This document shows positions 1 to 64,000 of a stretch of 64,000 bases of DNA, piece by piece. Source of the DNA: Desulfosporosinus sp. BRH_c37 (GTDB lineage Bacteria; Bacillota; Desulfitobacteriia; Desulfitobacteriales; Desulfitobacteriaceae); assembly GCA_001516045.1 (NCBI GenBank), contig LOEW01000260.1, positions 1 through 64,000 on the forward strand, given 5' to 3'. The notes beneath the pieces are model-generated. The model had not been told where the DNA came from. It saw only the letters and a program-made list of their open reading frames with translations, and made no database searches. A program made the translations under genes and the position numbers. Positions within the stretch are counted from its first letter, which is position 1. Every line of letters begins with the position of its first letter.

Positions 1-165
1 AGCAATCAGGTCTCCTGGCTCAGGTTCCTCGTTTAGTGCCTCCTTCCCAAGTTTCCTCAGTGGATGTGGCACAAACTCCCCGTTACAGTGGCGGGACCGC
101 GCTGGATTTACACCAGCTTCCCTGTTATGATTTCTCGGCTAAGAAAAATCGCTTGCTCATCTATT
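1..165 (-). promoter_or_regulatory. Cobalamin (B12) riboswitch, reading out of the window
   Basis: Read on the minus strand, the sequence has the core CCGCCACTGT and the 3' B12 box AGCCAGGAGACCTG, in the usual order for an adenosylcobalamin riboswitch. The 3' end lies at position 1, so the controlled gene is outside the window to the left. It is not the leader of the cbiM gene at 282-1304, which ends before this element begins. The family match is clear; the regulated gene is unknown. Confidence 0.9.
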
Positions 166-281
166 AAATTTACAAATTAAACATATCACAAAAGCAATAC
201 CTGGTCAAGACCACTGTCTCGAATCAAAAGAATATCTGCTCCATAAAAGCACGGTCCAGTGAGGTACACTAAGCAAGCATA

Positions 282-1304
282 TCAAGCACTTTTCTCTGAC
301 TTACGTGCAAAACGTTGGATAGCAAATCCGATGCCCCCGATCACTAACAAGGCGAAAAAGGCTGATAGAATATAACCAAGGGCTTGTTGCCAGAATGATT
401 GATCGAATCCGGCGATGCCGTAGTCCGGGAATAAAATATGATTCCAGAAAGCTCCTAATTTTTCTAGGCCACTAGGGATGAAGCCGAGCTGAGCTTGCAA
501 ATCTTCTCCGCCCCATTCGCCCCAAGCCGTACCGGAGGCCAGTAAACCTAGAGGCGTGAGCAAGGCAACAACGATCAAACCAGCAATATAGCGACCGTAA
601 GGGATGGGTGACGTGGATTTTCCTGAATCACTTCGCACTTGAAGCAGAACGGGATTAGTGCGTTGCAAATAGGCAACAACCAATCCTGTCACAACCGCCT
701 CAACTGGTCCTGCAATTGTGAGGTGGGCGAAGGCCATCGCAGGAATCGCTACTCCAAGTCCATACGGGCTGTAGAGAGGTGTTCCATTGGCAGCGTGGAA
801 GAGAAGAGGCTGTAGCCCAAATTCAATTGCGGCACAAAGTGCGGCCGCATTAATTCCGATATATCCGGCAATTCCTGCTCCAATCATGCGACGCTTGGAA
901 AGTGTGTCACTTTTCCCAGCAATGAGTTGATAGATTGCGTAACTTACAAAGGGCATTACAACCGCCATATTAAAGATATTTGCACCTAGGGCCAGAATAC
1001 CACCGTCTCCAAAGAAAAGTGCTTGAATAATTAGTGCGATAGACACAGAGATCATGGCTGCCCAAGGCCCTAAAATAACGGCTAACAGTGAGCCACCGAC
1101 AGCGTGGGCAGTTGTTCCATCTGGAATGGGAACATTGAACATCATAATGGTGAAGGAAAACGCTGCACCTACTGAAAGCATAGGAATGTACTTAGCTCGA
1201 ACCGTATTGGCTGTTTTTGAGGCGGCTACTGCTGCAGTAATTGCGCTTGCAATGCCAAGGACTGCATCTGTTTGTGGACTTAAATATCCGTCTGGAATAT
1301 GCAT
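282..1304 (-). CDS. cbiM: ECF-type nickel/cobalt transporter, M component with C-terminal N-like domain (NikMN/CbiM type)
   Basis: This is the substrate-specific membrane component of an energy-coupling factor Ni/Co importer. The N-terminus MHIPDGYLSP carries the invariant Met-His-Ile metal-site motif of CbiM/NikM, followed by about six hydrophobic segments. At 340 residues it is longer than plain CbiM (about 220). The extra C-terminal part has two more membrane segments, at about 240-260 and 310-330, and replaces the separate CbiN/NikN subunit. The start ATG has an AAAAGGAG site. No Q or O gene is adjacent; the matching pair is probably 21444-23175, because both loci carry the same hairpin leader. 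Nickel rather than cobalt is inferred from the CooT link and the lack of its own B12 riboswitch. Confidence 0.88.
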   Translation of the reverse strand: MHIPDGYLSPQTDAVLGIASAITAAVAASKTANTVRAKYIPMLSVGAAFSFTIMMFNVPIPDGTTAHAVGGSLLAVILGPWAAMISVSIALIIQALFFGDGGILALGANIFNMAVVMPFVSYAIYQLIAGKSDTLSKRRMIGAGIAGYIGINAAALCAAIEFGLQPLLFHAANGTPLYSPYGLGVAIPAMAFAHLTIAGPVEAVVTGLVVAYLQRTNPVLLQVRSDSGKSTSPIPYGRYIAGLIVVALLTPLGLLASGTAWGEWGGEDLQAQLGFIPSGLEKLGAFWNHILFPDYGIAGFDQSFWQQALGYILSAFFALLVIGGIGFAIQRFARKSEKSA

Positions 1305-1404
1305 ACTAAAACTCCTTTTCCGTTCTTATTCACTTATTTGAGACTATGATTTATTTAAATATGGGCATTTTTATTGAAGCATTAAACACCTTCCTCTCCA
1401 GAAA

Positions 1405-1453
1405 CAAAAAAACCACAAAGTAGACTCTAACGAGTCAAACCTCCATGGTTTTT
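1405..1453 (-). promoter_or_regulatory. Conserved terminator leader of cbiM (copy 1)
   Basis: Read on the minus strand, the sequence is ACCATGGAGGTTTGAC, then a GACTC..GAGTC inner stem, then TGTGGT and a run of T. It is an intrinsic terminator about 100 bases before cbiM. The 5' arm matches the leaders at 1957, 20838 and 21149 well beyond the paired bases, so it is probably a shared attenuator rather than a plain terminator. Confidence 0.6.
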
Positions 1454-1518
1454 ACTAAGATCTTCAGATCTTATACTTAAATATTTTATTCTTTACTGTG
1501 TGTATTCTATAAGCATTC

Positions 1519-1730
1519 CCTGACACTCTACACAGCTAAAGCTGGTGGGTTCTTAGGTACGAAGACTTTCAATATACTCTCGCTTACAGGTATGGCACTC
1601 ATCTGCAAGGTACAACATATAAAGGCTGGTCTATTTCCCTAAGACTTTACTACCAAGCAGTCCATCGACTACATTAGCGATAATATAACGCCCGTGTCTT
1701 GACACTTGTCTCATTATACCATACTAGTGT
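1519..1730 (-). mobile_element. IS200/IS605-like right-end remnant (omega-RNA-like hairpin), no transposase
   Basis: On the minus strand, GAACCCACCAGCTTTAGCTG and then TGTAGAGTGTCA form a hairpin with a CTTTAG loop followed by a short unpaired end. That is the arrangement at the right end of TnpB-carrying IS200/IS605 elements such as ISDra2. About 180 bases upstream may be residual element sequence. No tnpA or tnpB reading frame remains. The assignment rests on remembered similarity in shape and motif. Confidence 0.45.
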
Positions 1731-1956
1731 ATAAAATGAAATCTTTAGATTTGCCTTATATCCCCATAGCTAAGCTAAGGGCTTTACGGCAACAAGTGGT
1801 AAGAGAGTAGGTTATTAGCTACTCAGTGTGTTTATCTTTGATAATATGTCACATTGATTCCTGATAAAATGCAAATAAATATTGTGACCGCAAGAAGGAA
1901 TAATAGTATTTATGTAGAATATAATACTCAGAATCACAAATGATAATAAAAAGAAA

Positions 1957-2017
1957 AGACCATGGAGGTCTTGGCCTGACAATAAGTCTGGTCATGCTTC
2001 GTATGGTCTTTTTTGTT
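1957..2017 (+). promoter_or_regulatory. Conserved terminator leader of the cooT pseudogene (copy 2)
   Basis: The outer stem is GACCAT/ATGGTC followed by TTTTTTG, with the inner core GGAGGTCTTGGC. It is nearly identical in its 5' arm to the leader of intact cooT at 21149. It is followed by an AAAGGAGGTGAT site with no gene attached, so sequence between it and the cooT copy at 2338 has probably been inserted or has decayed. Confidence 0.6.
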
Positions 2018-2040
2018 TTACAAAGGAGGTGATTATTGGC

Positions 2041-2290
2041 AGACGCGCTTTAGCCAGCTGTCTTTCCACAATTTGCACAGTAAAGAATTCGACGTTCTAA
2101 AATGCCTTAAAAATCTTCCTGCATCTTTCGTGCGAAAGTATCAACTCATCGTCCCTAAGGAAAGTTTGGATCCTTACGGATAACTATCAATTGTTAGGCC
2201 TCATGATATTCTGATCTGACCGTCACGAAATCATTGGGCCTGACCCTTACTGAAAATGTTCCTTTCCCAGGCAATTACTAAGGAGCTTGT
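2041..2290 (-). pseudogene. Decayed coding remnant with a CxxC motif, unidentified
   Basis: Minus-strand translation gives short readable stretches broken by stops: GKGTFSVRVRPNDFVTVRSE at the right, and GILERRILYCANCGKTAG then a stop near 2050. The CANCGK piece looks like a zinc-ribbon end. I cannot name the parent family. The pieces lie between the hairpin leader and the cooT copy and read in the opposite direction to cooT. Confidence 0.3.
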
Positions 2291-2337
2291 TCTGGTAAAG
2301 TTATTATACAAATTTTTGAAAGAAGGAGTGCTCTTCA

Positions 2338-2540
2338 ATGTGTGAATCAAATGCGTATCTCCAAGATGGAAATAGTGGATGTTACTTATGGAGTCAGTCG
2401 ATATCATCGAGCCTTATGAAGATGGCCTTAAACTCATGGATATCTTTGGAAAACAGTTGTTTATCCAAGCCAAAATTAAAGACATGACCCTTCTTAACCA
2501 CCGTATTATTTTGGAAAAAATCAACAGTAGTAGTATCTAG
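2338..2540 (+). pseudogene. cooT: cooT-like nickel-binding protein, frameshifted copy
   Basis: The DNA closely matches the intact cooT at 21224 over its whole length: MCESNAYLQDG, then MESVDIIEPYEDGLKLMDIF and FIQAKIKDMTLLNHRIIL in the next frame. One base is missing around 2380, between the DGN codons and the internal ATG at about 2388, so full translation fails. The ribosome site AGAAGGAGTG is kept. A shorter product from the internal ATG is possible but would lack the N-terminal MC motif used for nickel binding in this family. A base-calling error cannot be excluded from sequence alone. Confidence 0.7.
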
Positions 2541-2756
2541 AGAAGACCCCTTCATGTATATCCCTCCCTTCTAGCGAATCCTCAAAATCAAGCAGTTAGG
2601 CAGTTTTCTCTCCCCTAACCGCCGATTTACCGCACCATGGCTATTTTCATATTGACAGATTGTTCCTACAAAAATACAATAAGGTCGTAGTACCCTCCCT
2701 GTACATTGAAGATATCAAGATGGAGGTAAATCATAAGTTTTAAGGAGGTAAAGACT

Positions 2757-3065
2757 ATGCCGGATTTTGGCAATTCATTCTCTGGGCTTGCAAAAGATCG
2801 CAAATTGACTGAACAGGAATTAATTAGAGCTATTAGATTCATGATTTCCGCAGAGTATGAAGCTATCCAATTGTACATGCAGTTAGCCGAGTCAACAGAT
2901 AACAAATTAGCAATTGAAGTATTAAAGGATATTGCCGATGAAGAAAAGGTGCATGCTGGAGAGTTTCTGAGACTATTAAAAGAGTTAGCTCCCGATGAAG
3001 AAAAATTCTATCTGGAAGGTGCTCAGGAAGTTGAAGAAGAGATTGAATCAATGAAAAATAAATAA
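2757..3065 (+). CDS. Small two-helix ferritin-like protein (rubrerythrin/EncFtn-like)
   Basis: The protein has 102 residues. It has two long helices: residues about 14-44 with EYEA, and about 47-95 with the DEEKVHAGEF (ExxH) metal motif. A half-ferritin with one ExxH per chain normally builds its di-iron site by dimerisation, as in the encapsulated-ferritin family and related short rubrerythrin-like proteins. The acidic C-terminus shows no obvious encapsulin-targeting peptide, and no encapsulin gene is in the window. A strong TTTAAGGAGGTAAAG site sets the ATG. It sits among decayed nickel-locus genes and overlaps none of them; its 3' end abuts a DUF3842 fragment. Iron storage or peroxide handling is inferred from the family. 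Confidence 0.72.
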   Translation: MPDFGNSFSGLAKDRKLTEQELIRAIRFMISAEYEAIQLYMQLAESTDNKLAIEVLKDIADEEKVHAGEFLRLLKELAPDEEKFYLEGAQEVEEEIESMKNK

Positions 3066-3066
3066 G

Positions 3067-3166
3067 CAAAGCGAGTATATTCAGATCTGGCATCTTTTTG
3101 CGTAACTGCTCGACTATATGTTTACCAATGCCGCCCTGTCCATCAATGACTGCTATCCGCTTAATT
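3067..3166 (-). pseudogene. DUF3842 family protein, N-terminal fragment
   Basis: The minus strand reads KRIAVIDGQGGIGKHIVEQL and then RKKMPDLNILAL, the typical N-terminus of DUF3842 (a P-loop-like GQGGxIGK protein). It is cut after about 35 residues at the end of the ferritin-like gene. ATT stands where the start codon is expected, behind an AAGGGA site. The frame then runs into unrelated sequence. It is a truncated relic. Confidence 0.65.
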
Positions 3167-3195
3167 CCCTTCTAAATTTAAGCACCCCAAGATTA

Positions 3196-3260
3196 TCTCA
3201 TAACCAGGCCGTATCCTGATCATCTGCATTCTCCCAATCCATCTTGACTTGTTTTTCCAT
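3196..3260 (-). pseudogene. fmdE 5'-end fragment with its leader
   Basis: The sequence TTGAGGAGTGAAGGAAAG and the following ATG with the first codons (MEKQVKMDWE) nearly copy the start of fmdE at 20811. After ten residues the match ends and a stop follows. A partial copy of the hairpin leader (GGCGGTCCATTTCTTTTTT, minus strand) precedes it at 3287-3320. This is a deletion relic of a second fmdE locus. Confidence 0.7.
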
Positions 3261-3310
3261 CTTTCCTTCACTCCTCAATTTTTAGCAAAAAAGAAATGGA
3301 CCGCCAGTAG

Positions 3311-3517
3311 CGCCAGGTCTATATACTGAACTCAGCAGTAGATGAACTCTTTGATTTCTCCAAGCCGACGTTTGAGTTACCCGAAAAGGCGAGAATATTT
3401 GCGACTGTAGCTTGTGAAATTTGCGGGGAAGGTGCTCCAGAGCATAAGCTTCGAATCAATGACGGAAAAAAGTATGCCTTGACTGCTTCAAAGACTATTC
3501 GAGAGGATGGTAAAGGA
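3311..3517 (+). pseudogene. FmdE-type protein, orphan C-terminal zinc-ribbon fragment
   Basis: An open frame without a start encodes ELFDFSKPTFELPEKARIF and then VACEICGEGAPEHKLRINDG, matching the end of FmdE-family proteins (ELPERARIF..C..CGE). The second Cys pair of the zinc ribbon is lost. The frame runs without a stop into the methyltransferase at 3518, so a longer methyltransferase start in this stretch would be an artefact. Confidence 0.6.
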
Positions 3518-4339
3518 ATGGATCTTCAATATTTTACTCATCTTTGGAGCGAGGGAAAGACTGACAAAGCCGCCGGTAAGTCATTTTGGGACAACAGGGC
3601 GGCTGAGTTTAATAAATTAGTTTCTCAAGTCAGTCCTGATGCTCGCATCAGGAAAATCGTTGAATATTTATCAAATCATAGCCTTCTCACCCAGAATAGT
3701 AGCGTCTTAGACATTGGCTGTGGTCCAGGAAGATTTGCCGTTGAATTTGCTAAGCTATCGACAGACGTTACAGGCCTAGACATATCCGACAACATGTTAG
3801 ACTATGCGGTGAAGAATGCCGAAGCTGCCAACCTCAACAATGTCTCGTTTAAAAACTCGAACTGGGATGAGGTCAGTCTTGAAGAACATGGCTGGGAAAA
3901 AAGGTTTGACTTGGTGACCGCGATCAACAGCCCCGGGATCCATGATCAAATCACCCTAGAAAAGATGATCGAGGCCAGCAAGGGCTACTGCTTTTTGTCC
4001 AATTTTGTGGATCGCTACGACTCTGTTCAGGACATTCTTCGCACGGAAATACTCAAACTTGAAGAAGGAAATTTTTACATCAATAACGTTTACAGCATTT
4101 TTAACATCCTTTGGCTAACTGGCTATTATCCCAGTATTACCTATGTCGATACGGATCGAGAAACTGTTCGAACGGTCGAGGAAGCTTGTGTTTATTATGG
4201 GACGCTCTTTGAAACGAAAAATAACTCCAGTGATGAGAAAAACGATTTAATAAGGTGCTATCTTGAAGAGATCTCTGTCAATGGATTTGTGATGGAGAAC
4301 GTTCGGACAAAAACTGCCTGGATTCATTGGAAAGTTTAA
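3518..4339 (+). CDS. Class I SAM-dependent methyltransferase
   Basis: The 273-residue protein has a Rossmann methyltransferase core. Motif I is VLDIGCGPGRFAVEFA at about residues 67-82, followed by the acidic strand VTGLDIS. The start is set at the ATG at 3518, behind GAGGATGG. The open frame extends further upstream, but that part encodes the tail of a broken FmdE protein. The substrate is unknown. It converges with the radical SAM/DUF5714 gene at 4499; I recall relatives of these two families as neighbours in other anaerobes, which would suggest a joint pathway, but this is inference. Confidence 0.8.
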   Translation: MDLQYFTHLWSEGKTDKAAGKSFWDNRAAEFNKLVSQVSPDARIRKIVEYLSNHSLLTQNSSVLDIGCGPGRFAVEFAKLSTDVTGLDISDNMLDYAVKNAEAANLNNVSFKNSNWDEVSLEEHGWEKRFDLVTAINSPGIHDQITLEKMIEASKGYCFLSNFVDRYDSVQDILRTEILKLEEGNFYINNVYSIFNILWLTGYYPSITYVDTDRETVRTVEEACVYYGTLFETKNNSSDEKNDLIRCYLEEISVNGFVMENVRTKTAWIHWKV

Positions 4340-4498
4340 TCTCATACAGCTGAGTGACCTGTTCCAGATCCTTTACTTCCGTCTCCATTATTAACAATAG
4401 AAATTGAAATCAAATATTTAATGATGATGACTCGTACACTCTTCTTTAATTCAAATCTGTCAGGGTAGGAATCTTGCACTGTCACCGTTGAATCTATA

Positions 4499-6676
4499 TT
4501 AATATCGGCCTGGAAAATATGGGCACTTCTCATGAATACAATCCTTATTTTTAGTATACTGTTTACAAATATAATTAACCTCCGACATGGTTTTAAAATA
4601 GGTTGTATTTTTCATAAATGCTTTTATAGTAGTAATTGTTTCACGTTTACAACATCTTGGACCACCATGCCTGCTTATCTCCAATAATGCATGTGCTGTG
4701 ACTGTGTTTGCCATAGCACGTTTATCGACGGACATGGGGGTTACATCATCGATGACGGAGACCGCAATTCCTGCTCCGACACAGGCACCGCAAGTTCCAT
4801 AATAACCACATCCCCCTCCTTTGATATAATTACCGCGCTTCATACTTTCCATTATTTTTGCTGTATCCTTTTCGCCGATCAAATTCTGATACGCAGCGAC
4901 AAGAACTGCTGGTACAATACTATGATACTCAGGACCATGCATATTCAGCCCAGGAACCTCAAATATTCTTTGTATAAGGACCATAGGATTCACTTCGGTA
5001 CTGGCAGCAATGAGCCTTTCCAGTCTTTCGAGAATATCTGCAGAATGGCATAGATCACATATGAAATGACCCTCGCCGCATTTGATATGTGTTTCATTTG
5101 CTTTTCCGCAAATATTACAGATTTCTACTGTAGAGGATTTTTCTGAGTAAATCAGATCTTTTCCACATATCAAACAGCCCTCAGTTTTCTTAACCATTTC
5201 GCAACAAGATTCTGGATGCTGTTCCTGTTGAGTTATTCTCTCAGTTTGGACACCTTCCGCTTTATAATTTATTCTCTCCGCACGGTCGATGACACTTGTT
5301 TTGGATGACTGCCCCGACCTCCTGTAAAGAGATCCACCCTCTATACTGCTTAGATTATAGGCACAAAATGGAATAATCCGCCCCTCGGGACTAAGGACAT
5401 GCAAACTACACTCACGTAGCCTTTCAAGGTCGATGTTCCAACAATCTTGAAAAGCCATCCCTGTAATCGTAAATCCATGGGATCGAATTCGAGCAATAAA
5501 GCTGTCCATATCGTCCATGTTAGGATTTGTTTCTGTTCGATCTAGGTTATTTTCGGAACTGTTTCTAACCCATCGTCGCGCAACAAAATTCCTATTTCTT
5601 TCAACTGCCGAAGAATTCGTTTTTGGGCTGCAACATGTTTGCTCGCTTTTCATGGTTAAATGTTTAACACTACCGTCTGACAACATGACGAAATCTCCGT
5701 GAAAGGCACAACGAGCATGATCACAACCCGATGGTGCAAAATGTTCCACCTTGAAGATACCTTTTGTCTGACTTTCAATACCCCTGATTACCTCTGGTAG
5801 AGTAATCCGCTGACTGTCCAAGGGTGCCGTTGGGTATCTACCAAAATAACTCACCGGTTGGAAGTGTATCCCTCTTACTTCAGGGACTCTTGCCAAACCA
5901 TAGTGTATGATCTCTCCAATATTATCTGCGTTAACCCCCGGTACGATTGTTGGTACAAGCACAATTCCGAGATGGTTGTCACCACAGTTTTGGATAGCCT
6001 TTTCTTTTTCCGCTAAAAGACTGCGGCCCCTGAGCTGTTGATATATCTCGTCCCTTGTACCATCAAACTGCATGAAGACAGCAGACAAGCCTGCTTCCTT
6101 GAGTTTTTTAACATAAGCTGGCTCCCGACCTAGGCGAAGTCCGTTTGTATTTAATTGGATGTAGGGAAAGCCCATTTCCTTTGCAAGGCTGATGATTTCC
6201 GGCAAATCATTCCGCACGGTGGGCTCTCCCCCGGAAAGATGAATAAAGGGTTTTCCAGCCTCCACAAGAAGCTCCAACCACTCTCTAATCTTCTCAAAAG
6301 AAGGGTCAGTATTCTCTCCTCCACTGTTGGCAAAGCAAAAGTTACAGTTCAGGTTACAGCGTTCTGTCACTTCAATCAACACGCAGCAGGTCTGTTGTCT
6401 ATGTTCAGCGCATAAGCCGCAATCAAAAGGGCAGCCCTTTTCAACCTCAGTCAAACACTTCTGAGGATATGAGCGCAATTTTTCTTTATTCCAGGCACTA
6501 TAATCAAGTTCACCGTCGCCGCGCCAGATAATTGTTGAGAAATCACCATGCTTGTCACAGGTTTTCTGCATGTAAATATCTCCACCTGATAAAACATGCC
6601 TTGCTGGTATCCTATCTAAGCATACCGGACATACACTTTCCGTGATGTGGCGTACATTTACTGACTGATTCATCAT
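4499..6676 (-). CDS. Tes/MJ0619-like radical SAM protein fused to DUF5714
   Basis: The protein has 725 residues in three parts. (1) A Cys-rich N-terminus, CPVCLDRIPA ... CDKHGDF, residues about 16-45. (2) A radical SAM core with GCPFDCGLC, then CNLNCNFC (CxxxCxxC) near residue 113, SGGEPTVRNDL, QLNTNGLRL and HFQPVSYFGRYP, all hallmarks of the MJ0619/tetraether-lipid-synthase family. (3) A C-terminal DUF5714 domain from about residue 505 with many Cys pairs and GGGCGYYGTCGACVGAG. Archaeal relatives join lipid chains or methylate pterins; the bacterial fused form is uncharacterised as far as I know. AGGAGTT precedes the ATG pair. The gene is monocistronic and convergent with the methyltransferase. 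Confidence 0.82.
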   Translation of the reverse strand: MMNQSVNVRHITESVCPVCLDRIPARHVLSGGDIYMQKTCDKHGDFSTIIWRGDGELDYSAWNKEKLRSYPQKCLTEVEKGCPFDCGLCAEHRQQTCCVLIEVTERCNLNCNFCFANSGGENTDPSFEKIREWLELLVEAGKPFIHLSGGEPTVRNDLPEIISLAKEMGFPYIQLNTNGLRLGREPAYVKKLKEAGLSAVFMQFDGTRDEIYQQLRGRSLLAEKEKAIQNCGDNHLGIVLVPTIVPGVNADNIGEIIHYGLARVPEVRGIHFQPVSYFGRYPTAPLDSQRITLPEVIRGIESQTKGIFKVEHFAPSGCDHARCAFHGDFVMLSDGSVKHLTMKSEQTCCSPKTNSSAVERNRNFVARRWVRNSSENNLDRTETNPNMDDMDSFIARIRSHGFTITGMAFQDCWNIDLERLRECSLHVLSPEGRIIPFCAYNLSSIEGGSLYRRSGQSSKTSVIDRAERINYKAEGVQTERITQQEQHPESCCEMVKKTEGCLICGKDLIYSEKSSTVEICNICGKANETHIKCGEGHFICDLCHSADILERLERLIAASTEVNPMVLIQRIFEVPGLNMHGPEYHSIVPAVLVAAYQNLIGEKDTAKIMESMKRGNYIKGGGCGYYGTCGACVGAGIAVSVIDDVTPMSVDKRAMANTVTAHALLEISRHGGPRCCKRETITTIKAFMKNTTYFKTMSEVNYICKQYTKNKDCIHEKCPYFPGRY

Positions 6677-7262
6677 AACTCCTAGCCTCCTGAGTATTTT
6701 AGACAGTCCATCCTTTGACTGTTTTTAATAGGAGCCATTCGGCCATAATTCAAAGCTCCTATAGCAATATTCATTTTTTCCATCCCTTAATTATATAACA
6801 GTTCTTCGAATATCCTAAACTCCTTAATTTGCAATAAAGAAAACTAGTCTTGCGCCACTTATCTTCCAGTCTTTAGATTGAACTTTTTGTGGCGATTAGA
6901 CAATGCTCGATTTTATCGACTCTTCCCAAGGAACGCAACCTCTTGCCAGGACATTTCCTCGACGATTTCTGCCATCTGCTGTGCTACTATTTTTAACAAT
7001 TTCATTTATTCGCTCCTTTATGAACACAATATCTGTTTTTCGCTTTTGCTTTCTTAAAAAGATGATTGTCAAGAAAATATTGTTTTCTAATAATGAAGCT
7101 GATTCTACCAAATCGGTTTCATGGCTTCTACTCTTGTGATGAACGCGAGGAGACTCCTCAAGTTTTCCTTAGAAAGGCGCTCCAAAAACTAATTACCCTG
7201 CGCAGTCTGTTAGAGATAGAAGACTGACCAAAAAGCACTTTCACAGCTAACCATTGGATTTT
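6677..7262. other. Intergenic region with one possible tiny ORF
   Basis: No established gene is visible. On the minus strand an AAAGGAG site precedes an ATG at 7005 and a 30-codon frame ending at 6913 (MKLLKIVAQQMAEIVEEMSW and so on). This could be the truncated start of a regulator or a real small protein. A GAGGAG-A-CTCCTC palindrome lies near 7148. The promoter of the radical SAM gene should lie at the left edge. Confidence 0.35.
6913..7005 (-). CDS. Possible 30-residue small protein or truncated gene start
   Basis: MKLLKIVAQQMAEIVEEMSW and then QEVAFLGKSR, behind a good AAGGAG ribosome site six bases before the ATG. The N-terminus resembles the opening helix of larger regulators, so truncation by an early stop is as likely as a genuine small protein. 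No domain is recognised. Confidence 0.25.
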   Translation of the reverse strand: MKLLKIVAQQMAEIVEEMSWQEVAFLGKSR

Positions 7263-7682
7263 CTACGATCTAAGTTTTTTTCTAAAAAAATACTTCTCCC
7301 GTCTTTTTCTAAGTTGTCTAACCCAATTGCCATAGTCTTCATACATATCACCCCCTAGGGTTCTAATCATACGTGTGCCATTAACCGTCTTAGCTTCAGG
7401 TACACCGAAGAAGGAATTGGTTAACTGAGTAAGTACAGTTATGACTCGATTTTTTCTCACGATGAGCACGACCTGCTGACCCTCTTGTGAAGGATCTGGG
7501 GCTAAATAGTAATTAATGCCTCTTTTCATTCTATTCAATATACAAGCTACCTCATTAGCTTCCTCAAAAGAAACTTCGTGTGCAGTTTGCAACCACTCCT
7601 CCATAAAGCGGTTAACTATGAGTGGGTCCAACCCTAGTCTGCAAACAACACCTTCTAGGCTATGAGCAGTGGCTGTAATCAT
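7263..7682 (-). CDS. Conserved-looking hypothetical protein under cobalamin riboswitch
   Basis: The 139-residue soluble protein is not recognised. The first half is helical (VVCRLGLDPLIVNRFMEEWL); the middle has beta strands (QQVVLIVRKNRVITVLT); the end is strongly basic (RQLRKRREKYFFRKKLRS). It has no membrane segment or Cys motif. A GGGAGTG site precedes the ATG. It lies 45 bases after the 59-residue gene at 7728-7907 and is probably co-transcribed with it behind the B12 riboswitch-terminator, which links it to cobalt or corrinoid status. Confidence 0.65.
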   Translation of the reverse strand: MITATAHSLEGVVCRLGLDPLIVNRFMEEWLQTAHEVSFEEANEVACILNRMKRGINYYLAPDPSQEGQQVVLIVRKNRVITVLTQLTNSFFGVPEAKTVNGTRMIRTLGGDMYEDYGNWVRQLRKRREKYFFRKKLRS

Positions 7683-7727
7683 GACATTTTCACTCCCATC
7701 CCAAATATTATTTATCCATACCTTTTC

Positions 7728-7907
7728 TCAATCTCTACTTTTTCGACGGGATAATTCTTCGAGTTCGTCTTCAATATCTATAAACTTCACGAGCCACTGA
7801 ATCCTCTGTCCCTTTTCCGAATGATACTTCCCCAAAATTTCTCCTCTCGCATTAAGCAGCGCTCGCCTAGTTTCTTCGATCTCCTTATTCTTGTCTCGAT
7901 CTCTCAT
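7728..7907 (-). CDS. Hypothetical 59-residue charged protein, first gene after cobalamin riboswitch
   Basis: The sequence MRDRDKNKEIEETRRALLNA and onward is a highly charged, largely helical protein ending ELEELSRRKSRD. I do not recognise the family. The start is the ATG eight bases after GGAGG; an in-frame TTG sits one codon earlier. The ribosome site directly follows the riboswitch terminator at 7932-7964, so expression should fall when cobalamin is plentiful. Confidence 0.6.
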   Translation of the reverse strand: MRDRDKNKEIEETRRALLNARGEILGKYHSEKGQRIQWLVKFIDIEDELEELSRRKSRD

Positions 7908-7931
7908 CAATCAGGCCTCCTTCAAGGAAAA

Positions 7932-7964
7932 CAAAAAACCCTCTACAGAATACCTGTAAAGGGA
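7932..7964 (-). terminator. Riboswitch-linked intrinsic terminator
   Basis: On the minus strand CCCTTTACAG, loop, CTGTAGAGGG and then TTTTTTG form a nearly perfect stem about 25 bases before the first start codon. With the B12 riboswitch upstream it forms a transcriptional attenuator. Confidence 0.85.
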
Positions 7965-8052
7965 TATAGTGACTCCGCTAGCCGGATAGAATACGCTGAC
8001 TTCCCGACATAAACGACACCTCCCCTATCTTTCGTAGGTTCCTGTGTTGAAA

Positions 8053-8228
8053 TGCAATGAGCAGGTTTCCTGGCTTTAGTTCATCATTACCCACGTCTTC
8101 CCAGATAAAATCCAGTGACATTTTGTGAGGCAACTCCCTATAACAGTGGCGAGACCGCGTCAGATTTTAACTGACTTCCCTTTTAAATTCTTTTCCTTCG
8201 AAAAGAATCACTCATTACCAACTATTGA
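8053..8228 (-). promoter_or_regulatory. Cobalamin (B12) riboswitch for the two hypothetical genes
   Basis: Minus-strand core CGCCACTGTTATAGGGAG and 3' box AGCCAGGAAACCTGC, followed by a terminator and the gene at 7907. It lies just after the cbiN stop, but its direction shows that it controls the genes to its left, not the cobalt transporter. Confidence 0.92.
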
Positions 8229-8237
8229 ATTGTTCTC

Positions 8238-8266
8238 ATTATACCCTTAATTCTAAATTCTTTAAA
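8238..8266 (-). promoter_or_regulatory. Promoter of the riboswitch at 8053
   Basis: On the minus strand TTTAAA, a 17-base spacer, then TATAAT lie immediately before the riboswitch. The -10 hexamer is perfect; the -35 matches four of six. Confidence 0.6.
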
Positions 8267-8388
8267 CCTTGTAAGTATATAAATTTACAATTATTAAATT
8301 CTAAGGCTGCTGAGATTTTATGAAAAACCCCACTGCCCAGATGAATCCCATGAAAGCAAAACTTGCGCTTATAATCAGTATTTTTCAA

Positions 8389-8733
8389 TCATACAGAAGC
8401 AGATTGCCCGATTCCCTTTTTCTTTTTCTCATTCTCATTCTTAGTTCTCTCTACGAATCTTCCCAGGAAAAAGAAAAGAATACCGACTCCAATACCGGTC
8501 TGAACACAAAAGAGTAAACTCTCAATTTCTCCTGGTAATTCTCCACCAATCCAGGTTTCCATAACAGGTGTAAACCAAGGCTGATAATCGGTACCTGTAA
8601 TTTCGGAAATCACTTGGCTTCCTGCGTCATCGGAGCCACCGAATTCAGCACCCTTTAACGCAAATAATGGTACAAGGGCAATCAATGCCGCTAAAACTAA
8701 TAAAATGATTACTTTATTTTTGGTCTTTGCCAT
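8389..8733 (-). CDS. cbiN: Cobalt ECF transporter small component CbiN
   Basis: The 114-residue protein has two membrane helices, residues about 7-26 and 79-100, with the CbiN-type segment between them (FGGSDDAGSQVISEITGTDY then QPWFTPVMETW). CbiN assists metal loading of CbiM. The ATG overlaps the CbiM stop by one base (TAATG), so translation is coupled. It is the last gene of cbiQOMN. A near copy of its 3' end survives at 13140-13250. Confidence 0.92.
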   Translation of the reverse strand: MAKTKNKVIILLVLAALIALVPLFALKGAEFGGSDDAGSQVISEITGTDYQPWFTPVMETWIGGELPGEIESLLFCVQTGIGVGILFFFLGRFVERTKNENEKKKKGIGQSASV

Positions 8734-9485
8734 TACATTTTACCTCCGACTAAAAATCCGATCTTTGTCAATTCTGGTTTAGCATAGGTTTCAAGACCCA
8801 TAATGATGACAACACTCAGAATACCTTCGATAATTGCAAGTGGAAGTTGGGTCGGTGCAAATACTGCAAGGAACTTGAGTGCAGATGCTAGGAAATCACC
8901 GGTCGCAGACGGATAGGCAAGTGCAAGCTCAACACTGGTTACGCAATAGGTAAATAAGTCACCGATTGATGCTGCTAGAAAAATACCGACATACTTATTG
9001 ATTTTCATCAGCTGGCATAATTTGTAGATTCCATAAGTAAGGAACGGACCTGCAATCGCCATAGAAAACGTATTAGCACCAAGAGTGGTCAGTCCGCCAT
9101 GAGCAAGCAGGATTGCCTGGAAAATCAGGACAATGATACCCAGAATGCTGACTGCTGCCGGTCCGAATAAAATTGCACCAAGTCCGGTACCTGTCATATG
9201 TGAACAACTTCCTGTTACTGAAGGAATCTTTAAAGATGAAAGTACGAAAATGAAGGCACCTGCCATGGCAAGCAAAGTAATCGATTTACGATTTGCAGAG
9301 ATTGTTTTTTTAATTGACTGGTAACCTATCACCAAAAATGGGATGCAGATTGCGCCCCACGCGATACAGAATCCGACTGGAAGATAACCTTCCATGATGT
9401 GCATTGCGTTGGCTACCGGAAGTATTCCGAAAAGTAAGGAAATTGCTGTTACACTAATAAAAAAGCCTTTTTCTTTGATGTTCAT
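8733..9485 (-). CDS. cbiM: Cobalt ECF transporter substrate-binding component CbiM
   Basis: An N-terminal signal peptide ending around ANA is followed by MHIMEGYLP, the conserved metal-binding start of mature CbiM, and by about six membrane segments with [17 protein letters not shown]. The start is the second ATG (9485), because the GGAGGAAAG site lies inside the five codons before it. The cobalt assignment follows from a separate CbiN and from the B12 riboswitch upstream of the operon. Confidence 0.92.
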
Positions 9486-9652
9486 TTTTCTTTCCTCCAT
9501 AAATCCTTTTTCTTATGTTCATTTTTTCTCTTTGTTACAATATGAATTTGTTAAAAATTAAAAATATAATTTACCTCCATCTATGATGGGAATCATAAAT
9601 TTTCTTGCTGACTTCTATCTCTCCTTCGTCCGCAACTGAATTTACCTACGCC

Positions 9653-10483
9653 TTACATGTTTCCAAGCATCTCCTTAAATGCCTGGGTACTTGTGGGATA
9701 GGCTTTAGTATCTTCAAGAAGATGTTTTTCGACAAGCAGATCATAGATTTCCATCAGCGTCGGCCGTTTAAGGTTTGCCTTTTTTAAAACTTCTTCGTTT
9801 TGAAAAATTTTTAACGGTGTTCCATCAGCGATAATTTTCCCTTGACTGAATACAATGGCTCGTTCCGCCCATCTGTATACAAAATCTACATCATGGGTGG
9901 AAATAAGCATTGTCTTGCCCTCTGAACCAAGTTTCACCAAAACTTCTTCCAACATCTGTGTATTTAAGGGATCTAGTCCCGCCGTAGGTTCATCAAAAAT
10001 AATGATCTCTGATTTCATGGCGATGATATCGGCTATGCTGACGCGCTTCTTTTCTCCGCCGCTCAAATAGTGAGGCGGACGATCCTTATAATCCAGGATG
10101 TTCATATAGGTCAGTGCTTCCTCAACCCGCCTCAAGACTTCCTCTTTGGGAAGCTTTAAATTCATCGGTCCGAATCCGACTTCTGCCATAACTGTGGATG
10201 CGATGATCTGATTGTCGGCATCCTGAAATACGATGCCTATATTTTTACGTAGCTCTTTTAAGTTCTTTTTATTAATGATCATCCCACGGTAGCTGATTTC
10301 TCCCCGGTCCGGAGTGAGGACGCCGTTCGCATTCAGAAAAAATGTCGATTTACCAGCACCATTGGCGCCAATGACCGCGATTTTCTCACCTTCATAGATA
10401 TCCGCATCAATACGGTTCAATGCGGGCGTCCCATTTCCGTAGGCATAATACAGATCCCTGATCTTTAAGATTGGTTCCCCCAT
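9653..10483 (-). CDS. cbiO: Cobalt ECF transporter ATPase CbiO
   Basis: A 276-residue ABC ATPase that energises the ECF importer. Walker A is GANGAGKST at about residue 38, the Q-loop is VFQDADNQ, the signature is LSGGEKKR, Walker B is IIIFDEPTAGLD and the H-loop is STHDVD. The C-terminal extension of about 40 residues is typical of CbiO. It lies between cbiQ and cbiM. Confidence 0.93.
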   Translation of the reverse strand: MGEPILKIRDLYYAYGNGTPALNRIDADIYEGEKIAVIGANGAGKSTFFLNANGVLTPDRGEISYRGMIINKKNLKELRKNIGIVFQDADNQIIASTVMAEVGFGPMNLKLPKEEVLRRVEEALTYMNILDYKDRPPHYLSGGEKKRVSIADIIAMKSEIIIFDEPTAGLDPLNTQMLEEVLVKLGSEGKTMLISTHDVDFVYRWAERAIVFSQGKIIADGTPLKIFQNEEVLKKANLKRPTLMEIYDLLVEKHLLEDTKAYPTSTQAFKEMLGNM

Positions 10484-10495
10484 AATCTTTCCTTT

Positions 10496-11362
10496 CTATC
10501 GCGTAAAGCCCCAGAGCAGAATGAGAAAAATGACGAATACCGCTGCCTTGGCAATTTGTAATGTGTTAACCTCTTTAACCTCTTCCAAAAATATAAGATC
10601 TCCATCATAGCATCGGGCTTCCATGGCATCATAATAAGCATTAGCCTTTTTAAACGAAACAATCAGCAGATTGCTAGCAATTTTGCCGAAAGTATACCAC
10701 GCAGTCTTAATATCGCAGAAGCCAAGACGGGAATTTGCAGAATTTCTCATTTTGATATTGACATCGATGAGAATGAAAATGTATCGGTAAATAAGATTCA
10801 TCAGTTCTGTAAAAAGCTTCGGAACATGTACCCTTTGCATGACACTGATAATCTCGGAGGATGGAGTCGATAAGGTCATCATTTCCATCGCACTAATCGC
10901 CGCAAAAACCTTCAGCATCAAAAAGAACATGATCTTAAGCTTCGCCTGGGAAGTAAACACATAGAAGAAACCAAGATACAGATTATACTGTCCAATCGGT
11001 TGTATCGAAAAGTCAATGCCGATGGTAATCGTGCCAAGAAGAATAAAGGAGATTGGAATCATCAGTATAGACAAATAGGCATGTATTGAAAGCCCCCCTT
11101 CTATGATGGTCAAATAGGCCATTGCAACTATGACCGTAAGGGATACATAGGGATTGTTCAATACAATAGAAAGAACTAGTATCAGCAGGGAAAGAGATAC
11201 TTTAAAAGCAGGATTCCAATTTCTGATATTCGAGGCATAAGCATAAAAATCAATGGAAGACCCTTCGCCGTGCTTATGTCTGATATTATGGTGACTATGA
11301 TTTATTTCATCCCCATGGGTATGTCCATCCCAATGTTCACTTTTGAGAACGATTGTACTCAT
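10496..11362 (-). CDS. cbiQ: Cobalt ECF transporter T component CbiQ with His-rich N-terminus
   Basis: The 288-residue transmembrane coupling protein starts at the ATG at 11362, behind AGGGAG. It has about five membrane segments and a cytoplasmic helix with the coupling motif around AMEARCYDGD (the A-R-G type box of EcfT). Residues about 9-33 hold nine His (HWDGHTHGDEINHSHHNIRH), an uncommon metal-binding extension. It is the first gene of the operon, an order (Q-O-M-N) unlike the usual M-N-Q-O. The upstream B12 riboswitch and terminator control it. Confidence 0.9.
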   Translation of the reverse strand: MSTIVLKSEHWDGHTHGDEINHSHHNIRHKHGEGSSIDFYAYASNIRNWNPAFKVSLSLLILVLSIVLNNPYVSLTVIVAMAYLTIIEGGLSIHAYLSILMIPISFILLGTITIGIDFSIQPIGQYNLYLGFFYVFTSQAKLKIMFFLMLKVFAAISAMEMMTLSTPSSEIISVMQRVHVPKLFTELMNLIYRYIFILIDVNIKMRNSANSRLGFCDIKTAWYTFGKIASNLLIVSFKKANAYYDAMEARCYDGDLIFLEEVKEVNTLQIAKAAVFVIFLILLWGFTR

Positions 11363-11473
11363 CCATTTCTCCCTTCCGATTTTCATTGCCAGTGGTCTTA
11401 ACGAAACTGTCGTGTGTGGCAAAAATTATTAGTACTAAAATAACATGAGACACAAACTATTAAAAATGACATT

Positions 11474-11515
11474 ACAAAAATAAAAACCCTTTACCACATA
11501 TAAGGGTAAGGGTTT
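11474..11515 (-). terminator. Terminator of the cbiQOMN riboswitch
   Basis: On the minus strand AACCCTTACC, loop, GGTAAAGGGTT and a T-rich run. It lies between the riboswitch at 11583 and cbiQ and is the expected off-switch. Confidence 0.8.
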
Positions 11516-11582
11516 AACTCGTATTTAACGCGAGCACTATTAACAACCCCCTAACAATCCCGTAGGTAGTTTTCACTTCGGA

Positions 11583-11757
11583 ACAAGCAGGTCTCCTGGC
11601 TTAAGATCTTCATCAACTCACGTCTTCCCGGGAATAGATCCCCAGTGACATTTTGTAAGTAGACTCCCTTTCACAGTGGCGGGCGCCGCGTCAGCTTATC
11701 TGACTTCCCTTTTCAATTCTTTCCCCTCAGGAAAGAATCACTCATTCCTACATATTG
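11583..11757 (-). promoter_or_regulatory. Cobalamin (B12) riboswitch of cbiQOMN
   Basis: Minus-strand core GGCGCCCGCCACTGTGAAAG and box AGCCAGGAGACCTGC. It is about 90 percent identical by eye to the riboswitch at 13433, showing recent duplication. It represses the cobalt importer when cobalamin is abundant. Confidence 0.93.
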
Positions 11758-11819
11758 AATTGTGCATATCATAACACGAACCAATAGGTTTGTATAGTAC
11801 TATTGGGTAAGCCTTAACT

Positions 11820-12866
11820 CTAATGGGAATGAACGTGGTGCATATCTGGTGTGTGCGCGTGTGTATGCTCTATTTTTTCATGGGTATGAACATGGCTGTG
11901 TTCGCCTTCACCTTTGTAGTCATGGATGTGAGTATGGTGGTTATCGTCGTGATTATGCCTATGTTCGTGAGTGCCTTCCTCATGATTATGGAGATGCTTA
12001 TGGTGTTCAACTCCTCCAAAATAAGCACCGATTATCATTATAATTAAGGCGATCACGAAGGATAGGGTAATTTGCTGACCAAAAATGGTTATCGATAATA
12101 ACACCCCAGTAAAAGGAGCGACTGCGTAATAAGCGCTTGTTCTTGCTGCGCCGAGTTCTCTTTGCGCGATAATATAAAAGTAGATACTAAGACCATAGGA
12201 CACAAATCCTAGCACTAATGCCATTAATAGGTATAACAAGTTAGTGCTGTACTGCTTTAGGGCAAGTGCAATCATAAGTGACCCAACACCAGAGCCGAAA
12301 CCCTTAACGACAACAATTTGAAGAGGGTCTTTCAAAGACAACATGCGAGTACAGTTGTTTTCAAAACCCCAGCAAAAGCAAGCGAGGATAATAAATATTG
12401 AGCCGTTTGAAAATGAAAAGCTCGTTAAATCCTCAACGGATAAAATAATACTTGCTAAGGTTATCAGTGAAATGGCAATCCACATTCTCTTGCCAATAGC
12501 CTCTTTGAATATCAATAAAGCAATAAGTGATGTCGCCACAATTTCAAAGTTGCTGAGTAGGGAGACGTTTGCAGATGTTGTCATCGTTAGTCCAATCATC
12601 AAGCAAACAGGTGCAACCACATCAAGGATAATCATACCCAGGATATACGGCATTTCTTTTTTTGTCATCTTAGCTTCAATCTGTTCTCTTTTGCAAAGTG
12701 CTTTCACTAGATTAATGGTTAACATTCCGAAGCCCGCCCCGAGATAAAGGAGTGCTGCCATTAACGTAGGAGGTATTTCTACAAGCAATAGCTTAGATAC
12801 TGGTGAGCTTATTCCAAAAAGTGCCGCCGCCAATATTGCTATCAATATTGCTGTTTTATTTTTCAT
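11820..12866 (-). CDS. EamA/DMT-family transporter with long His-rich C-terminus
   Basis: The 348-residue protein has ten membrane segments in two EamA repeats (first repeat ILIAILAAALFGISSPVSKL, second from about residue 150). The last 65 or so residues are almost all His, Glu, Asp and Thr, with about 26 His. Family members move small organic solutes, but the tail and the setting between two B12 riboswitches suggest metal sensing or metal transport. It lies about 570 bases after the duplicated riboswitch at 13433, separated by a cbiN relic, so B12 control is possible but not shown. The start ATG has a GGAGATT site. Confidence 0.85.
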   Translation of the reverse strand: MKNKTAILIAILAAALFGISSPVSKLLLVEIPPTLMAALLYLGAGFGMLTINLVKALCKREQIEAKMTKKEMPYILGMIILDVVAPVCLMIGLTMTTSANVSLLSNFEIVATSLIALLIFKEAIGKRMWIAISLITLASIILSVEDLTSFSFSNGSIFIILACFCWGFENNCTRMLSLKDPLQIVVVKGFGSGVGSLMIALALKQYSTNLLYLLMALVLGFVSYGLSIYFYIIAQRELGAARTSAYYAVAPFTGVLLSITIFGQQITLSFVIALIIMIIGAYFGGVEHHKHLHNHEEGTHEHRHNHDDNHHTHIHDYKGEGEHSHVHTHEKIEHTHAHTPDMHHVHSH

Positions 12867-13139
12867 AATATCAACAATCTCCGTCCAACCTCGATGTTAA
12901 TTTTTACTGCTGTTAATCTCTCCTGCGGGGCAAGGCTAGCATATAAATTCTCTTCCGTTTACCTTCAGTAAGCACCTACTATCCTTGGTTCATGGCAAAT
13001 ATTCAAACGGCCCATGAATAGGCCAGATCCACATCTACGTAGAAGCAATAATGGCATCTATTCACGCGCGAGTGGTTCTGTTAATGGGCTACTCGCGGCA
13101 TCCTGAATCAATCTAACGAGTATATTTTAACTTACAATT
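12867..13139. other. Intergenic sequence upstream of the EamA gene
   Basis: No gene is seen. An inverted repeat CGCGAGT ... ACTCGCG lies at about 13069-13099, and TTCATGG/CCATGAA arms are near 12987-13017. Their role is unknown. Confidence 0.3.
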
Positions 13140-13250
13140 ATACAGAAGCAGATCGCCCGATTTCCTTTTTCTCATTCTCATTCTCTACCTTAGTTCTCTC
13201 TATGAATCTTCCCAGGAAAAAGAAAAGAATACCGACTCCGATACCTGTCT
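13140..13250 (-). pseudogene. cbiN: cbiN 3'-end relic
   Basis: About 110 bases closely match the 3' end of cbiN at 8389-8510 (codons for GIGVGILFFFLGRFVERTK and the Lys-rich end), with small indels. It stands directly before a second B12 riboswitch, reproducing the cbiN-then-riboswitch order at 8053-8510. It is a duplication scar with no start. Confidence 0.7.
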
Positions 13251-13327
13251 GTATGAACATCCTGGATTATAAGGATCGACCGTGGGTGGCAAAAATAATT
13301 AGTACTCGATAACAGGAGACTCAAACT

Positions 13328-13367
13328 AATAATAAAAACCCTTTACCACATCAGGGTAAAAGGTTTA
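13328..13367 (-). terminator. Terminator of the duplicated B12 riboswitch
   Basis: On the minus strand AAACCTTTTACC, loop, GGTAAAGGGTTTTTATT, a near copy of the one at 11474. Confidence 0.75.
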
Positions 13368-13432
13368 GCTCGTATTAATCACAAACGTCAATAACAAACC
13401 CCTAACACTCCCGTAGGTAGTTTTCACTTCAG

Positions 13433-13610
13433 AACAAGCAGGTCTCCTGACTAAAGATCTTCATCAACTTACGTCTTCCCGGGATTAGATACCCAGTGAT
13501 ATTTTGCAAGTAGACTCCCTTTCACAGTGGCGGGCGCCGCGTCAGCTTAACTGACTTCCCTTTTCAATTCTTTCCCCTCAGGAAAGAATCACTCATTCCT
13601 ACATATTTAA
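13433..13610 (-). promoter_or_regulatory. Cobalamin (B12) riboswitch, duplicated copy
   Basis: The same core and box as the riboswitch at 11583, with a complete terminator behind it. Only a cbiN relic follows closely; the first intact gene downstream is the EamA transporter at 12866. It either controls that transporter over a long leader or is an orphan. Confidence 0.9.
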
Positions 13611-13618
13611 TTGATTTC

Positions 13619-13647
13619 ATTATACCTTGATTGTAAAGTTATGTAAA
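13619..13647 (-). promoter_or_regulatory. Promoter of the riboswitch at 13433
   Basis: On the minus strand TTTACA, a 17-base spacer and TATAAT directly precede the riboswitch, so the duplicated element can still be transcribed. Confidence 0.65.
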
Positions 13648-13653
13648 CCACAA

Positions 13654-13690
13654 AAAGGCCTCTCGACGATGAGCGCCAAGAGGCTGCGCA
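13654..13690 (-). terminator. Intrinsic terminator after the CDF relic
   Basis: On the minus strand GCCTCTTGGCGC ... GAGAGGC followed by CTTTTTG. It probably ended the HD-GYP/CDF transcription unit. Confidence 0.65.
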
Positions 13691-13816
13691 TATCCCTGAA
13701 TACAACACAAGCTAACAGAAACACCCACATATCCCTCGTAGGGTAATATAATGCCCTTTTTATGTAAGACTAACCTAATGACATTGAATTATACCCCCAG
13801 GAACGTTACAAGTCGC

Positions 13817-14092
13817 TCACGGTGTACTTCTGGGTAGAGTCAATGCACATTGTGCATTGACCGCTTCCTTGTGCGCGAAGAAACATTGAGGTAGACTCGT
13901 CTCAGCCATTTCGACATGGGCTATCATGGCGATGATTCTCTTTGATAAACTCCAAATATGAATATCAGTAATGCCGCGGACTGGCTCTAGGCCTATAATT
14001 GCTTGGCGAATTGAAATCTTCATTTTTCTATCAATTCCTGCAAATTTATCAAATATTAGTTTAGGTACCTTCAAAAAAAGTACTCCTATTAA
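13817..14092 (-). pseudogene. Cation diffusion facilitator (CDF) C-terminal relic
   Basis: The translation VRGITDIHIWSLSKRIIAMI and then AHVEMAE matches the cytoplasmic C-terminal domain of CDF zinc/iron/cobalt exporters (VxxVHDLHIWSLxSGxxxLSAHV). The membrane domain is absent and the last 30 residues look unrelated. It is a truncated relic that cannot transport. Confidence 0.6.
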
Positions 14093-14094
14093 TA

Positions 14095-14747
14095 CTACCT
14101 ACAATAAGTCTTTAGTTTGACCTCTATATTATCCTTCTGAGACTCCTGCCATCTGCTCTTCCATTTTTTCCACAGCTTTTCCGACGCTTCCACCGCCACG
14201 GGGTCGAATTGGATACCTTTGTTTAAGAGTATCTCATCCCAGCATTCCTCCCAGGACATGGCCTTTCGATAAGGCCTTATTGATGTAATGGCATCCACCG
14301 AATCTGCTACCCCGATTATCCTCGAACCTAAGGGGATTTTTCCGCTCGCAAGCCATCAGGGTACCCTCCCCCATCCCATCTTTCGTGGTGGTGTAGCACT
14401 ATTTCTGCAATTTTTCGCAGCCCGTTCGATTTTGCTAAAATCTTTTGGCCGATCTCCGGATGTGTTTGGATCTGCGCGAACTCATGGGGAAGGAGTCTTC
14501 CTTTTTTGTTCAGAATATTTTCTGAAATACCCATCTTCCCTATGTCATGGAGGTGAGCCGCGATATGGATATTTTCAAGTTCTGAACCTTTCAGCCCCAT
14601 AGCTCGCCCCAGGTCATACGACATATCGCCTACCCTCGAAGAATGTCCGCTGGTGTATAAATCTTTGGCTTCCAGTGCTGCAGCTAAACATTCAATAATA
14701 TCGTGAAAATGGTGCGGACGGAAAATCCTTTGAATGTATTGAATCAT
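14095..14747 (-). pseudogene. HD-GYP domain protein with single-base frameshift
   Basis: The first frame (14328-14747) holds an HD-GYP phosphodiesterase start with HSSRV, HLHDIGKMGI, HPEIG and HHHERWDGGGYPDGL. It stops after AEKSP. The second frame continues in register with KIPLGSRIIGVADSVDAITS and then IRPYRKAMSWEE, ending at 14095. Adding one A to the A5 run near 14334 restores a single protein of about 215 residues. Such enzymes degrade cyclic di-GMP. It is either a fresh pseudogene or a homopolymer error. Confidence 0.8.
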
Positions 14748-14769
14748 GCGCTAAGTACCTTTCGAGTCG

Positions 14770-15084
14770 TTACTCTCCTACGACTACGCCACTATCGTTA
14801 CTATTAGCCTCAAGTTCCAGCAACAACCCCTCTAATGAAGCTCCACTGCTGTTATGGCATCTAAAGACTGGTATCTTCTTCTTTTTCGCTTCTTTGACAG
14901 CAGTGTGAATCATTTGATGAGAGACCGTCGAGGTGAATAAAACTATGCCATCGGGCCTTCCGATTACTTTATCAAACTTTGCTGGCATTTGCGTATAGAC
15001 CTTAACACGATGTCCACGCTTGGAGCATATTCCCGCGTATTCACTGTGCATCCGATCATGACCTCCTACAAGCACAATACTCAT
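14770..15084 (-). CDS. DUF2325 family protein
   Basis: The 104-residue protein begins MSIVLVGGHDRM, the signature of DUF2325, with a Rossmann-like alternation and FRCHNSSGASLEGLL at the end. The function of the family is unknown; members often lie near iron or heme genes. The start is the ATG at 15084, seven bases after AAAGGAGG. It lies between the feoB relic and the HD-GYP gene in one direction. Confidence 0.8.
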   Translation of the reverse strand: MSIVLVGGHDRMHSEYAGICSKRGHRVKVYTQMPAKFDKVIGRPDGIVLFTSTVSHQMIHTAVKEAKKKKIPVFRCHNSSGASLEGLLLELEANSNDSGVVVGE

Positions 15085-15136
15085 CACACACCTCCTTTCG
15101 ATGATATCCTCCTAATCCTCATTTTGTAATACTACG

Positions 15137-15553
15137 TTATTCTGAGCTTAATTTCGCACAAGTGCACTTACCTTGGCTGCACCCTCCTTCGGCGCACCCT
15201 CCACAGCATTTCAGCGCAACAACAACGTTCCCACCCAATTCAAGCAATTGGGTCGTCAGATATAGGTTTCGCTGAATGTTCGTGGCATCGAGAATATTAA
15301 TGACGACATCGGGCTTTTCATTCACGATATAGTCTCGGGCAATAATTTCTTCCATGGAATAAGGGGATAAGGAATAGATTCCAGGCAGATCAATGATCTT
15401 TGTATCCTCCTAGATCTTTCGCGCTTTCCCTTCTCTTTTCTCAATGGTCACTCCCGGTCAGTTCCCGACATACTGCGTACTTCCGGTGATTTCATTGAAT
15501 AATGTGGTTTTACCGCAGTTTGAGTTTCCTTCCAATACAAACTTCAAGGACAT
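15137..15553 (-). pseudogene. feoB: feoB ferrous-iron transporter, decayed G-domain
   Basis: In one frame from the ATG at 15553: LEGNSNCGKTTLFNEITGS (P-loop), then VGN-stop-PGVTIEK where Trp is expected (TGA), a second stop (TAG) before [18 protein letters not shown] (G3), and [20 protein letters not shown]. After VVVAL the gene jumps to a Cys-rich end, [15 protein letters not shown]. The whole membrane domain is missing. Two in-frame stops plus the deletion make it non-functional; the region from the ATG at 15355 could still yield a 72-residue product. Confidence 0.8.
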
Positions 15554-15613
15554 TGGGTACTTTCAACTCCTCTCCCTCCAACTATTAATGATATTCATTC
15601 TCAATTTATGCCC

Positions 15614-15652
15614 TTAAATAATGCTCCTCGTATTCAGGAGCATTATTTAGGC
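15614..15652 (-). repeat. Perfect inverted repeat after feoA
   Basis: AAATAATGCTCCT and AGGAGCATTATTT pair over 13 bases around a six-base loop, starting at the feoA stop. There is no T-run on either side, so it may be an mRNA-stabilising hairpin rather than a terminator. Confidence 0.5.
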
Positions 15653-15874
15653 CACAATAATGTTTTCTGCTTCAGATTTCCTCAGCGTCAGTTCATAACC
15701 ACGAATGTTCACTTCAATCGGATCTCCCAACGGTGCTACCTTCCTAACTAATACTTCTGCCCCACGGATCACACCCATATCCATAAATCTCCTCTTCACC
15801 GCGCCTTTATCTCCTAAAACTCTGGTGATGATTGATTTTTCACCTGGCTTCAAGTCCTTTAATGTCTTCTCCAA
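15647..15874 (-). CDS. feoA: FeoA family ferrous-iron transport protein
   Basis: The 75-residue SH3-like protein has the family pattern LKPGEKSIITRVLGDKGAVK, RRFMDMGVIRGAEV and the closing RGYELTLRKSEAENIIV. FeoA assists FeoB in ferrous iron uptake. The start is TTG after GGGAGGT. The partner feoB downstream is broken, so FeoA here is either an orphan or serves a distant FeoB. A Fur box lies about 800 bases upstream. Confidence 0.88.
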   Translation of the reverse strand: MEKTLKDLKPGEKSIITRVLGDKGAVKRRFMDMGVIRGAEVLVRKVAPLGDPIEVNIRGYELTLRKSEAENIIVA

Positions 15875-15895
15875 ACGACTTACCTCCCTTCATTA

Positions 15896-16404
15896 TCAAA
15901 CTTGCACAAGTACCTGCTGGGCGACTCCCCTATTCAGGGCCAATCTTGACCCTTTTATAAGTAGTTCAACCAGCTGACCTGAAAGAACATGCATTTGTCT
16001 ATGAAACTGTGCGACCTCTTCTTTCCGCCCAGTGTTCATAGCGGTAACTGCATTTTGGGCAAGTGCATGAAAATCAGCATGCGCCAACTGAATCGCCTGG
16101 AACCCACTCCGGCCTGTTAACCCCTGCTCTGAATTTATCCAACTGCCAAGCCGACAGGCCTCAAAATCACCCGCGACTTGCGCGTCTACCACTTCATTAT
16201 TGGAAATCATGGAATCAATATACCAAATCCATAGTTGGTTATCTGTAATGGAGTCGTGGTTTTGATTGCCAGCTCGTAGCCATCAATAAGCTGTTTTATT
16301 TTTAGGGATAGTTCTTCCACTTGTATTGAAGTTTCCAATTCAGGAATACTAATTCGTTGGCTTAAATCCCCTGTGCCAACAGCATCGAGTATCGCTATTA
16401 TTAA
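15896..16404 (-). pseudogene. Methyl-accepting chemoreceptor relic with CZB zinc-binding domain
   Basis: The 5' part reads IIAILDAVGTGDLSQRISIP and then VEELSLKIKQLIDGYELAIK, a post-HAMP type segment. A frame change near 16240 leads to NHDSITDNQLWIWYIDSMIS and CRLGSWINSEQG..HADFHALA, a chemoreceptor zinc-binding (CZB) domain with its His/Cys set. The methyl-accepting signalling domain is absent. The CZB part alone could be translated from the ATG at 16210 (104 residues). Confidence 0.55.
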
Positions 16405-16435
16405 TGTTTCATTTCGTCAATGAGAATTTTACTGC

Positions 16436-16636
16436 CTATGCAACCACTAATTCGTTTTCAAGAAAAACAAGCATTGATCTAAGTGGGCAATCATTGGTCG
16501 GAAATTCAACAGAATAAAGTATGGAGATATCATCACTTCCTAATTCTATTTTTTTTACAATCCCTACTTGTCCAAAAAAATCATCATTTCCCTGATCGTT
16601 AATTTTTACAACTTCGCCGATTTTATAAATTGACAT
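16436..16636 (-). CDS. Small hypothetical protein behind a Fur box
   Basis: The 66-residue protein MSIYKIGEVVKINDQGNDDF and onward is beta-rich, with the pattern IGEVVKI..GQVGIVKKI of a KOW/SH3-like small barrel and a hydrophobic tail. No specific family is recognised. A nearly perfect Fur box covers its promoter, so it is probably induced under iron limitation. feoA and the feoB relic lie downstream on the same strand. Confidence 0.6.
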   Translation of the reverse strand: MSIYKIGEVVKINDQGNDDFFGQVGIVKKIELGSDDISILYSVEFPTNDCPLRSMLVFLENELVVA

Positions 16637-16673
16637 GTTATCACACCAATCATTTTCTGCTCACATTTTATTC

Positions 16674-16692
16674 GGTAATGATAATCATTATC
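16674..16692. promoter_or_regulatory. Fur box
   Basis: GGTAATGATAATCATTATC matches the 19-base Fur consensus at 18 positions. It lies about 40 bases before the 66-residue gene and over its likely -10 region. Confidence 0.85.
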
Positions 16693-16699
16693 ATATATA

Positions 16700-17082
16700 A
16701 ATTGTACTACTGAAAACTATGATCGTCAATATTATTTTTGACAATTTTGTATATGCACCATAGCCTCCAGTATTGGTTATATACCTGTTCGGGATGGTCA
16801 TCTATGTACCCAATGTACATTTTCGCTTTAAACGTTGCCAAGGACATGCCTAATGTAAAGGTTATCAATATGACCAAGCCTACGACTAGATGCCTTCACG
16901 ATTATGCGGTTACTCCAGTTGTTCCTAAAATAGCGATGTTTAATACTTGAGCAACTCATAAAATTCACCAATCCTTTCTTCAATTAATTGTAGTATGAGG
17001 AAAGGATTCAAACTTTATTCTTGAAACTTAGCACATCATTTCCCCAAAAGGAGTATTACTAGCCCTTCTGGATAAATACTCC
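16700..17082. other. Intergenic region without a convincing gene
   Basis: A 70-codon plus-strand frame at 16738 has no ribosome site and no family features, and I do not accept it. Nothing else is recognised. Confidence 0.3.
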
Positions 17083-17835
17083 TTAGCTTGGGATCACAAC
17101 CATTTGGTTCCGTACTTTTTCCACGCTTACCGGAACCCCATACGCCTGAGTGATATTTTCTGCCGTCATCACCGCTGGGCCACCGGCTACGAAAACCTTT
17201 GTGTCCTGGAGTAACAAAAATTTGTCAGAGAAGCGTAAGGCTAGATTAAGATCATGCATCACAGCAACTATCGCAATATTCTTCTCCTTAGCTACGGTCC
17301 GAATAGTTTTCAACACTTCCATTTGATTTCTCAGATCCAAGTTACTGGTTGGCTCATCTAATAACAAAACCTCAGGTTCCTGAGCCAAGGCTCTGGCAAT
17401 GATGACTTTCTGCAGTTCACCTCCGCTTAGTTCATCTAAGTAGCGCAGAGCAAATTCCCCCAGACCTGTTTTTAGCAAGATTCCTTGTACCAACGCCAAA
17501 TCAGACGCCGTCGCCTCCCACTTGATATGAGGCTTGCGGCCCAAGAGCACAGCGTCAAAGACGGTCTGCCGATTGCTCTCGTAGTTTTGGGCAACATATG
17601 CCATTTTAAGGGCTATGGCCAAGCGACTAAGCTTAGACACTTCCTGCCCCTCCAGTAAGATACTTCCCTTTTTCGGTAACAAAATCTTGTTTAAGGTCTT
17701 GAGCAGCGTCGATTTTCCAGCGCCATTGTTCCCGAGGATTGATAGGAACTCTCCCCTCAGTACTGTAAAGCCTACATTCTCTAAAATTGTTCGGCTAGCA
17801 TATCTGAATTCGATCCCATTTACGGATAAGATCAT
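17083..17835 (-). CDS. FecE/BtuD-type ABC transporter ATPase
   Basis: The 250-residue ATPase of a metal-chelate importer has Walker A GNNGAGKST, signature LSGGELQK, Walker B VLLLDEPTSNLD and H-loop VMHDLN. The ATG overlaps the permease stop by four bases (ATGA). It is the last gene of fmdE-SBP-permease-ATPase. The substrate (ferric chelate, corrinoid, or a nickel or molybdenum chelate) cannot be read from this subunit. Confidence 0.9.
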   Translation of the reverse strand: MILSVNGIEFRYASRTILENVGFTVLRGEFLSILGNNGAGKSTLLKTLNKILLPKKGSILLEGQEVSKLSRLAIALKMAYVAQNYESNRQTVFDAVLLGRKPHIKWEATASDLALVQGILLKTGLGEFALRYLDELSGGELQKVIIARALAQEPEVLLLDEPTSNLDLRNQMEVLKTIRTVAKEKNIAIVAVMHDLNLALRFSDKFLLLQDTKVFVAGGPAVMTAENITQAYGVPVSVEKVRNQMVVIPS

Positions 17836-18911
17836 CGTAACTTCGACCCCCTTACCAGAAGATAGAGAAATAGTGGAGCCCCGAGAAAGGAAGTGACTGC
17901 CCCAACAGGCAAAACCACGGGCGCAATAATTCGCCTAGCCAGGGTATCCGCAGCCAAGAGCAACAAGGCTCCCATCACCCCAGAAGCTGGAATAAGGAAG
18001 CGATTGTCGCCGCCAATCAAGCGCTTCACAAGGTGGGGAGCCACGAGACCAATGAAAGCCATGATTCCTAAAAAGGATACGACGGTAGCTGTGATCAAAG
18101 AGGCAAAGAACATCCCCCACTGTCTCGTTCGTTCCACGTTGACACCTAGTCCTTTGGCAGTTTCTGCTCCACTGTCCAGAGCATTGTAATTCCAACGGTT
18201 AAACAGGAAAAAGAGCAAGGCTCCGAAGACTACACAGGACATAATCCCCAACTCACCCCAAGATGCCCGCCCAATATCGCCGAACGTCCAAAAGACGATG
18301 GTAGCTACATTCACATCATTGGTGAAATACTGCAAAAGGATCGTAGCTGCCGTAAAGAGAGATCCCAAGGCGACCCCGGCTAATACCATCGACTCCGGGG
18401 ACACTCCCTTATATTGAGCCAGAAAAAGAATGATCATAGTCGTAAGCATGGCCGCTATGAAGGCTGAAATTGTGACAAGATAAGGACTGTTAATCAATAA
18501 CGCTCCTCCGCCTGTACTTTGTGTACTACCTGCTCCCCAGCCGATGATAGCCAGCGCAGCCCCGAAGGCTGCGCCTTGAGCAATTCCGAGGGTACTCGGA
18601 GAAGCTAAGGGATTTCTGAGGATATTTTGCATGACCGCACCCGCCACTGCCAAGCCAATCCCAGCGACCATCGCCGCCAATACCCGAGGCAAGCGGATTG
18701 ACCATATAATAATCTGAGACTGTCCCTCGGTTTGGCCGAGTAACGTTAATAACACTTGCCAAGGCGAAAGCTCGGCTGAACCGGCACAGATTGCATAGAG
18801 GGCGAGCACTACAGTCATCACCAACAGACCCAACAAGATTAATCTTTTCTTCCATGTATATCTCAAATAATGGTTTACTCCGCCATTAGGCACGGTCTCA
18901 TTGCCAACCAA
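17832..18911 (-). CDS. FecCD/BtuC-type ABC transporter permease
   Basis: The 359-residue permease has about ten membrane segments and the family motifs LPRVLAAMVAGIGLAVAGAV, GTPLASPSTLGIAQGA-type, and GLVAPHLVKRLIGGDNRFL near the end. It starts with TTG behind GAGGTGATTTGAG, which overlaps the end of the binding-protein gene. It forms the membrane channel with the ATPase at 17083. Confidence 0.9.
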   Translation of the reverse strand: MVGNETVPNGGVNHYLRYTWKKRLILLGLLVMTVVLALYAICAGSAELSPWQVLLTLLGQTEGQSQIIIWSIRLPRVLAAMVAGIGLAVAGAVMQNILRNPLASPSTLGIAQGAAFGAALAIIGWGAGSTQSTGGGALLINSPYLVTISAFIAAMLTTMIILFLAQYKGVSPESMVLAGVALGSLFTAATILLQYFTNDVNVATIVFWTFGDIGRASWGELGIMSCVVFGALLFFLFNRWNYNALDSGAETAKGLGVNVERTRQWGMFFASLITATVVSFLGIMAFIGLVAPHLVKRLIGGDNRFLIPASGVMGALLLLAADTLARRIIAPVVLPVGAVTSFLGAPLFLYLLVRGSKLR

Positions 18912-18917
18912 CTCAAA

Positions 18918-20051
18918 TCACCTCATATCATTTCCTAGCTCCAACTTCTTGAAACCGCCAAAATCCCTATCCATATCTGCATACAGGGGTTTACCTAGTA
19001 GAAACTGATAAATTTCATTACTTTTCTTAATCGGATCGATGTCTTTAAACTGTTCAGGAAAGATAATCTTTCCTGCGTAATAAGCGTCTGCAAATGCTGT
19101 GTCGATATTGGGGTTATAGTTATTAAAGGGAATCAAATTATATATTCGATCATTTTTCAAAGCCTGCAGGGATTTGTAGAAAGCTGAGTTTTTCTTATAA
19201 TCTTCCGTAACTAGTGCATACCCCCCTGCATCAAGAAACAAAAAATCCGGATCCCAACTGATGAGCTTTTCTTTATCGATCATAACGGTTCCATTTTTCC
19301 CAGTTTCATCAACAACATTTTTTGCTCCAATATACTTAAATGGAGGGTATTGAGCCTGAGTGCTTTCAATCCCGTGCGCTCCTTTCATACTCACAGCGCC
19401 TATATAAACTTTTGCTTTGTCCCCATCGGCAAGGCCTTTCGTCCGTTCTCCCAAATCCTTTTCATTTTGTTTAAGATATGTAACAACGTCTTGCGCCCGC
19501 TTCTCTTTGCCTATGATCGAGCCGATTATATTTATGGAACGATATAGATTTTCACCAAACGTCGCCAGATCGCCATAGCTTAAGGCGACTACGGGTATAC
19601 CTGTTTTAGCTTGTAATTGATCAGCCTTCTCTTTATCTACAAGCATACAGACAAAAATCACATCCGGTTTGACGCCGACCAAGCTCTCCTCGTTAGGAGC
19701 GGTATCCGGTCCCCCCTGCCCAATACTCGGTAGTTTTTTTAAGTCGGGATAAGCCAACATGTAGGATCTTCCCGGCGATGGCTTTTTCTCAATCTCTTCA
19801 ATCCCTACTACCATAGACGCCCCTTCATCATAGGTCACCAGCCGCAAGGCACCTGGTCCAATCGCCACAACCTTTTGGACAGGAACCGCTATCTCAACTT
19901 CTCTCCCGACCAAATCAGTAATTTTTTGTTTCTGAACCTTAGCCACTGTCGGAACTGTTCCTGCCTCTTTCTGTCCTGTAGTCCCTCCACATCCCGCTAA
20001 TAGCAACATCGACATTAGCAGAGTCAATAATAACGCCATTACTTTTCTCAT
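18918..20051 (-). CDS. Metal-chelate ABC transporter substrate-binding lipoprotein
   Basis: A 377-residue BtuF/FecB-like lipoprotein. The signal peptide ends in the lipobox LLAGC, with the lipid-bearing Cys at residue 21. It has the typical start DLVGREVEIAVPVQKVVAIG and a two-lobed fold joined by a long helix. An fmdE gene lies 124 bases upstream in the same direction. That link, and the nickel-linked leader before fmdE, make a nickel, cobalt or molybdenum-type chelate plausible, but this is inference. Confidence 0.88.
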   Translation of the reverse strand: MRKVMALLLTLLMSMLLLAGCGGTTGQKEAGTVPTVAKVQKQKITDLVGREVEIAVPVQKVVAIGPGALRLVTYDEGASMVVGIEEIEKKPSPGRSYMLAYPDLKKLPSIGQGGPDTAPNEESLVGVKPDVIFVCMLVDKEKADQLQAKTGIPVVALSYGDLATFGENLYRSINIIGSIIGKEKRAQDVVTYLKQNEKDLGERTKGLADGDKAKVYIGAVSMKGAHGIESTQAQYPPFKYIGAKNVVDETGKNGTVMIDKEKLISWDPDFLFLDAGGYALVTEDYKKNSAFYKSLQALKNDRIYNLIPFNNYNPNIDTAFADAYYAGKIIFPEQFKDIDPIKKSNEIYQFLLGKPLYADMDRDFGGFKKLELGNDMR

Positions 20052-20175
20052 TTAAGATTCATCCTCTCCATATCGTAGAGCATGATTAGACAAACCAATT
20101 GAAATTAGCTAATCTAAACATGCCAAAATGTGATTTTCAGTATGTCTACTATTGCTAAAAATGAAAACCGTTTTT

Positions 20176-20811
20176 TCATCTATTTAACACTAGGACACGC
20201 GACTTGTATTCTTCCACACACTCCGGACAAGCGATGCGTCCCTCACGAACACTTGCCCGCTGTTCCATCACACCTTCTCCGCAGAAAGCACATTGCACCG
20301 TTGGATTGAGTTTAGGACCATGAGGTAGGTCATAGGTGATTTCCTGCCAGACAAAATGCTCTTCTGGCGGAGTTTCCACTAAGTGCATAGAAAGCTCTTC
20401 ATGCACTTTATAAAATTCCTCCGACTCAGCTGGGGTTGCCGTATTGTTCATCACATTAGGGCGCAAAGCTTGATGCCGTTCATTATCCATTGCCCCATAT
20501 TTCAGAGCAACGCGAACACCACGCCCATCTTGACGACGAATAAAACTAAAAACTTGCTTGCCATGATCCTTGAACATTAGATTACCTTTGCCAAAGGTAC
20601 TTGATAGTAACGTCTGCACAGCATCCACTCCACAAGCATCATTCTGTACAATGCTGACAATCCCGCTTTTAGGATTGTAAGGCTCCCCCTCTAAAGTAGG
20701 GAGTACCTTTAAGGCAATCTGAGCTGCATGAAACCCAATCGCTAACCCTGGGCAGACATGGCCGTGAAACGCCACACAACGCTCCCAATCCATCTTGACT
20801 TGTTCTTCCAT
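20176..20811 (-). CDS. FmdE family protein (formylmethanofuran dehydrogenase subunit E-like)
   Basis: The 211-residue protein starts at the ATG at 20811 behind GAGGAGTGAAGG. The N-terminal FmdE domain has CVAFHGHVCPGLAIGFHA and NDACGVDAVQ (Cys and His likely bind metal). A C-terminal zinc ribbon has CAFCGEG and CPEC. Bacterial FmdE proteins have no proven role and are often linked to metal ABC transporters, as here. The hairpin leader at 20838 suggests attenuation. A fragment of a second copy lies at 3196-3260. Confidence 0.87.
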   Translation of the reverse strand: MEEQVKMDWERCVAFHGHVCPGLAIGFHAAQIALKVLPTLEGEPYNPKSGIVSIVQNDACGVDAVQTLLSSTFGKGNLMFKDHGKQVFSFIRRQDGRGVRVALKYGAMDNERHQALRPNVMNNTATPAESEEFYKVHEELSMHLVETPPEEHFVWQEITYDLPHGPKLNPTVQCAFCGEGVMEQRASVREGRIACPECVEEYKSRVLVLNR

Positions 20812-20837
20812 CTTTCCTTCACTCCTCAATTTTAGTA

Positions 20838-20893
20838 AAAAAAGAGACCATGAAGCTGACTTCTGTATTGAAGCCAGACCTCCATGGTCTAAT
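20838..20893 (-). promoter_or_regulatory. Conserved terminator leader of fmdE (copy 3)
   Basis: On the minus strand GACCATGGAGGTCTGGCTTC, loop, GAAGTCAGCTTCATGGTC, then CTTTTTTT. This is the longest stem of the four copies. It ends about 27 bases before the fmdE ATG. Confidence 0.7.
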
Positions 20894-21148
20894 TTTTCAG
20901 TATTTTGTTTAATGATGCTATTTCTACATGAATTTTAGAATTCCTTCTTTTTTATTAACTACTTTGTATATTATTTATTTTTTATAGTTATGCTCAACCT
21001 AAGAGCCAAATTATTAGAGGCTGAACAACAAAAAAAAATACAAAAGACATCTTATAACTTATTTATATCGCATTTGGCAGGAAATCCGCATTGACTGTCG
21101 AATGATAAAAATAAAGGTGAATAGTTATAATTTGATTATGCACAAAAT
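20894..21148. other. Divergent promoter region between fmdE and cooT
   Basis: An AT-rich region about 250 bases long between two outward-facing hairpin leaders. Promoters for both operons should lie here. No NikR-type GTATGA..TCATAC pair or Fur box is seen. Confidence 0.45.
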
Positions 21149-21196
21149 AGACCATGGAGGTCTGACCCGAACAGGGGCAGTCTATGGCCTTTTTTA
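21149..21196 (+). promoter_or_regulatory. Conserved terminator leader of cooT (copy 4)
   Basis: GACCATGGAGGTCTGACCC, loop, GGGGCAGTCTATGGCC and TTTTT form an intrinsic terminator that ends about 28 bases before cooT. Confidence 0.7.
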
Positions 21197-21223
21197 ATTT
21201 TTCAAAAGAAGGAGTAATTTATA

Positions 21224-21421
21224 ATGTGTGAAGCAAATGCCTATCTTAAGGATGGAGAAAACGAAGTGTTGTTTATGGAGTCGGTCGATACCATCGAGCC
21301 CTATGAAAATGGTCTTAAACTTATGGATATTTTCGGAAAACAAATGTTTATCCAAGCCAAAATTAAAGACATGGCCCTTCTAAACCATCGTATTATTTTA
21401 GAAAGAACCGACAGCATTTAG
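21224..21421 (+). CDS. cooT: CooT family nickel-binding protein
   Basis: The 65-residue protein starts MCEANAYLKDG. The Cys at position 2 is the nickel ligand shown for Rhodospirillum CooT. The rest is a small beta barrel (VLFMESVDTIEPYENGLKLM and FIQAKIKDMALLNHRIIL). COG databases once labelled the family a predicted RNA-binding protein, which matters because its own leader is a conserved hairpin. The ribosome site is AGAAGGAG. It is the first gene of cooT-cbiQ-cbiO-trmO. Confidence 0.9.
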   Translation: MCEANAYLKDGENEVLFMESVDTIEPYENGLKLMDIFGKQMFIQAKIKDMALLNHRIILERTDSI

Positions 21422-21443
21422 TGATGAAAGGGATACAATCAAA

Positions 21444-22376
21444 ATGAATCTTCCTCTTTGGCTTCAAGAAAATAGTCCGCTTGCGCCTTCACCTGCAAAA
21501 TTAAAGCAATCCAACTTTATTCAGAAAACCCTTCAAGGTATTATCAGTTTTGTAAGGGAGTCCGTCTATTCTGAGGAGATAGCTCTTCGCTCAGGGTTCC
21601 TGCAAGCCATGGATCCCAGGATGAAGTTGCTCGCCATTTTCTCACTCCTAATAACTGTCAATCTCCTGCGTCATTTACCTTTACTTTGGGGGGTGTATCT
21701 GGTTATTCTGATCCTCGCCACGTTATCAAAGGTTCCTACTCGGTTTCTTATTCAGCGGGTTTGGTTAGTTATTCCATTATTTACGGGTATCATGGTCATT
21801 CCATCCTTATTTAATTGGGTACGCCCGGGTGACCCCCTCTGGATTATTTGGACTTTCTCGGTTCCACTCCATATCGGGCCAATTCATGTTCCGCATGAAT
21901 TAATCATCACTCGACAGGGCTTTTGGGGAGCACTCCTCCTGATCAGCCGAGTGGGTATCTCTGTCACTCTCGCCGTTCTCCTCACCGTGACGACACGCTG
22001 GAACAATCTGCTGCGGGCATTACGTACCTTTTTTGTTCCTAAGATTTTTATCGTTACTCTGGAAATGACCTACCGTTATATTTTTGTGCTCATTACCCTC
22101 CTTGAAGACATGTTCTTAGCGCGGAAGGCACGTGACTCAGGACGTTCTTCCGGAGCTGAACAACGGCGATTTGTGGGTTCTTCCATTGCTCACCTTTTCG
22201 GTAAATCTCTGCAAATGAGCGAAGATGTCTATACTTCTATGATCGCGCGGGGATATACCGGTGAAATTTATACCCTTCAGCGTTTCCAACTGCGCTGGAT
22301 GGATGTCTTTAGCTTGGGAGTCGCCCTTATGCTGAGTTTATCGCTTTATGCTGCCGACAAAGTCTTAGGAGGATGA
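21444..22376 (+). CDS. cbiQ: ECF-type nickel/cobalt transporter T component (CbiQ/NikQ)
   Basis: The 310-residue membrane coupling protein has an amphipathic N-terminal region of about 45 residues, membrane segments from about residue 60, and the coupling box MIARGYTGEIYTL near 270. MDPRMKLLAIFSLLITVN is the standard EcfT start. It lies 22 bases after cooT and five before cbiO. It has no local M component; the M gene at 282-1304 carries the same leader and is the likely partner. Confidence 0.92.
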   Translation: MNLPLWLQENSPLAPSPAKLKQSNFIQKTLQGIISFVRESVYSEEIALRSGFLQAMDPRMKLLAIFSLLITVNLLRHLPLLWGVYLVILILATLSKVPTRFLIQRVWLVIPLFTGIMVIPSLFNWVRPGDPLWIIWTFSVPLHIGPIHVPHELIITRQGFWGALLLISRVGISVTLAVLLTVTTRWNNLLRALRTFFVPKIFIVTLEMTYRYIFVLITLLEDMFLARKARDSGRSSGAEQRRFVGSSIAHLFGKSLQMSEDVYTSMIARGYTGEIYTLQRFQLRWMDVFSLGVALMLSLSLYAADKVLGG

Positions 22377-22380
22377 AAAC

Positions 22381-23175
22381 TTGTCTAAACAAACCGTTCC
22401 TCTGTTCGAATTAGGTGCCGTTTCCTATGCCTATATTCCTGATCATCCTGTTCTGTCCGATATTCATCTTCAGCTCTACCCGGCACAAAGCCTTGTTATT
22501 CTCGGTGCCAATGGAAGTGGGAAGTCCACACTACTGAAGATTCTTGCTGGGCTTGTGCATCCCACATCCGGCCAAATCTTGGCCTTTGGGCAGGAACTTA
22601 CTGAAAAGAAACTGCAAGACCCTTCATACTTATCCGAGTTTCGGCAACGTGTGGGCTTTATTTTTCAGAATTCTGATGCCCAACTATTCTCGGCTACCGT
22701 TCGAGATGAGTTATCCTTTGCGCCCCTGCAGCTTGGCCTTTCTGTCAAACTGGTCGAACAACGAATTGTTGAAACTGCTGACCTGCTGGGAATCACACCA
22801 CTGTTAGACCGCCCTCCCTATAAACTGAGTGGTGGGGAGAAGAAAAAAGTCGCCTTGGCGTGTGTTCTTACCGCTAATCCTGAAGTTTTATTTCTTGATG
22901 AACCTACGAATGGACTCGACCCGCGCACACAGTTTTGGCTGGTGGAATTTCTTTCTGCCCTCCAAAATGCAGGAAAAACGATTATTACTGCTACTCATGA
23001 CCTTTCTATTGTGGAAGAAATTGCTCAGCGAGTGGTTGTCTTGCGCGAAAACCACACAGTCGCAGCTGACAGCACACCGTTCGAAATACTTAGTGACCGA
23101 AAACTCCTCCTAAATGTAAACCTCATTCATGAACGCTCACATTTTCACATCGGCGGAGCTAAAAACCACGGTTAA
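22381..23175 (+). CDS. cbiO: ECF-type nickel/cobalt transporter ATPase (CbiO/NikO)
   Basis: The 264-residue ATPase has Walker A GANGSGKST, VGFIFQNSDAQLFS (Q-loop with the ECF-type SAT sequence after it), signature LSGGEKKK, Walker B VLFLDEPTNGLD and H-loop ATHDLS. It starts with TTG eight bases after AGGAGG. The C-terminus ends HIGGAKNHG. It pairs with the T protein at 21444. Confidence 0.92.
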   Translation: MSKQTVPLFELGAVSYAYIPDHPVLSDIHLQLYPAQSLVILGANGSGKSTLLKILAGLVHPTSGQILAFGQELTEKKLQDPSYLSEFRQRVGFIFQNSDAQLFSATVRDELSFAPLQLGLSVKLVEQRIVETADLLGITPLLDRPPYKLSGGEKKKVALACVLTANPEVLFLDEPTNGLDPRTQFWLVEFLSALQNAGKTIITATHDLSIVEEIAQRVVVLRENHTVAADSTPFEILSDRKLLLNVNLIHERSHFHIGGAKNHG

Positions 23176-23193
23176 AAAGAAAGGAGCTTTTTT

Positions 23194-23844
23194 ATGGACA
23201 TCATTTTTCAATCGATTGGCACTATACATACACCCTATATTGCCATTAACACTCCCCATCAGCCGATTGCAGACGCACCGGGTGATTTTTGGATTACACT
23301 TAATCCCGATTATGCCAGTGCTCTTAGAACTTTAGATACCTTCAACTATATTTATGTCCTCTATCACTTAGATCAAGTGACCCCCCCACTAGAATTACTC
23401 ACTAGCTCCCCATGGGCTCCTGACACTGAAATTGGACTCTTTGCCAGCCGTTCCCCGCAAAGGCCCAACCCCATCGGTCTAAGTATTGTCAGGGTAAAGG
23501 AAATAAAAGGCAACGAAATTACAATTTCAGGGATTGACACCTATAATGGAACCCCTTTACTAGACATTAAACCTTATATGCATTTCCTTGACAGCAAAGA
23601 GGATGCTAATAACGGCTGGTTTGATACCCTCCCTGATAAAGAACATACCATGGCTCACGCTCTTGGGCTTACGCATGAGCATGAGCATGAGCATGAGCAT
23701 GAGCATCCGCATCAACATGTGAATGATCATGACCATCCACATAGACATTCTCCTGCTCATTCACATGAGCATAGCCACGAGATTACTCACCGACAATCGC
23801 ACGACCATAAACACCCTGGACATCTTCATGAACATAACGATTAA
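23194..23844 (+). CDS. TrmO/TsaA-family protein with His-rich tail
   Basis: The 216-residue protein has a TrmO domain (tRNA t6A37 N-methyltransferase family) at residues 1-155, with IGTIHTPY, FNYIYVLYHLD, GLFASRSPQRPNPIGLSIV (family signature) and GTPLLDIKPYMHFLD. Residues 156-216 are about 40 percent His. Its position after cooT-cbiQ-cbiO suggests that this version works as a metal chaperone or store, perhaps besides or instead of tRNA methylation. The tail includes five tandem GAGCAT units at 23677-23706. The ribosome site is AAAGGAG. Confidence 0.85.
   Translation: MDIIFQSIGTIHTPYIAINTPHQPIADAPGDFWITLNPDYASALRTLDTFNYIYVLYHLDQVTPPLELLTSSPWAPDTEIGLFASRSPQRPNPIGLSIVRVKEIKGNEITISGIDTYNGTPLLDIKPYMHFLDSKEDANNGWFDTLPDKEHTMAHALGLTHEHEHEHEHEHPHQHVNDHDHPHRHSPAHSHEHSHEITHRQSHDHKHPGHLHEHND
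23677..23706 (+). repeat. Five GAGCAT tandem units inside the His-rich tail
   Basis: Five exact GAGCAT copies encode alternating Glu-His. The unit is six bases, so length changes stay in frame and would alter the number of His residues without breaking the gene. Confidence 0.85.
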
Positions 23845-23849
23845 GGTCT

Positions 23850-23935
23850 TAAGTGAAATGCCGCTCTGAGGGGCATTTCATGAATTACCCCTACCATAAT
23901 TTTTTGGGGGCACGAGTCAAAAACTCGTGCCCCTT
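23850..23935. terminator. Two stem-loops between convergent genes
   Basis: TGAAATGCC..GGGCATTTCA at 23850-23872 and GGGGCACGAGT..ACTCGTGCCCC at about 23907-23933. They lie between the trmO-like and Mn catalase stops and probably end transcription from both sides, although T-runs are weak. Confidence 0.6.
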
Positions 23936-23958
23936 GATTACCCTATTTTTAAAATCGT

Positions 23959-24774
23959 TTAGTTGACTGTTTTGTCGCTATTTTGTGGCCGTGGCTGCGA
24001 ATATTGTATATTGTTTCGAGTATGGTCATTATATCCCGGCCCAACTTCCTTCGTTCCGGTAGCTTGCGGATCTTTTCCATACTGGGCAGGTCCGCCATAT
24101 CTCTCATTGGGATTATCCTCATAAGAGATCCCGTTACCCTCGTTCCAAGGACCACGACTATCTCCCTGCCCCGTCGACATATTCATGTATTTCTTCGAGA
24201 AATCGGAGTCACGGAAATCTTTGTTGACTCCGCTTCCTTTTAGAGTCTCAATCGCTTGCATAAACGAGAAGTTATGAGATTCTTCACGGCTTAAGAGGAA
24301 ACGGATCATGTCTTTGACCCCAGCATCATCCGTTTGTTGGAGAAGACGCTCGTATATTAGCTTAGCCCGGAGCTCTGCTCCTGCATTTGAGGAAAGATCC
24401 GTATATATATCTCCATTTGAATTCACGAAGTTAGCTGTCCAAGGTACTCCAGCGGAGTTAACTAGCAGTGGACCTCCTCCAAGCAAGGCCATATGATTCG
24501 CTGAGAAATCTCTAGGGATGCTATCGACTGGACCAATCAGCATGCCAAGACATTCACCCACCATTTCTAAATGGCTTAATTCTTCTGCAGCGATGTCTTG
24601 CAGTAAATCTCGTATCTTCGGATCATTACACCCTAAACTCTGGGAAAAATACTGCATAGCTGCTTTAAGTTCACCGTTACCACCACCAAATTGCTCAAGT
24701 AACAAGACTGCAAAGCGTGGGTCGGGTCTATCCACATGTACAGTATACTCCATATCTTTTACATGTTTAAACAC
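23959..24774 (-). CDS. Manganese catalase family protein (CotJC-type)
   Basis: The 271-residue ferritin-like protein has QFGGGNGELKAAMQYFSQSL (first Glu ligand) and DIAAEELSHLEMVGECL (ExxH ligands), then REESHNFSF as the second E..H pair. These are the ligands of the dimanganese site that breaks down hydrogen peroxide. The last 60 residues are Gly/Asn/Pro-rich and disordered, as in spore-coat catalases. It is monocistronic and supports a spore-forming anaerobe. Confidence 0.9.
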   Translation of the reverse strand: MFKHVKDMEYTVHVDRPDPRFAVLLLEQFGGGNGELKAAMQYFSQSLGCNDPKIRDLLQDIAAEELSHLEMVGECLGMLIGPVDSIPRDFSANHMALLGGGPLLVNSAGVPWTANFVNSNGDIYTDLSSNAGAELRAKLIYERLLQQTDDAGVKDMIRFLLSREESHNFSFMQAIETLKGSGVNKDFRDSDFSKKYMNMSTGQGDSRGPWNEGNGISYEDNPNERYGGPAQYGKDPQATGTKEVGPGYNDHTRNNIQYSQPRPQNSDKTVN

Positions 24775-24896
24775 CTTTTAAAAAACCTCCGTTCTTGTTG
24801 TAATATGAGACGTATAACGCTCATTTCAATAGTTAGTATCTGAATAGAACGTAAGTTTTATCCGTTAATTTTTCTAAGCCTAATTTTTTATTACGC

Positions 24897-24926
24897 TTGA
24901 CGAAGTTTGTCTTATCTTGATATAAT
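24897..24926 (+). promoter_or_regulatory. Strong promoter of a small gene
   Basis: TTGACG, an 18-base spacer, then TATAAT. It rules out the upstream in-frame start codons at 24907, which would lie inside the promoter. Confidence 0.75.
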
Positions 24927-24951
24927 AAATGTGATTAACGGGGGATTATTT

Positions 24952-25095
24952 GTGCAATTAAATAATCGCAGTTCGGTTGGGGTAAACTTTGCGAAAGCGA
25001 AGGACGCTAAAGTCATGGGTCTAAGGCTAATTTCATTCATTGAAATTACGCTAGGATCGCCAGACTACAAGCAGGAACTTCTCAGGGGAGAGTAG
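24952..25095 (+). CDS. Small hypothetical protein, 47 residues
   Basis: GTG start behind CGGGGGA, encoding MQLNNRSSVGVNFAKAKDAK and onward. The product is beta-alpha, basic, not recognised and has no signal peptide. The gene is a self-contained unit: near-consensus promoter, ribosome site, ORF and strong terminator within 220 bases. Confidence 0.55.
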   Translation: MQLNNRSSVGVNFAKAKDAKVMGLRLISFIEITLGSPDYKQELLRGE

Positions 25096-25120
25096 TCATA
25101 TTTGACTACTCTCCTTTTTT
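25087..25120 (+). terminator. Intrinsic terminator of the 47-residue gene
   Basis: GGAGAGTAGTC, loop, GACTACTCTCC and TTTTTT form a perfect 11-base stem. Confidence 0.9.
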
Positions 25121-25276
25121 GGGGGGAATGTAATCCATAATATATTAAGGAGGTTTAGTTGCGATACTTGAATACATAAAATGGTAATAAGGAATAATAT
25201 TACAATAAGTGACTGACTATGAATATTACAACGTTGTTAGGCGAATATAGAATTTCTCATTTTGGAGGAGTGTCAT

Positions 25277-26788
25277 ATGAATAAGAATAAGATGGGTATC
25301 GGACAGGCATTCAGAGCAAATTTTCTGGGTCACGCTCCGAACTGGTACAAAACAACAATTCTTGCTTTTCTGGTGTTGAACCCTATTTTGATGTTTACCG
25401 TCGGTAAGTACATTACCGGTTGGGTGTTGATTGTCGAATTTATCTTTACACTTGCAATGGCGCTAAAATGTTATCCGCTCCCTGCAGGTGGACTTCTTGC
25501 GATCGAAGCCGTTGTGATCGGGCTTACTCACCCGCATACGGTCTATCACGAAGTTGAACTGAACCTGCCGGTTATTCTGCTTCTAATGTTCATGGTTGCC
25601 GGGATCTATTTTATGAAAGAAGGTCTTGTGTACCTGTTTACCAAGATCCTTACTAAAGTACGCTCTAAAGTCGCGCTTGCCTTCCTGTTCTCTATACTGG
25701 GTGCAGTTCTTTCCGCTTTTCTGGATGCGCTAACCGTAACGGCGGTGATTATCGCTGTGGCATATGGGTTCTACAACATCTTCCACAAGTTTGCTTCCAG
25801 CCATAAAGTACACGAAAAGTATGACATCAATCACGACCATATTATTGATGACCAATATCAGGAGGACTTGAACCAGTTCCGTGGTTTTCTGCGCAATCTT
25901 ATGATGCATGGTGCTGTGGGTACTGCGCTGGGCGGAGCAACAACACTGGTTGGTGAACCGCAGAACCTACTGATCGGCTCCATTATGAAATGGAACTTCG
26001 TTGATTTCTTTTTAAACAGCGCACCTGTGTCTATCCCGGTACTGATCGCTGGGCTTCTGACCGCCATTACCCTTGAAGTCACTAAGTTTTGGGGGTACGG
26101 CTATCAGCTTCCTGAGTCTGTTCGAAAGGTTATGGAAGATGACGCAAAAGCCAAGGATGCTAAGATGGATACTCGTGGACGTGTACGCCTGATTATTATG
26201 GCTGTATGCGGCGTTCTGCTGATCTTCTCCCTGGCGTTGCACCTAGCAGAAGTCGGTATTATTGGTCTAATGATTATCATCCTACTTACCGCTTTCAACG
26301 GGGTTATTGAAGAAGGGCACATCGGTCATGCGTTTGAAGAAGCACTGCCGTTTACTGCACTGCTGGTCGTATTTTTCTCCATCGTTGCGGTTATTCATGA
26401 TCAGCATCTGTTTACGCCAATCATTCAGTGGGTACTGCACCTAGAAGGACAGGATCAGCTTGTCGCTTTCTTTGCGGCAAACGGTGTCCTTTCTGCAATC
26501 AGTGACAACGTATTTGTTGCTACCGTATATATGACCGAAACACAGAAAGCGTTTGAAGCTGGAGGCATTGCGCTGGAGCAATACAACAAGCTGGCAGTTG
26601 CAATCAACATGGGTACAAACATCCCTTCCGTTGCTACACCAAACGGTCAGGCAGCGTTCCTGTTCCTGTTGACTTCTGCACTTGCTCCGCTGATTCGCCT
26701 GTCTTACATGGAAATGGTGAAAATGGCTCTACCATACACAATCATTATGTCTCTTACAGGTATGCTGGCGACAATGTACTTCTTATAA
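25277..26788 (+). CDS. nhaD: NhaD-type Na+/H+ antiporter (ArsB/NhaD superfamily)
   Basis: The 503-residue membrane protein has about twelve helices. Hallmarks are [40 protein letters not shown] and [15 protein letters not shown] with the paired [17 protein letters not shown]. The start is the ATG at 25277, eight bases after GGAGG. Family members exchange sodium for protons at the cytoplasmic membrane. It is monocistronic. Confidence 0.9.
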
Positions 26789-26814
26789 TAAGTATCAAAT
26801 TTAAAAACGAATCC

Positions 26815-27849
26815 TTACATCCCAATCCCGAAAATGCTCTCCCTACATTTCGGGCAACACCCTCGGTCTAGGCAATTAACTATAACAGGTTCACGTTGAA
26901 TCACTGCTTCACCACACTGGGGACAAAACGTCGTACTTCCTCCTCTGACATTTCCCAAATACACATAGGGAAGATATTCTTTGGCTATATCCCATACTCG
27001 TTCTAAGGTCTTTCTCTCCGTAGGCGGAAGGGCGAGTCGATAAGCTGGATGGTAGGCACTCATATGCCAAGCAAGTGGGACATTGAGCTGGCGTAGCCAT
27101 CGTGCTAATTCGGTAAGCTCGTCCGGATCATCATTTGCTCCTTGAATGACAAGAGTTGTCAATTCAAGATGAACCCGTCCCGCCAAACGCTCTACATTGT
27201 CTAAAACCCAGGCCAGTTTGCTTCCACAATAATGCTGATAAAATTCCTCCGAGAATGCTTTGATATCAATATTGACGGCATCCAGCCACGGAATCAACTC
27301 CTCGAGGAAGCGTGGTGAAATCGTTCCGTTACTCACCAAAACTACCTTACCCCCCTGAGCTCGCACCAAGGGAGCGGTATCTCTGATCATTTCAAACCAT
27401 ACGCTCGGCTCTGAATAAGTAAAACATAGCCCTATTGATTTCTGTTCCTGCTCGGCAAGCTCTGCAAGCTGAGCAGGAGTTACTTTTCTGCCGACTTGAT
27501 GTTTCTGGGAGATTTCGTGATTTTGACAAAACGAACAGCTTAGATTACAACCAAAACCCCCCACAGAAAAAATCCAAGAACCGGGATAGAAATGATAAAG
27601 GGGCTTCTTCTCAATCGGGTCCATATTCCAGGCCGCCACTTCACCATAGGTTCGAGATACGACCTCTCCCTCTCGGTTTTCTCGGGCATGACACCGCCCC
27701 GACTGCCCCTGTCGTAATTGACAACGCTGGGGGCACAAAAGACAACTGGCACTATAGGATTCTTTATTCTCATAAGTCGTGTTACTTAACTTTTTTGTGT
27801 TACTAATACTTAACTTGTTAAGATTACTTACATTATCTGTATTACTCAT
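26815..27849 (-). CDS. amrS: AmmeMemoRadiSam system radical SAM enzyme
   Basis: The 344-residue protein has an N-terminal Cys set (CLLCPQRCQL..GRCHAREN), the radical SAM motif CNLSCSFCQNHEIS, LVSNGTISP, DAVNIDIKAF, HMSAYHPAYRL and a C-terminal zinc ribbon FCPQCGEAVIQ..CPKC. The start at 27849 overlaps the preceding gene by eight bases (ATGAGTAA), showing coupling. The reaction is unknown, although the trio is widespread in anaerobes and archaea. Confidence 0.9.
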   Translation of the reverse strand: MSNTDNVSNLNKLSISNTKKLSNTTYENKESYSASCLLCPQRCQLRQGQSGRCHARENREGEVVSRTYGEVAAWNMDPIEKKPLYHFYPGSWIFSVGGFGCNLSCSFCQNHEISQKHQVGRKVTPAQLAELAEQEQKSIGLCFTYSEPSVWFEMIRDTAPLVRAQGGKVVLVSNGTISPRFLEELIPWLDAVNIDIKAFSEEFYQHYCGSKLAWVLDNVERLAGRVHLELTTLVIQGANDDPDELTELARWLRQLNVPLAWHMSAYHPAYRLALPPTERKTLERVWDIAKEYLPYVYLGNVRGGSTTFCPQCGEAVIQREPVIVNCLDRGCCPKCRESIFGIGM

Positions 27850-29110
27850 AATGTCGCTTAACCTCAAAACGCCAAAGCTCCACTGGGTCTTCCGCAGAAA
27901 TCCCAGCTTTTTGTTTGGCAATACTGATTTGGTCTGAGACTGTATCGACCCCTTCCAAATGGGGGAGTAAAAGCCCGCTTTTTCCACGCTGCCGCACAAC
28001 AACTCCGTACCTCCAGGGATCCAACTCTTCAGGCCCTGCAATTTTCTCAAGTTCACCAAGGACATCCACTGTAAAACTTAGGGAATCTAGTTCATCGATG
28101 CGAACTGGACGGAAACGCGGATCTTGTGTTCCGGCAGCCACGGCATTATGTTGAATTTCCAGAGCAATATTTTCCTGCCAAGGTTCGGTTGTTCCGATAC
28201 ACCCGCGTAAATGTCCATTTTGTTTCAACGTTACAAAACATCCCCTTTGCATACCAAACGCGGATGATGATAAGTCGGGTAAATCCGGTCGACTAGGATC
28301 ATCCTTCTGTAAATAGGCCCTAAGACAACGTCTCGCCCACTGCGGCAAGGGTGAGGAATGATAAAGATCAGCAATCAGATATCCCACCCCAAATGGCCCC
28401 TCGTAGGAAAGCACTTCAGGTGCTCCTTCTTTAGCGGCCAGTGCCAAGCGAAGACTCCGATACCCACATTCGCCAGCTCTTTCGACAAGATCAACCGGTA
28501 TATTAACGATCTTTTTGGGATCCCTCTGAAGTGCCTTGACCACGAATTGATCAAATTCCGGCCCAGCAGGATCTAAACCGTACGGGCCGTCTTCCTTCAA
28601 GCGATGGGACATATCCCCACTAGCTACAAGTGCATACCGTCCAGGCAGCTTATCTAGGACTTCTCCCATCCGCAAACCATATTCTTCTGGTTGCTCCAAG
28701 GGCATCCCCAAGAGAACGACCTTTCCGTTCCACCCTGCTTTTTGTAAAAAATAAAGTGGTACCAGGGCACCGTGATCAATAGGCCCCTGCACAGAAAAAT
28801 TCCCAGCTAGGTGTTTCTGAAATAGGGCAATAATCATAGGGTCGCTTGCAAACGACAAACTTACCTGCTCAGCTCCAAATTGAGCAAAATTCCCTCGGAC
28901 GACCTCCTCCGTTAAAAGGGTAATCCCTTCCTTAGCAAACGGTGCATGAGGGGAAACAAGGATCACAGTCTCGACCTCCGCCTGAACGAGACGTCTTGCT
29001 ATCTCCTGGTAAGCATCCAAACTCGCTTGGCACTTACGTTCCTCTCCCCGTCCGATCTCCGGAACAAGGATGGGTGGATGCGGAACAAAGACTGAATAAA
29101 CTAAACTCAT
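27842..29110 (-). CDS. AmmeMemoRadiSam system protein A/B fusion (MEMO1 + AMMECR1)
   Basis: A 422-residue fusion. Residues 1-265 are a MEMO1 class III dioxygenase-like domain (VFVPHPPILVPEIGRGEE, LVSPHAPF, DHGALVPLYFL, GDMSHRL). Residues about 270-422 are AMMECR1 (GCFVTLKQNGHLRGCIGT, AAGTQDPRF). The start at 29110 follows GGGAGTG. The two domains are separate proteins in many genomes; fusion and overlap with amrS point to a joint complex or pathway of unknown product. Confidence 0.9.
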   Translation of the reverse strand: MSLVYSVFVPHPPILVPEIGRGEERKCQASLDAYQEIARRLVQAEVETVILVSPHAPFAKEGITLLTEEVVRGNFAQFGAEQVSLSFASDPMIIALFQKHLAGNFSVQGPIDHGALVPLYFLQKAGWNGKVVLLGMPLEQPEEYGLRMGEVLDKLPGRYALVASGDMSHRLKEDGPYGLDPAGPEFDQFVVKALQRDPKKIVNIPVDLVERAGECGYRSLRLALAAKEGAPEVLSYEGPFGVGYLIADLYHSSPLPQWARRCLRAYLQKDDPSRPDLPDLSSSAFGMQRGCFVTLKQNGHLRGCIGTTEPWQENIALEIQHNAVAAGTQDPRFRPVRIDELDSLSFTVDVLGELEKIAGPEELDPWRYGVVVRQRGKSGLLLPHLEGVDTVSDQISIAKQKAGISAEDPVELWRFEVKRHYE

Positions 29111-29278
29111 AAATCCAGCACTCCCTTTTGCTCTCATCAATAGTTAACATGTCTCTATTTTACCCTGATCCCCTGCCAAAATACAGGAAACAACCGGTCA
29201 AGAATTGTACTGCTGAGACTTTCTCCTTAGTGACCTTGAGCAGAAGATTAGACCTCCGGTCATTTTCTTAGTGTTTTC

Positions 29279-29400
29279 TAACCGTTAAAAGGATAAAAAC
29301 GACCATTCAACTGTTAATTATTTCAACTTGGTGTAAGTCTAGTAGAGAACCTACTAAATCGAGAGGTTTTTTTCTATCAGTTAATACATAGTATTTAAAT
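29279..29400 (+). promoter_or_regulatory. Leader shared with hpdB (copy 1, before the activase)
   Basis: AACCGTT..AAGG, ACGACCATT..AAC, GTAGA.AACCTAC and a T-rich end occur in the same order and spacing before hpdB at 39963. AACCT..AGGTT followed by TTTTTTT looks like a terminator. It is probably an operator or attenuator for the decarboxylase system. Confidence 0.55.
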
Positions 29401-29474
29401 ATTCACTTTTATAATATTAAAATAATCAATCTATTTTGGGGGCATTGAATACAATAGTGCTTTGGAGGTAAGCG

Positions 29475-30422
29475 ATGCAAGAAAAAATGGGGCTGATTTT
29501 TGATATTCAAAGTTACTCTGTTCATGATGGACCTGGGTGTCGTACCTTGGTATTTCTGAGCGGGTGCCCTTTGAAATGCCAATGGTGTGCCAACGTTGAA
29601 GGTTGGGAGTATCGGCAACGGTTAATGTTTAGAATGACTAAATGTGTCCACGAAAGCTCAGGCTGTCATCGATGTGTTGATGTTTGTTCGCGTCAAGCCA
29701 TAACTGTAAGTGATAAGACTAAATTACCAGTTATTGATTGGAAAAAATGCTGGGATTGTTTGACGTTTGACTGCACAAAAGCCTGTCTTAAAGAGGCAAT
29801 GGAGGTTAGTGGCAGGTGGATGAGCGGGACTGAACTAATGTGCATTTTAACCCGCGATCGAAACTACTGGGGCTCAAATGGAGGAGTAACTTTTAGTGGC
29901 GGCGAGCCTCTTTTCCAAAAGGAATTTATTATGGGGATCTTAAAACGCTGCAAGGAGGCATATTTACACACGGTCATTGAAACTACTGGTTGTATTGAGA
30001 CAGAGTTTTTCCTGGATGCTATGCGTTATGTAGATTTCGTCTTTATCGATATCAAACATATGAATTCTATAAAACACAAGGAAAAGACGGGTGTGGGAAA
30101 TGAGCTTATCTTAAAAAACATAAAAAGTTTACAAGAGTCTGATTGGCCTGGTAGATTGGTTATTCGCATGCCGTTAATCGAAAATTTCAATGACAACGAT
30201 GAAAATATAATTGCCCAGGCTGAGTTTTTGCATAATATCGGCCTCAGGGAAGTGAACATTCTGCCGTTTCACCGTATGGGAGAATCTAAGTGGCGACAAG
30301 TTGGGATGGACTATCCGTATAAAGAAATAGAAGGCACGCCGGATAAAGTTTTAGAACGAGTGCAGGCGCTATTTCTAGATCGTGACATTTTATGTTATGT
30401 AGGTTCAGATACGCCGTTTTAG
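29475..30422 (+). CDS. hpdA: Glycyl-radical enzyme activating protein (4-hydroxyphenylacetate decarboxylase activase)
   Basis: A 315-residue radical SAM activase. GLIFDIQSYSVHDGPGCRTL and CPLKCQWC (CxxxCxxC) form the SAM cluster site. An inserted ferredoxin-like part has CHRCVDVC and CWDCLTFDCTKACLKEA. GVTFSGGEPLFQ follows. It makes the glycyl radical on its partner enzyme using reduced iron-sulfur and SAM. The shared leader with hpdB, 10 kb away, identifies that enzyme as the likely partner. The start ATG follows TTGGAGG. Confidence 0.88.
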   Translation: MQEKMGLIFDIQSYSVHDGPGCRTLVFLSGCPLKCQWCANVEGWEYRQRLMFRMTKCVHESSGCHRCVDVCSRQAITVSDKTKLPVIDWKKCWDCLTFDCTKACLKEAMEVSGRWMSGTELMCILTRDRNYWGSNGGVTFSGGEPLFQKEFIMGILKRCKEAYLHTVIETTGCIETEFFLDAMRYVDFVFIDIKHMNSIKHKEKTGVGNELILKNIKSLQESDWPGRLVIRMPLIENFNDNDENIIAQAEFLHNIGLREVNILPFHRMGESKWRQVGMDYPYKEIEGTPDKVLERVQALFLDRDILCYVGSDTPF

Positions 30423-30539
30423 TGAATAAACAATCTGATCCGCATCCCATCCGAAATGTGCTATAATAAGGCTGAATTTAAAATTTATTGAATATTACAA
30501 AAATCAGAGAGGCTACTTTTTCACTAGGGGGTGTATCTA

Positions 30540-33506
30540 TTGTTAGGTAATGCTGTGGAAGAAGCCGTCCTAATCCAAACTTTAAATTTGGAGAGTACAA
30601 TGGAAAAGTGGTTCGAACAGGAATCATCCCTTGGAGAAAGCAGAGATGATTATCTTACGGTTTTAAGAAGTGCCAAGGAACTTTTTAATGGGGATTTGGC
30701 CGCTCTTGTGCTGCAGGAAGATGATGCATTGGTAGTCTTCGATGATCAGGGTCGCACATCATCAGTTCGATCAAAGGCGGAAACCGGAGATGCATTCAAC
30801 CTACTGAACCTGGCCAACGATCCTTTTCAGTTGAGCAATCCGGGAATACTGCTGCTTGCTCCTTTTTTAGGGGAAGGAGAAGAGTTAAAATCATTAATGT
30901 TAAAAGTGATTTCAATTGATAGTATGAAGCAAGGGCTATTCCTGGTAGGTTCAAAAAGTAGGAACTCCTTTTCCCGCCAAGAAAATCAGTTCTTAGGTTT
31001 ATTTGTGGCCAATTTAAATCTTACCTGGCGAAACCATCAGCTTTCTACCCAAGTAAATCGGATGAGTCAAGCTCTTGTAGCACTACAAGAAATTGGTTCA
31101 AGCATTGGTACCAATGATTACGAAAAGTTCATAGAGCTGGTGCTGCAAAAAATGACACAACTGATCGGGGCTGAAAACGGCGGGATAATGCTCTTTGATG
31201 AGGATAAACAGGAACTGGTGTTACAAAGTCCTTCTTTTGGAGCCCACGAAAAAGAGATAAATCAGTACCGGCTTTCAGTGCGTCCAGACCGCTATCAAGA
31301 GTTGCGGACGCTTGAGGTTTTTTTGGAGAGAAAGTCATTTATTAGTAATAACGCCCCCACAGAAAAGAAATACCTCCAGCAGTTTATTAAACTTTTTAGG
31401 ATTCGGCAATCATTGGATGTTCCCTTGTTTATTGACCAAAAAGGCATCGGAGTGTTGCATTTGGTTAATAAACATCTGGGTTTTACCGAACAGGATGTTC
31501 AGTTATTGAGCGTTTTAACAACTAAGTTAGCTGTGTTAATCGATAATGCTCGATTAATATATAAGACAAAACAACAGGAACGTGAAGCTAGGGCCTTATT
31601 GCAGGCGGGGATTGATATTTTTGCTTTTTTAGATCTGAAAGCTTTGCTTCCCTCGGTCGTTGACAAGGCTTGTTTGTTGTTAGCTTGTGATATGGCAGCC
31701 ATAACTTTACTGGAAGAAGAAGGACAATATGCACACCTAACCTATGGAACCAGAGATGCTGTGGAGGAAGTAAGGTATATCAAGGTGATACCTGGCAAAG
31801 GGTTAACCGGTCAGGTTTTGTCTACTCATCACCCTTTGACTTGTGTTATGGAGACACAGCCAACTAAGCTTATCCGGGAATATGACGACATTGATTTAAT
31901 GGTACGAGATAAGGAGATGTCATTTGCTCTAGCTGTGCCCTTGCTAATTGGGTCTAAAATTCACGGTGTGCTGTATTGTTGGCGTAAAAAAGAGGAGAGC
32001 TTCTTTAATCCCTTAGAAATTAAGCTCTTAGCCAAGTTTTCCAACCAGGTAATGATTGCTCTTCAAAATGCCAAGTTTTATTCCGGACAGCGGGAATCGT
32101 TAGTTGGTTTGCAAACTTCCAAACAGTTTATGGAGACCCAACATACTATGCTTGCCCGTTCAGTTTCAATTCATAAGGAATTAACTCAGAAGGCGCTCCA
32201 AGGTCAAGGTATAAAAAGCATGGCCGGTACCCTCGCCCAATTAGTCAATGGTCAGGTAAAAGTTACTGACCGTTTCTTCCGCCTCCTAGCATGTTGTTCC
32301 AAGGATCCAGTTAATCCAGTTGACTCGGTAGACGAGGCAGGTGATCGTGTAACTTATTTATATAACCCTACGGAATTAGTCATTAACCATCAACTTAGAG
32401 AATTTTTTGAAAAGTTGGTTGTGGCAAAGCTGCCTATGCGCCTGCCAAGTAAAATACAAAAGAACAAGTTACCAAACCAGCAGCGGGTCCAAGGCTTCAA
32501 TGGCGGAGTGGTAGCACCTATAGTTGTTGATACTGAAGCCCTAGGGTATATTTTTATCCAAGAAACAGGGAAATCTCTTGAGGAAATTGACCTTATTGCT
32601 CTGGAACATGTCTCTTCGTTTATTGCTTTGGAAATGATGAAAGAAAAAATCAAGTTCGAGGTAATCAACAGGTTGAAGGGTGATTGCCTAGATGATCTGT
32701 TATCGGGAAACTATAAATCCGAACAAGAAATTCTGGATAGGGCAAATTACTTGGGGTATGATCTTGCCAAGCCATTTCAAGTAATGGTTTTGAATATAGA
32801 CGACTTAAGCAATTTTGGGGCAAAACAGCTGCGAGATGAAGGATTTGTCACCCGAATCAAGCAGCGTTTATTTGAAACCGTAAATAATCTGGTTATGGCT
32901 GCTTCGCCCAAGAGCATTACCACGCGGATCTCTGATATGGTTGTAATTCTAACTTACGCAGGTGATCAAGGCAATGAGAAGTGTCGCGACAACATTTGCC
33001 CACTTGATTTAGCTAATGAAATTAAGGACAAACTTCATTTGGTTTTCAGTGAAACACCAGTATCTATCGGAGTGGGTAAGGTGGCTCATCAACTTAAAGA
33101 TATCCCTGAGTCTCATCAAGAAGCTAATACATGTTTAAAAATCCTGAAAAAGATTGGGCACAAGAACAGAGTAGTTACTTTTGAACAATTGGGAATTTAT
33201 TGGGTGCTGAATCATGTTAATAATCTGCAGGAATTATCCGGGTTTGTCGGTAAGATGCTGAAGTTGATCATAGCTTATGATACAAAGAATGGTACTATGC
33301 TGGTAGACACGCTGCGTTGCTATCTAGACAATAATTGCAATCTACAAAGGACGGCAAGGGCTTCGCATTTACACACCAACACCTTAAATTACCGACTTAA
33401 GCGAATCAAAGAGTTAGCCAATTTGGACTTGAACGATCCGGAACAGCGACTAAGTGTGCAAGTCGCCTTGAAAATATTGGATATCTTACCGCAAGAAAAT
33501 TCTTAA
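30540..33506 (+). CDS. PucR-type regulator with tandem GAF domains
   Basis: The 988-residue protein has GAF-like domains at about 185-340 (ALQEIGSSIGTNDYEKFIEL) and 350-510, then a PucR/CdaR-type GGDEF-like region at about 710-860 and a C-terminal HTH_30 (RCYLDNNCNLQRTARASHLH then TNTLNYRLKRIKEL). The start is the TTG at 30540, eight bases after AGGGGG; an in-frame GTG lies in the ribosome site itself. It follows the activase and is a good candidate to bind the shared leader and sense an aromatic acid by GAF. Confidence 0.85.
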   Translation: MLGNAVEEAVLIQTLNLESTMEKWFEQESSLGESRDDYLTVLRSAKELFNGDLAALVLQEDDALVVFDDQGRTSSVRSKAETGDAFNLLNLANDPFQLSNPGILLLAPFLGEGEELKSLMLKVISIDSMKQGLFLVGSKSRNSFSRQENQFLGLFVANLNLTWRNHQLSTQVNRMSQALVALQEIGSSIGTNDYEKFIELVLQKMTQLIGAENGGIMLFDEDKQELVLQSPSFGAHEKEINQYRLSVRPDRYQELRTLEVFLERKSFISNNAPTEKKYLQQFIKLFRIRQSLDVPLFIDQKGIGVLHLVNKHLGFTEQDVQLLSVLTTKLAVLIDNARLIYKTKQQEREARALLQAGIDIFAFLDLKALLPSVVDKACLLLACDMAAITLLEEEGQYAHLTYGTRDAVEEVRYIKVIPGKGLTGQVLSTHHPLTCVMETQPTKLIREYDDIDLMVRDKEMSFALAVPLLIGSKIHGVLYCWRKKEESFFNPLEIKLLAKFSNQVMIALQNAKFYSGQRESLVGLQTSKQFMETQHTMLARSVSIHKELTQKALQGQGIKSMAGTLAQLVNGQVKVTDRFFRLLACCSKDPVNPVDSVDEAGDRVTYLYNPTELVINHQLREFFEKLVVAKLPMRLPSKIQKNKLPNQQRVQGFNGGVVAPIVVDTEALGYIFIQETGKSLEEIDLIALEHVSSFIALEMMKEKIKFEVINRLKGDCLDDLLSGNYKSEQEILDRANYLGYDLAKPFQVMVLNIDDLSNFGAKQLRDEGFVTRIKQRLFETVNNLVMAASPKSITTRISDMVVILTYAGDQGNEKCRDNICPLDLANEIKDKLHLVFSETPVSIGVGKVAHQLKDIPESHQEANTCLKILKKIGHKNRVVTFEQLGIYWVLNHVNNLQELSGFVGKMLKLIIAYDTKNGTMLVDTLRCYLDNNCNLQRTARASHLHTNTLNYRLKRIKELANLDLNDPEQRLSVQVALKILDILPQENS

Positions 33507-33540
33507 ACTAATGGACACTATCGTCACTGGAGACTTACGT

Positions 33541-33580
33541 CACCGAAGACTCGATGTTCAACTTTAGTTGAACGAGTTCA
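33541..33580 (+). mobile_element. IS200/IS605-like right-end remnant
   Basis: ACCGAAGACTCGATG, then TTCAACTTTAGTTGAA and CGAGTTCACT. The same 40 or so bases occur inverted at 46309-46350. A hairpin with CTTTAG loop and a GAGTTCA end is the shape of a TnpB omega-RNA terminus. No transposase gene is present. Confidence 0.5.
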
Positions 33581-33581
33581 C

Positions 33582-35024
33582 TTAGATCTCCCTAAGGTAG
33601 TGGACAGCACTTTCACCGGCTATTCGACCACTGTTAACGGCAAAGCCCAATGAATTTCCCGGTAAAACAAAGACATAGTCCGGATCACAAACGGAATTTG
33701 CATCCGTACCTGCAGCATACAGACCAGGAATTAGATTACCTTCAGCGTCCAGAACTTCTGTTTTATGATTGATTTTGATACCCCCCAGACTTCCATAGGC
33801 ACTTGGAGCAAATTTCAGAGCATAATATTTTGGCCCTTTAATCGGTTTCAGGAATTTAGGATCCTTATTAAATAATTCATCACGAGAATCGTAGGCCATA
33901 TTATAGCTTGCTATAGTTTTCTTCAGGTTTTCCACATTAATACCCGTCTTTTCAGCTAGTTCTTCAATTGAATCTCCAATGAATAATACGTCACTGCCAT
34001 TTTTCATAGCTTCCAATTCTTGCTTGAAGTAGCTCATATCCATAGTGGAAGTCACGACATTGATAAGATCCAAGCCATTCTTTTCATAGTATTTAATTAT
34101 ACTTTCATCAATTATGGAAAAAGCAACCCGATTCTTTTGTCTTGTAATAGCATTAACTGAAAATACCGGGTTTTCAATTATTTGCTCATTCATAAATCTT
34201 TCACCTTCCAAGTTAACCAGCAGGTTAGGTTGGCGGAAAGGCAATTCTATTGGCGCATAGCCGCCGGTGTTCGGTGCAAAAAATACAAGCTCCATCGCCA
34301 TAGTATCTTTAGCAGCTCCGACCTCCCATGCCATTTGTATGCCATCCCCGGTCAATCCTGGAATCCTGTAGGAGAATAAGTCTTTTCCCCATTCATATTC
34401 TGTATATTCTTTTATGAAATCCGGATTATCTCCAAAACCACCGGTAGCAATAATTACTGCACCGCCAAACGCCTCAATCTCACCGTCTTTGTCTCCTGCC
34501 ACAACACCAACGACGGCACCATCTTTTTTAATAATTCTTTTGACTGGTGTTTCCAGATAGATTTTAACGCCTAATTCTTCCGCTCTTTCTGTCATTAATT
34601 TAATCATTGTTGCAGCTGCTCTCAAACCTGGATTGCCGGTTTTTGGCATAATAATGTGCCATGTAGCTTCTGAGCCAGGGAAGTATTTAGAAGGCAATGC
34701 AAATTCCACACCCATATTCTCCAGCCATTCTATAGTGTCTGCAGATTTATAAATATAATCTCTTACTAACCTTGCATCAGCTCTCCAGTGGGTATAATCC
34801 ATAAACTTAGTAAAAGCCCCTTCTCTCGTGATATCGATCAGCCTATTCCTTTGCATTTTAGTCTCAACGCCCAACAGGCCCATGGCCATGTTGGCACATC
34901 CTCCGGTTGTGTTTGCCTTTTCCAATACGATAACGCTTGCCCCTTGTTCTGCGGCAGTAATAGCAGCAGCCAAACCGGCTGCACCACCTGCTACAACAAT
35001 TACATCCGCTTTTAATTGTCTCAT
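33582..35024 (-). CDS. FAD-dependent fumarate-reductase-type oxidoreductase
   Basis: The 480-residue flavoprotein begins ADVIVVAGGAAGLAAAITAA (GxGxxG-like FAD site), then VLEKANTTGGCANMAMG, RIPGLTGDGIQMAWEVGA and the closing YAAGTDANSV..LGFAVNSGRIAGE. It lacks heme and FMN domains. Relatives reduce fumarate, urocanate or aryl-acrylates. The start at 35024 follows AAGGAGG. It is probably in one operon with the two iron-sulfur flavoproteins upstream, which would supply electrons. The substrate may be an aromatic enoate; this is inference. Confidence 0.85.
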   Translation of the reverse strand: MRQLKADVIVVAGGAAGLAAAITAAEQGASVIVLEKANTTGGCANMAMGLLGVETKMQRNRLIDITREGAFTKFMDYTHWRADARLVRDYIYKSADTIEWLENMGVEFALPSKYFPGSEATWHIIMPKTGNPGLRAAATMIKLMTERAEELGVKIYLETPVKRIIKKDGAVVGVVAGDKDGEIEAFGGAVIIATGGFGDNPDFIKEYTEYEWGKDLFSYRIPGLTGDGIQMAWEVGAAKDTMAMELVFFAPNTGGYAPIELPFRQPNLLVNLEGERFMNEQIIENPVFSVNAITRQKNRVAFSIIDESIIKYYEKNGLDLINVVTSTMDMSYFKQELEAMKNGSDVLFIGDSIEELAEKTGINVENLKKTIASYNMAYDSRDELFNKDPKFLKPIKGPKYYALKFAPSAYGSLGGIKINHKTEVLDAEGNLIPGLYAAGTDANSVCDPDYVFVLPGNSLGFAVNSGRIAGESAVHYLREI

Positions 35025-35099
35025 TGAAAATTCCTCCTTCATATTTATTATCATTCGCTGTGCGAATTGATAATTCGTGCTATTTGCTCCTGCTTACCA

Positions 35100-36704
35100 T
35101 CAGAGCTTTGGGGACAGTCCTGTCTTTTTCCAGGTTCCCACTGGGATCGGTATCTCAGGTGTTTGCGGCTTGATCGAGCTAGCTTTTGCTATGGCATTAT
35201 GTTCACATATTTCAATACAAGCACCGCATTTATCACATTGTTCCTGATCAACTACATGGATCATTTTCTCTTCACCTCTTATTGCTTTGGCGGGGCAATG
35301 AGTGAGGCATCGACCACACCCTGAACATTTTTCGGGAAGTATATGATAGGTGATATATGCTTGGCAGACGAGAGCATCGCATCTTTTCCGCTTCAGATGC
35401 TTTTCATACTCCTCGTAAAAAGCCTGTAAAGTCGTCAATATGGGATCGGCAGCAGTTTTGCCAAAATTACAGCCGCCGCCTGCTCTGATGTTTTCTCCAA
35501 TTTCCGTAAGCAGTTCTAGGTCACCCTTACGTCCTCTTCCTTCCGTTATATCGCTTAGAATCACAGACAGCTGAAGTATTCCTTCTCGGCATAGAACACA
35601 TTTGCCGCAGGATTCCGTTTTAATTGTATTTGCAATATTTTTAACCACATCCACAACGCAGTGTGAATCATCATAGACTTCGATCCAACTGGAATTCAGG
35701 CTGATATTTTTGTCTTTCAGAGCACTATAATCCAGAGTGACCTGCAGGTCATTTCCTGAAATGAAGCCCCCAGTCAGTCCCCCAACCTGCACAAGTTTAA
35801 CCGGCCGTCCTGTAGGTATTCCTCCTGCTAGGTCGTAAATTACTTCAGCCAAACTGGTATGCACAGACACTTCTATCACACCAGAATGCTTTATATCCCC
35901 TGACAGGGTAATAAGCTTCGTTTCCGAATTAATGAACTTCTGAGCTCCCTCAGACACGATATAAGGTATATTTACCATAGTTTCCGCAGTGTGGATCAGT
36001 GTCGGTCTGCCAAAAAGTCCTGCGCTTGTGATTATTTTTTTACCTTCCAGTGCTTTCAAAAGAAAAGTCTCTTCAAAAGCTACAGTAGTATCCGGAATTA
36101 ATCTGATTTCTAAATCGAAGCTGAAATGGCTGTTCAAAATATTATCACCCAAGATATTACTTTCCCTCATTTGATGTACCGCGCCTTCGATTACCTTTAA
36201 AACTTGGTTATCAGTGTTAAGGCATATTATGCCTTTACCTACACCTAAGGCATAAGCGCTAATAACTATACCTTCCAGTACCAGATGAGGCTCGCTAGTT
36301 AATAGTAATTGAACGCTTCCTGATTGCCCGCTGCTTTCAGTCCCGTTACATATGATGTATTTCTCCGAGTCGCCATACTTTGTGAAAGCTTTCCATTTTT
36401 CTGCAGTCAAAAGACAGACGCCACCGCGTCCACGCAGCTTTGACTTTTCCACTTCCTGAACTATCTCTTCAGGCTTCATGGAAATTGCTTTATTAAGTGC
36501 CTCATAGCCTCCCGACAATATATAATGATCAATACTATCCGATACAGTCTTTCCCCAATGCTTGGTAATTTTCTTATACGGATTATTTATTGTGAAAGTG
36601 TTATCCTTTGGATCCTTGTCAATCGCTGTTGCAGATATTTTCGTGGCATTTGATTTTTCAGTTTGTTTTTTAGCTGCTTCTTCTCTTAGTGTCCGATCTA
36701 ACAA
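35100..36704 (-). CDS. NuoF-like iron-sulfur protein with altered NADH/FMN site
   Basis: The 534-residue protein has the NuoF/HydB layout: a central flavin fold (KLRGRGG at about 90), an SLBB domain, the 4Fe-4S motif ESCGKCVLCREG, and two C-terminal 4Fe-4S ferredoxin motifs (CSGCGRCLTHCP, CDKCGACIEICE). The normal GAGFPTGLKW reads GVCLLTAEKW, and the acidic NADEGDPGAF segment reads NGTESSGQSGSV. FMN or NADH binding is therefore doubtful. It probably passes electrons between the protein at 36732 and the flavoprotein at 33582. The start is TTG after GAGGG. Confidence 0.82.
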   Translation of the reverse strand: MLDRTLREEAAKKQTEKSNATKISATAIDKDPKDNTFTINNPYKKITKHWGKTVSDSIDHYILSGGYEALNKAISMKPEEIVQEVEKSKLRGRGGVCLLTAEKWKAFTKYGDSEKYIICNGTESSGQSGSVQLLLTSEPHLVLEGIVISAYALGVGKGIICLNTDNQVLKVIEGAVHQMRESNILGDNILNSHFSFDLEIRLIPDTTVAFEETFLLKALEGKKIITSAGLFGRPTLIHTAETMVNIPYIVSEGAQKFINSETKLITLSGDIKHSGVIEVSVHTSLAEVIYDLAGGIPTGRPVKLVQVGGLTGGFISGNDLQVTLDYSALKDKNISLNSSWIEVYDDSHCVVDVVKNIANTIKTESCGKCVLCREGILQLSVILSDITEGRGRKGDLELLTEIGENIRAGGGCNFGKTAADPILTTLQAFYEEYEKHLKRKRCDALVCQAYITYHILPEKCSGCGRCLTHCPAKAIRGEEKMIHVVDQEQCDKCGACIEICEHNAIAKASSIKPQTPEIPIPVGTWKKTGLSPKL

Positions 36705-36731
36705 ATTTCCCTCTTCTTTCCTTTTTTAAAG

Positions 36732-38852
36732 TTACTTTCGGCTGTATTCAGTCCAGAATCTCACTTTCGTCAATTTAGGCCGCAGGTCGCATTGGAGACA
36801 ACGTTGGGCTTCAGATTGTGCACTTTTCTCATCCAAGCCCTGATCTACTTCGTCAAAGCTGTTTAATCTGCTTTCAATATCCAACCGACCTGTAGGTCGG
36901 CGTTCCTGATATGCAAAATGTTTCTCTCTACCAATAGAAGGGCTGGGATCACTCTCTGGAGAAAGGGTCTCCTCAATGCTTCCTTCACCTCCAAAATATT
37001 TGTCAATTGCTATCGCGGCTTTCCTAGCTGATGCAATGGCCTGAATCACCGATGCTGTTCCGGAAACAGCATCCCCTACAGCAAATACGCCTGTCCGATC
37101 CGTCTCAAAAGTCTCTTCATTAACTATTAGCGTTCCGCCTCTGCCCGTCCGAAGCTCAAAGCCCACCGGCAAGTCAGGTCTTTGCCCAACCGCAAAAATT
37201 ACAGTGTCGGCTGCTATGATAAATTCCGACCCTTCTACAATCTTTATTTGAAGCTTCTGATTTTCATCAAAGCCGAAAGACGCAACTTCTCGGCATTCAA
37301 CACCAAAGACCTTCCCATTTTCTTCTACAATTTTACTGAAGGTTAGGTTATTGTAAACAACAATACCTTCTTCCAAGCTTTCTTCTATTTCATCCTTACT
37401 GGCCGTCATTCTTTCTCTTGGTTCTAGACAGGCTATCTTAACCTGCTTGCTGCCAAGCCTTCTGGCTGTGCGAGCACAGTCAAAAGCAACATTGCCGCCC
37501 CCTAAAACTATTACGTTATTGCCAATATCTACGATTTTCCCAAGGGAAACCTTTCTGAGAAAATCGATATTTTCAAGTACACCCGGAAAATCAGAGCCTG
37601 GGATAGGAAGCCTGACACCCTTATCCGTTCCGATTGCAACCAAAATTACTTCATAGCCATCATCTTTCAATTGTTCCAAAGATTCTATTCTAGTGTTAGT
37701 CTTAATTTCTACACCTACATCTTTTATATCTTCAATCTCTGCTTCGACGACATATCTAGGCAGACGATACTCAGTTATCCCAGTAGTCAACATACCACCA
37801 GCAACAGGAAGCTGTTCAAAAACAGTAACTTTGTGTCCCGATTTTGCTAGATAGTAGGCTGCAGTCAAGCCTGCCGGACCAGCACCGATAATGGCAACGG
37901 AATTATTGGTTGCCAGTTTGATACTTGACTTCTTCTTCCATAACCCGGTATCATTTTCGGCTGCAAATCTTTTAAGTGCCCTTAGGGAAACAGCTTCATT
38001 GACTTCCTTTCTACGGCAGGCAGTTTCACAGAAACGTAAGCATATATGTCCCAAAGAATGAGGGAACGGTACTTTTTCTCTAATAACTGCCATAGCCTCC
38101 GAATATTTCCCATCGCGCATAAAACGGACATATTTTGGCACATCAATGCCAGCCGGACATTCCTGCTTACAGGGTATCAGAGTAAGCTCCCGATTAAGAC
38201 CCGCCTTGAAGATACCTTCTTTATCCCTTAATGCACCAGTTGGACAAACCTCGATGCAAGCGCCGCAAAATTTGCAGCCTGCATCAGCCAATGCGAGGTC
38301 TCCTTCGGTAGCAATGTAAGTCCTGCCCTCCTTGTTTTTCTGATAATCAAGTACACCAACTCCTCTTATTTCCCGGCACACACGGACACATCTACCACAA
38401 ACGACGCATCTGTTTAAATCTCTGACAAACAATGGATTTTCGGTATTAATCGGCACACTGTTCAATGTCCTTCTGAGCCGGGAAGTACTTACGCCCAAGT
38501 ACTGAATCAAAGCTTGAAGCTCACATTTAAGATATTTGGGGCAATCTGTACAATCATCCACATGATTAGCCAGCATCAGTTCCAGGGACAGTCTACGCAT
38601 TTTGTCAAGTTGCTCTGTTTTCGTTTTAATAACCATGCCGTCTTCGACCAAAGTAGTACATGAGGTTACAATGTCATCCGATCCGTCAATTTCAACCACA
38701 CAGAGCCTACAGGCTCCGATATCTGGTAAATCCGGATGATGACACAAATGGGGAATATACATATTCGCTTCCAGAGCTACCGCCAAAATTGTCTTAGATT
38801 TATTGACAAACAATTCAAAATTATTAATTGTAATTCTCGCTTTTTCTGTCAT
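36732..38852 (-). CDS. NuoG-like/GltD-like fusion: iron-sulfur and FAD/NAD(P)H oxidoreductase
   Basis: The 706-residue fusion has three parts. Residues 1-80 are a 2Fe-2S domain (CHHPDLPDIGACRLC). To about 220 follow a His-Cys region (HVDDCTDCPKYLKC) and two 4Fe-4S motifs (CVVCGRCVRVC, CKFCGACIEVCP). From 230 there is a GltD/NfnB-type module with CKQECPAGIDVPKY, SVAIIGAGPAGLTAAYYLAK (FAD), VIVLGGGNVAFDCARTARRL (NAD(P)H) and FAVGDAVSG. The start is taken as the ATG at 38852. Such a protein can take electrons from NAD(P)H or ferredoxin. It heads the operon that runs to 33582, divergent from the MerR gene. Confidence 0.86.
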   Translation of the reverse strand: MTEKARITINNFELFVNKSKTILAVALEANMYIPHLCHHPDLPDIGACRLCVVEIDGSDDIVTSCTTLVEDGMVIKTKTEQLDKMRRLSLELMLANHVDDCTDCPKYLKCELQALIQYLGVSTSRLRRTLNSVPINTENPLFVRDLNRCVVCGRCVRVCREIRGVGVLDYQKNKEGRTYIATEGDLALADAGCKFCGACIEVCPTGALRDKEGIFKAGLNRELTLIPCKQECPAGIDVPKYVRFMRDGKYSEAMAVIREKVPFPHSLGHICLRFCETACRRKEVNEAVSLRALKRFAAENDTGLWKKKSSIKLATNNSVAIIGAGPAGLTAAYYLAKSGHKVTVFEQLPVAGGMLTTGITEYRLPRYVVEAEIEDIKDVGVEIKTNTRIESLEQLKDDGYEVILVAIGTDKGVRLPIPGSDFPGVLENIDFLRKVSLGKIVDIGNNVIVLGGGNVAFDCARTARRLGSKQVKIACLEPRERMTASKDEIEESLEEGIVVYNNLTFSKIVEENGKVFGVECREVASFGFDENQKLQIKIVEGSEFIIAADTVIFAVGQRPDLPVGFELRTGRGGTLIVNEETFETDRTGVFAVGDAVSGTASVIQAIASARKAAIAIDKYFGGEGSIEETLSPESDPSPSIGREKHFAYQERRPTGRLDIESRLNSFDEVDQGLDEKSAQSEAQRCLQCDLRPKLTKVRFWTEYSRK

Positions 38853-39059
38853 AATTATCAATACCACCATTTAACATAATTTTACTACTTACAAAATAGC
38901 AGGAAATAAATTTCACTCCCACGAATACTTATAACTTTCTTTTATCGTAAACCCTTCCCCAAGGGTAGAGTCAAACAATTTATTAATTATTTTGAATATT
39001 TAATTTAGACTATTAACTGATAGATTATCGTGCTATTGCAAATTGGAAGGATTTCAGCA

Positions 39060-39881
39060 ATGAAAGCTTACTATTCGATCGGTGAAGTTTCCAAGATTAT
39101 GGATATATCCATTAAGGCATTACGGCACTATGCTGAAATAGGCCTATTAATACCTTCCTACACAGATCCCAAAAACAACTACAGATATTATGCTTACGAT
39201 CAATTCTTTTATATAGACCTGATTAGATATCTCAATAAGTCATTATATGTACCTCTAGAAGACATCAAGTTAATGTGGAATGACAACATGAATGGTGAAG
39301 AACTATTAGAGTTCCTGGAAGCTCATAAATCCATCATCGATAATAAAATCAGAAAATATCAATACTCTAAGGATATGCTTTCTAGAATAATCACTGATAT
39401 TAAAAGCCAACATGCCAAAGATAAAACTGGCGATATCTTTGAACAATATTTTTTAAGAAGAAAAGTTTATTATATCGAGGCCAATGTAACTCACTACAAT
39501 ATTGATTTATACATGAAAAGGAATAATGTCAATCTTCACTGTGAAGAAAACACAGCGGACGAAAATCTGTGTTATGTATATTCATGCAAGCAATATTTAG
39601 CCTCTCATGAACTTCTTATTACTAAATTAGGTACCATCTCCGATAGAGAAATACCTGACATGAAATATTTCATACTGCCCGAAGGAAGATACCTAAGCAG
39701 TGCCTTTAAATATTCAGAAGCGAATTCCTTACAACATTTTGAAAAGATATATGAATATGCCAAAAGCCATCAGAACATTATATCTGATACTGTCCTCCAA
39801 ACTTTTAAAATGATTGATCTATCTGCCTTCAGTAAATATGATTATGAAATGGAAATACAGGTCTTAAGGAAAGATATCTAA
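39060..39881 (+). CDS. MerR family transcriptional regulator
   Basis: A 273-residue regulator. The winged-helix N-terminus is YSIGEVSKIMDISIKALRHY and AEIGLLIPSY..NYRYY, followed by a long coiled-coil dimerisation helix and a C-terminal domain of about 150 residues that may bind an effector. The start at 39060 follows GGAAGGATT; an upstream in-frame TTG has no ribosome site. It is divergent from the 36732 operon, whose promoter lies in the 200-base gap. Confidence 0.86.
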   Translation: MKAYYSIGEVSKIMDISIKALRHYAEIGLLIPSYTDPKNNYRYYAYDQFFYIDLIRYLNKSLYVPLEDIKLMWNDNMNGEELLEFLEAHKSIIDNKIRKYQYSKDMLSRIITDIKSQHAKDKTGDIFEQYFLRRKVYYIEANVTHYNIDLYMKRNNVNLHCEENTADENLCYVYSCKQYLASHELLITKLGTISDREIPDMKYFILPEGRYLSSAFKYSEANSLQHFEKIYEYAKSHQNIISDTVLQTFKMIDLSAFSKYDYEMEIQVLRKDI

Positions 39882-39910
39882 CTTTTATCGTGTATAACCC
39901 GAACCCGAAT

Positions 39911-39952
39911 TCCTACACCTGACAATCTACCAGGTGTAGGATGTTTTTTTCG
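39911..39952 (+). terminator. Intrinsic terminator after the MerR gene
   Basis: TCCTACACCTG, loop, CAGGTGTAGGA and then TGTTTTTTT form a perfect 11-base stem. Confidence 0.9.
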
Positions 39953-39962
39953 AAAGGATTAA

Positions 39963-40085
39963 TAACCGTTTAAGGGCAGAGACGACCATTAAACCGTAGT
40001 AAAATTCTGTTCAGCTAAAGTTCTGTAGATAACCTACGAGATCAGAGTTTTTCTTTCAATCAGTTTTCACATTGTATTAAGAATT
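39963..40085 (+). promoter_or_regulatory. Leader shared with the activase (copy 2, before hpdB)
   Basis: AACCGTTTAAGG, ACGACCATTAAAC, GTAGATAACCTAC and TTTTTCTTTCAATCAGTT follow the same order as at 29279-29400. The conserved blocks lie far from the start codon, which suits a common operator or leader RNA. No other copy is seen in the window. Confidence 0.55.
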
Positions 40086-40150
40086 TATTTTTTGTAATAT
40101 TTAAATAACTTTAAATAATCTGTCTTTTTTAGACAAAGGGAGGCTTTAGC

Positions 40151-42862
40151 ATGGTTAAGACATTGGCTGAAATTCTTGCGGGAAAAGGTCAGGACATTAA
40201 CTTTCAGTACGGCGGCAAAGCACCTGCTGAAGTGGTAGATCGTGAGATTAAAAAAGAACCTTTTCCCCGGGTGAAAAAACTGAAAGAAATGTATATGAAC
40301 TGTCTTTCATCAGCAACAACAGAGTTCCCCTACTGGTATACACGAAAATACCAAGAACTGGATGGAGAAATTCCTGTTGTGCGGCGTGCAGCTGCCTTAA
40401 AAGAAGCTTTCGCCCATTCTACGCCTGTTATTTGGCCTGGAGAATTGTTGGTAGGAAGTAAGGCCTTCTATTATCGTGGTTCCTTTCCCATGCCTTGGCT
40501 TTCGGAAGGTTACTTTATGGCTAAAGAGGATGAACTTTATCAATCAGCCCTTGCCAAGGGCAGCGCAAGCGCAGACGAATTGAGTGAGTTCGGAACGGGT
40601 GGTGGTAACGTAACCAAAAGTTTCGGCAAAGTCACTTCGATTGCTGGAAAATTCGGGATGCGTGCCGAAGAGGTACCTGCCTTGGTGAAATTGGCGAAAG
40701 CCTGGGTCGGCAAGTCTGTTGACGACTTGGGACACAAGTACGAACAAATGGTTCCCGAATATGACACTAAAGAAAAGGTTATGCGTAGCTTAATCTGCAT
40801 GTTTGACTCGGGCTATACCCTACCGCAAGGACGGGAAGTCGTCAATTACTATTTCCCCCTTCAATATGGTTTTGATGGATTACTTAAGTTAGCCAAGGAA
40901 AGAAAAGCAGAGGTTGCCGGTAATGCAGATGGTGACGGTGTAAGCGGCATGGATCGTCTCTATTTTTATGAAGCGGTTATCCTAACCCTAGAAGGCATTC
41001 AGCTCTGGATTCGCAACTACGCTAAAGAAGCAAGGCGTCTGGCTCAACTGATAAATGATCCGGAACGACTTGAAGAACTGGGTAAAATAGCCGAGATCAT
41101 GGATTGGATTTCCGCTAATCAGCCCAGGACTTTTCGGGAGGCTTTACAGCTTACCTATCTTATTCACATTGCCGTACTAAATGAAGATGCTATCTCGGGG
41201 TTATCTCCCGGTCGCTTGGGCCAAGTTCTCTATCCTTGGTTTGAGCAAGACATTGAAGCGGGTCGAATTACAGAAAGTGAAGTGCTTGAACTGCTCGAAT
41301 GCCATAGAATGAAATTTACCTGTATAGATTGTTTTGCTTCTACCGGTGTTGTTGGTGGTGTTCTTTCAGGTAATACTTTTAACAATTTAGCTCTTGGCGG
41401 GTTGACCCGAGATGGCAAGTCTGCAGCTAACCGTTTGGAATTTTTGATCATTGAGGCTGGCATGACCAATGAAACAACCCAGCCGACCCTATCCATGCTG
41501 TATGATGAAAAGCTCCCGGAGGAATTCTTGCTGAAAGCCATTGAATGTAATAAGACTGGTACAGGTTATCCCGCTTGGATGAACAACCAAAATGCGATTG
41601 CCTTCTTACTGAGACAATATGGTCCTGAAGGTATGACTATCGAGGAAGCACGGTCTGTAGCAATTGGTGGCTGTTTGGAAACCTCTCCCTGCGCTTGGCA
41701 CGCACTAACTCTAAACGGCAAAAAGTATTGGATTACCGGCGGTGCCGGACAACCTACCAGCGTTGGTGTTCACTTTATTGCCAATCCCAAGGTGCTCGAA
41801 TTAGTGCTTACGAATGGTTATGATCATAGGATCAGAGAACAAGTACTGCCACCCCATAATAAAGAACTGGAGTCCTATGAGGAACTATTGGAAACCTTTA
41901 AAGAATATTACCTTCTTGTTGTTGATTGTCTTGCAAAAACGAACAATATCCAGCACGATGTTTGGCGAAAAAATAACATGTCAGTATTTAATTCTCTTCT
42001 CAAACCAGATTGCCTGACTAAGGGGCAGCATATTGGCAACCTTGGTTACCGCTATAACGCGACGTTTAATATTGAAACCTGTGGGACGATTAATCAAGTT
42101 AACTCACTGGTCGCGTTAAAAAAATTGGTATATGAGGATCAGAAATATTCCTTGGTGGAAATGAAGGAAGCCATCCTGAATAACTTCGGCTTTAAATCTG
42201 CTCTGGAAATCGGCAGTTTCTCCTTGGCTACTCAAGAAAGGAAAAGTGACGGGGAGCAATTTGCGGAGATTCATAGCGATTGTCTAAAAGCTCCCAAGTA
42301 TGGCAATGACGATTTCTTTGCCGACAGTATTCTGAAAGAGTATGAAGAGTGGTTATGTGTAATATGCAAGGATTTTGAATCTTTGTATGCTAAGCCTATG
42401 TACCCTTGTCAAATCTCCGTTTCTACCCACGGGCCACAAGGCGCTGCGACCTTGGCTTCTGCCGATGGACGTTTGACTGGAACCACGTATGCTGATGGTT
42501 CAATGTCAGCCTATCCAGGTACAGATAAGAACGGCCCCTACGCACTTTTCAACTCAGCTACAGTTTGGGATCATACCCAATCACAGAATTCGCAAATGAA
42601 CCTTAAACTCCACCCGAATTCGGTAAAAGGGTTGGAAGGATCAAAGAAGCTACTTGAACTTACACGCGCTTACTTGCGTCAAGGTGGATATCACATTCAA
42701 TACAACATTGTTGATTCTAAAATGCTTAAAAACGCTCAAGAAACTCCTGGCCTACACCGTGATCTTATGGTGCGCGTAGCTGGCTTTACTCAATATTGGG
42801 TGGAAATTGGCAAGCCAATTCAGGACGAGGTTATCGCCAGGACCGAGTACGAAGGAATTTAG
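40151..42862 (+). CDS. hpdB: 4-Hydroxyphenylacetate decarboxylase, glycyl-radical large subunit
   Basis: A 903-residue glycyl-radical enzyme. The thiyl-radical site is GGCLETSPC, with the Cys-x-Glu pair specific to arylacetate decarboxylases. The glycyl loop RVAGFTQYW puts the radical Gly at about residue 878. Long stretches recall the Clostridioides difficile enzyme ([58 protein letters not shown]). It converts 4-hydroxyphenylacetate to p-cresol and CO2. The small-subunit gene follows 18 bases after the stop. The enzyme must be made and stored without oxygen. The ribosome site is AAGGGAGG. Confidence 0.92.
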
Positions 42863-42880
42863 TTAAGGATGTGATAACGA

Positions 42881-43195
42881 ATGAGTGAAGATTTAAGACA
42901 TGATGATTGTCAGAATTTTATTCCGATTGATGTCGCCAAAGGTATTTGTAATTACACGCAAGAAATTGTTTTGATCGATCACCAAGTATGCAGCAAGTTT
43001 GCGCAGTTAGCCAAGTGCAAGATTTGTTCTTATTTTAAAAAAGCAGATGATAAATTAATCGGTCTTTGCACCGGTATTAATGACGGCTATTGGACCTATG
43101 GTGATTTAAAAGCAGTAACCTGTGAAAGTTTTTCTAGAAAAAAAGTCCCAACAAGATCAGCTAAAAAAGTTAGGAGTATGTCTCCCACAGAATGA
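42881..43195 (+). CDS. hpdC: 4-Hydroxyphenylacetate decarboxylase small iron-sulfur subunit
   Basis: The 104-residue protein has DDCQNFIPIDVAKGIC and CSKFAQLAKCKICSYF, C-terminal CTGINDGYW and VTCESF. The Cys pattern matches HpdC, which binds two 4Fe-4S clusters and is needed for the stable hetero-octamer. It is about 15-20 residues longer than usual, with a basic tail (SRKKVPTRSAKKVRS). The presence of HpdC argues for a hydroxyphenylacetate-type decarboxylase rather than indoleacetate decarboxylase. Confidence 0.9.
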   Translation: MSEDLRHDDCQNFIPIDVAKGICNYTQEIVLIDHQVCSKFAQLAKCKICSYFKKADDKLIGLCTGINDGYWTYGDLKAVTCESFSRKKVPTRSAKKVRSMSPTE

Positions 43196-43202
43196 CAAAA
43201 AA

Positions 43203-43245
43203 AGTCCATTATTCCTTAGGCAGGGGTAATGGGCTTTCCTTTTTA
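43203..43245 (+). terminator. Intrinsic terminator after hpdC
   Basis: AGTCCATTA ... TAATGGGCTT then TCCTTTTT, directly after the hpdC stop. Confidence 0.75.
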
Positions 43246-43403
43246 TCCTTGTCATGTCCAGCAAAGCTTGTCGGAATACATAAATATCCCTTATAATAAC
43301 GTCAAGAGTTTGTATCCATTAGTTAGATATCCATAACATCTTTGATAAGAGCATAGAGTTTAGCCCTATTTTGAGCAAGCAGAAAATGAAAGGGGGAACA
43401 ACT

Positions 43404-44195
43404 ATGTGTTTGCTGTTTATTGCGTATGATTGCCATCCACGTTATCGCTTTATTTTGGCAGCAAATAGGGATGAGTACTATCGTCGACCGACTGATTCTG
43501 CTCGGTTCTGGGAGACTCACCCTTGGGTTTTAGCAGGTAGAGATCTGGAGATGCTAGGAACTTGGATGGGGATTACACGCTCAGGTCGTTTTGCTGCACT
43601 AACAAACTTTCGGGACCCTTCTGCCCAAATTATTGACCCAAAATCACGTGGTATGTTAGTGAGTAACTTTCTATGTTCAAATGAATCTCCAGTAAAGTAC
43701 ATGCAAGAGGTTGCCAATCAGCGTACTCTTTTTAATCCTTTTAATCTCTTAGTTGGTGACGCATCAAAGCTATTATATTTTAATAAACTGTCCTCGAAAG
43801 CTTTGGCACTTAAACCTGGAATTTATGGACTTAGTAATCATTTTCTAGACACGCCTTGGCCTAAAGTTCAAAAAGGCAAACAAGCATTAGCCAACTACCT
43901 AAAAAAAAAGACGCTAATTGAACCGCAACCTCTCTTCGAAATTTTAGCAGATACTGAACTTGCCCAGGACCACGAATTGCCAGATACCGGGATAAGCCAA
44001 GAACTGGAAAGATTCTTATCCTCAACCTTTATCCAAGGGGCAGATTACGGGACAAGATCTTCCACAGTACTATTGATAGACCGTAATAATCATGTGATTT
44101 TCAAGGAAAAAAGTTTTATCCCGGGACAGGAACATAGTGTCGAAGTGAACCATGAGTTTGATCTAAGTAATATGCAAACTGGACAAGACAACTAA
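43404..44195 (+). CDS. NRDE/TANGO2 family protein
   Basis: The 263-residue protein begins MCLLFIAYDCHP, with AANRDEYYRRPT (NRDE motif), AGRDLEMLGTWMGITRSGRF and a closing GTRSSTVLLID. The Cys at position 2 is conserved and may become an N-terminal nucleophile. TANGO2 relatives are linked to heme or lipid handling; the bacterial role is not settled. The start at 43404 follows AAGGGGG. The gene stands alone. Confidence 0.88.
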   Translation: MCLLFIAYDCHPRYRFILAANRDEYYRRPTDSARFWETHPWVLAGRDLEMLGTWMGITRSGRFAALTNFRDPSAQIIDPKSRGMLVSNFLCSNESPVKYMQEVANQRTLFNPFNLLVGDASKLLYFNKLSSKALALKPGIYGLSNHFLDTPWPKVQKGKQALANYLKKKTLIEPQPLFEILADTELAQDHELPDTGISQELERFLSSTFIQGADYGTRSSTVLLIDRNNHVIFKEKSFIPGQEHSVEVNHEFDLSNMQTGQDN

Positions 44196-44334
44196 CCTAA
44201 CCTTCGAAGGGTTTAAGGTTACAAATGCCTTGCTTGGTCTATTCCCTAAAATCAAGTATACTTAAATACAGTTATGGTATGGTATGAAGAATACTTTACG
44301 CCAATGACTGACAACTTCAAGGAGGTAGATCACC

Positions 44335-44715
44335 ATGAATAAACAAACTCTCAATACCCAAAATGCACCCGCAGCCATCGGCCCCTATTCTCAAGGGATT
44401 AAAGTAGGAAATTTAATTTTCACATCTGGACAGCTCCCTATCAACACGCTAAGTGGAGAATTGGTCGCTGATATAGAAGGAGCAACCAAACAATCCTTAG
44501 ATAATGTCAAAGCAATTTTAGAATCCTCAGGCGCTTCTATAGACAAAGTCGTAAAAACCGTGGTTTTTCTGAGAGACATGAATGATTTCGCAGCCATGAA
44601 TGCCGTTTACGCCACCTATTTCCCGAGTAATCCTCCTGCCCGTTCGGCTGTACAAGTTGCCCGGTTGCCAAAGGACGCAATTATCGAAATTGAAGCGATT
44701 GCTCTCGCCGAATAG
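44335..44715 (+). CDS. ridA: RidA family enamine/imine deaminase
   Basis: The 126-residue protein has the full RidA pattern: APAAIGPYSQGIKVGNLIFT, SGQLPI, VVKTVVFLRDMNDF and NPPARSAVQVARLPKDAIIE with the catalytic Arg. It hydrolyses reactive 2-aminoacrylate-type intermediates made by PLP enzymes. The ribosome site is AAGGAGG. A strong terminator follows. Confidence 0.93.
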   Translation: MNKQTLNTQNAPAAIGPYSQGIKVGNLIFTSGQLPINTLSGELVADIEGATKQSLDNVKAILESSGASIDKVVKTVVFLRDMNDFAAMNAVYATYFPSNPPARSAVQVARLPKDAIIEIEAIALAE

Positions 44716-44726
44716 TAAAATCAAAA

Positions 44727-44764
44727 GGATACATGAAAACGGATGCGTTTTCATGTATCCCTTT
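44727..44764 (+). terminator. Intrinsic terminator after ridA
   Basis: GGATACATGAAAAC, six-base loop, GTTTTCATGTATCC and CTTT form a perfect 14-base stem. Confidence 0.85.
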
Positions 44765-44899
44765 ATTGTTTTATCTAGAACTCAAATTGCTTGTTACTTA
44801 TCACCTTCAGGATAGCGTCTATGAGTACAGATATAGGACGTTTAGAATTGTATCGTATTCAGATTTACCCGCCGATGGATAGGGTACCTTTAGTGTCTT

Positions 44900-45979
44900 T
44901 TAGGTCATTGGAGTACCAGTGAAAAGTTTCCCACTTATCGCTCCGCTAACAGTATTCGTAAAGGTATATACCCAAAGAATGACTAAGAGTATTGTCAGAA
45001 ATGCTGAATACCCGGACGTAAGAGGGGTTTCAAAGCACGCGGCTATTTTCTGGCTCGAAATGGTATAAGCCCCTAATGGGAAAATGAACGCCCACCACCC
45101 CATACTAAACGGAATCCCTCCGTTACGGAACTGGTAGAGACTGATAATCATGATTATCCCGACAATCCAGATTCCAAATCCCCAGACGACCACAGCAATA
45201 AGATTGGATAGATCGGTTGAAGCTAAAAGACCCATACTTTGAGCATTCTTTGAAGCATCAATGACTGCACTAACTGCAAGCCCGACTGCACTGACAAAAA
45301 TACCAAAGGACGGTATCGTTTCCGCAGGGGGAAGCGGATGATTGGCTAGACGAACAAAAACTATTGCACTTATAAATATAAATAGAAAAAAACCGATACC
45401 GAATAAGGCGGTATTTGTAATGAGGACAGATAAACTCCATGTTGGGTAAAGTTTCGTGGTGAGCTCAAGTACTGGATTACCGATCAGTGAAACAGCCATA
45501 TTCGCAATCGGTGCCATAATCCAGGAAAAGTTAATCATCTCCGGTTTAGGAGTTTCATCTACACGCATAATTCTAAACGTGGTGTAAAAGGTGAAAAAAG
45601 TCACTCCAACAATGGCGATGATCCAGAGCACGAAAATCAAAGAGTAAGTTAGGGACTCACCCAGATACTTGCTCCAGATAAGATAAATATTTGTTCCCAA
45701 AATTGTAGTTGCAACGGGCATTGTGACAAAGAAATTGCCGACAAGCGGGTGTTGCAAGTCACGACGGGCATACTCGTAGTACCTGACCCAGCGGATTACC
45801 CAAGGTAATAAAACGATAAAATAAAGAATATCGGCAAGAGCGGCGAGTAATATTCCTAAAAAGTATCCTAGGTGAAAAGAATTCTGCCATAAGTAGAGTG
45901 TATTCGCTACTCCTCCTGTGCCCATAACCACGGCGAACCATGCAGGAGCTAAATATTTTATTGGATGACGTTCTTGCAT
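44900..45979 (-). CDS. TDT/TehA-SLAC1 family transporter (C4-dicarboxylate type)
   Basis: The 359-residue protein has ten membrane segments and the family start HPIKYLAPAWFAVVMGTGGV. The family includes malate, sulfite and tellurite-linked channels. The start at 45979 follows AAAGGTG. The NAD-malic enzyme lies upstream on the same strand but behind its own terminator. Malate uptake coupled to malic enzyme is a fair inference. Confidence 0.82.
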   Translation of the reverse strand: MQERHPIKYLAPAWFAVVMGTGGVANTLYLWQNSFHLGYFLGILLAALADILYFIVLLPWVIRWVRYYEYARRDLQHPLVGNFFVTMPVATTILGTNIYLIWSKYLGESLTYSLIFVLWIIAIVGVTFFTFYTTFRIMRVDETPKPEMINFSWIMAPIANMAVSLIGNPVLELTTKLYPTWSLSVLITNTALFGIGFFLFIFISAIVFVRLANHPLPPAETIPSFGIFVSAVGLAVSAVIDASKNAQSMGLLASTDLSNLIAVVVWGFGIWIVGIIMIISLYQFRNGGIPFSMGWWAFIFPLGAYTISSQKIAACFETPLTSGYSAFLTILLVILWVYTFTNTVSGAISGKLFTGTPMT

Positions 45980-46212
45980 TATAAAATAACACCTTTCATG
46001 CATAAAGCTACAATCTGATCACACGTTCCAGAAATCATATGGGTAACCGCCCTCTATAAAATCCGTCAAGGTCGAAGAATGTCGTAAAATACTTAATTTT
46101 GTAATGAAATTATATCATATTCATTCCAATGACGTTAAATATTCTGAAATGCATTACCATATAAGACTTCTACTTCCTGAATAGTGATGAACGCACCTAA
46201 CCTTTCATAATG

Positions 46213-46251
46213 GCAAGAAAAAGGGGCTCCAACGGAACCCCTTTTTCTTGC
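46213..46251 (-). terminator. Terminator between malic enzyme and the TDT transporter
   Basis: GCAAGAAAAAGGGG and CCCCTTTTTCTTGC pair perfectly over 14 bases. It separates the two genes into their own transcripts. Confidence 0.85.
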
Positions 46252-46308
46252 TTGTAACTATATTTACCACTTGATGATTATATAACTGACTCGTCTTTTC
46301 AAATATCT

Positions 46309-46424
46309 CAGTGAACTCGTTCAACTTAAGTTGAACATCGAGTCTTCGGTGGGGGACTCTACCCCCACCGAAGCAGAATAAGGTGTATCGCTCCCACTTG
46401 TAGAAGTGGGAGTCTTACGATTTG
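46309..46424 (-). mobile_element. IS200/IS605-like right-end remnant overlapping malic enzyme
   Basis: On the minus strand: stem ACTCCCACTT..AAGTGGGAG, stem CGGTGGGGG..CCCCCACCG, then GAAGACTCGATG, TTCAACTTAAGTTGAA and CGAGTTCACT. The last 40 bases repeat the element at 33541. The three stems in series resemble a TnpB omega-RNA scaffold end. The final codons of the malic enzyme lie within it. Confidence 0.5.
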
Positions 46425-47601
46425 GATAAATACGGGCAATTCCCGAATTAATAGCGGCTTGAGCAACTGCGGCAGCAACTTTTGGTGCTACCCGGGAATC
46501 AAAGACCCCCGGAATAATATATTCAGCATTTAGTTCTTCATCAGTTATAATTCCTGCGATGGCATAGGCGGCGACGAGTTTCATTTCTTCCGTAATATCT
46601 TTAGCACGGACATCTAACGCGCCTCTAAACATGCCTGGAAAAACTAAAACATTGTTCACCTGATTAGGATAGTCAGAACGACCAGTCCCAACAACCGCCG
46701 CTCCTGCAGCCAAGGCTTCTTCGGGGAATATTTCAGGCGTAGGATTTGCCATAGCAAAAATGACTGCCCCAGAATTCATAGTTGTTACCATTTTCCCATT
46801 TAGTACACCTGGAGCTGAAACCCCAATAAAGACATCAGCCCCCATCAGTGCATCAGCTAAGGAGCCTTTAAGTTTTGTATGATTTGTTAGCTCCGCCATC
46901 TCTTCCTGAGCCGAATTCATCCAACGTTCACCTGTGCAAAGCATACCTGCACGATCGACCATAATCGAATTTTTCAAACCCGCTTGGAGCAATAATTTCG
47001 TAATGGCTATTCCCGCGGAGCCTGCTCCGTTAAGTACCAATTTTATCTCATCGATTTTCTTGTTAACAACCCTTAATGCATTAATGAGCGCTGCTAATAC
47101 CACGATAGCTGTCCCATGCTGGTCGTCATGGAAGATCGGAATATTGGTCTCCTTTTTCAGCCGTGCTTCAATCTCAAAACAACGAGGTGCAGAAATGTCC
47201 TCAAGATTTATTCCGCCGAAATTGGGTTCCAAGGCCTTAATGACCCGAACTATTTCATCAACATCCTTAGTATTTAAACAGATGGGAAACGCATTGACTC
47301 CCCCGAATTTCTTAAATAAAACACACTTTCCTTCCATAACTGGCAAAGCTGCGAGGGGGCCGATATCACCCAAACCTAACACCGCTGTACCATCAGATAC
47401 CACAGCGACCATATTACCCCGTCCAGTATAGTCATAAGCTGCGTCCGGATTTTCAGCAATCACTTTACAAGGTTCAGCTACTCCCGGCGTATAAACTAGG
47501 CTCAAATCGTCAGGAGTATTAAGTTCTACTTTACCGACGACTTCGATTTTACCTACCAGTTCTTTATGGAGTTTTAAGGCCTGTTCCTGAATACTGTCCA
47601 T
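46321..47601 (-). CDS. NAD-dependent malic enzyme with element-derived C-terminus
   Basis: The 426-residue malic enzyme, bacterial short form, has YTPGVAEPC near the start, the proton-relay area VVSDGTAVLGLGDIGPLAAL, PVMEGKCVLFKKFGGV, HDDQHGTAIV and NGAGSAGIAITKLLL for NAD. It makes pyruvate and CO2 from malate. The family fold ends near GIARIYPN (about residue 397). The last 28 or so residues (SGSDTPYSASVGVESPTEDS) come from the repeat at 46309-46424. The ribosome site is GGAGGG. Confidence 0.92.
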   Translation of the reverse strand: MDSIQEQALKLHKELVGKIEVVGKVELNTPDDLSLVYTPGVAEPCKVIAENPDAAYDYTGRGNMVAVVSDGTAVLGLGDIGPLAALPVMEGKCVLFKKFGGVNAFPICLNTKDVDEIVRVIKALEPNFGGINLEDISAPRCFEIEARLKKETNIPIFHDDQHGTAIVVLAALINALRVVNKKIDEIKLVLNGAGSAGIAITKLLLQAGLKNSIMVDRAGMLCTGERWMNSAQEEMAELTNHTKLKGSLADALMGADVFIGVSAPGVLNGKMVTTMNSGAVIFAMANPTPEIFPEEALAAGAAVVGTGRSDYPNQVNNVLVFPGMFRGALDVRAKDITEEMKLVAAYAIAGIITDEELNAEYIIPGVFDSRVAPKVAAAVAQAAINSGIARIYPNRKTPTSTSGSDTPYSASVGVESPTEDSMFNLS

Positions 47602-47756
47602 TATTATACCCTCCTAATAAATATATAATAGCAATAGAAAATTCTTATTGTATGTTATTTGGATATTTTTAGCCTCACATGGAACATTGCGGTAGTTAAT
47701 GCATATTTTGTATCACAACCCAATGATTCTCATATTTATATAAAGGGGGCTTGCCC

Positions 47757-48263
47757 ATGAAATCGTTGATGGGGCAACGGGGTTATTCTCCGATTCAACA
47801 GAACAGGTTCTCCCCAATTCAGCGACAGGGGACTAGCCCTGTTCCGTGGCAGGGGCTAGAACCATCATCTGCTAAACAGCAAATTTCTACACCTACTTCT
47901 CAGACGACTCAGCCCATGGATCAAGCTATAACCCGATCTGTAACCCAACCCACCTCTGTTCAGAATCAACCTAATTATTTACCGCAAGCCTCTTCAGCTT
48001 GGCCAAAATCTTCTAACGTCTGGCAACAGCAAGCTGAAGCACTCATAAAACAATATGGTCCTTCTCTTATGCGACAATTCGGGCTTCCCTTGGCACGGAA
48101 AGTAGGCCTTCCCATCGCTCAGCACCTTGGACCTCCCCTGGCACGCAAAGTGGGTATTCCCCTTGTGCAACGAGTTGGCTTTCCTTTAGCGCGCAAAATA
48201 TTTCTTCCTCTCGCCAAACGGGCAGGATTTGCGCTCATTCGGCGACTGGGACTACCACTTTAA
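47757..48263 (+). CDS. Protein with 8-residue amphipathic repeats
   Basis: The 168-residue protein is not recognised. Residues 1-85 are Gln/Pro/Ser/Thr-rich and disordered (RGYSPIQQNRFSPIQRQG). From about residue 105 the sequence is a tandem 8-residue repeat G-[LIF]-P-L-A-R-K-V, seven full copies plus a half copy at the end (GLPLARKV, GLPIAQHL, GPPLARKV, GIPLVQRV, GFPLARKI, FLPLAKRA, GFALIRRL, GLPL). The repeat is basic and hydrophobic with Pro at every eighth position. It has no signal peptide. The ATG follows AAAGGGGG. A spore or membrane-surface role is a guess. Confidence 0.75.
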   Translation: MKSLMGQRGYSPIQQNRFSPIQRQGTSPVPWQGLEPSSAKQQISTPTSQTTQPMDQAITRSVTQPTSVQNQPNYLPQASSAWPKSSNVWQQQAEALIKQYGPSLMRQFGLPLARKVGLPIAQHLGPPLARKVGIPLVQRVGFPLARKIFLPLAKRAGFALIRRLGLPL

Positions 48264-48306
48264 GCCCTCCGTTGGTAAATACTTGTACGTTAACGCATAT
48301 GAATAT

Positions 48307-48346
48307 AAAAAGCTGTTGCCGATTTTTGATCATCAACAGCTTTTTA
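48307..48346 (+). terminator. Intrinsic terminator after the repeat protein
   Basis: AAAAGCTGTTG ... CAACAGCTTTTTAC; it can also serve the uspA gene from the other side. Confidence 0.8.
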
Positions 48347-48367
48347 CTTTCAATTACTTTAACACGC

Positions 48368-48796
48368 TCATTTAACTATAAGAACAGGGCATTCAGCTCG
48401 TTGAAGGACACGCTGACTCACACTGCCTAACACAGATCCAGCAATCGGACCGTAACCATGGCTCCCCATGACCACTAAATCTATGGCCTCTTTCTCAACC
48501 TCTTCTAAGATCATAGTCGCAGGGTATCCCTGAACTACTTTCTTATTCAAAGGGACATTCCCTACATTGATTCCTTCAAGCGTTGCCTCTAAGGTAAGCA
48601 CCCCTGCCTCTTCAATTTGTTCTGGAGGAATTAAAATGCTATAGGCCATATTATAACCCCAGTAGGCTTCCCGAATGTACATAACGTTCAAAAGCTCGAC
48701 TTCCCCACCAAATGTTTTAGCAAGTTCTAACGCAGTTTTCAACGCTCGACGTGAATACTCCGAGGCATCTGTTGCTACTAATATCTTTTTAAACAT
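48368..48796 (-). CDS. Universal stress protein UspA family
   Basis: The 142-residue protein has the Usp fold: MFKKILVATDASEYSRRAL, AIDLVVMGSHGYGPIAGSVL and GSVSQRVLQRAECPVLIVK. The G-2x-G-9x-G-(S/T) ATP-binding pattern is present. The start is the ATG after TTAGGAGACTGAGTG. It is monocistronic. Confidence 0.92.
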   Translation of the reverse strand: MFKKILVATDASEYSRRALKTALELAKTFGGEVELLNVMYIREAYWGYNMAYSILIPPEQIEEAGVLTLEATLEGINVGNVPLNKKVVQGYPATMILEEVEKEAIDLVVMGSHGYGPIAGSVLGSVSQRVLQRAECPVLIVK

Positions 48797-48912
48797 CACT
48801 CAGTCTCCTAAAATCTTTTTAATATTACTTAACCCACTTGTAATAATTCTACATCCTATTATTTGAATCCTTCTTTCTGTAAGGGGAAATGCAATTCAAC
48901 CCCGAGTACAAC

Positions 48913-49986
48913 TCAAGGACAAACGGTTATGCCCCGTCCCCATAGACAATCTCCACAAGCCGGAGCATGGCCCAAGCAATCCATATCTGCCCGTAGAACC
49001 ATATCACACCCATCAACCCACTTACAATCAGGACACGATGCGTATTCGCCGTGCAGAACATTGTAACGATAACTCATAAATTCAGGAGAAGTCCAGATTT
49101 TAAGCAACGGTTGCTCACTGAGTGAACCAAAACTGTGGGCGTCAATCAACTTGTGCCTTCCAAAAACATATTCTGGATAAGAATGCAAAAACCGATAACA
49201 GGGAGAAACATGACCGTCCCAGCGTACAACCGCACTTTGAGTTTCCATAAACTTGCAATACCGTTCTGTTTTTAACTCGCTCTTGGGCAAGACCACCTCC
49301 ACACCTTTGGCTAGCCCCACAAACAAAGCCTCTTGAAAGGTACGTTCTGTCTCAGGAAGCATAGGGTGATAAAGGGTTTCAACAATCGACTCTTCCCGCA
49401 TAGGTAGAATATGGGAAACGAAGACCCGATTCACTCCCAATTGTGCCGCCTGGCGCACGGTCTCTAGCAAATATGGAAGAGTGCTCTTCATGGCCAGGAA
49501 TTCCCATATGATCTCTGGTCTCCCAGTAACCCTCTGTTCTGCTATCTGACGCGTGCTATCCAAGATCCCTTGTACATCTTGATGCCGAATAGTAGCGAAT
49601 GTCTGCACATCTGTTGAATCAACAGACAATGCTATCCGGGCAACACCACGAGAAAGTAAAAATTCAATCATAGGCTCATCCAAAGTTGTCCCGTTCGTAG
49701 TCACGGTAACTTCATACCGAGAAGCGAATAGTTCCACCGCTTGTCGGAAATTATGGGCAATCGTCGGTTCCCCAATCCCTCCTAGAATCACTTCCTTAAG
49801 GTCGGGAAAAGCTGCTACTTCACCCGCGATTGAGCTTAGAACCTGGGTTGACATATCACCCAAAAGTTCCTGCCAGTTTCTGCGGTAACACATTTCACAA
49901 GACAGATTGCAACGGTTAGTCAACTCAAGGTAAAGGCGTTCTATCGAAGGGGAAGGATGATAAACTAACTCAACGATATCTTTCAT
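48913..49986 (-). CDS. Radical SAM/SPASM protein, probable tungsten-cofactor oxidoreductase maturase
   Basis: A 357-residue radical SAM enzyme. CNLSCEMCYRRNW is the CxxxCxxC motif near residue 32, with LGGIGEPT and TTNGTTL. The SPASM-type end has CYRF, CPDCKWVDGC and CGDCLWGRGITVCP. I recall this ending from the radical SAM maturases that accompany tungsten aldehyde oxidoreductases. No such oxidoreductase or peptide gene is nearby, so the target is unknown. The ribosome site is AGAGGAG. A LysR gene lies upstream on the same strand. Confidence 0.75.
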   Translation of the reverse strand: MKDIVELVYHPSPSIERLYLELTNRCNLSCEMCYRRNWQELLGDMSTQVLSSIAGEVAAFPDLKEVILGGIGEPTIAHNFRQAVELFASRYEVTVTTNGTTLDEPMIEFLLSRGVARIALSVDSTDVQTFATIRHQDVQGILDSTRQIAEQRVTGRPEIIWEFLAMKSTLPYLLETVRQAAQLGVNRVFVSHILPMREESIVETLYHPMLPETERTFQEALFVGLAKGVEVVLPKSELKTERYCKFMETQSAVVRWDGHVSPCYRFLHSYPEYVFGRHKLIDAHSFGSLSEQPLLKIWTSPEFMSYRYNVLHGEYASCPDCKWVDGCDMVLRADMDCLGHAPACGDCLWGRGITVCP

Positions 49987-50089
49987 ACCAAGCGAATCTC
50001 CTCTCGATTCTCAACTCATTGGTATAATTATATCTTCATTCTACGTAATAAGCACGATTCCCCTCTAAATTACATAGCGCTCGACTTTG

Positions 50090-51016
50090 CTAACCATTCA
50101 TTCCTCTTTTGCCCAATTTTCTCCACGAGGTACCTAACTCAGGGGTGAAGAGTTGCTCCGTGAAAACTTCCAAAGCCTCGGACATTTCGTGATTTTTCGG
50201 TCCTATTAAGTAAAAAGAACGAGTAAGTCGCTTCCCCTTTATTCTGATCGACTTTAATTCCTTCGCATTTAACTCTTTTCGCACGATCCAACGTGAGACT
50301 AGAGCGATTCCTAAGCCCGCTATAACAGCCTGCTTAACGGCCTGACCACTGCCAAAGATATATGTCTTTCTGACATTTATTCCCCACTCTTTGATTAGCT
50401 TATCACTGAAAGCACGAGTTCCAGAACCGCTTTCTCTAAGAATCCACACTTGGTCTTGGAGATGCTCTGAAGTAACAATGGGAAGCCTTGCCAAGGGATG
50501 TTGGTTCGGTACTACTAAAATAATTTCATCCTCCATTAATGGGCGGACTTCAATGTCTGAATGCTTGACTTCTCCTTCCACAAGTGCAATGTCTAAGTAA
50601 TTAGTTCGAACCGCTTGAATTATCGCATCCGTATTGGCAATAGATGTTTCAATCTCCACCTTTGGATATTGAGCCGCAAATTCAGCTACTACAAAGGGCA
50701 AAATATATTCTCCGATCGTATAGCTTGCTCCGACCTTTAATGCCCCTGTCACCACATTTGATAACTGCTTGATTTCCTGTTTGGCTTTATCCTGCAAAAG
50801 CAAAATTTGTTTAGCATATCTATAGTATATCTCGCCCGATTGCGTAAGTTCCAAATGTTTTGACGAAATATCAACGAGCTTTGTGCCGAGATCTTCTTCT
50901 AAACTCTGAATTTGTAAACTAACATTGGGATGGGATAGATAAAGTTCCTCAGCATCAGGAGAGAAACTCTTGTGCTCGACTACGTTAACGAAGACTTTTA
51001 AAGGATCGTTGATCAC
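50090..51016 (-). CDS. LysR family transcriptional regulator
   Basis: The 308-residue protein has an N-terminal winged helix (LKVFVNVVEHKSFSPDAEEL then YLSHPNVSLQIQSLEEDLGT) and a periplasmic-binding-like effector domain from about residue 90 (GALKVGASYTIGEYILP, IILVVPNQHPLA). It starts with GTG behind GAGGTG. It lies just upstream of the radical SAM gene in the same direction and may also control crcB across the divergent gap. The effector is unknown. Confidence 0.9.
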   Translation of the reverse strand: MINDPLKVFVNVVEHKSFSPDAEELYLSHPNVSLQIQSLEEDLGTKLVDISSKHLELTQSGEIYYRYAKQILLLQDKAKQEIKQLSNVVTGALKVGASYTIGEYILPFVVAEFAAQYPKVEIETSIANTDAIIQAVRTNYLDIALVEGEVKHSDIEVRPLMEDEIILVVPNQHPLARLPIVTSEHLQDQVWILRESGSGTRAFSDKLIKEWGINVRKTYIFGSGQAVKQAVIAGLGIALVSRWIVRKELNAKELKSIRIKGKRLTRSFYLIGPKNHEMSEALEVFTEQLFTPELGTSWRKLGKRGMNG

Positions 51017-51254
51017 TGCTTACACCTCTAGTTTCAAGATCTCTTACTAAATTGATTCGTATAATAATACTTCTTTTCCTACAATTCCACAACGTCCTAT
51101 TCCTTACGATCTTCCCCTTTTCTCTAGCCAAATATCCTTTAGGGTAGTTGGACTATACAAGTGCCATTTAAATATGCTTGTTACCATTCACTTCCTGTAT
51201 TATGATAGATCTAACTTCTAAATAGTTGATTTTCAGGAAAATGAGGTAAAAGTA

Positions 51255-51629
51255 ATGCCTAACTTTTTAGTCATTGGCCTAGGAGGCGCGCTCGGAGCCT
51301 TGTCCCGTTATGCCCTTGGTGTCTGGATTTCAAGTAAATGGAACCAAGGATTCCCTTTACACACATTTCTGATTAATATTAGCGGTGCGTTTCTCTTAGG
51401 GTTTTTAAATATTTTTTTTATTGAACGATTAACTGTCAGCCCCCTCTGGCGTTTAGGAATCGGCGTCGGTTTCTTAGGTGCTTACACAACCTTCTCAACC
51501 TTTGGTTTTGAGGTGATTTCTCTGCTTGAAGGCGGAAGCTTACTTACGGCAGGATTATATACTTTACTAAGCATTGCCGTTGGGTTTACCGGCGTTGCGT
51601 TAGGGGTAGGTTTGGCACGATTGCTCTAA
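51255..51629 (+). CDS. crcB: CrcB/Fluc fluoride channel
   Basis: The 124-residue protein has four membrane helices with GGALGALSRYALGVWI, LINISGAFLLGF and GVGFLGAYTTFSTFGFE, the Fluc signature. It exports fluoride as a dual-topology dimer when encoded by a single gene. I find no fluoride riboswitch before it. The ribosome site GAGGTAAA precedes the ATG. Confidence 0.92.
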   Translation: MPNFLVIGLGGALGALSRYALGVWISSKWNQGFPLHTFLINISGAFLLGFLNIFFIERLTVSPLWRLGIGVGFLGAYTTFSTFGFEVISLLEGGSLLTAGLYTLLSIAVGFTGVALGVGLARLL

Positions 51630-51666
51630 GTGAATTGGAATAACACAAATTGGTAATCGCCGTATG

Positions 51667-51695
51667 TTGACACAGGACCTAATTTGTTTTATAGT
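51667..51695 (+). promoter_or_regulatory. Promoter of the S-box metY-metA operon
   Basis: TTGACA, a 17-base spacer and TATAGT lie just before the SAM riboswitch. Confidence 0.8.
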
Positions 51696-51732
51696 AGCAA
51701 TAACCTAATCAAAGACAACTAAATATTGAATT

Positions 51733-51843
51733 TCTCTTATCAAGAGTGGCGGAGGGACTGGCCCAATGATGCCCAGCAACCGATAGTGCAAGCTATGAGG
51801 TGCTAATTCCAACAGAACCATAGGTTCTGAGAGATGAGAGTAG
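51733..51843 (+). promoter_or_regulatory. SAM-I (S-box) riboswitch
   Basis: CTCTTATCAAGAGTGGCGGA, GGGACTGGCCC, GATGCCCAGCAACC and the closing GATGAGAG are the S-box landmarks in order. A terminator follows at 51860. It shuts off methionine synthesis when S-adenosylmethionine is plentiful. Confidence 0.95.
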
Positions 51844-51859
51844 CGTGTTAAATAACATA

Positions 51860-51892
51860 ACGACCGCTTCTCTTGAAGTGGTCGTTTTTTAT
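51860..51892 (+). terminator. S-box terminator
   Basis: ACGACCGCTTC, loop, GAAGTGGTCGT and TTTTTATTTTT form the off-state hairpin of the riboswitch. Confidence 0.92.
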
Positions 51893-51946
51893 TTTTCAAA
51901 ACTACCTCGACGGTACTACTGATCCAAAACTTAATCTAGGCATTAG

Positions 51947-53278
<1,332 letters not shown>

Positions 53279-53351
53279 GGAGGCAAGGGGACGGTCCCCT
53301 TGCTTACCCCCTCCCCTTTAATACAACCAGTAAAGAAAGGATAGGATTAAG

Positions 53352-54275
53352 ATGCCTATTAAAATACCTGAAAACCTACCTGCTTTGGAGATATTAAATC
53401 AAGAAAACATCTTTGTGATGGGAGAAGAACGTGCCTTCCACCAAGATATTCGTCCCCTAAAAATTGTGATCCTCAACCTCATGCCCCGCAAGGAACCAAC
53501 CGAGATCCAACTCTTGAGGCTGCTCGGAAATTCCCCCTTGCAAGTGGAAATTGTACTTTTGCATATTGATTCTCATGTTTCTAAAAATACCGCACAAGAA
53601 CATTTAGATTCCTTTTATAAAAGTTTTAGTGATATTAAAGGACAAAAATTTGATGGCATGATCATAACTGGGGCACCAGTAGAGCAACTTGAATTTGAGG
53701 AAATTTCCTACTGGAGAGAATTTACAGACATCATGGACTGGACAAAAACTCATGTCACTTCTACGTTCCACATCTGCTGGGCATCTCAGGCTGGGCTGTA
53801 TCATCATTATGGTATTCCAAAATATCCCCTCCCTGAAAAGATGTTTGGAATCTTTAAGCACAATGTGAACAAACGTAGCTTAAACGGCATGCAACTGCTG
53901 CGCGGTTTTGATGATGAATTCTTTGTACCCCACTCACGCCATACGGAAATCAAGCATAGCGACCTTGAAAAACACCCCGAATTGGAAATTTTATCGGAGT
54001 CTGATGAAGCAGGGCTTTACATTGTCGTTTCTAAAGACGGACGACAATTGTTCGTAACAGGGCATTCGGAATACGATACGTTATCTTTAAAAGAGGAATA
54101 TGATCGAGACATCGCCAAAGGGCTTGCCATTGCTCTCCCAAAAGGCTATTTTCCCAATGATGACCCAACTAAAACGCCAATCCATAATTGGCGCTCTCAT
54201 ACGAGCTTACTCTTTCAAAACTGGTTAAATTACTATGTCTATCAGGAAACTCCCTATGATTTAGGCGGACGTTAA
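53352..54275 (+). CDS. metA: Homoserine O-acyltransferase MetA
   Basis: The 307-residue protein has the MetA start [20 protein letters not shown], the catalytic Cys in [17 protein letters not shown] and the closing [16 protein letters not shown]. In clostridia MetA usually uses acetyl-CoA, which would supply O-acetylhomoserine to MetY; the Glu/Gly position that sets acyl choice was not checked. It lies 73 bases after metY in the same unit. Confidence 0.94.
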
Positions 54276-54301
54276 ATTAATTCATTCAAATCCACCCAAA
54301 G

Positions 54302-54337
54302 GAAAGCTACCGATACAGCATACTATCGGTAGCTTTC
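54302..54337 (+). terminator. Terminator after metA
   Basis: GAAAGCTACCGATA, loop, TATCGGTAGCTTTC, a perfect 14-base stem followed by TTGG. Confidence 0.8.
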
Positions 54338-54395
54338 TTGGCTTTACGTTATTAACTCTTCTCCTATGTTTCTCAGCCAAAAATTCTATTCTCAA

Positions 54396-54610
54396 CTATT
54401 GAACAAGATCAGGGCTACATAGGAAACTGTATTTTTACCATTGTTATAGGGTATTCCGGAGGCTTTTACCAAGTCCATTACGTCAATTCCATTTGCTTCA
54501 ACGGATGACACTACTTTATCGGGAAATTGGCATTCTTCTCCCGAGAGATAGGCACACTTTGCACAATCCAAGCGATTTTTGCCATCTATAGATACTGTGT
54601 TTCGCGGACG
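54396..54610 (-). pseudogene. DUF2284 metal-binding protein, C-terminal relic
   Basis: The minus strand reads RLDCAKCAYLSGEECQFPDK, then VVSSVEANGIDVMDLVKASG and VSYVALILFN-stop, the C-terminal third of DUF2284 proteins (Cys-rich, SxEAxGIDV). No start or N-terminal part exists upstream. It lies directly after the OYE-type gene on the same strand. Confidence 0.6.
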
Positions 54611-54648
54611 TACGTAATATCAGGATATTATTAATCTATATATTTTTA

Positions 54649-56564
54649 TTAAATATTACTACCTACATAAAAACCGTCATGGATTGCATCCATCAAACGA
54701 GCTGGTTTACGACAGTCTCCTATAACATGAACTTGAATATTACCTACGTCGTTGCCAACTGGGTTATAAGATTGTGCCCCAATAGCAATAATGATGCTCT
54801 CAAATCCACTAAAAGTGAGTTTAACTCCTAATTGATCAACAATAACTTTATCCTGGTCAACCTCAACAAGTTTAGCGAGCGTCAAGATATCCACTCCAAG
54901 GTTAGTGAGTCGCTGACTCAATAATTGCCTGTTGATAGAACTCATTTCTCGGGCAATTTTATCTTCCATCTCCAATATTGTAACTCGTTTACCCTGCTGC
55001 AGTAGATACTCCGCGGTTTCACACCCTACTTGACCTCCTCCGATGATCAACACTTTTTCACCGATGGTAGCTAAACCTTTTAGGACATCCCAAGCTAATA
55101 TAGCTCGTTTAGGACTTAACCCAGGGACATCAAGTGAAAGAGGTACAGCCCCCGTTGCCATAATAATTTCATCAGGTTTAAGCTTTTCCAGGACACTACG
55201 ATTAACTTCAATCCCAAATTTCACTAATACACCTTGCTTCTTCATTTGAGTCACTAAATAATTGATTAGGCTATTAATCTCTTCTTTATGGGGAGGTTGG
55301 GCAGCCAACAAGGCCTGTCCGCCCAAATCGTTACTCCTTTCCAACAGTACTACTTTATGACCACGTTGGGCAGCTATGATGGCAGCTTCCATCCCGGCAA
55401 CTCCCCCGCCCACGACTACAATGCTCTTTCCCTGTTCAATGGCATTAAGTTCAATCATATCTTCCCTTCCTACCATGGGATTAACTAGGCAGGAAATACC
55501 GGCTCCCATTGTCGCGCGGTCAATACACCCCTGGTTACAGGCATGCAAGGTCGAATTTCATCTTCTTTGCCATTAAAAGCCTTAATAGGAAGTTCCTGAT
55601 CAGCTATTAGTGGTCGACCCATCACAATTAAGTCTGCCTGTTTCCGGCTCAAAATCTCATTGGCTAACCGGGGATTATTAATCCTACCTACCACTGAGAC
55701 CGGTATACTTACCACTTGTTTAATACCTTCAGCTAGGTGAACTAGACACCCCCGTGGTTCGGTCATTGGTTGGATTATCATGTGCTGTGCCTCAGGACCT
55801 CCGGCTGATACATCAATTAAATCAGCTCCAGCTTTTTCTAAAATAGAAGCAATCTTTTGAGACTCCTCCAAATCTAAACCTGAGGAGGAAGATTCATCCA
55901 CTGTTAACCGGCAAAACAAGGGATAATCGTCGCCATTTAATTCCCGAATTTTGGCAACAATTTCTACGATTAGCCGGACACGTCCGGCAGTATTTTCCCC
56001 GTATATATCTCTTCGTTTATTAGACAGGGGAGATAGGAACTGTTGGAGAATATAACCGTGGGCCATGTGCAAGTTGACTATATCAAACCCAGCCCGTTTC
56101 GCGCGTAAAGCGGCGTCACCAAAGTTATCGATCAAACGACGAATTTCCGCCAAGCTCAACTCCTTTGGCACCTCTCCCTTAGTACATGGAATAGGTGACG
56201 GCCCTACTGGCTGCTGGCCAATTATCCCTACCGGTGCTTTCCGGCCAGCGTGGAAAATTTGAATAGCAGCTTTAGCCCCTTCTTGATGAATTGCGTCTGC
56301 TAATTGTCTTAACCCGGGTAAAAATTTATCATCGTAAATACCTAAATTGTTTTTCCAGCCCCTACCCTCTGGACTAACGGTCGCACCTTCTACAGTTACT
56401 AAACCTACCCCGCCCCGAGCACGAACCGAATAATAACTTATTAGCCTATCTGTCACCTCTCCACCAAAAGTAGCGAACCGTGTAGCCATCGGAGCCATTA
56501 CTAGTCTGTTCTTCAACTCTACTCTCTTAACAAGCAAAGGCTGAAAAAGGTTATCGAATTCCAT
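54649..56564 (-). pseudogene. OYE-type NADH:flavin oxidoreductase (2,4-dienoyl-CoA reductase-like), frameshifted
   Basis: The N-terminal frame (55485-56564) is an old-yellow-enzyme barrel: LKNRLVMAPMATRFA, HAGRKAP, DIVNLHMAHGYILQQFLSP. The C-terminal frame (54649-55548) has CNQGCIDR, VVVGGGVAGMEAAIIAAQRG and VLIIGGGQVGCETAEYLLQQ. Together they make the usual protein of about 640 residues. The break is at about 55545: the codons for the 4Fe-4S motif CMACNQGC lack one base (ATGCC where ATGGCC is expected). Either it is a new pseudogene or one base is misread. If intact, it would reduce an enoate with NAD(P)H. Confidence 0.85.
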
Positions 56565-56573
56565 TTTACCATC

Positions 56574-56735
56574 CTACCCTTTCAATCAACTTTTCTACGA
56601 TATCTCCCATGGTGGCTCCCCTGACCTCCATTTCTAGCACTTTCTCTGCTGCGTCTACTGCTTTTGACGTCAACACCAATGAAGTAACATCATCCATACC
56701 CGGGTGGCATGTTCTATCACCTTATAAATTTTCAC
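56574..56735 (-). pseudogene. Short unidentified coding remnant
   Basis: One frame reads MDDVTSLVLTSKAVDAAEKV and then RGATMGDIVEKLIERVGW, ending at the OYE start; another begins MVKIYKVIEHATRV at 56735. The two would join with a frame change near 56700. I do not recognise the family; it may be the tail of a larger lost gene. Confidence 0.3.
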
Positions 56736-56747
56736 CATAAAGAAGGG

Positions 56748-57704
56748 TTAGACTTGGAAAACTATTAAACTTAATTCGGTATATTGCTCTTGAACTTTAC
56801 CTTCTATTTTTAACAAGTCAATATACCCAAGAACTTCCGAAATCCCCAAATACCTATCAACGGGTTTATTCAGCTTGGGCCAAAGTCTACAAACTATACC
56901 ATAGGGTGTTATCTTTCTTTCATTTAAAATAATTTCTGCAATTTGCTTCTTTCGTTCTTGATGATGATTGGCAATTCTATTAAAATGCATTTCGATATCA
57001 CTCATTGGTTTTCCATGACCCGGTAAGATTAAATTAATATTTAAATTTCTTAACTTTTTCAATGATTCTATATAATCTACTAGCCCCTGACCTCTTATGT
57101 AGGGTTCTATCGAAATCGGTTCAATTACAGGATTAGGTGTGATATTACCAAGCATCGTGTCTCCTGAAAATAACAAACCCTTACTCTCTTCAAAATAGCA
57201 TAAATGACCAACTGCATGACCAGGAGTTAAAATTGCTTTTAGTTTTGCTCCATCAAAAGTAAACATATGTCCATCTTCTATAGTTTGAAAATTTTCCAAG
57301 GGTTGACCAAAACCCAATTCCCATTTGAAATAGTCTCGCAAATCGTTTCTTATGTCTTCTGGTAAACCATAATAAGCAAGGTGTAATTCAATCCTTTTTA
57401 AATGTCCGGCACGGTCCACAGCTTTATCAATTTCTTTTTCATGTAGATAAACCTTTGCCTTTGAATAGTTCTGAACTACTGAAGCGAGACCAATATGATC
57501 TGGATGCGCATGAGTGATAAGAATCTGCCTAATATCGCCTAGTTCTAATCCGAAATTTCTTAACTGGTTTCTTAAAGAAACTAAAGCCTGGGTGCTATAT
57601 ACCCCACAGTCAATTAAAGTAATTGGGTCATTATTTATTAAATAACAATTAATGTCACCAACCGGGAAAGGAGTAGGGATCCTTAAAGTTTCATAATTTA
57701 ACAT
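56748..57704 (-). CDS. MBL-fold metallo-hydrolase (paralogue 1)
   Basis: The 318-residue protein has ITHAHPDHIGLAS (HxHxDH zinc site), LTPGHAVGHLCYF, FSGDTMLGN and LILPGHGKPMSD, with a LACTB2-type winged-helix tail from about residue 260. Two close relatives follow at 59437 and 60634. The substrate is unknown; relatives cleave thioesters, lactones or RNA. A GAGGTG site precedes the ATG. Confidence 0.88.
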   Translation of the reverse strand: MLNYETLRIPTPFPVGDINCYLINNDPITLIDCGVYSTQALVSLRNQLRNFGLELGDIRQILITHAHPDHIGLASVVQNYSKAKVYLHEKEIDKAVDRAGHLKRIELHLAYYGLPEDIRNDLRDYFKWELGFGQPLENFQTIEDGHMFTFDGAKLKAILTPGHAVGHLCYFEESKGLLFSGDTMLGNITPNPVIEPISIEPYIRGQGLVDYIESLKKLRNLNINLILPGHGKPMSDIEMHFNRIANHHQERKKQIAEIILNERKITPYGIVCRLWPKLNKPVDRYLGISEVLGYIDLLKIEGKVQEQYTELSLIVFQV

Positions 57705-58167
57705 AATACACCTCTATATTTAGACTCTTCGATTAAGCAAATGAAAATGGGCAGATATCATTAATATCCGTTCAGTTACAAAATATACCCTTCTATAAGT
57801 TATTAACATATTCAAGAAAGGAACTTGTTTCATAGATGATTAAACTGACGGACCCCGACTTAGGTCAAGGTGTTCTTGTGATTACCATTTTCAAATATTT
57901 TGAAATTTTTATACCGTTAGTCAAAATTTTACCCTTTAGTTTACTCATATAGCAATAAGAAAAGGCCCAAATAGAACTTTAGGGCTCTTAGCCGTCGAAA
58001 AATGGACTTGAACGGTAAACTCGACCAGAGTGATCGGGGCAATGCAACGCTAATTCTGGAAGTTGTGATTTGGTCTCATACTGATAGAGATTTGGATCAA
58101 ACATTTATTATTAGAGTAATTAATGGAATAAATATACTTATAAAATATCAGATTATCCACCTTACAC
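57705..58167. other. Intergenic region
   Basis: AT-rich, with a weak stem GGCCC..GGGCT near 57966-57990. No gene is accepted; the plus-strand frame at 58002 lacks a ribosome site and overlaps the MFS gene end. Confidence 0.3.
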
Positions 58168-59334
58168 TTACAAAGATGATTTCATCAATGGTCTTGGTGG
58201 TTCAAAATTATTACGATAGTTATACCAAAAGAACATCATACCCACCAATGGGACCAGCGAAGAAAGTACAAACATACCTCTAAAACCTAATACTTCGGAA
58301 GTTATTCCCATAATAAGCGGTCCCAGGAAATATCCAATTTCTATTGAAGCAGAAAAGATCCCTAAGGCTATGCTACGGCTAGCTCCATCAACATGATCAA
58401 TTACTTGAGCCACAATACTTGGATATGTTAACCCGATTCCAAAGCCATAGACCATGGCACATATGCTCAGGGAAATTGCCTCTTGAACAAATGCTAGCCC
58501 CAAAACGCCCAACGTTAATAACAGCATAGACGGTATTACAACCTTTTTTCTCCCAAATTTATTAGATAAACCACTACCAAGAAATCGTATCAAAATGAGA
58601 GCTATAGAGTAAATAGCATAAAAGAGCGACGTACTGACGTTAGAAAAAGGTAATAAATATAGCGGCAAAAAGGCATTTACAACCCCTAAGGTAAACGAGC
58701 ATGAAACCCATGTAATACCGGGGATTAATACATGTTTATTGGTTAAAACATTTGCAAAAGATATGGAGGTTTGCTTTTCACAAAGAGTTGGTCTTCTCGT
58801 ATCTATAGTGGCAACCATCACAAAAGCAATCAGAGCAAATACCGCTGGTATTGCGAAAAACAACTGTGTCGGTAGATTTTGCATAAAAGATAACCCAATC
58901 GCGGGAGCTATACCCGTTGCTATACTAGTAGAAACAACATAAATGCCGATTGCTTGCGCTAACCTATTTTTTGGAGAAATTTCCGTAACGAGTATTGACG
59001 ACGCTGTAGCAAAACATGCTATACCAGCACCGTGTATTAAGCGAGTAACAACCAAGTCTGGAACGGAATGAAAAAGAAAATACAACGGATAGACGATCGC
59101 AAGAAGAAAACACCCGGTTAGCATGAGATATCTACTGCCAAATATGGAAGATAATTTCCCCACCAAAGGTCTTAAAAAATAGCTGATAAAGAATAAACAC
59201 TAATCATAGCCCCTATAGCTATATTACTAAAACCCATATTTCTAAAAAAAAAGGGGTAGCACAGGTATTAAATAGTTTATTCCACCAAATATGCTTAGGC
59301 TAGCTAGAAATCCTAAAATATAATTCTTCGACAT
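58168..59334 (-). pseudogene. MFS transporter with two homopolymer frameshifts
   Basis: From the ATG at 59334: MSKNYILGFLASLSIFGGIN and then LPLFF. The frame is broken in a T9 run near 59250, continues as GFSNIAIGAMISVYSLSAIF, is broken again in a T6 run near 59180, and then runs intact as RPLVGKLSSIFGSRYLMLTG to the stop. The whole would be about 388 residues with twelve membrane segments and the MFS motif A-like sequence. The intact part from 59166 is 332 residues. The two T-run defects may be real or base-calling errors. Confidence 0.8.
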
Positions 59335-59436
59335 AATATTTTGGTTAGACAATGTAAACCATACTCCATCTCAGCATACGCATTACTTATCATTCAGTCG
59401 ATTTTATTAGTTTAACTAGCAATCGCAATCTAATTT

Positions 59437-60432
59437 CTATACAATATTTTCATTTAGGGTGTCGAATGGTTTGACGTGGAAGACTATCAATCTGGATTCG
59501 GTCTGGTCCTCTTGGACTTTGCCTTCCATTATTAATAGGTCAATGTACCCAAGAACTTCCGAAATCCCTAAAAACATGTTCAACTTGGGCCAAAGTCTAG
59601 AGGCTATCCTGAAGGGTGTTATCTTCCCTTCTCCCTTAATAATGTCCAAAATTTGCTTCTTTCGTTGTTGATGGTTGTTGGCTATTCGTTTTAAATGCGC
59701 TTCGATATCGCTCATTGGTTTTCCATGACCCGGTAGAATTAAGCTAATATTTAAACTGCTTAATTTTTTCAATGATTCTATATAGTCTACTAGACCCCGC
59801 TCTCTTCTATAAGGTTCAATCGAAATCGGTTCAAGTAAAGAACCTAGCATCAGATCACCCGAAAATAACAATCTATCACTCTTCTCGAAGTAGCATAAAT
59901 GGCCAATGGCATGACCAGGAGTGAGAATTACCTGTAGTTCCGCACCATCAAAAGTAAAAATATGACCGTCTTCGATGACTTCAAACTTTTTCAACGGCTG
60001 AACGAAATCCAATTGCCATTTGAAATAGTTATGCATTTCGTGTCTCAAGTCTTCTGGTAATCCATAATATGCAAGGTGTAATTCAATCCTTTTTAAATGT
60101 TCAGCACGATCCATGGCTTTATTAATTTCTTTTTCATGCAAATATACTTTTGCATTTGAGTACTTCTTAACTACTGAAGCAAGTCCACAATGATCAGGAT
60201 GAGCATGTGTAATGAGAATCTGCTTAACATCGCCTAGTTCTAACCCAAAATTCCTTAATTGGTCTGTTAACGACTCTAAAGCCTTAGGAGTATATACACC
60301 ACAGTCAATTAAAGTAATGGGTTCATTTTTTATTAAGTAACAATTAATGTTGCCTACCGGAAAAGGGGTAGGAATTCCTAAAGTCTCATAAGTTAATATA
60401 GAATAACCTCCTTGTATCTTGTCCATGACCAA
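59437..60432 (-). CDS. MBL-fold metallo-hydrolase (paralogue 2)
   Basis: Very similar to paralogue 1 (ITHAHPDHCGLAS, LTPGHAIGHLCYF, LILPGHGKPMSD). A few residues around the Asn/Pro loop after SGDLMLG are deleted. The start is uncertain. By alignment the protein should begin at codon 12, which is ATA at 60397-60399 behind AAGGAGG, where the paralogues have ATG. The upstream ATG at 60432 has no ribosome site. A rare ATA start or a lowered expression level are both possible. Confidence 0.84.
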   Translation of the reverse strand: MVMDKIQGGYSILTYETLGIPTPFPVGNINCYLIKNEPITLIDCGVYTPKALESLTDQLRNFGLELGDVKQILITHAHPDHCGLASVVKKYSNAKVYLHEKEINKAMDRAEHLKRIELHLAYYGLPEDLRHEMHNYFKWQLDFVQPLKKFEVIEDGHIFTFDGAELQVILTPGHAIGHLCYFEKSDRLLFSGDLMLGSLLEPISIEPYRRERGLVDYIESLKKLSSLNISLILPGHGKPMSDIEAHLKRIANNHQQRKKQILDIIKGEGKITPFRIASRLWPKLNMFLGISEVLGYIDLLIMEGKVQEDQTESRLIVFHVKPFDTLNENIV

Positions 60433-60633
60433 ATTGTAAAACCTATTACCAACAGCAGTAAAACTAATCTAATAATAATAATAATATAGGACTAAATATT
60501 CCTCAGAAAAAGCTAAGTTAATAAAATACTAACTCCACTGCAGAAAGTCAATTTAGGTTTCTACACCAAAATCAGTACTAAAATAACCGTTAATGTATTA
60601 CTGAAAAAAGCAGCTTTTCCGCTACCATTTGGG

Positions 60634-61590
60634 CTATTTCCTCAAAATCAAAAAACCTGATGCAGTCTCTTCTTGTCGTATCTCACCCTCAACACTTAAC
60701 ATATCTATATAGCCAAGCACCTCCGAAATTGCCAAATACATATCTATAGGCCTTTTAAATTTCGGCCAAAGTTTACATGCAATTTCATATGGAGTAAATT
60801 CATTTCTTTCCATAAGGATATTATTAATTTGTTTTTTACGTTTTTGATGATGGTTAGATACTCGTTGAAACTGATCTGCTATATCAACTATCTGTCCTCC
60901 ATGACCTGGTAATATTAACTTTAGTGGTAAGTCCTTTAATCGCCTTAAAGAATCAATGTATTTTACTAAACTCTGATCCCTAAAATAGGGTTTAATAGGG
61001 GATGGTTCAAGAACAGGACTGGGAGCAAAGTTTCCTATTATTGTATCGCCAGAAAATAATAATCCAGAACTTTTTTCATAAAAACATAGATGGCCCATTG
61101 TATGACCGGGAGTTAAAATTGTTCGTAATTCAGCTTCTTCAAAAGTAAAAGTATAGGCGTCCCCAATTTCAATAACTTCTTCAAGCGGATGAACAAAACC
61201 CAATTCCCAACTAAAATGATCACTAAGCTGACTTCGTAATTCTTCCGATAATCCATAGAAAGCTAAGTATTCTGATGTTCTATTTAAGAGAAGTGTAGGA
61301 TTTTCAGCTTTTCTCATTTCATCTGCATGAATATAGACTTCTGCACCGGAATCCAATTGCAGTGTGGAAGCTAGACCATAATGGTCTGGATGGGCATGAG
61401 TAATTAAAATTTGTTTAATGTCTTTAATCTTAAATCCAAAACAAGTTAGTTGTTCTTTTAAAGACTTTAATGACTCTAAACTATAAATACCACAATCTAT
61501 TAAAGTAACAGGATCATTTTTGATTAAATAACATTTAACATTACCTGCTGGAAATGGAGTAGGTAATGTTAAAGTTTCATAATCCAACAT
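60634..61590 (-). CDS. MBL-fold metallo-hydrolase (paralogue 3)
   Basis: The 318-residue protein is the most diverged of the three (ITHAHPDHYGLAS, LTPGHTMGHLCFY, LILPGHGGQIVD), with the same winged-helix tail. A TTGGAGG site precedes the ATG. It is probably the first gene of the cluster. Gaps of 200 bases and more between the copies suggest separate transcripts. Confidence 0.88.
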   Translation of the reverse strand: MLDYETLTLPTPFPAGNVKCYLIKNDPVTLIDCGIYSLESLKSLKEQLTCFGFKIKDIKQILITHAHPDHYGLASTLQLDSGAEVYIHADEMRKAENPTLLLNRTSEYLAFYGLSEELRSQLSDHFSWELGFVHPLEEVIEIGDAYTFTFEEAELRTILTPGHTMGHLCFYEKSSGLLFSGDTIIGNFAPSPVLEPSPIKPYFRDQSLVKYIDSLRRLKDLPLKLILPGHGGQIVDIADQFQRVSNHHQKRKKQINNILMERNEFTPYEIACKLWPKFKRPIDMYLAISEVLGYIDMLSVEGEIRQEETASGFLILRK

Positions 61591-61840
61591 ATGGCTGCCT
61601 CCAATTATCTACGCTGATGCAAAAAATTTTAAACTTCGCAACAAAATATCATTAATAAATCCAAGCTCAAGCCATCCGGTCAAGCATTAAATTTTCCTCA
61701 ACAATTATCCAATTCTTACTTTTAATATACTTTCGTTCATCCTCCCATTTCGGTAATGCCAAGACCAACAACTAACGCTTTTCCTTTCAGATTCAATGCC
61801 ATCTCCCCTTCTGGTAGACTGTTTCATCATTACTGACAGA

Positions 61841-62653
61841 TTATGAATAATTACCAATTTCCACTAATTTTTCAGCCATGCGAGTAATTTGCTGCAAAGC
61901 GCAACTTATTTCATTAGTACCTACGGATTGGGCTTGAGCTACTTCGGATAATCGTTCAACAGCTCCCACTAAAGTGTCCATTGCTACTTCTACTTTGGCA
62001 ATGTCGCTCTCTATTTCGAGGGTAAGCAACTTAGTATTATCCGCAAGTTTGCTTACTTCACTTGCCACTACGGCAAATCCTCTCCCCAACTGACCAGCAC
62101 GGGCTGCTTCGATTGATGCATTCAGACCAAGAATATTACTCTGCTTAGAAAGAGTTCGGATACGTTCCGCCACCATGTTAGTATGTTTGACATCCGAATG
62201 CACCTGATTAGTTTCCTGTACCATATCATGTATTGTTAATACTAACTGACTTGAAGCCTGAGTCAGATTGTCACCCGCTGCGGCCATTTGCTGAACAGCA
62301 GCCAGAATTTCTTCGCCTGCATTCACCAAAGAGTCAAAACGATCAACTGAAATACAAACGGTAACACAACCGACCACTACTCCCTTTTCCACAATAGGGT
62401 TGGCAATAGCTACGTACGGGATCCCATACAACTCTTTATTTACCCGTCTTTGCATTCTGGAGCACGACCGTATAGCTTCACCGGTAACAGTGCCTTTACG
62501 AAGTTTATCACCCACTTTGATGTTGAAATCCATAGTCTTGCTAGGATAGTAAGCCAATGTTTTTTCTGTGTCAGTTACTGAAACTAACACGTCTTCGTAG
62601 TATAGGTCTGCAAGTTCTCCAGCGATGGATAAATATGTCTCAAGTTTCACCAA
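61841..62653 (-). CDS. Soluble methyl-accepting chemotaxis-type protein
   Basis: The 270-residue protein has no membrane segment. Residues 1-110 form a sensor-like domain ([20 protein letters not shown] then [20 protein letters not shown]). Residues about 150-230 are the chemoreceptor hairpin tip ([20 protein letters not shown] then [15 protein letters not shown]). It starts with GTG after AGGGGTG. It is shorter than normal receptors and should signal to CheA/CheW in the cytoplasm or act as a regulator. Confidence 0.86.
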
Positions 62654-63230
62654 AACACCCCTAACTTTTATCCTCTATTACCTATAAATGCTTCTCTCGT
62701 CATCTCGTTAACATTAATGTTAAAACGATGTGAGCAAGAAGCTAAAAGCTGTACCACAGTTATATTGTTTTTATACAACTGCCATCACCTCATTCTTTCT
62801 AAGCAGATTAACCTCTCTTGCATCCCTTCATTGAGATTATGCTCTGCTCAGTGCATATTTTGTCAATGCGATCAAAAGATTATATATTCAACTGACAAAT
62901 CATTTCTTTAAAATAAATTTTATATCGCTGGGCTAAATTTGACTCTTTGTTTAAAATTATACATTAAGAATAATTTTCAGACAATTAAAATATTGCCAAC
63001 GAACAAAATAACTGTTTTAATAGCCAATTTTAAGGGTCAAATGGTTAAACTAATCAAGTTATAACTCATTCTTTCTATAAGAAAAGGCATAATATAAAAC
63101 GAGTTGAAGGATTATAATCTCCTTCAACTCGCGACTCAATATAAAATCATATTCATTCGAAGCTCTGCTTTTGGCTTACCTCCTTTGACACCCTAGCGAT
63201 TTAATTCTTTTTTAAATTTATTCCTCTATG
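62654..63230. other. Intergenic region with one terminator
   Basis: AT-rich sequence about 577 bases long. The only structure seen is the hairpin at 63097-63132. No gene is supported. Confidence 0.4.
63097..63132 (-). terminator. Terminator after the AMP-ligase gene
   Basis: On the minus strand CGAGTTGAAGG, loop, CCTTCAACTCG and TTTTATATT, about 100 bases after the ligase stop. Confidence 0.75.
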
Positions 63231-64000
63231 TTAGTCTAAACAAAGTTCCTTAATTGCCCTTTCCTTTAACAAAAACTTCTGTACTTTACCTGTTGAAGTT
63301 AAAGGTAATTCTTCGGTATTTATGAACTTTATAAATTTGGGGACTTTGTATCCGGCAAGTTTGGCACGTGCATAATCCAATATTTCCTGTTCAGAACATG
63401 TCTCGCCCGAGTTTAAGTCTATAAACGCATATCCAACCTCTCCCAATTTGATATCGGGAACCCCTACAATATATACTTGGCTAACTTTTGGATACGTACT
63501 AATAACTTCTTCAATGTCCTTAGGGGCAACGTTTTCACCGACAATACGATAAAGTTCTTTGCTTCTACCGGTTATTTCAAAATATCCATCTTCATGAATC
63601 CTTATCAAATCACCCGTACGTAGCCAGCCATCCTTGTCGATAACTTCTGAAGTTTCCTGCGGTTTATTGTAGTAACCGTTAGTAACCACAGGCCCTCTGC
63701 AAACAAGTTCCCCTTCTTCTCCCGGAAGCAGTTCCTTTCCTGTTACAGTATCGACAACCTTATATTCGATACATTTATACCCAAATTCCGGCAGCCCTGC
63801 CGCTCCTGCTGGGATATTGCGTCCACATCTGGTCGCAATTTTCTCGACGTTAATGCCAACTTCAGATTGAATCGGAGCACTCGACGTTTCAGTCATACCA
63901 TAGCCCGTATTAAGGTAATCCAATCCTAGTTCCCTTATCATCCTTTCCCACAATCTTACCGGGGCCGGTGCGCCGGCACAATACATGTAATGCAAAGATG
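63231..64000 (-). CDS. AMP-forming acyl-CoA synthetase/ligase, C-terminal part (cut by window edge)
   Basis: At least 255 residues; the N-terminus lies beyond 64000. The ANL superfamily motifs YGMTETSSAP, GWLRTGDL, GYFEITGRSKELY (hinge) and the closing LPLTSTGKVQKFLLKE with the catalytic Lys are present. It activates a carboxylic acid as AMP ester and CoA thioester. The substrate is not readable from this part. Confidence 0.9.
   Translation of the reverse strand, partial: SLHYMYCAGAPAPVRLWERMIRELGLDYLNTGYGMTETSSAPIQSEVGINVEKIATRCGRNIPAGAAGLPEFGYKCIEYKVVDTVTGKELLPGEEGELVCRGPVVTNGYYNKPQETSEVIDKDGWLRTGDLIRIHEDGYFEITGRSKELYRIVGENVAPKDIEEVISTYPKVSQVYIVGVPDIKLGEVGYAFIDLNSGETCSEQEILDYARAKLAGYKVPKFIKFINTEELPLTSTGKVQKFLLKERAIKELCLD

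Follow-up and report, generated by a model that had tools for sequence, protein, structure and literature searches.

Which reaction would a bacterium carry out with a radical SAM enzyme that resembles the archaeal tetraether-lipid synthase Tes? The question is raised by a gene near the start of the window, by which we mean the whole stretch of 64,000 nucleotides analysed here. Bacterial Tes homologues are under discussion as sources of membrane-spanning lipids, and TrsS, the family to which this gene is assigned below, is catalogued but uncharacterised. The gene and the parts of its product are as follows:

4499..6676 (-), TrsS-DUF5714 fusion of 725 aa (intact open reading frame; Pfam and NCBIfam matches; fused orthologues)
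6521..6649 (-), rubredoxin-like mononuclear-iron motif CX2CX20CX2H with C16, C19, C40 and H43 (Pfam PF23545; strictly or almost strictly conserved across 102 TrsS rows)
6401..6433 (-), N-terminal auxiliary cluster motif C82-C86-C89 plus H92 (aligns with MJ0619 C73/C77/C80 plus His; 101/102 TrsS rows)
5903..6376 (-), radical SAM domain, residues 101-258 (PF04055, E 5e-27; fold match to 7tol)
6335..6358 (-), radical SAM cluster motif CX3CX2C with C107, C111 and C114 (invariant in 102 TrsS rows)
5363..5458 (-), C-terminal auxiliary cluster region with M407, C423, C438 and V427 (alignment to Tes ligands)
5180..5317 (-), flexible linker, residues 454-499 (pLDDT below 50)
4514..5020 (-), DUF5714 domain, residues 553-721 (PF18978, E 1e-52; seven Cys invariant in 20 relatives; model pLDDT 87)

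Family membership and metal sites of the fusion protein

Fused full-length orthologues of the protein are present in other genomes at about 65-75% identity. Pfam placed a Zn_ribbon_HMPTM domain at residues 10-52, ahead of the Radical_SAM domain, and DUF5714 scored 178.3 against a gathering threshold of 26.2. The best PDB match was GDGT-MAS/Tes MJ0619 (7tol, E 7e-93), and an AlphaFold model of the full protein matched 7tol over the full target with a TM of 0.72 by target length; in this model, the disordered linker precedes DUF5714. These domain and structure matches are far above chance. An earlier sequence-only reading, which had described a Tes-like radical SAM core with DUF5714 attached, was thereby borne out, as were the coordinates it gave, and it was also right in expecting an anaerobic bacterium and unknown radical chemistry.

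The same reading had named the core Tes/MJ0619-like, two names that denote the same protein (PMC9433317). The likeness to Tes stands, but the protein is not Tes itself: it reached 360.7 bits with the NCBIfam Tes model (cut-off 450) and 645.9 bits with the TrsS model (NF045646, cut-off 490). A maximum-likelihood tree gave the same picture. Besides TrsS, it contained MJ0619, haloarchaeal, mycobacterial and Persicobacter Tes-like proteins and a second bacterial clade, with a single true archaeal Tes row pieced together from two aligned stretches; rooting with MoaA was dropped, as this produced a branch of length 5. TrsS formed one clade of 45 rows (support 100/98) apart from Tes, the Tes-like rows and the second bacterial clade, and the row of the window lay well inside it, next to Candidatus Formimonas warabiya (79%) and Clostridium ragsdalei. 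Membership in Tes is ruled out by the score below the cut-off and the place outside the Tes clade; on the sequence evidence, the core is almost certainly TrsS.

The gene is therefore a member of a known, uncharacterised family in a new domain arrangement. It shares with other TrsS genes a score far over the equivalog cut-off, a nested position in the clade and a genome that contains a molybdenum aldehyde oxidoreductase (AOR) system, and it differs from them in its C-terminal DUF5714, its location outside an AOR operon and the lack of an in-frame TGA. A 2026 review (PMC13188914) counts TrsS among the radical SAM selenoprotein families, with reference to Haft and Tolstoy 2025; selenocysteine is a feature of only some TrsS members. 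As no in-frame TGA occurs in the open reading frame of the window, this protein is the cysteine form without selenocysteine. Across 102 relatives, no selenocysteine position was found in TrsS; nearly every TGA lay at the C-terminal end and acts there as the stop codon.

With MJ0619 (7TOL), the protein shares the domain order, the rubredoxin-like site, the N-terminal cluster, the radical SAM cluster and the methionine of the C-terminal cluster; it differs in clade, in a valine in place of Tyr459, in a shorter middle region and in the added DUF5714. The spacing of C16/C19/C40/H43 is the same as that of C9/C12/C33/H36 in MJ0619, and the Tes ligands mapped from the published structure (PMC9433317) place M407 at the labile Met439 of Tes, with C423 and C438 as further invariant cysteines among the 102 TrsS rows. 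Judged from the alignment, the four metal sites of Tes are kept as far as their ligands can be placed, the third cysteine ligand of the C-terminal cluster being unaligned. Tyr459, which is strictly conserved in archaeal Tes yet dispensable for activity (PMC9433317), corresponds to V427, and valine is found here in 98/102 TrsS rows. TrsS also has cysteines of its own, namely an invariant C97 and C323 and a near-invariant CC pair (348, 349), and MJ0619 has no cysteine opposite C97. Given the retained ligands, the change of Tyr459 to valine and the TrsS-specific cysteines, the radical machinery is Tes-like and the substrate site has probably diverged.

The sequence-only reading had further proposed a membrane-lipid pathway. 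An enzyme that joins alkyl chains as Tes does would yield bacterial membrane-spanning lipids, and the closest solved structure, the conserved metal sites and the proposal of bacterial Tes homologues as candidates for branched tetraether synthesis (PMC8941075) would all fit such a role. We nevertheless regard lipid coupling as very improbable. TrsS scores below the Tes cut-off and falls outside the Tes clade, Tyr459 is replaced by valine in nearly all rows (even if this residue is dispensable in Tes), and the stretch between the core and the C-terminal cluster is polar and about 36 residues shorter than in MJ0619. Moreover, none of 398 genomes sampled across the phylum encoded a protein over the Tes cut-off, which archaeal control genomes do exceed; no lipid gene was noticed beside TrsS, and its presence tracks a molybdenum enzyme system instead.

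Association of TrsS with the molybdenum aldehyde oxidoreductase

This system is built around the Desulfovibrio-type AOR (NF045668). Counting TrsS over its cut-off, we found 26 genomes with both TrsS and AOR among the 61 genomes of the order, one with TrsS only, none with AOR only and 34 with neither (Fisher p 2e-16, shared ancestry uncorrected). In the phylum sample of 398 genomes, the corresponding numbers were 25, 1, 3 and 369 (Fisher p 3e-35, likewise uncorrected for shared ancestry). TrsS and AOR thus agreed in 60/61 and 394/398 genomes, respectively, the latter across 14 families. Controls in the same 61 genomes gave much weaker associations (second Tes-like clade, p 0.18; DUF5714, p 0.002; convergent methyltransferase, p 0.003).

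The linkage is also physical. The conserved cassette comprises NF045668, NF045663, NF045669, NF045667, TrsS, NF045666, NF045665 and an XdhC-like gene, and the operon of a standalone TrsS in the same genus encodes AOR, a dicluster flavoprotein (NF045663), a small redox protein, a DVU_1555 C-GCAxxG-C-C protein, TrsM, TrsS, a DVU_1553 AMP-ligase, a DVU_1551 nucleotidyltransferase and an XdhC-like factor. TrsM belongs to the DVU_1556 family and is the TrsS-associated methyltransferase. A cassette of the DVU_1551-1559 type (NF045663, NF045665 to NF045669) is the normal genome context of TrsS. The gene in the window is located elsewhere, with no adjoining AOR, and is flanked by cobalt uptake genes that carry cobalamin riboswitches. 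A literature search on the DVU_1551-1559 genes and on DUF5714 yielded nothing useful.

Judging from these gene distributions, TrsS accompanies the Desulfovibrio-type AOR system almost obligatorily. Since it is carried almost only together with AOR, service to AOR is likelier than service to membrane lipids, and we consider it highly probable that TrsS serves this system. The near one-to-one link provides TrsS with a testable function and warns against annotating TrsS genes as lipid genes; TrsS and DUF5714 become tied to a defined molybdenum enzyme system, and the lipid reading loses support.

The separation of the window gene from AOR raises the issue of action in trans. This genome contains three AOR loci. 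In the operon on contig C83, only TrsS residues 421-450 are left, between TrsM and the ligase; in that on C166, residues 6-65 and 409-449 remain; and the operon on C245 stops at the contig end after TrsM, just where TrsS would come. No intact TrsS other than the fused copy was found in this genome, a result to be read with the incomplete C245 operon in mind, where a further TrsS is possible. A comparable situation was observed in G012, where the AOR operon on C22 holds a TrsS remnant and an intact TrsS is kept elsewhere. In G049 and G053, the AOR operon lacks TrsS, the other genes being present, and the only TrsS over the cut-off is a fused one at another locus. Because the sole intact TrsS found is the fused copy, two of the three AOR operons hold only remnants and G049 and G053 show a parallel arrangement, the fused copy probably serves the AOR operons in trans. 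At locus L085, the fused TrsS is itself part of an AOR operon, which is preceded by a molybdenum/tungsten cofactor riboswitch. Read most simply, the fused protein fulfils the TrsS function for AOR and can do so from a separate locus.

In three loci of Peptococcaceae metagenome-assembled genomes, the fused TrsS directly follows a DMSO-reductase-type molybdoenzyme; because of this, the fused form may serve more than one molybdenum enzyme.

The TrsS pseudogene remnants in otherwise intact AOR operons, seen in two genomes, have the positions L075:9844-10184 (-), L076:9028-9132 (+) and L201:5485-6205 (-).

DUF5714 and the convergent methyltransferase

DUF5714 is C-terminal to TrsS in the clade of the window and N-terminal in three Bacteroidota loci, and the fused spans contained no internal stop. 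In eight Bacillota loci and one deltaproteobacterial locus, it is a separate gene adjoining TrsS. The co-occurrence check called for by the earlier reading thus linked DUF5714 and TrsS by both fusion orders and by adjacency. Since DUF5714 is fused at either end of TrsS or adjoins it, functional coupling is suggested, and at the level of gene arrangement DUF5714 is a recurrent TrsS partner. The alternative, a chance attachment of a domain that has no function for TrsS, draws on its wider distribution, as DUF5714 is present in 32/61 genomes of the order, more than TrsS, and also occurs in other settings. This explanation is very unlikely given that both fusion orders arose in separate lineages, that the two genes adjoin each other in others and that another radical SAM family carries a DUF5714 fusion as well. 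The latter fusion was found in G056 (L215:3601-5670 (-)), where its neighbours are a methyltransferase gene and a thioredoxin-like gene.

Contig C121 of the genome of the window also has an unfused DUF5714 gene, with radical SAM, methyltransferase and thioredoxin-like genes nearby (L215, L216 and L165, listed jointly with the G056 fusion).

In the confident model of the domain (pLDDT 87, pTM 0.86), a small beta region is followed by a bundle of helices, and neither a PDB match below E 4 nor a sequence match was obtained for it. It shares PF18978 with the metal-binding double selenoprotein MbdU (NF045648), including a Cys-Cys pair and further invariant cysteines, but the window protein scored 117.9 bits against the MbdU cut-off of 600, and its DUF5714 is joined to a radical SAM enzyme. 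DUF5714 is best seen as a cysteine-rich partner of radical SAM enzymes, with electron, metal or sulfur supply or substrate docking as possible roles. The fusion provides this family without a solved fold with a concrete partner.

A comparison of DUF5714 with C_GCAxxG_C_C (PF09719) by hhalign yielded a probability of 4% (p 0.01) with the CGA-G motif aligned. The C-GCAxxG-C-C protein of the cassette was found in 5/21 TrsS loci with DUF5714 versus 47/82 without it, so that the two are rarer together than expected (p 0.007, the loci being related). That DUF5714 replaces this protein is not claimed, as both coexist and the loci are related.

The second candidate partner was a class I methyltransferase converging on the fusion gene:

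3518..4339 (+), convergent class I methyltransferase, of an FmdE-methyltransferase pair judged to lie outside the TrsS system (orthologue contexts)
3287..3510 (+), frameshifted 3' FmdE remnant ahead of the methyltransferase (74% identity over 69 residues with a stop, plus a second frame)

The gene named by the sequence-only reading exists and ends at 4339, but the partnership assigned to it did not hold. FmdE directly precedes the methyltransferase in 13/13 close full-length orthologues (68-82% identity), and within the genus the methyltransferase was not associated with TrsS (p 0.44). Three genomes carry it without TrsS, and several TrsS genomes lack it. Based on the FmdE pairing, the within-genus result and the FmdE remnant in the window, it is ruled out as a TrsS partner. 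Tes-type enzymes are often accompanied by a methyltransferase, as by TrsM in the AOR operons, and in Haloarcula, Halorarius and Mycolicibacterium plasmids (L221, L222, L224, L225) a methyltransferase-domain gene directly follows the Tes-like gene.

Candidate role of TrsS in the AOR system

As an overall explanation, we favour an accessory radical step in the AOR system, carried out by TrsS-DUF5714, and consider it probable. TrsS would cleave SAM reductively, and the 5'-deoxyadenosyl radical would abstract a hydrogen from a substrate belonging to the AOR system. The substrate radical could then be caught at the C-terminal [4Fe-4S] cluster to form a C-S or C-C bond, as in Tes; by analogy with that enzyme, such radical capture has about equal chances of being right or wrong. 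TrsM of the AOR operon would act on the same pathway, and DUF5714 would supply electrons, metal or sulfur, or dock the substrate.

The chances are similarly balanced for a small, non-lipid molecule as the substrate. Among possible substrates, we place first a small molecule of the cofactor type that belongs to the AOR system; it is preferred over the AOR protein because we know of no unusual modification in the structure of the Desulfovibrio gigas AOR. The AOR of the genome of the window is close to that enzyme (11 PDB entries). To our knowledge, the AOR crystal structures contain ordinary cytosine-dinucleotide molybdopterin and give no hint of a product requiring a radical SAM enzyme, a point against the radical step favoured here.

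The closeness to the D. gigas enzyme and its lack of a known unusual modification weigh against a maturase, that is, TrsS acting directly on the AOR protein or its molybdenum cofactor, for example by sulfur or selenium insertion or by altering the pterin. Such a function would fit the MocA-like nucleotidyltransferase and the XdhC-like maturation factor in the operons, as well as the molybdenum cofactor riboswitch ahead of one AOR-TrsS operon. It would also fit a truncated TrsS (L072:8432-9220 (+)), 85% identical to the core of the window protein, whose upstream genes resemble SelD, YedF and cysteine desulfurase. A further point in its favour is the second Tes-related clade (L063-L071, L073, L074), which reaches 302-349 bits with the TrsS profile, below the cut-off, and sits in DMSOR-DmsB-NrfD-rSAM-DMSOR operons, often with MoeA-, MogA- and MoaA-like genes. 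The CoA-ligase-like protein and the methyltransferase, however, fit a small-molecule pathway at least equally well, and with the resemblance to the D. gigas enzyme we hold a maturase to be rather unlikely.

Methylation of a pterin, as once proposed for MJ0619, is very unlikely. Pfam names the N-terminal ribbon for that activity and the AOR system uses a pterin cofactor, but the older annotation of MJ0619 was not reproducible and its pocket is ill-suited to a pterin (PMC9433317).

The accessory radical step may extend beyond AOR. We tentatively suggest a molybdoenzyme-linked superfamily of bacterial Tes-type radical SAM enzymes, in which TrsS goes with AOR and the second clade with DMSO-reductase-type enzymes. 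Its members could provide a novel radical C-S or C-C bond-forming step needed by these molybdoenzymes, with DUF5714 as a dedicated partner lacking a PDB fold match.

Several other features of the window were recorded. Four cobalamin riboswitches lie within 13.6 kb, together with two cobalt uptake gene sets (1-171, 8043-8230, 11569-11760 and 13420-13611 (-)). At 2757-3065 (+), there is an EncB-family ferritin-like encapsulin cargo gene, with no shell gene noticed adjoining it. A radical SAM protein at 48913-49986 (-) scored 362 of 380 bits for a tungsten oxidoreductase maturase family, just below the cut-off. The large subunit of 4-hydroxyphenylacetate decarboxylase and its activase are encoded 10 kb apart, at 29475-30422 (+) and 40151-42862 (+), and between them lie a vinylphenol-reductase-like flavoprotein gene and NuoF/NuoG-like genes.
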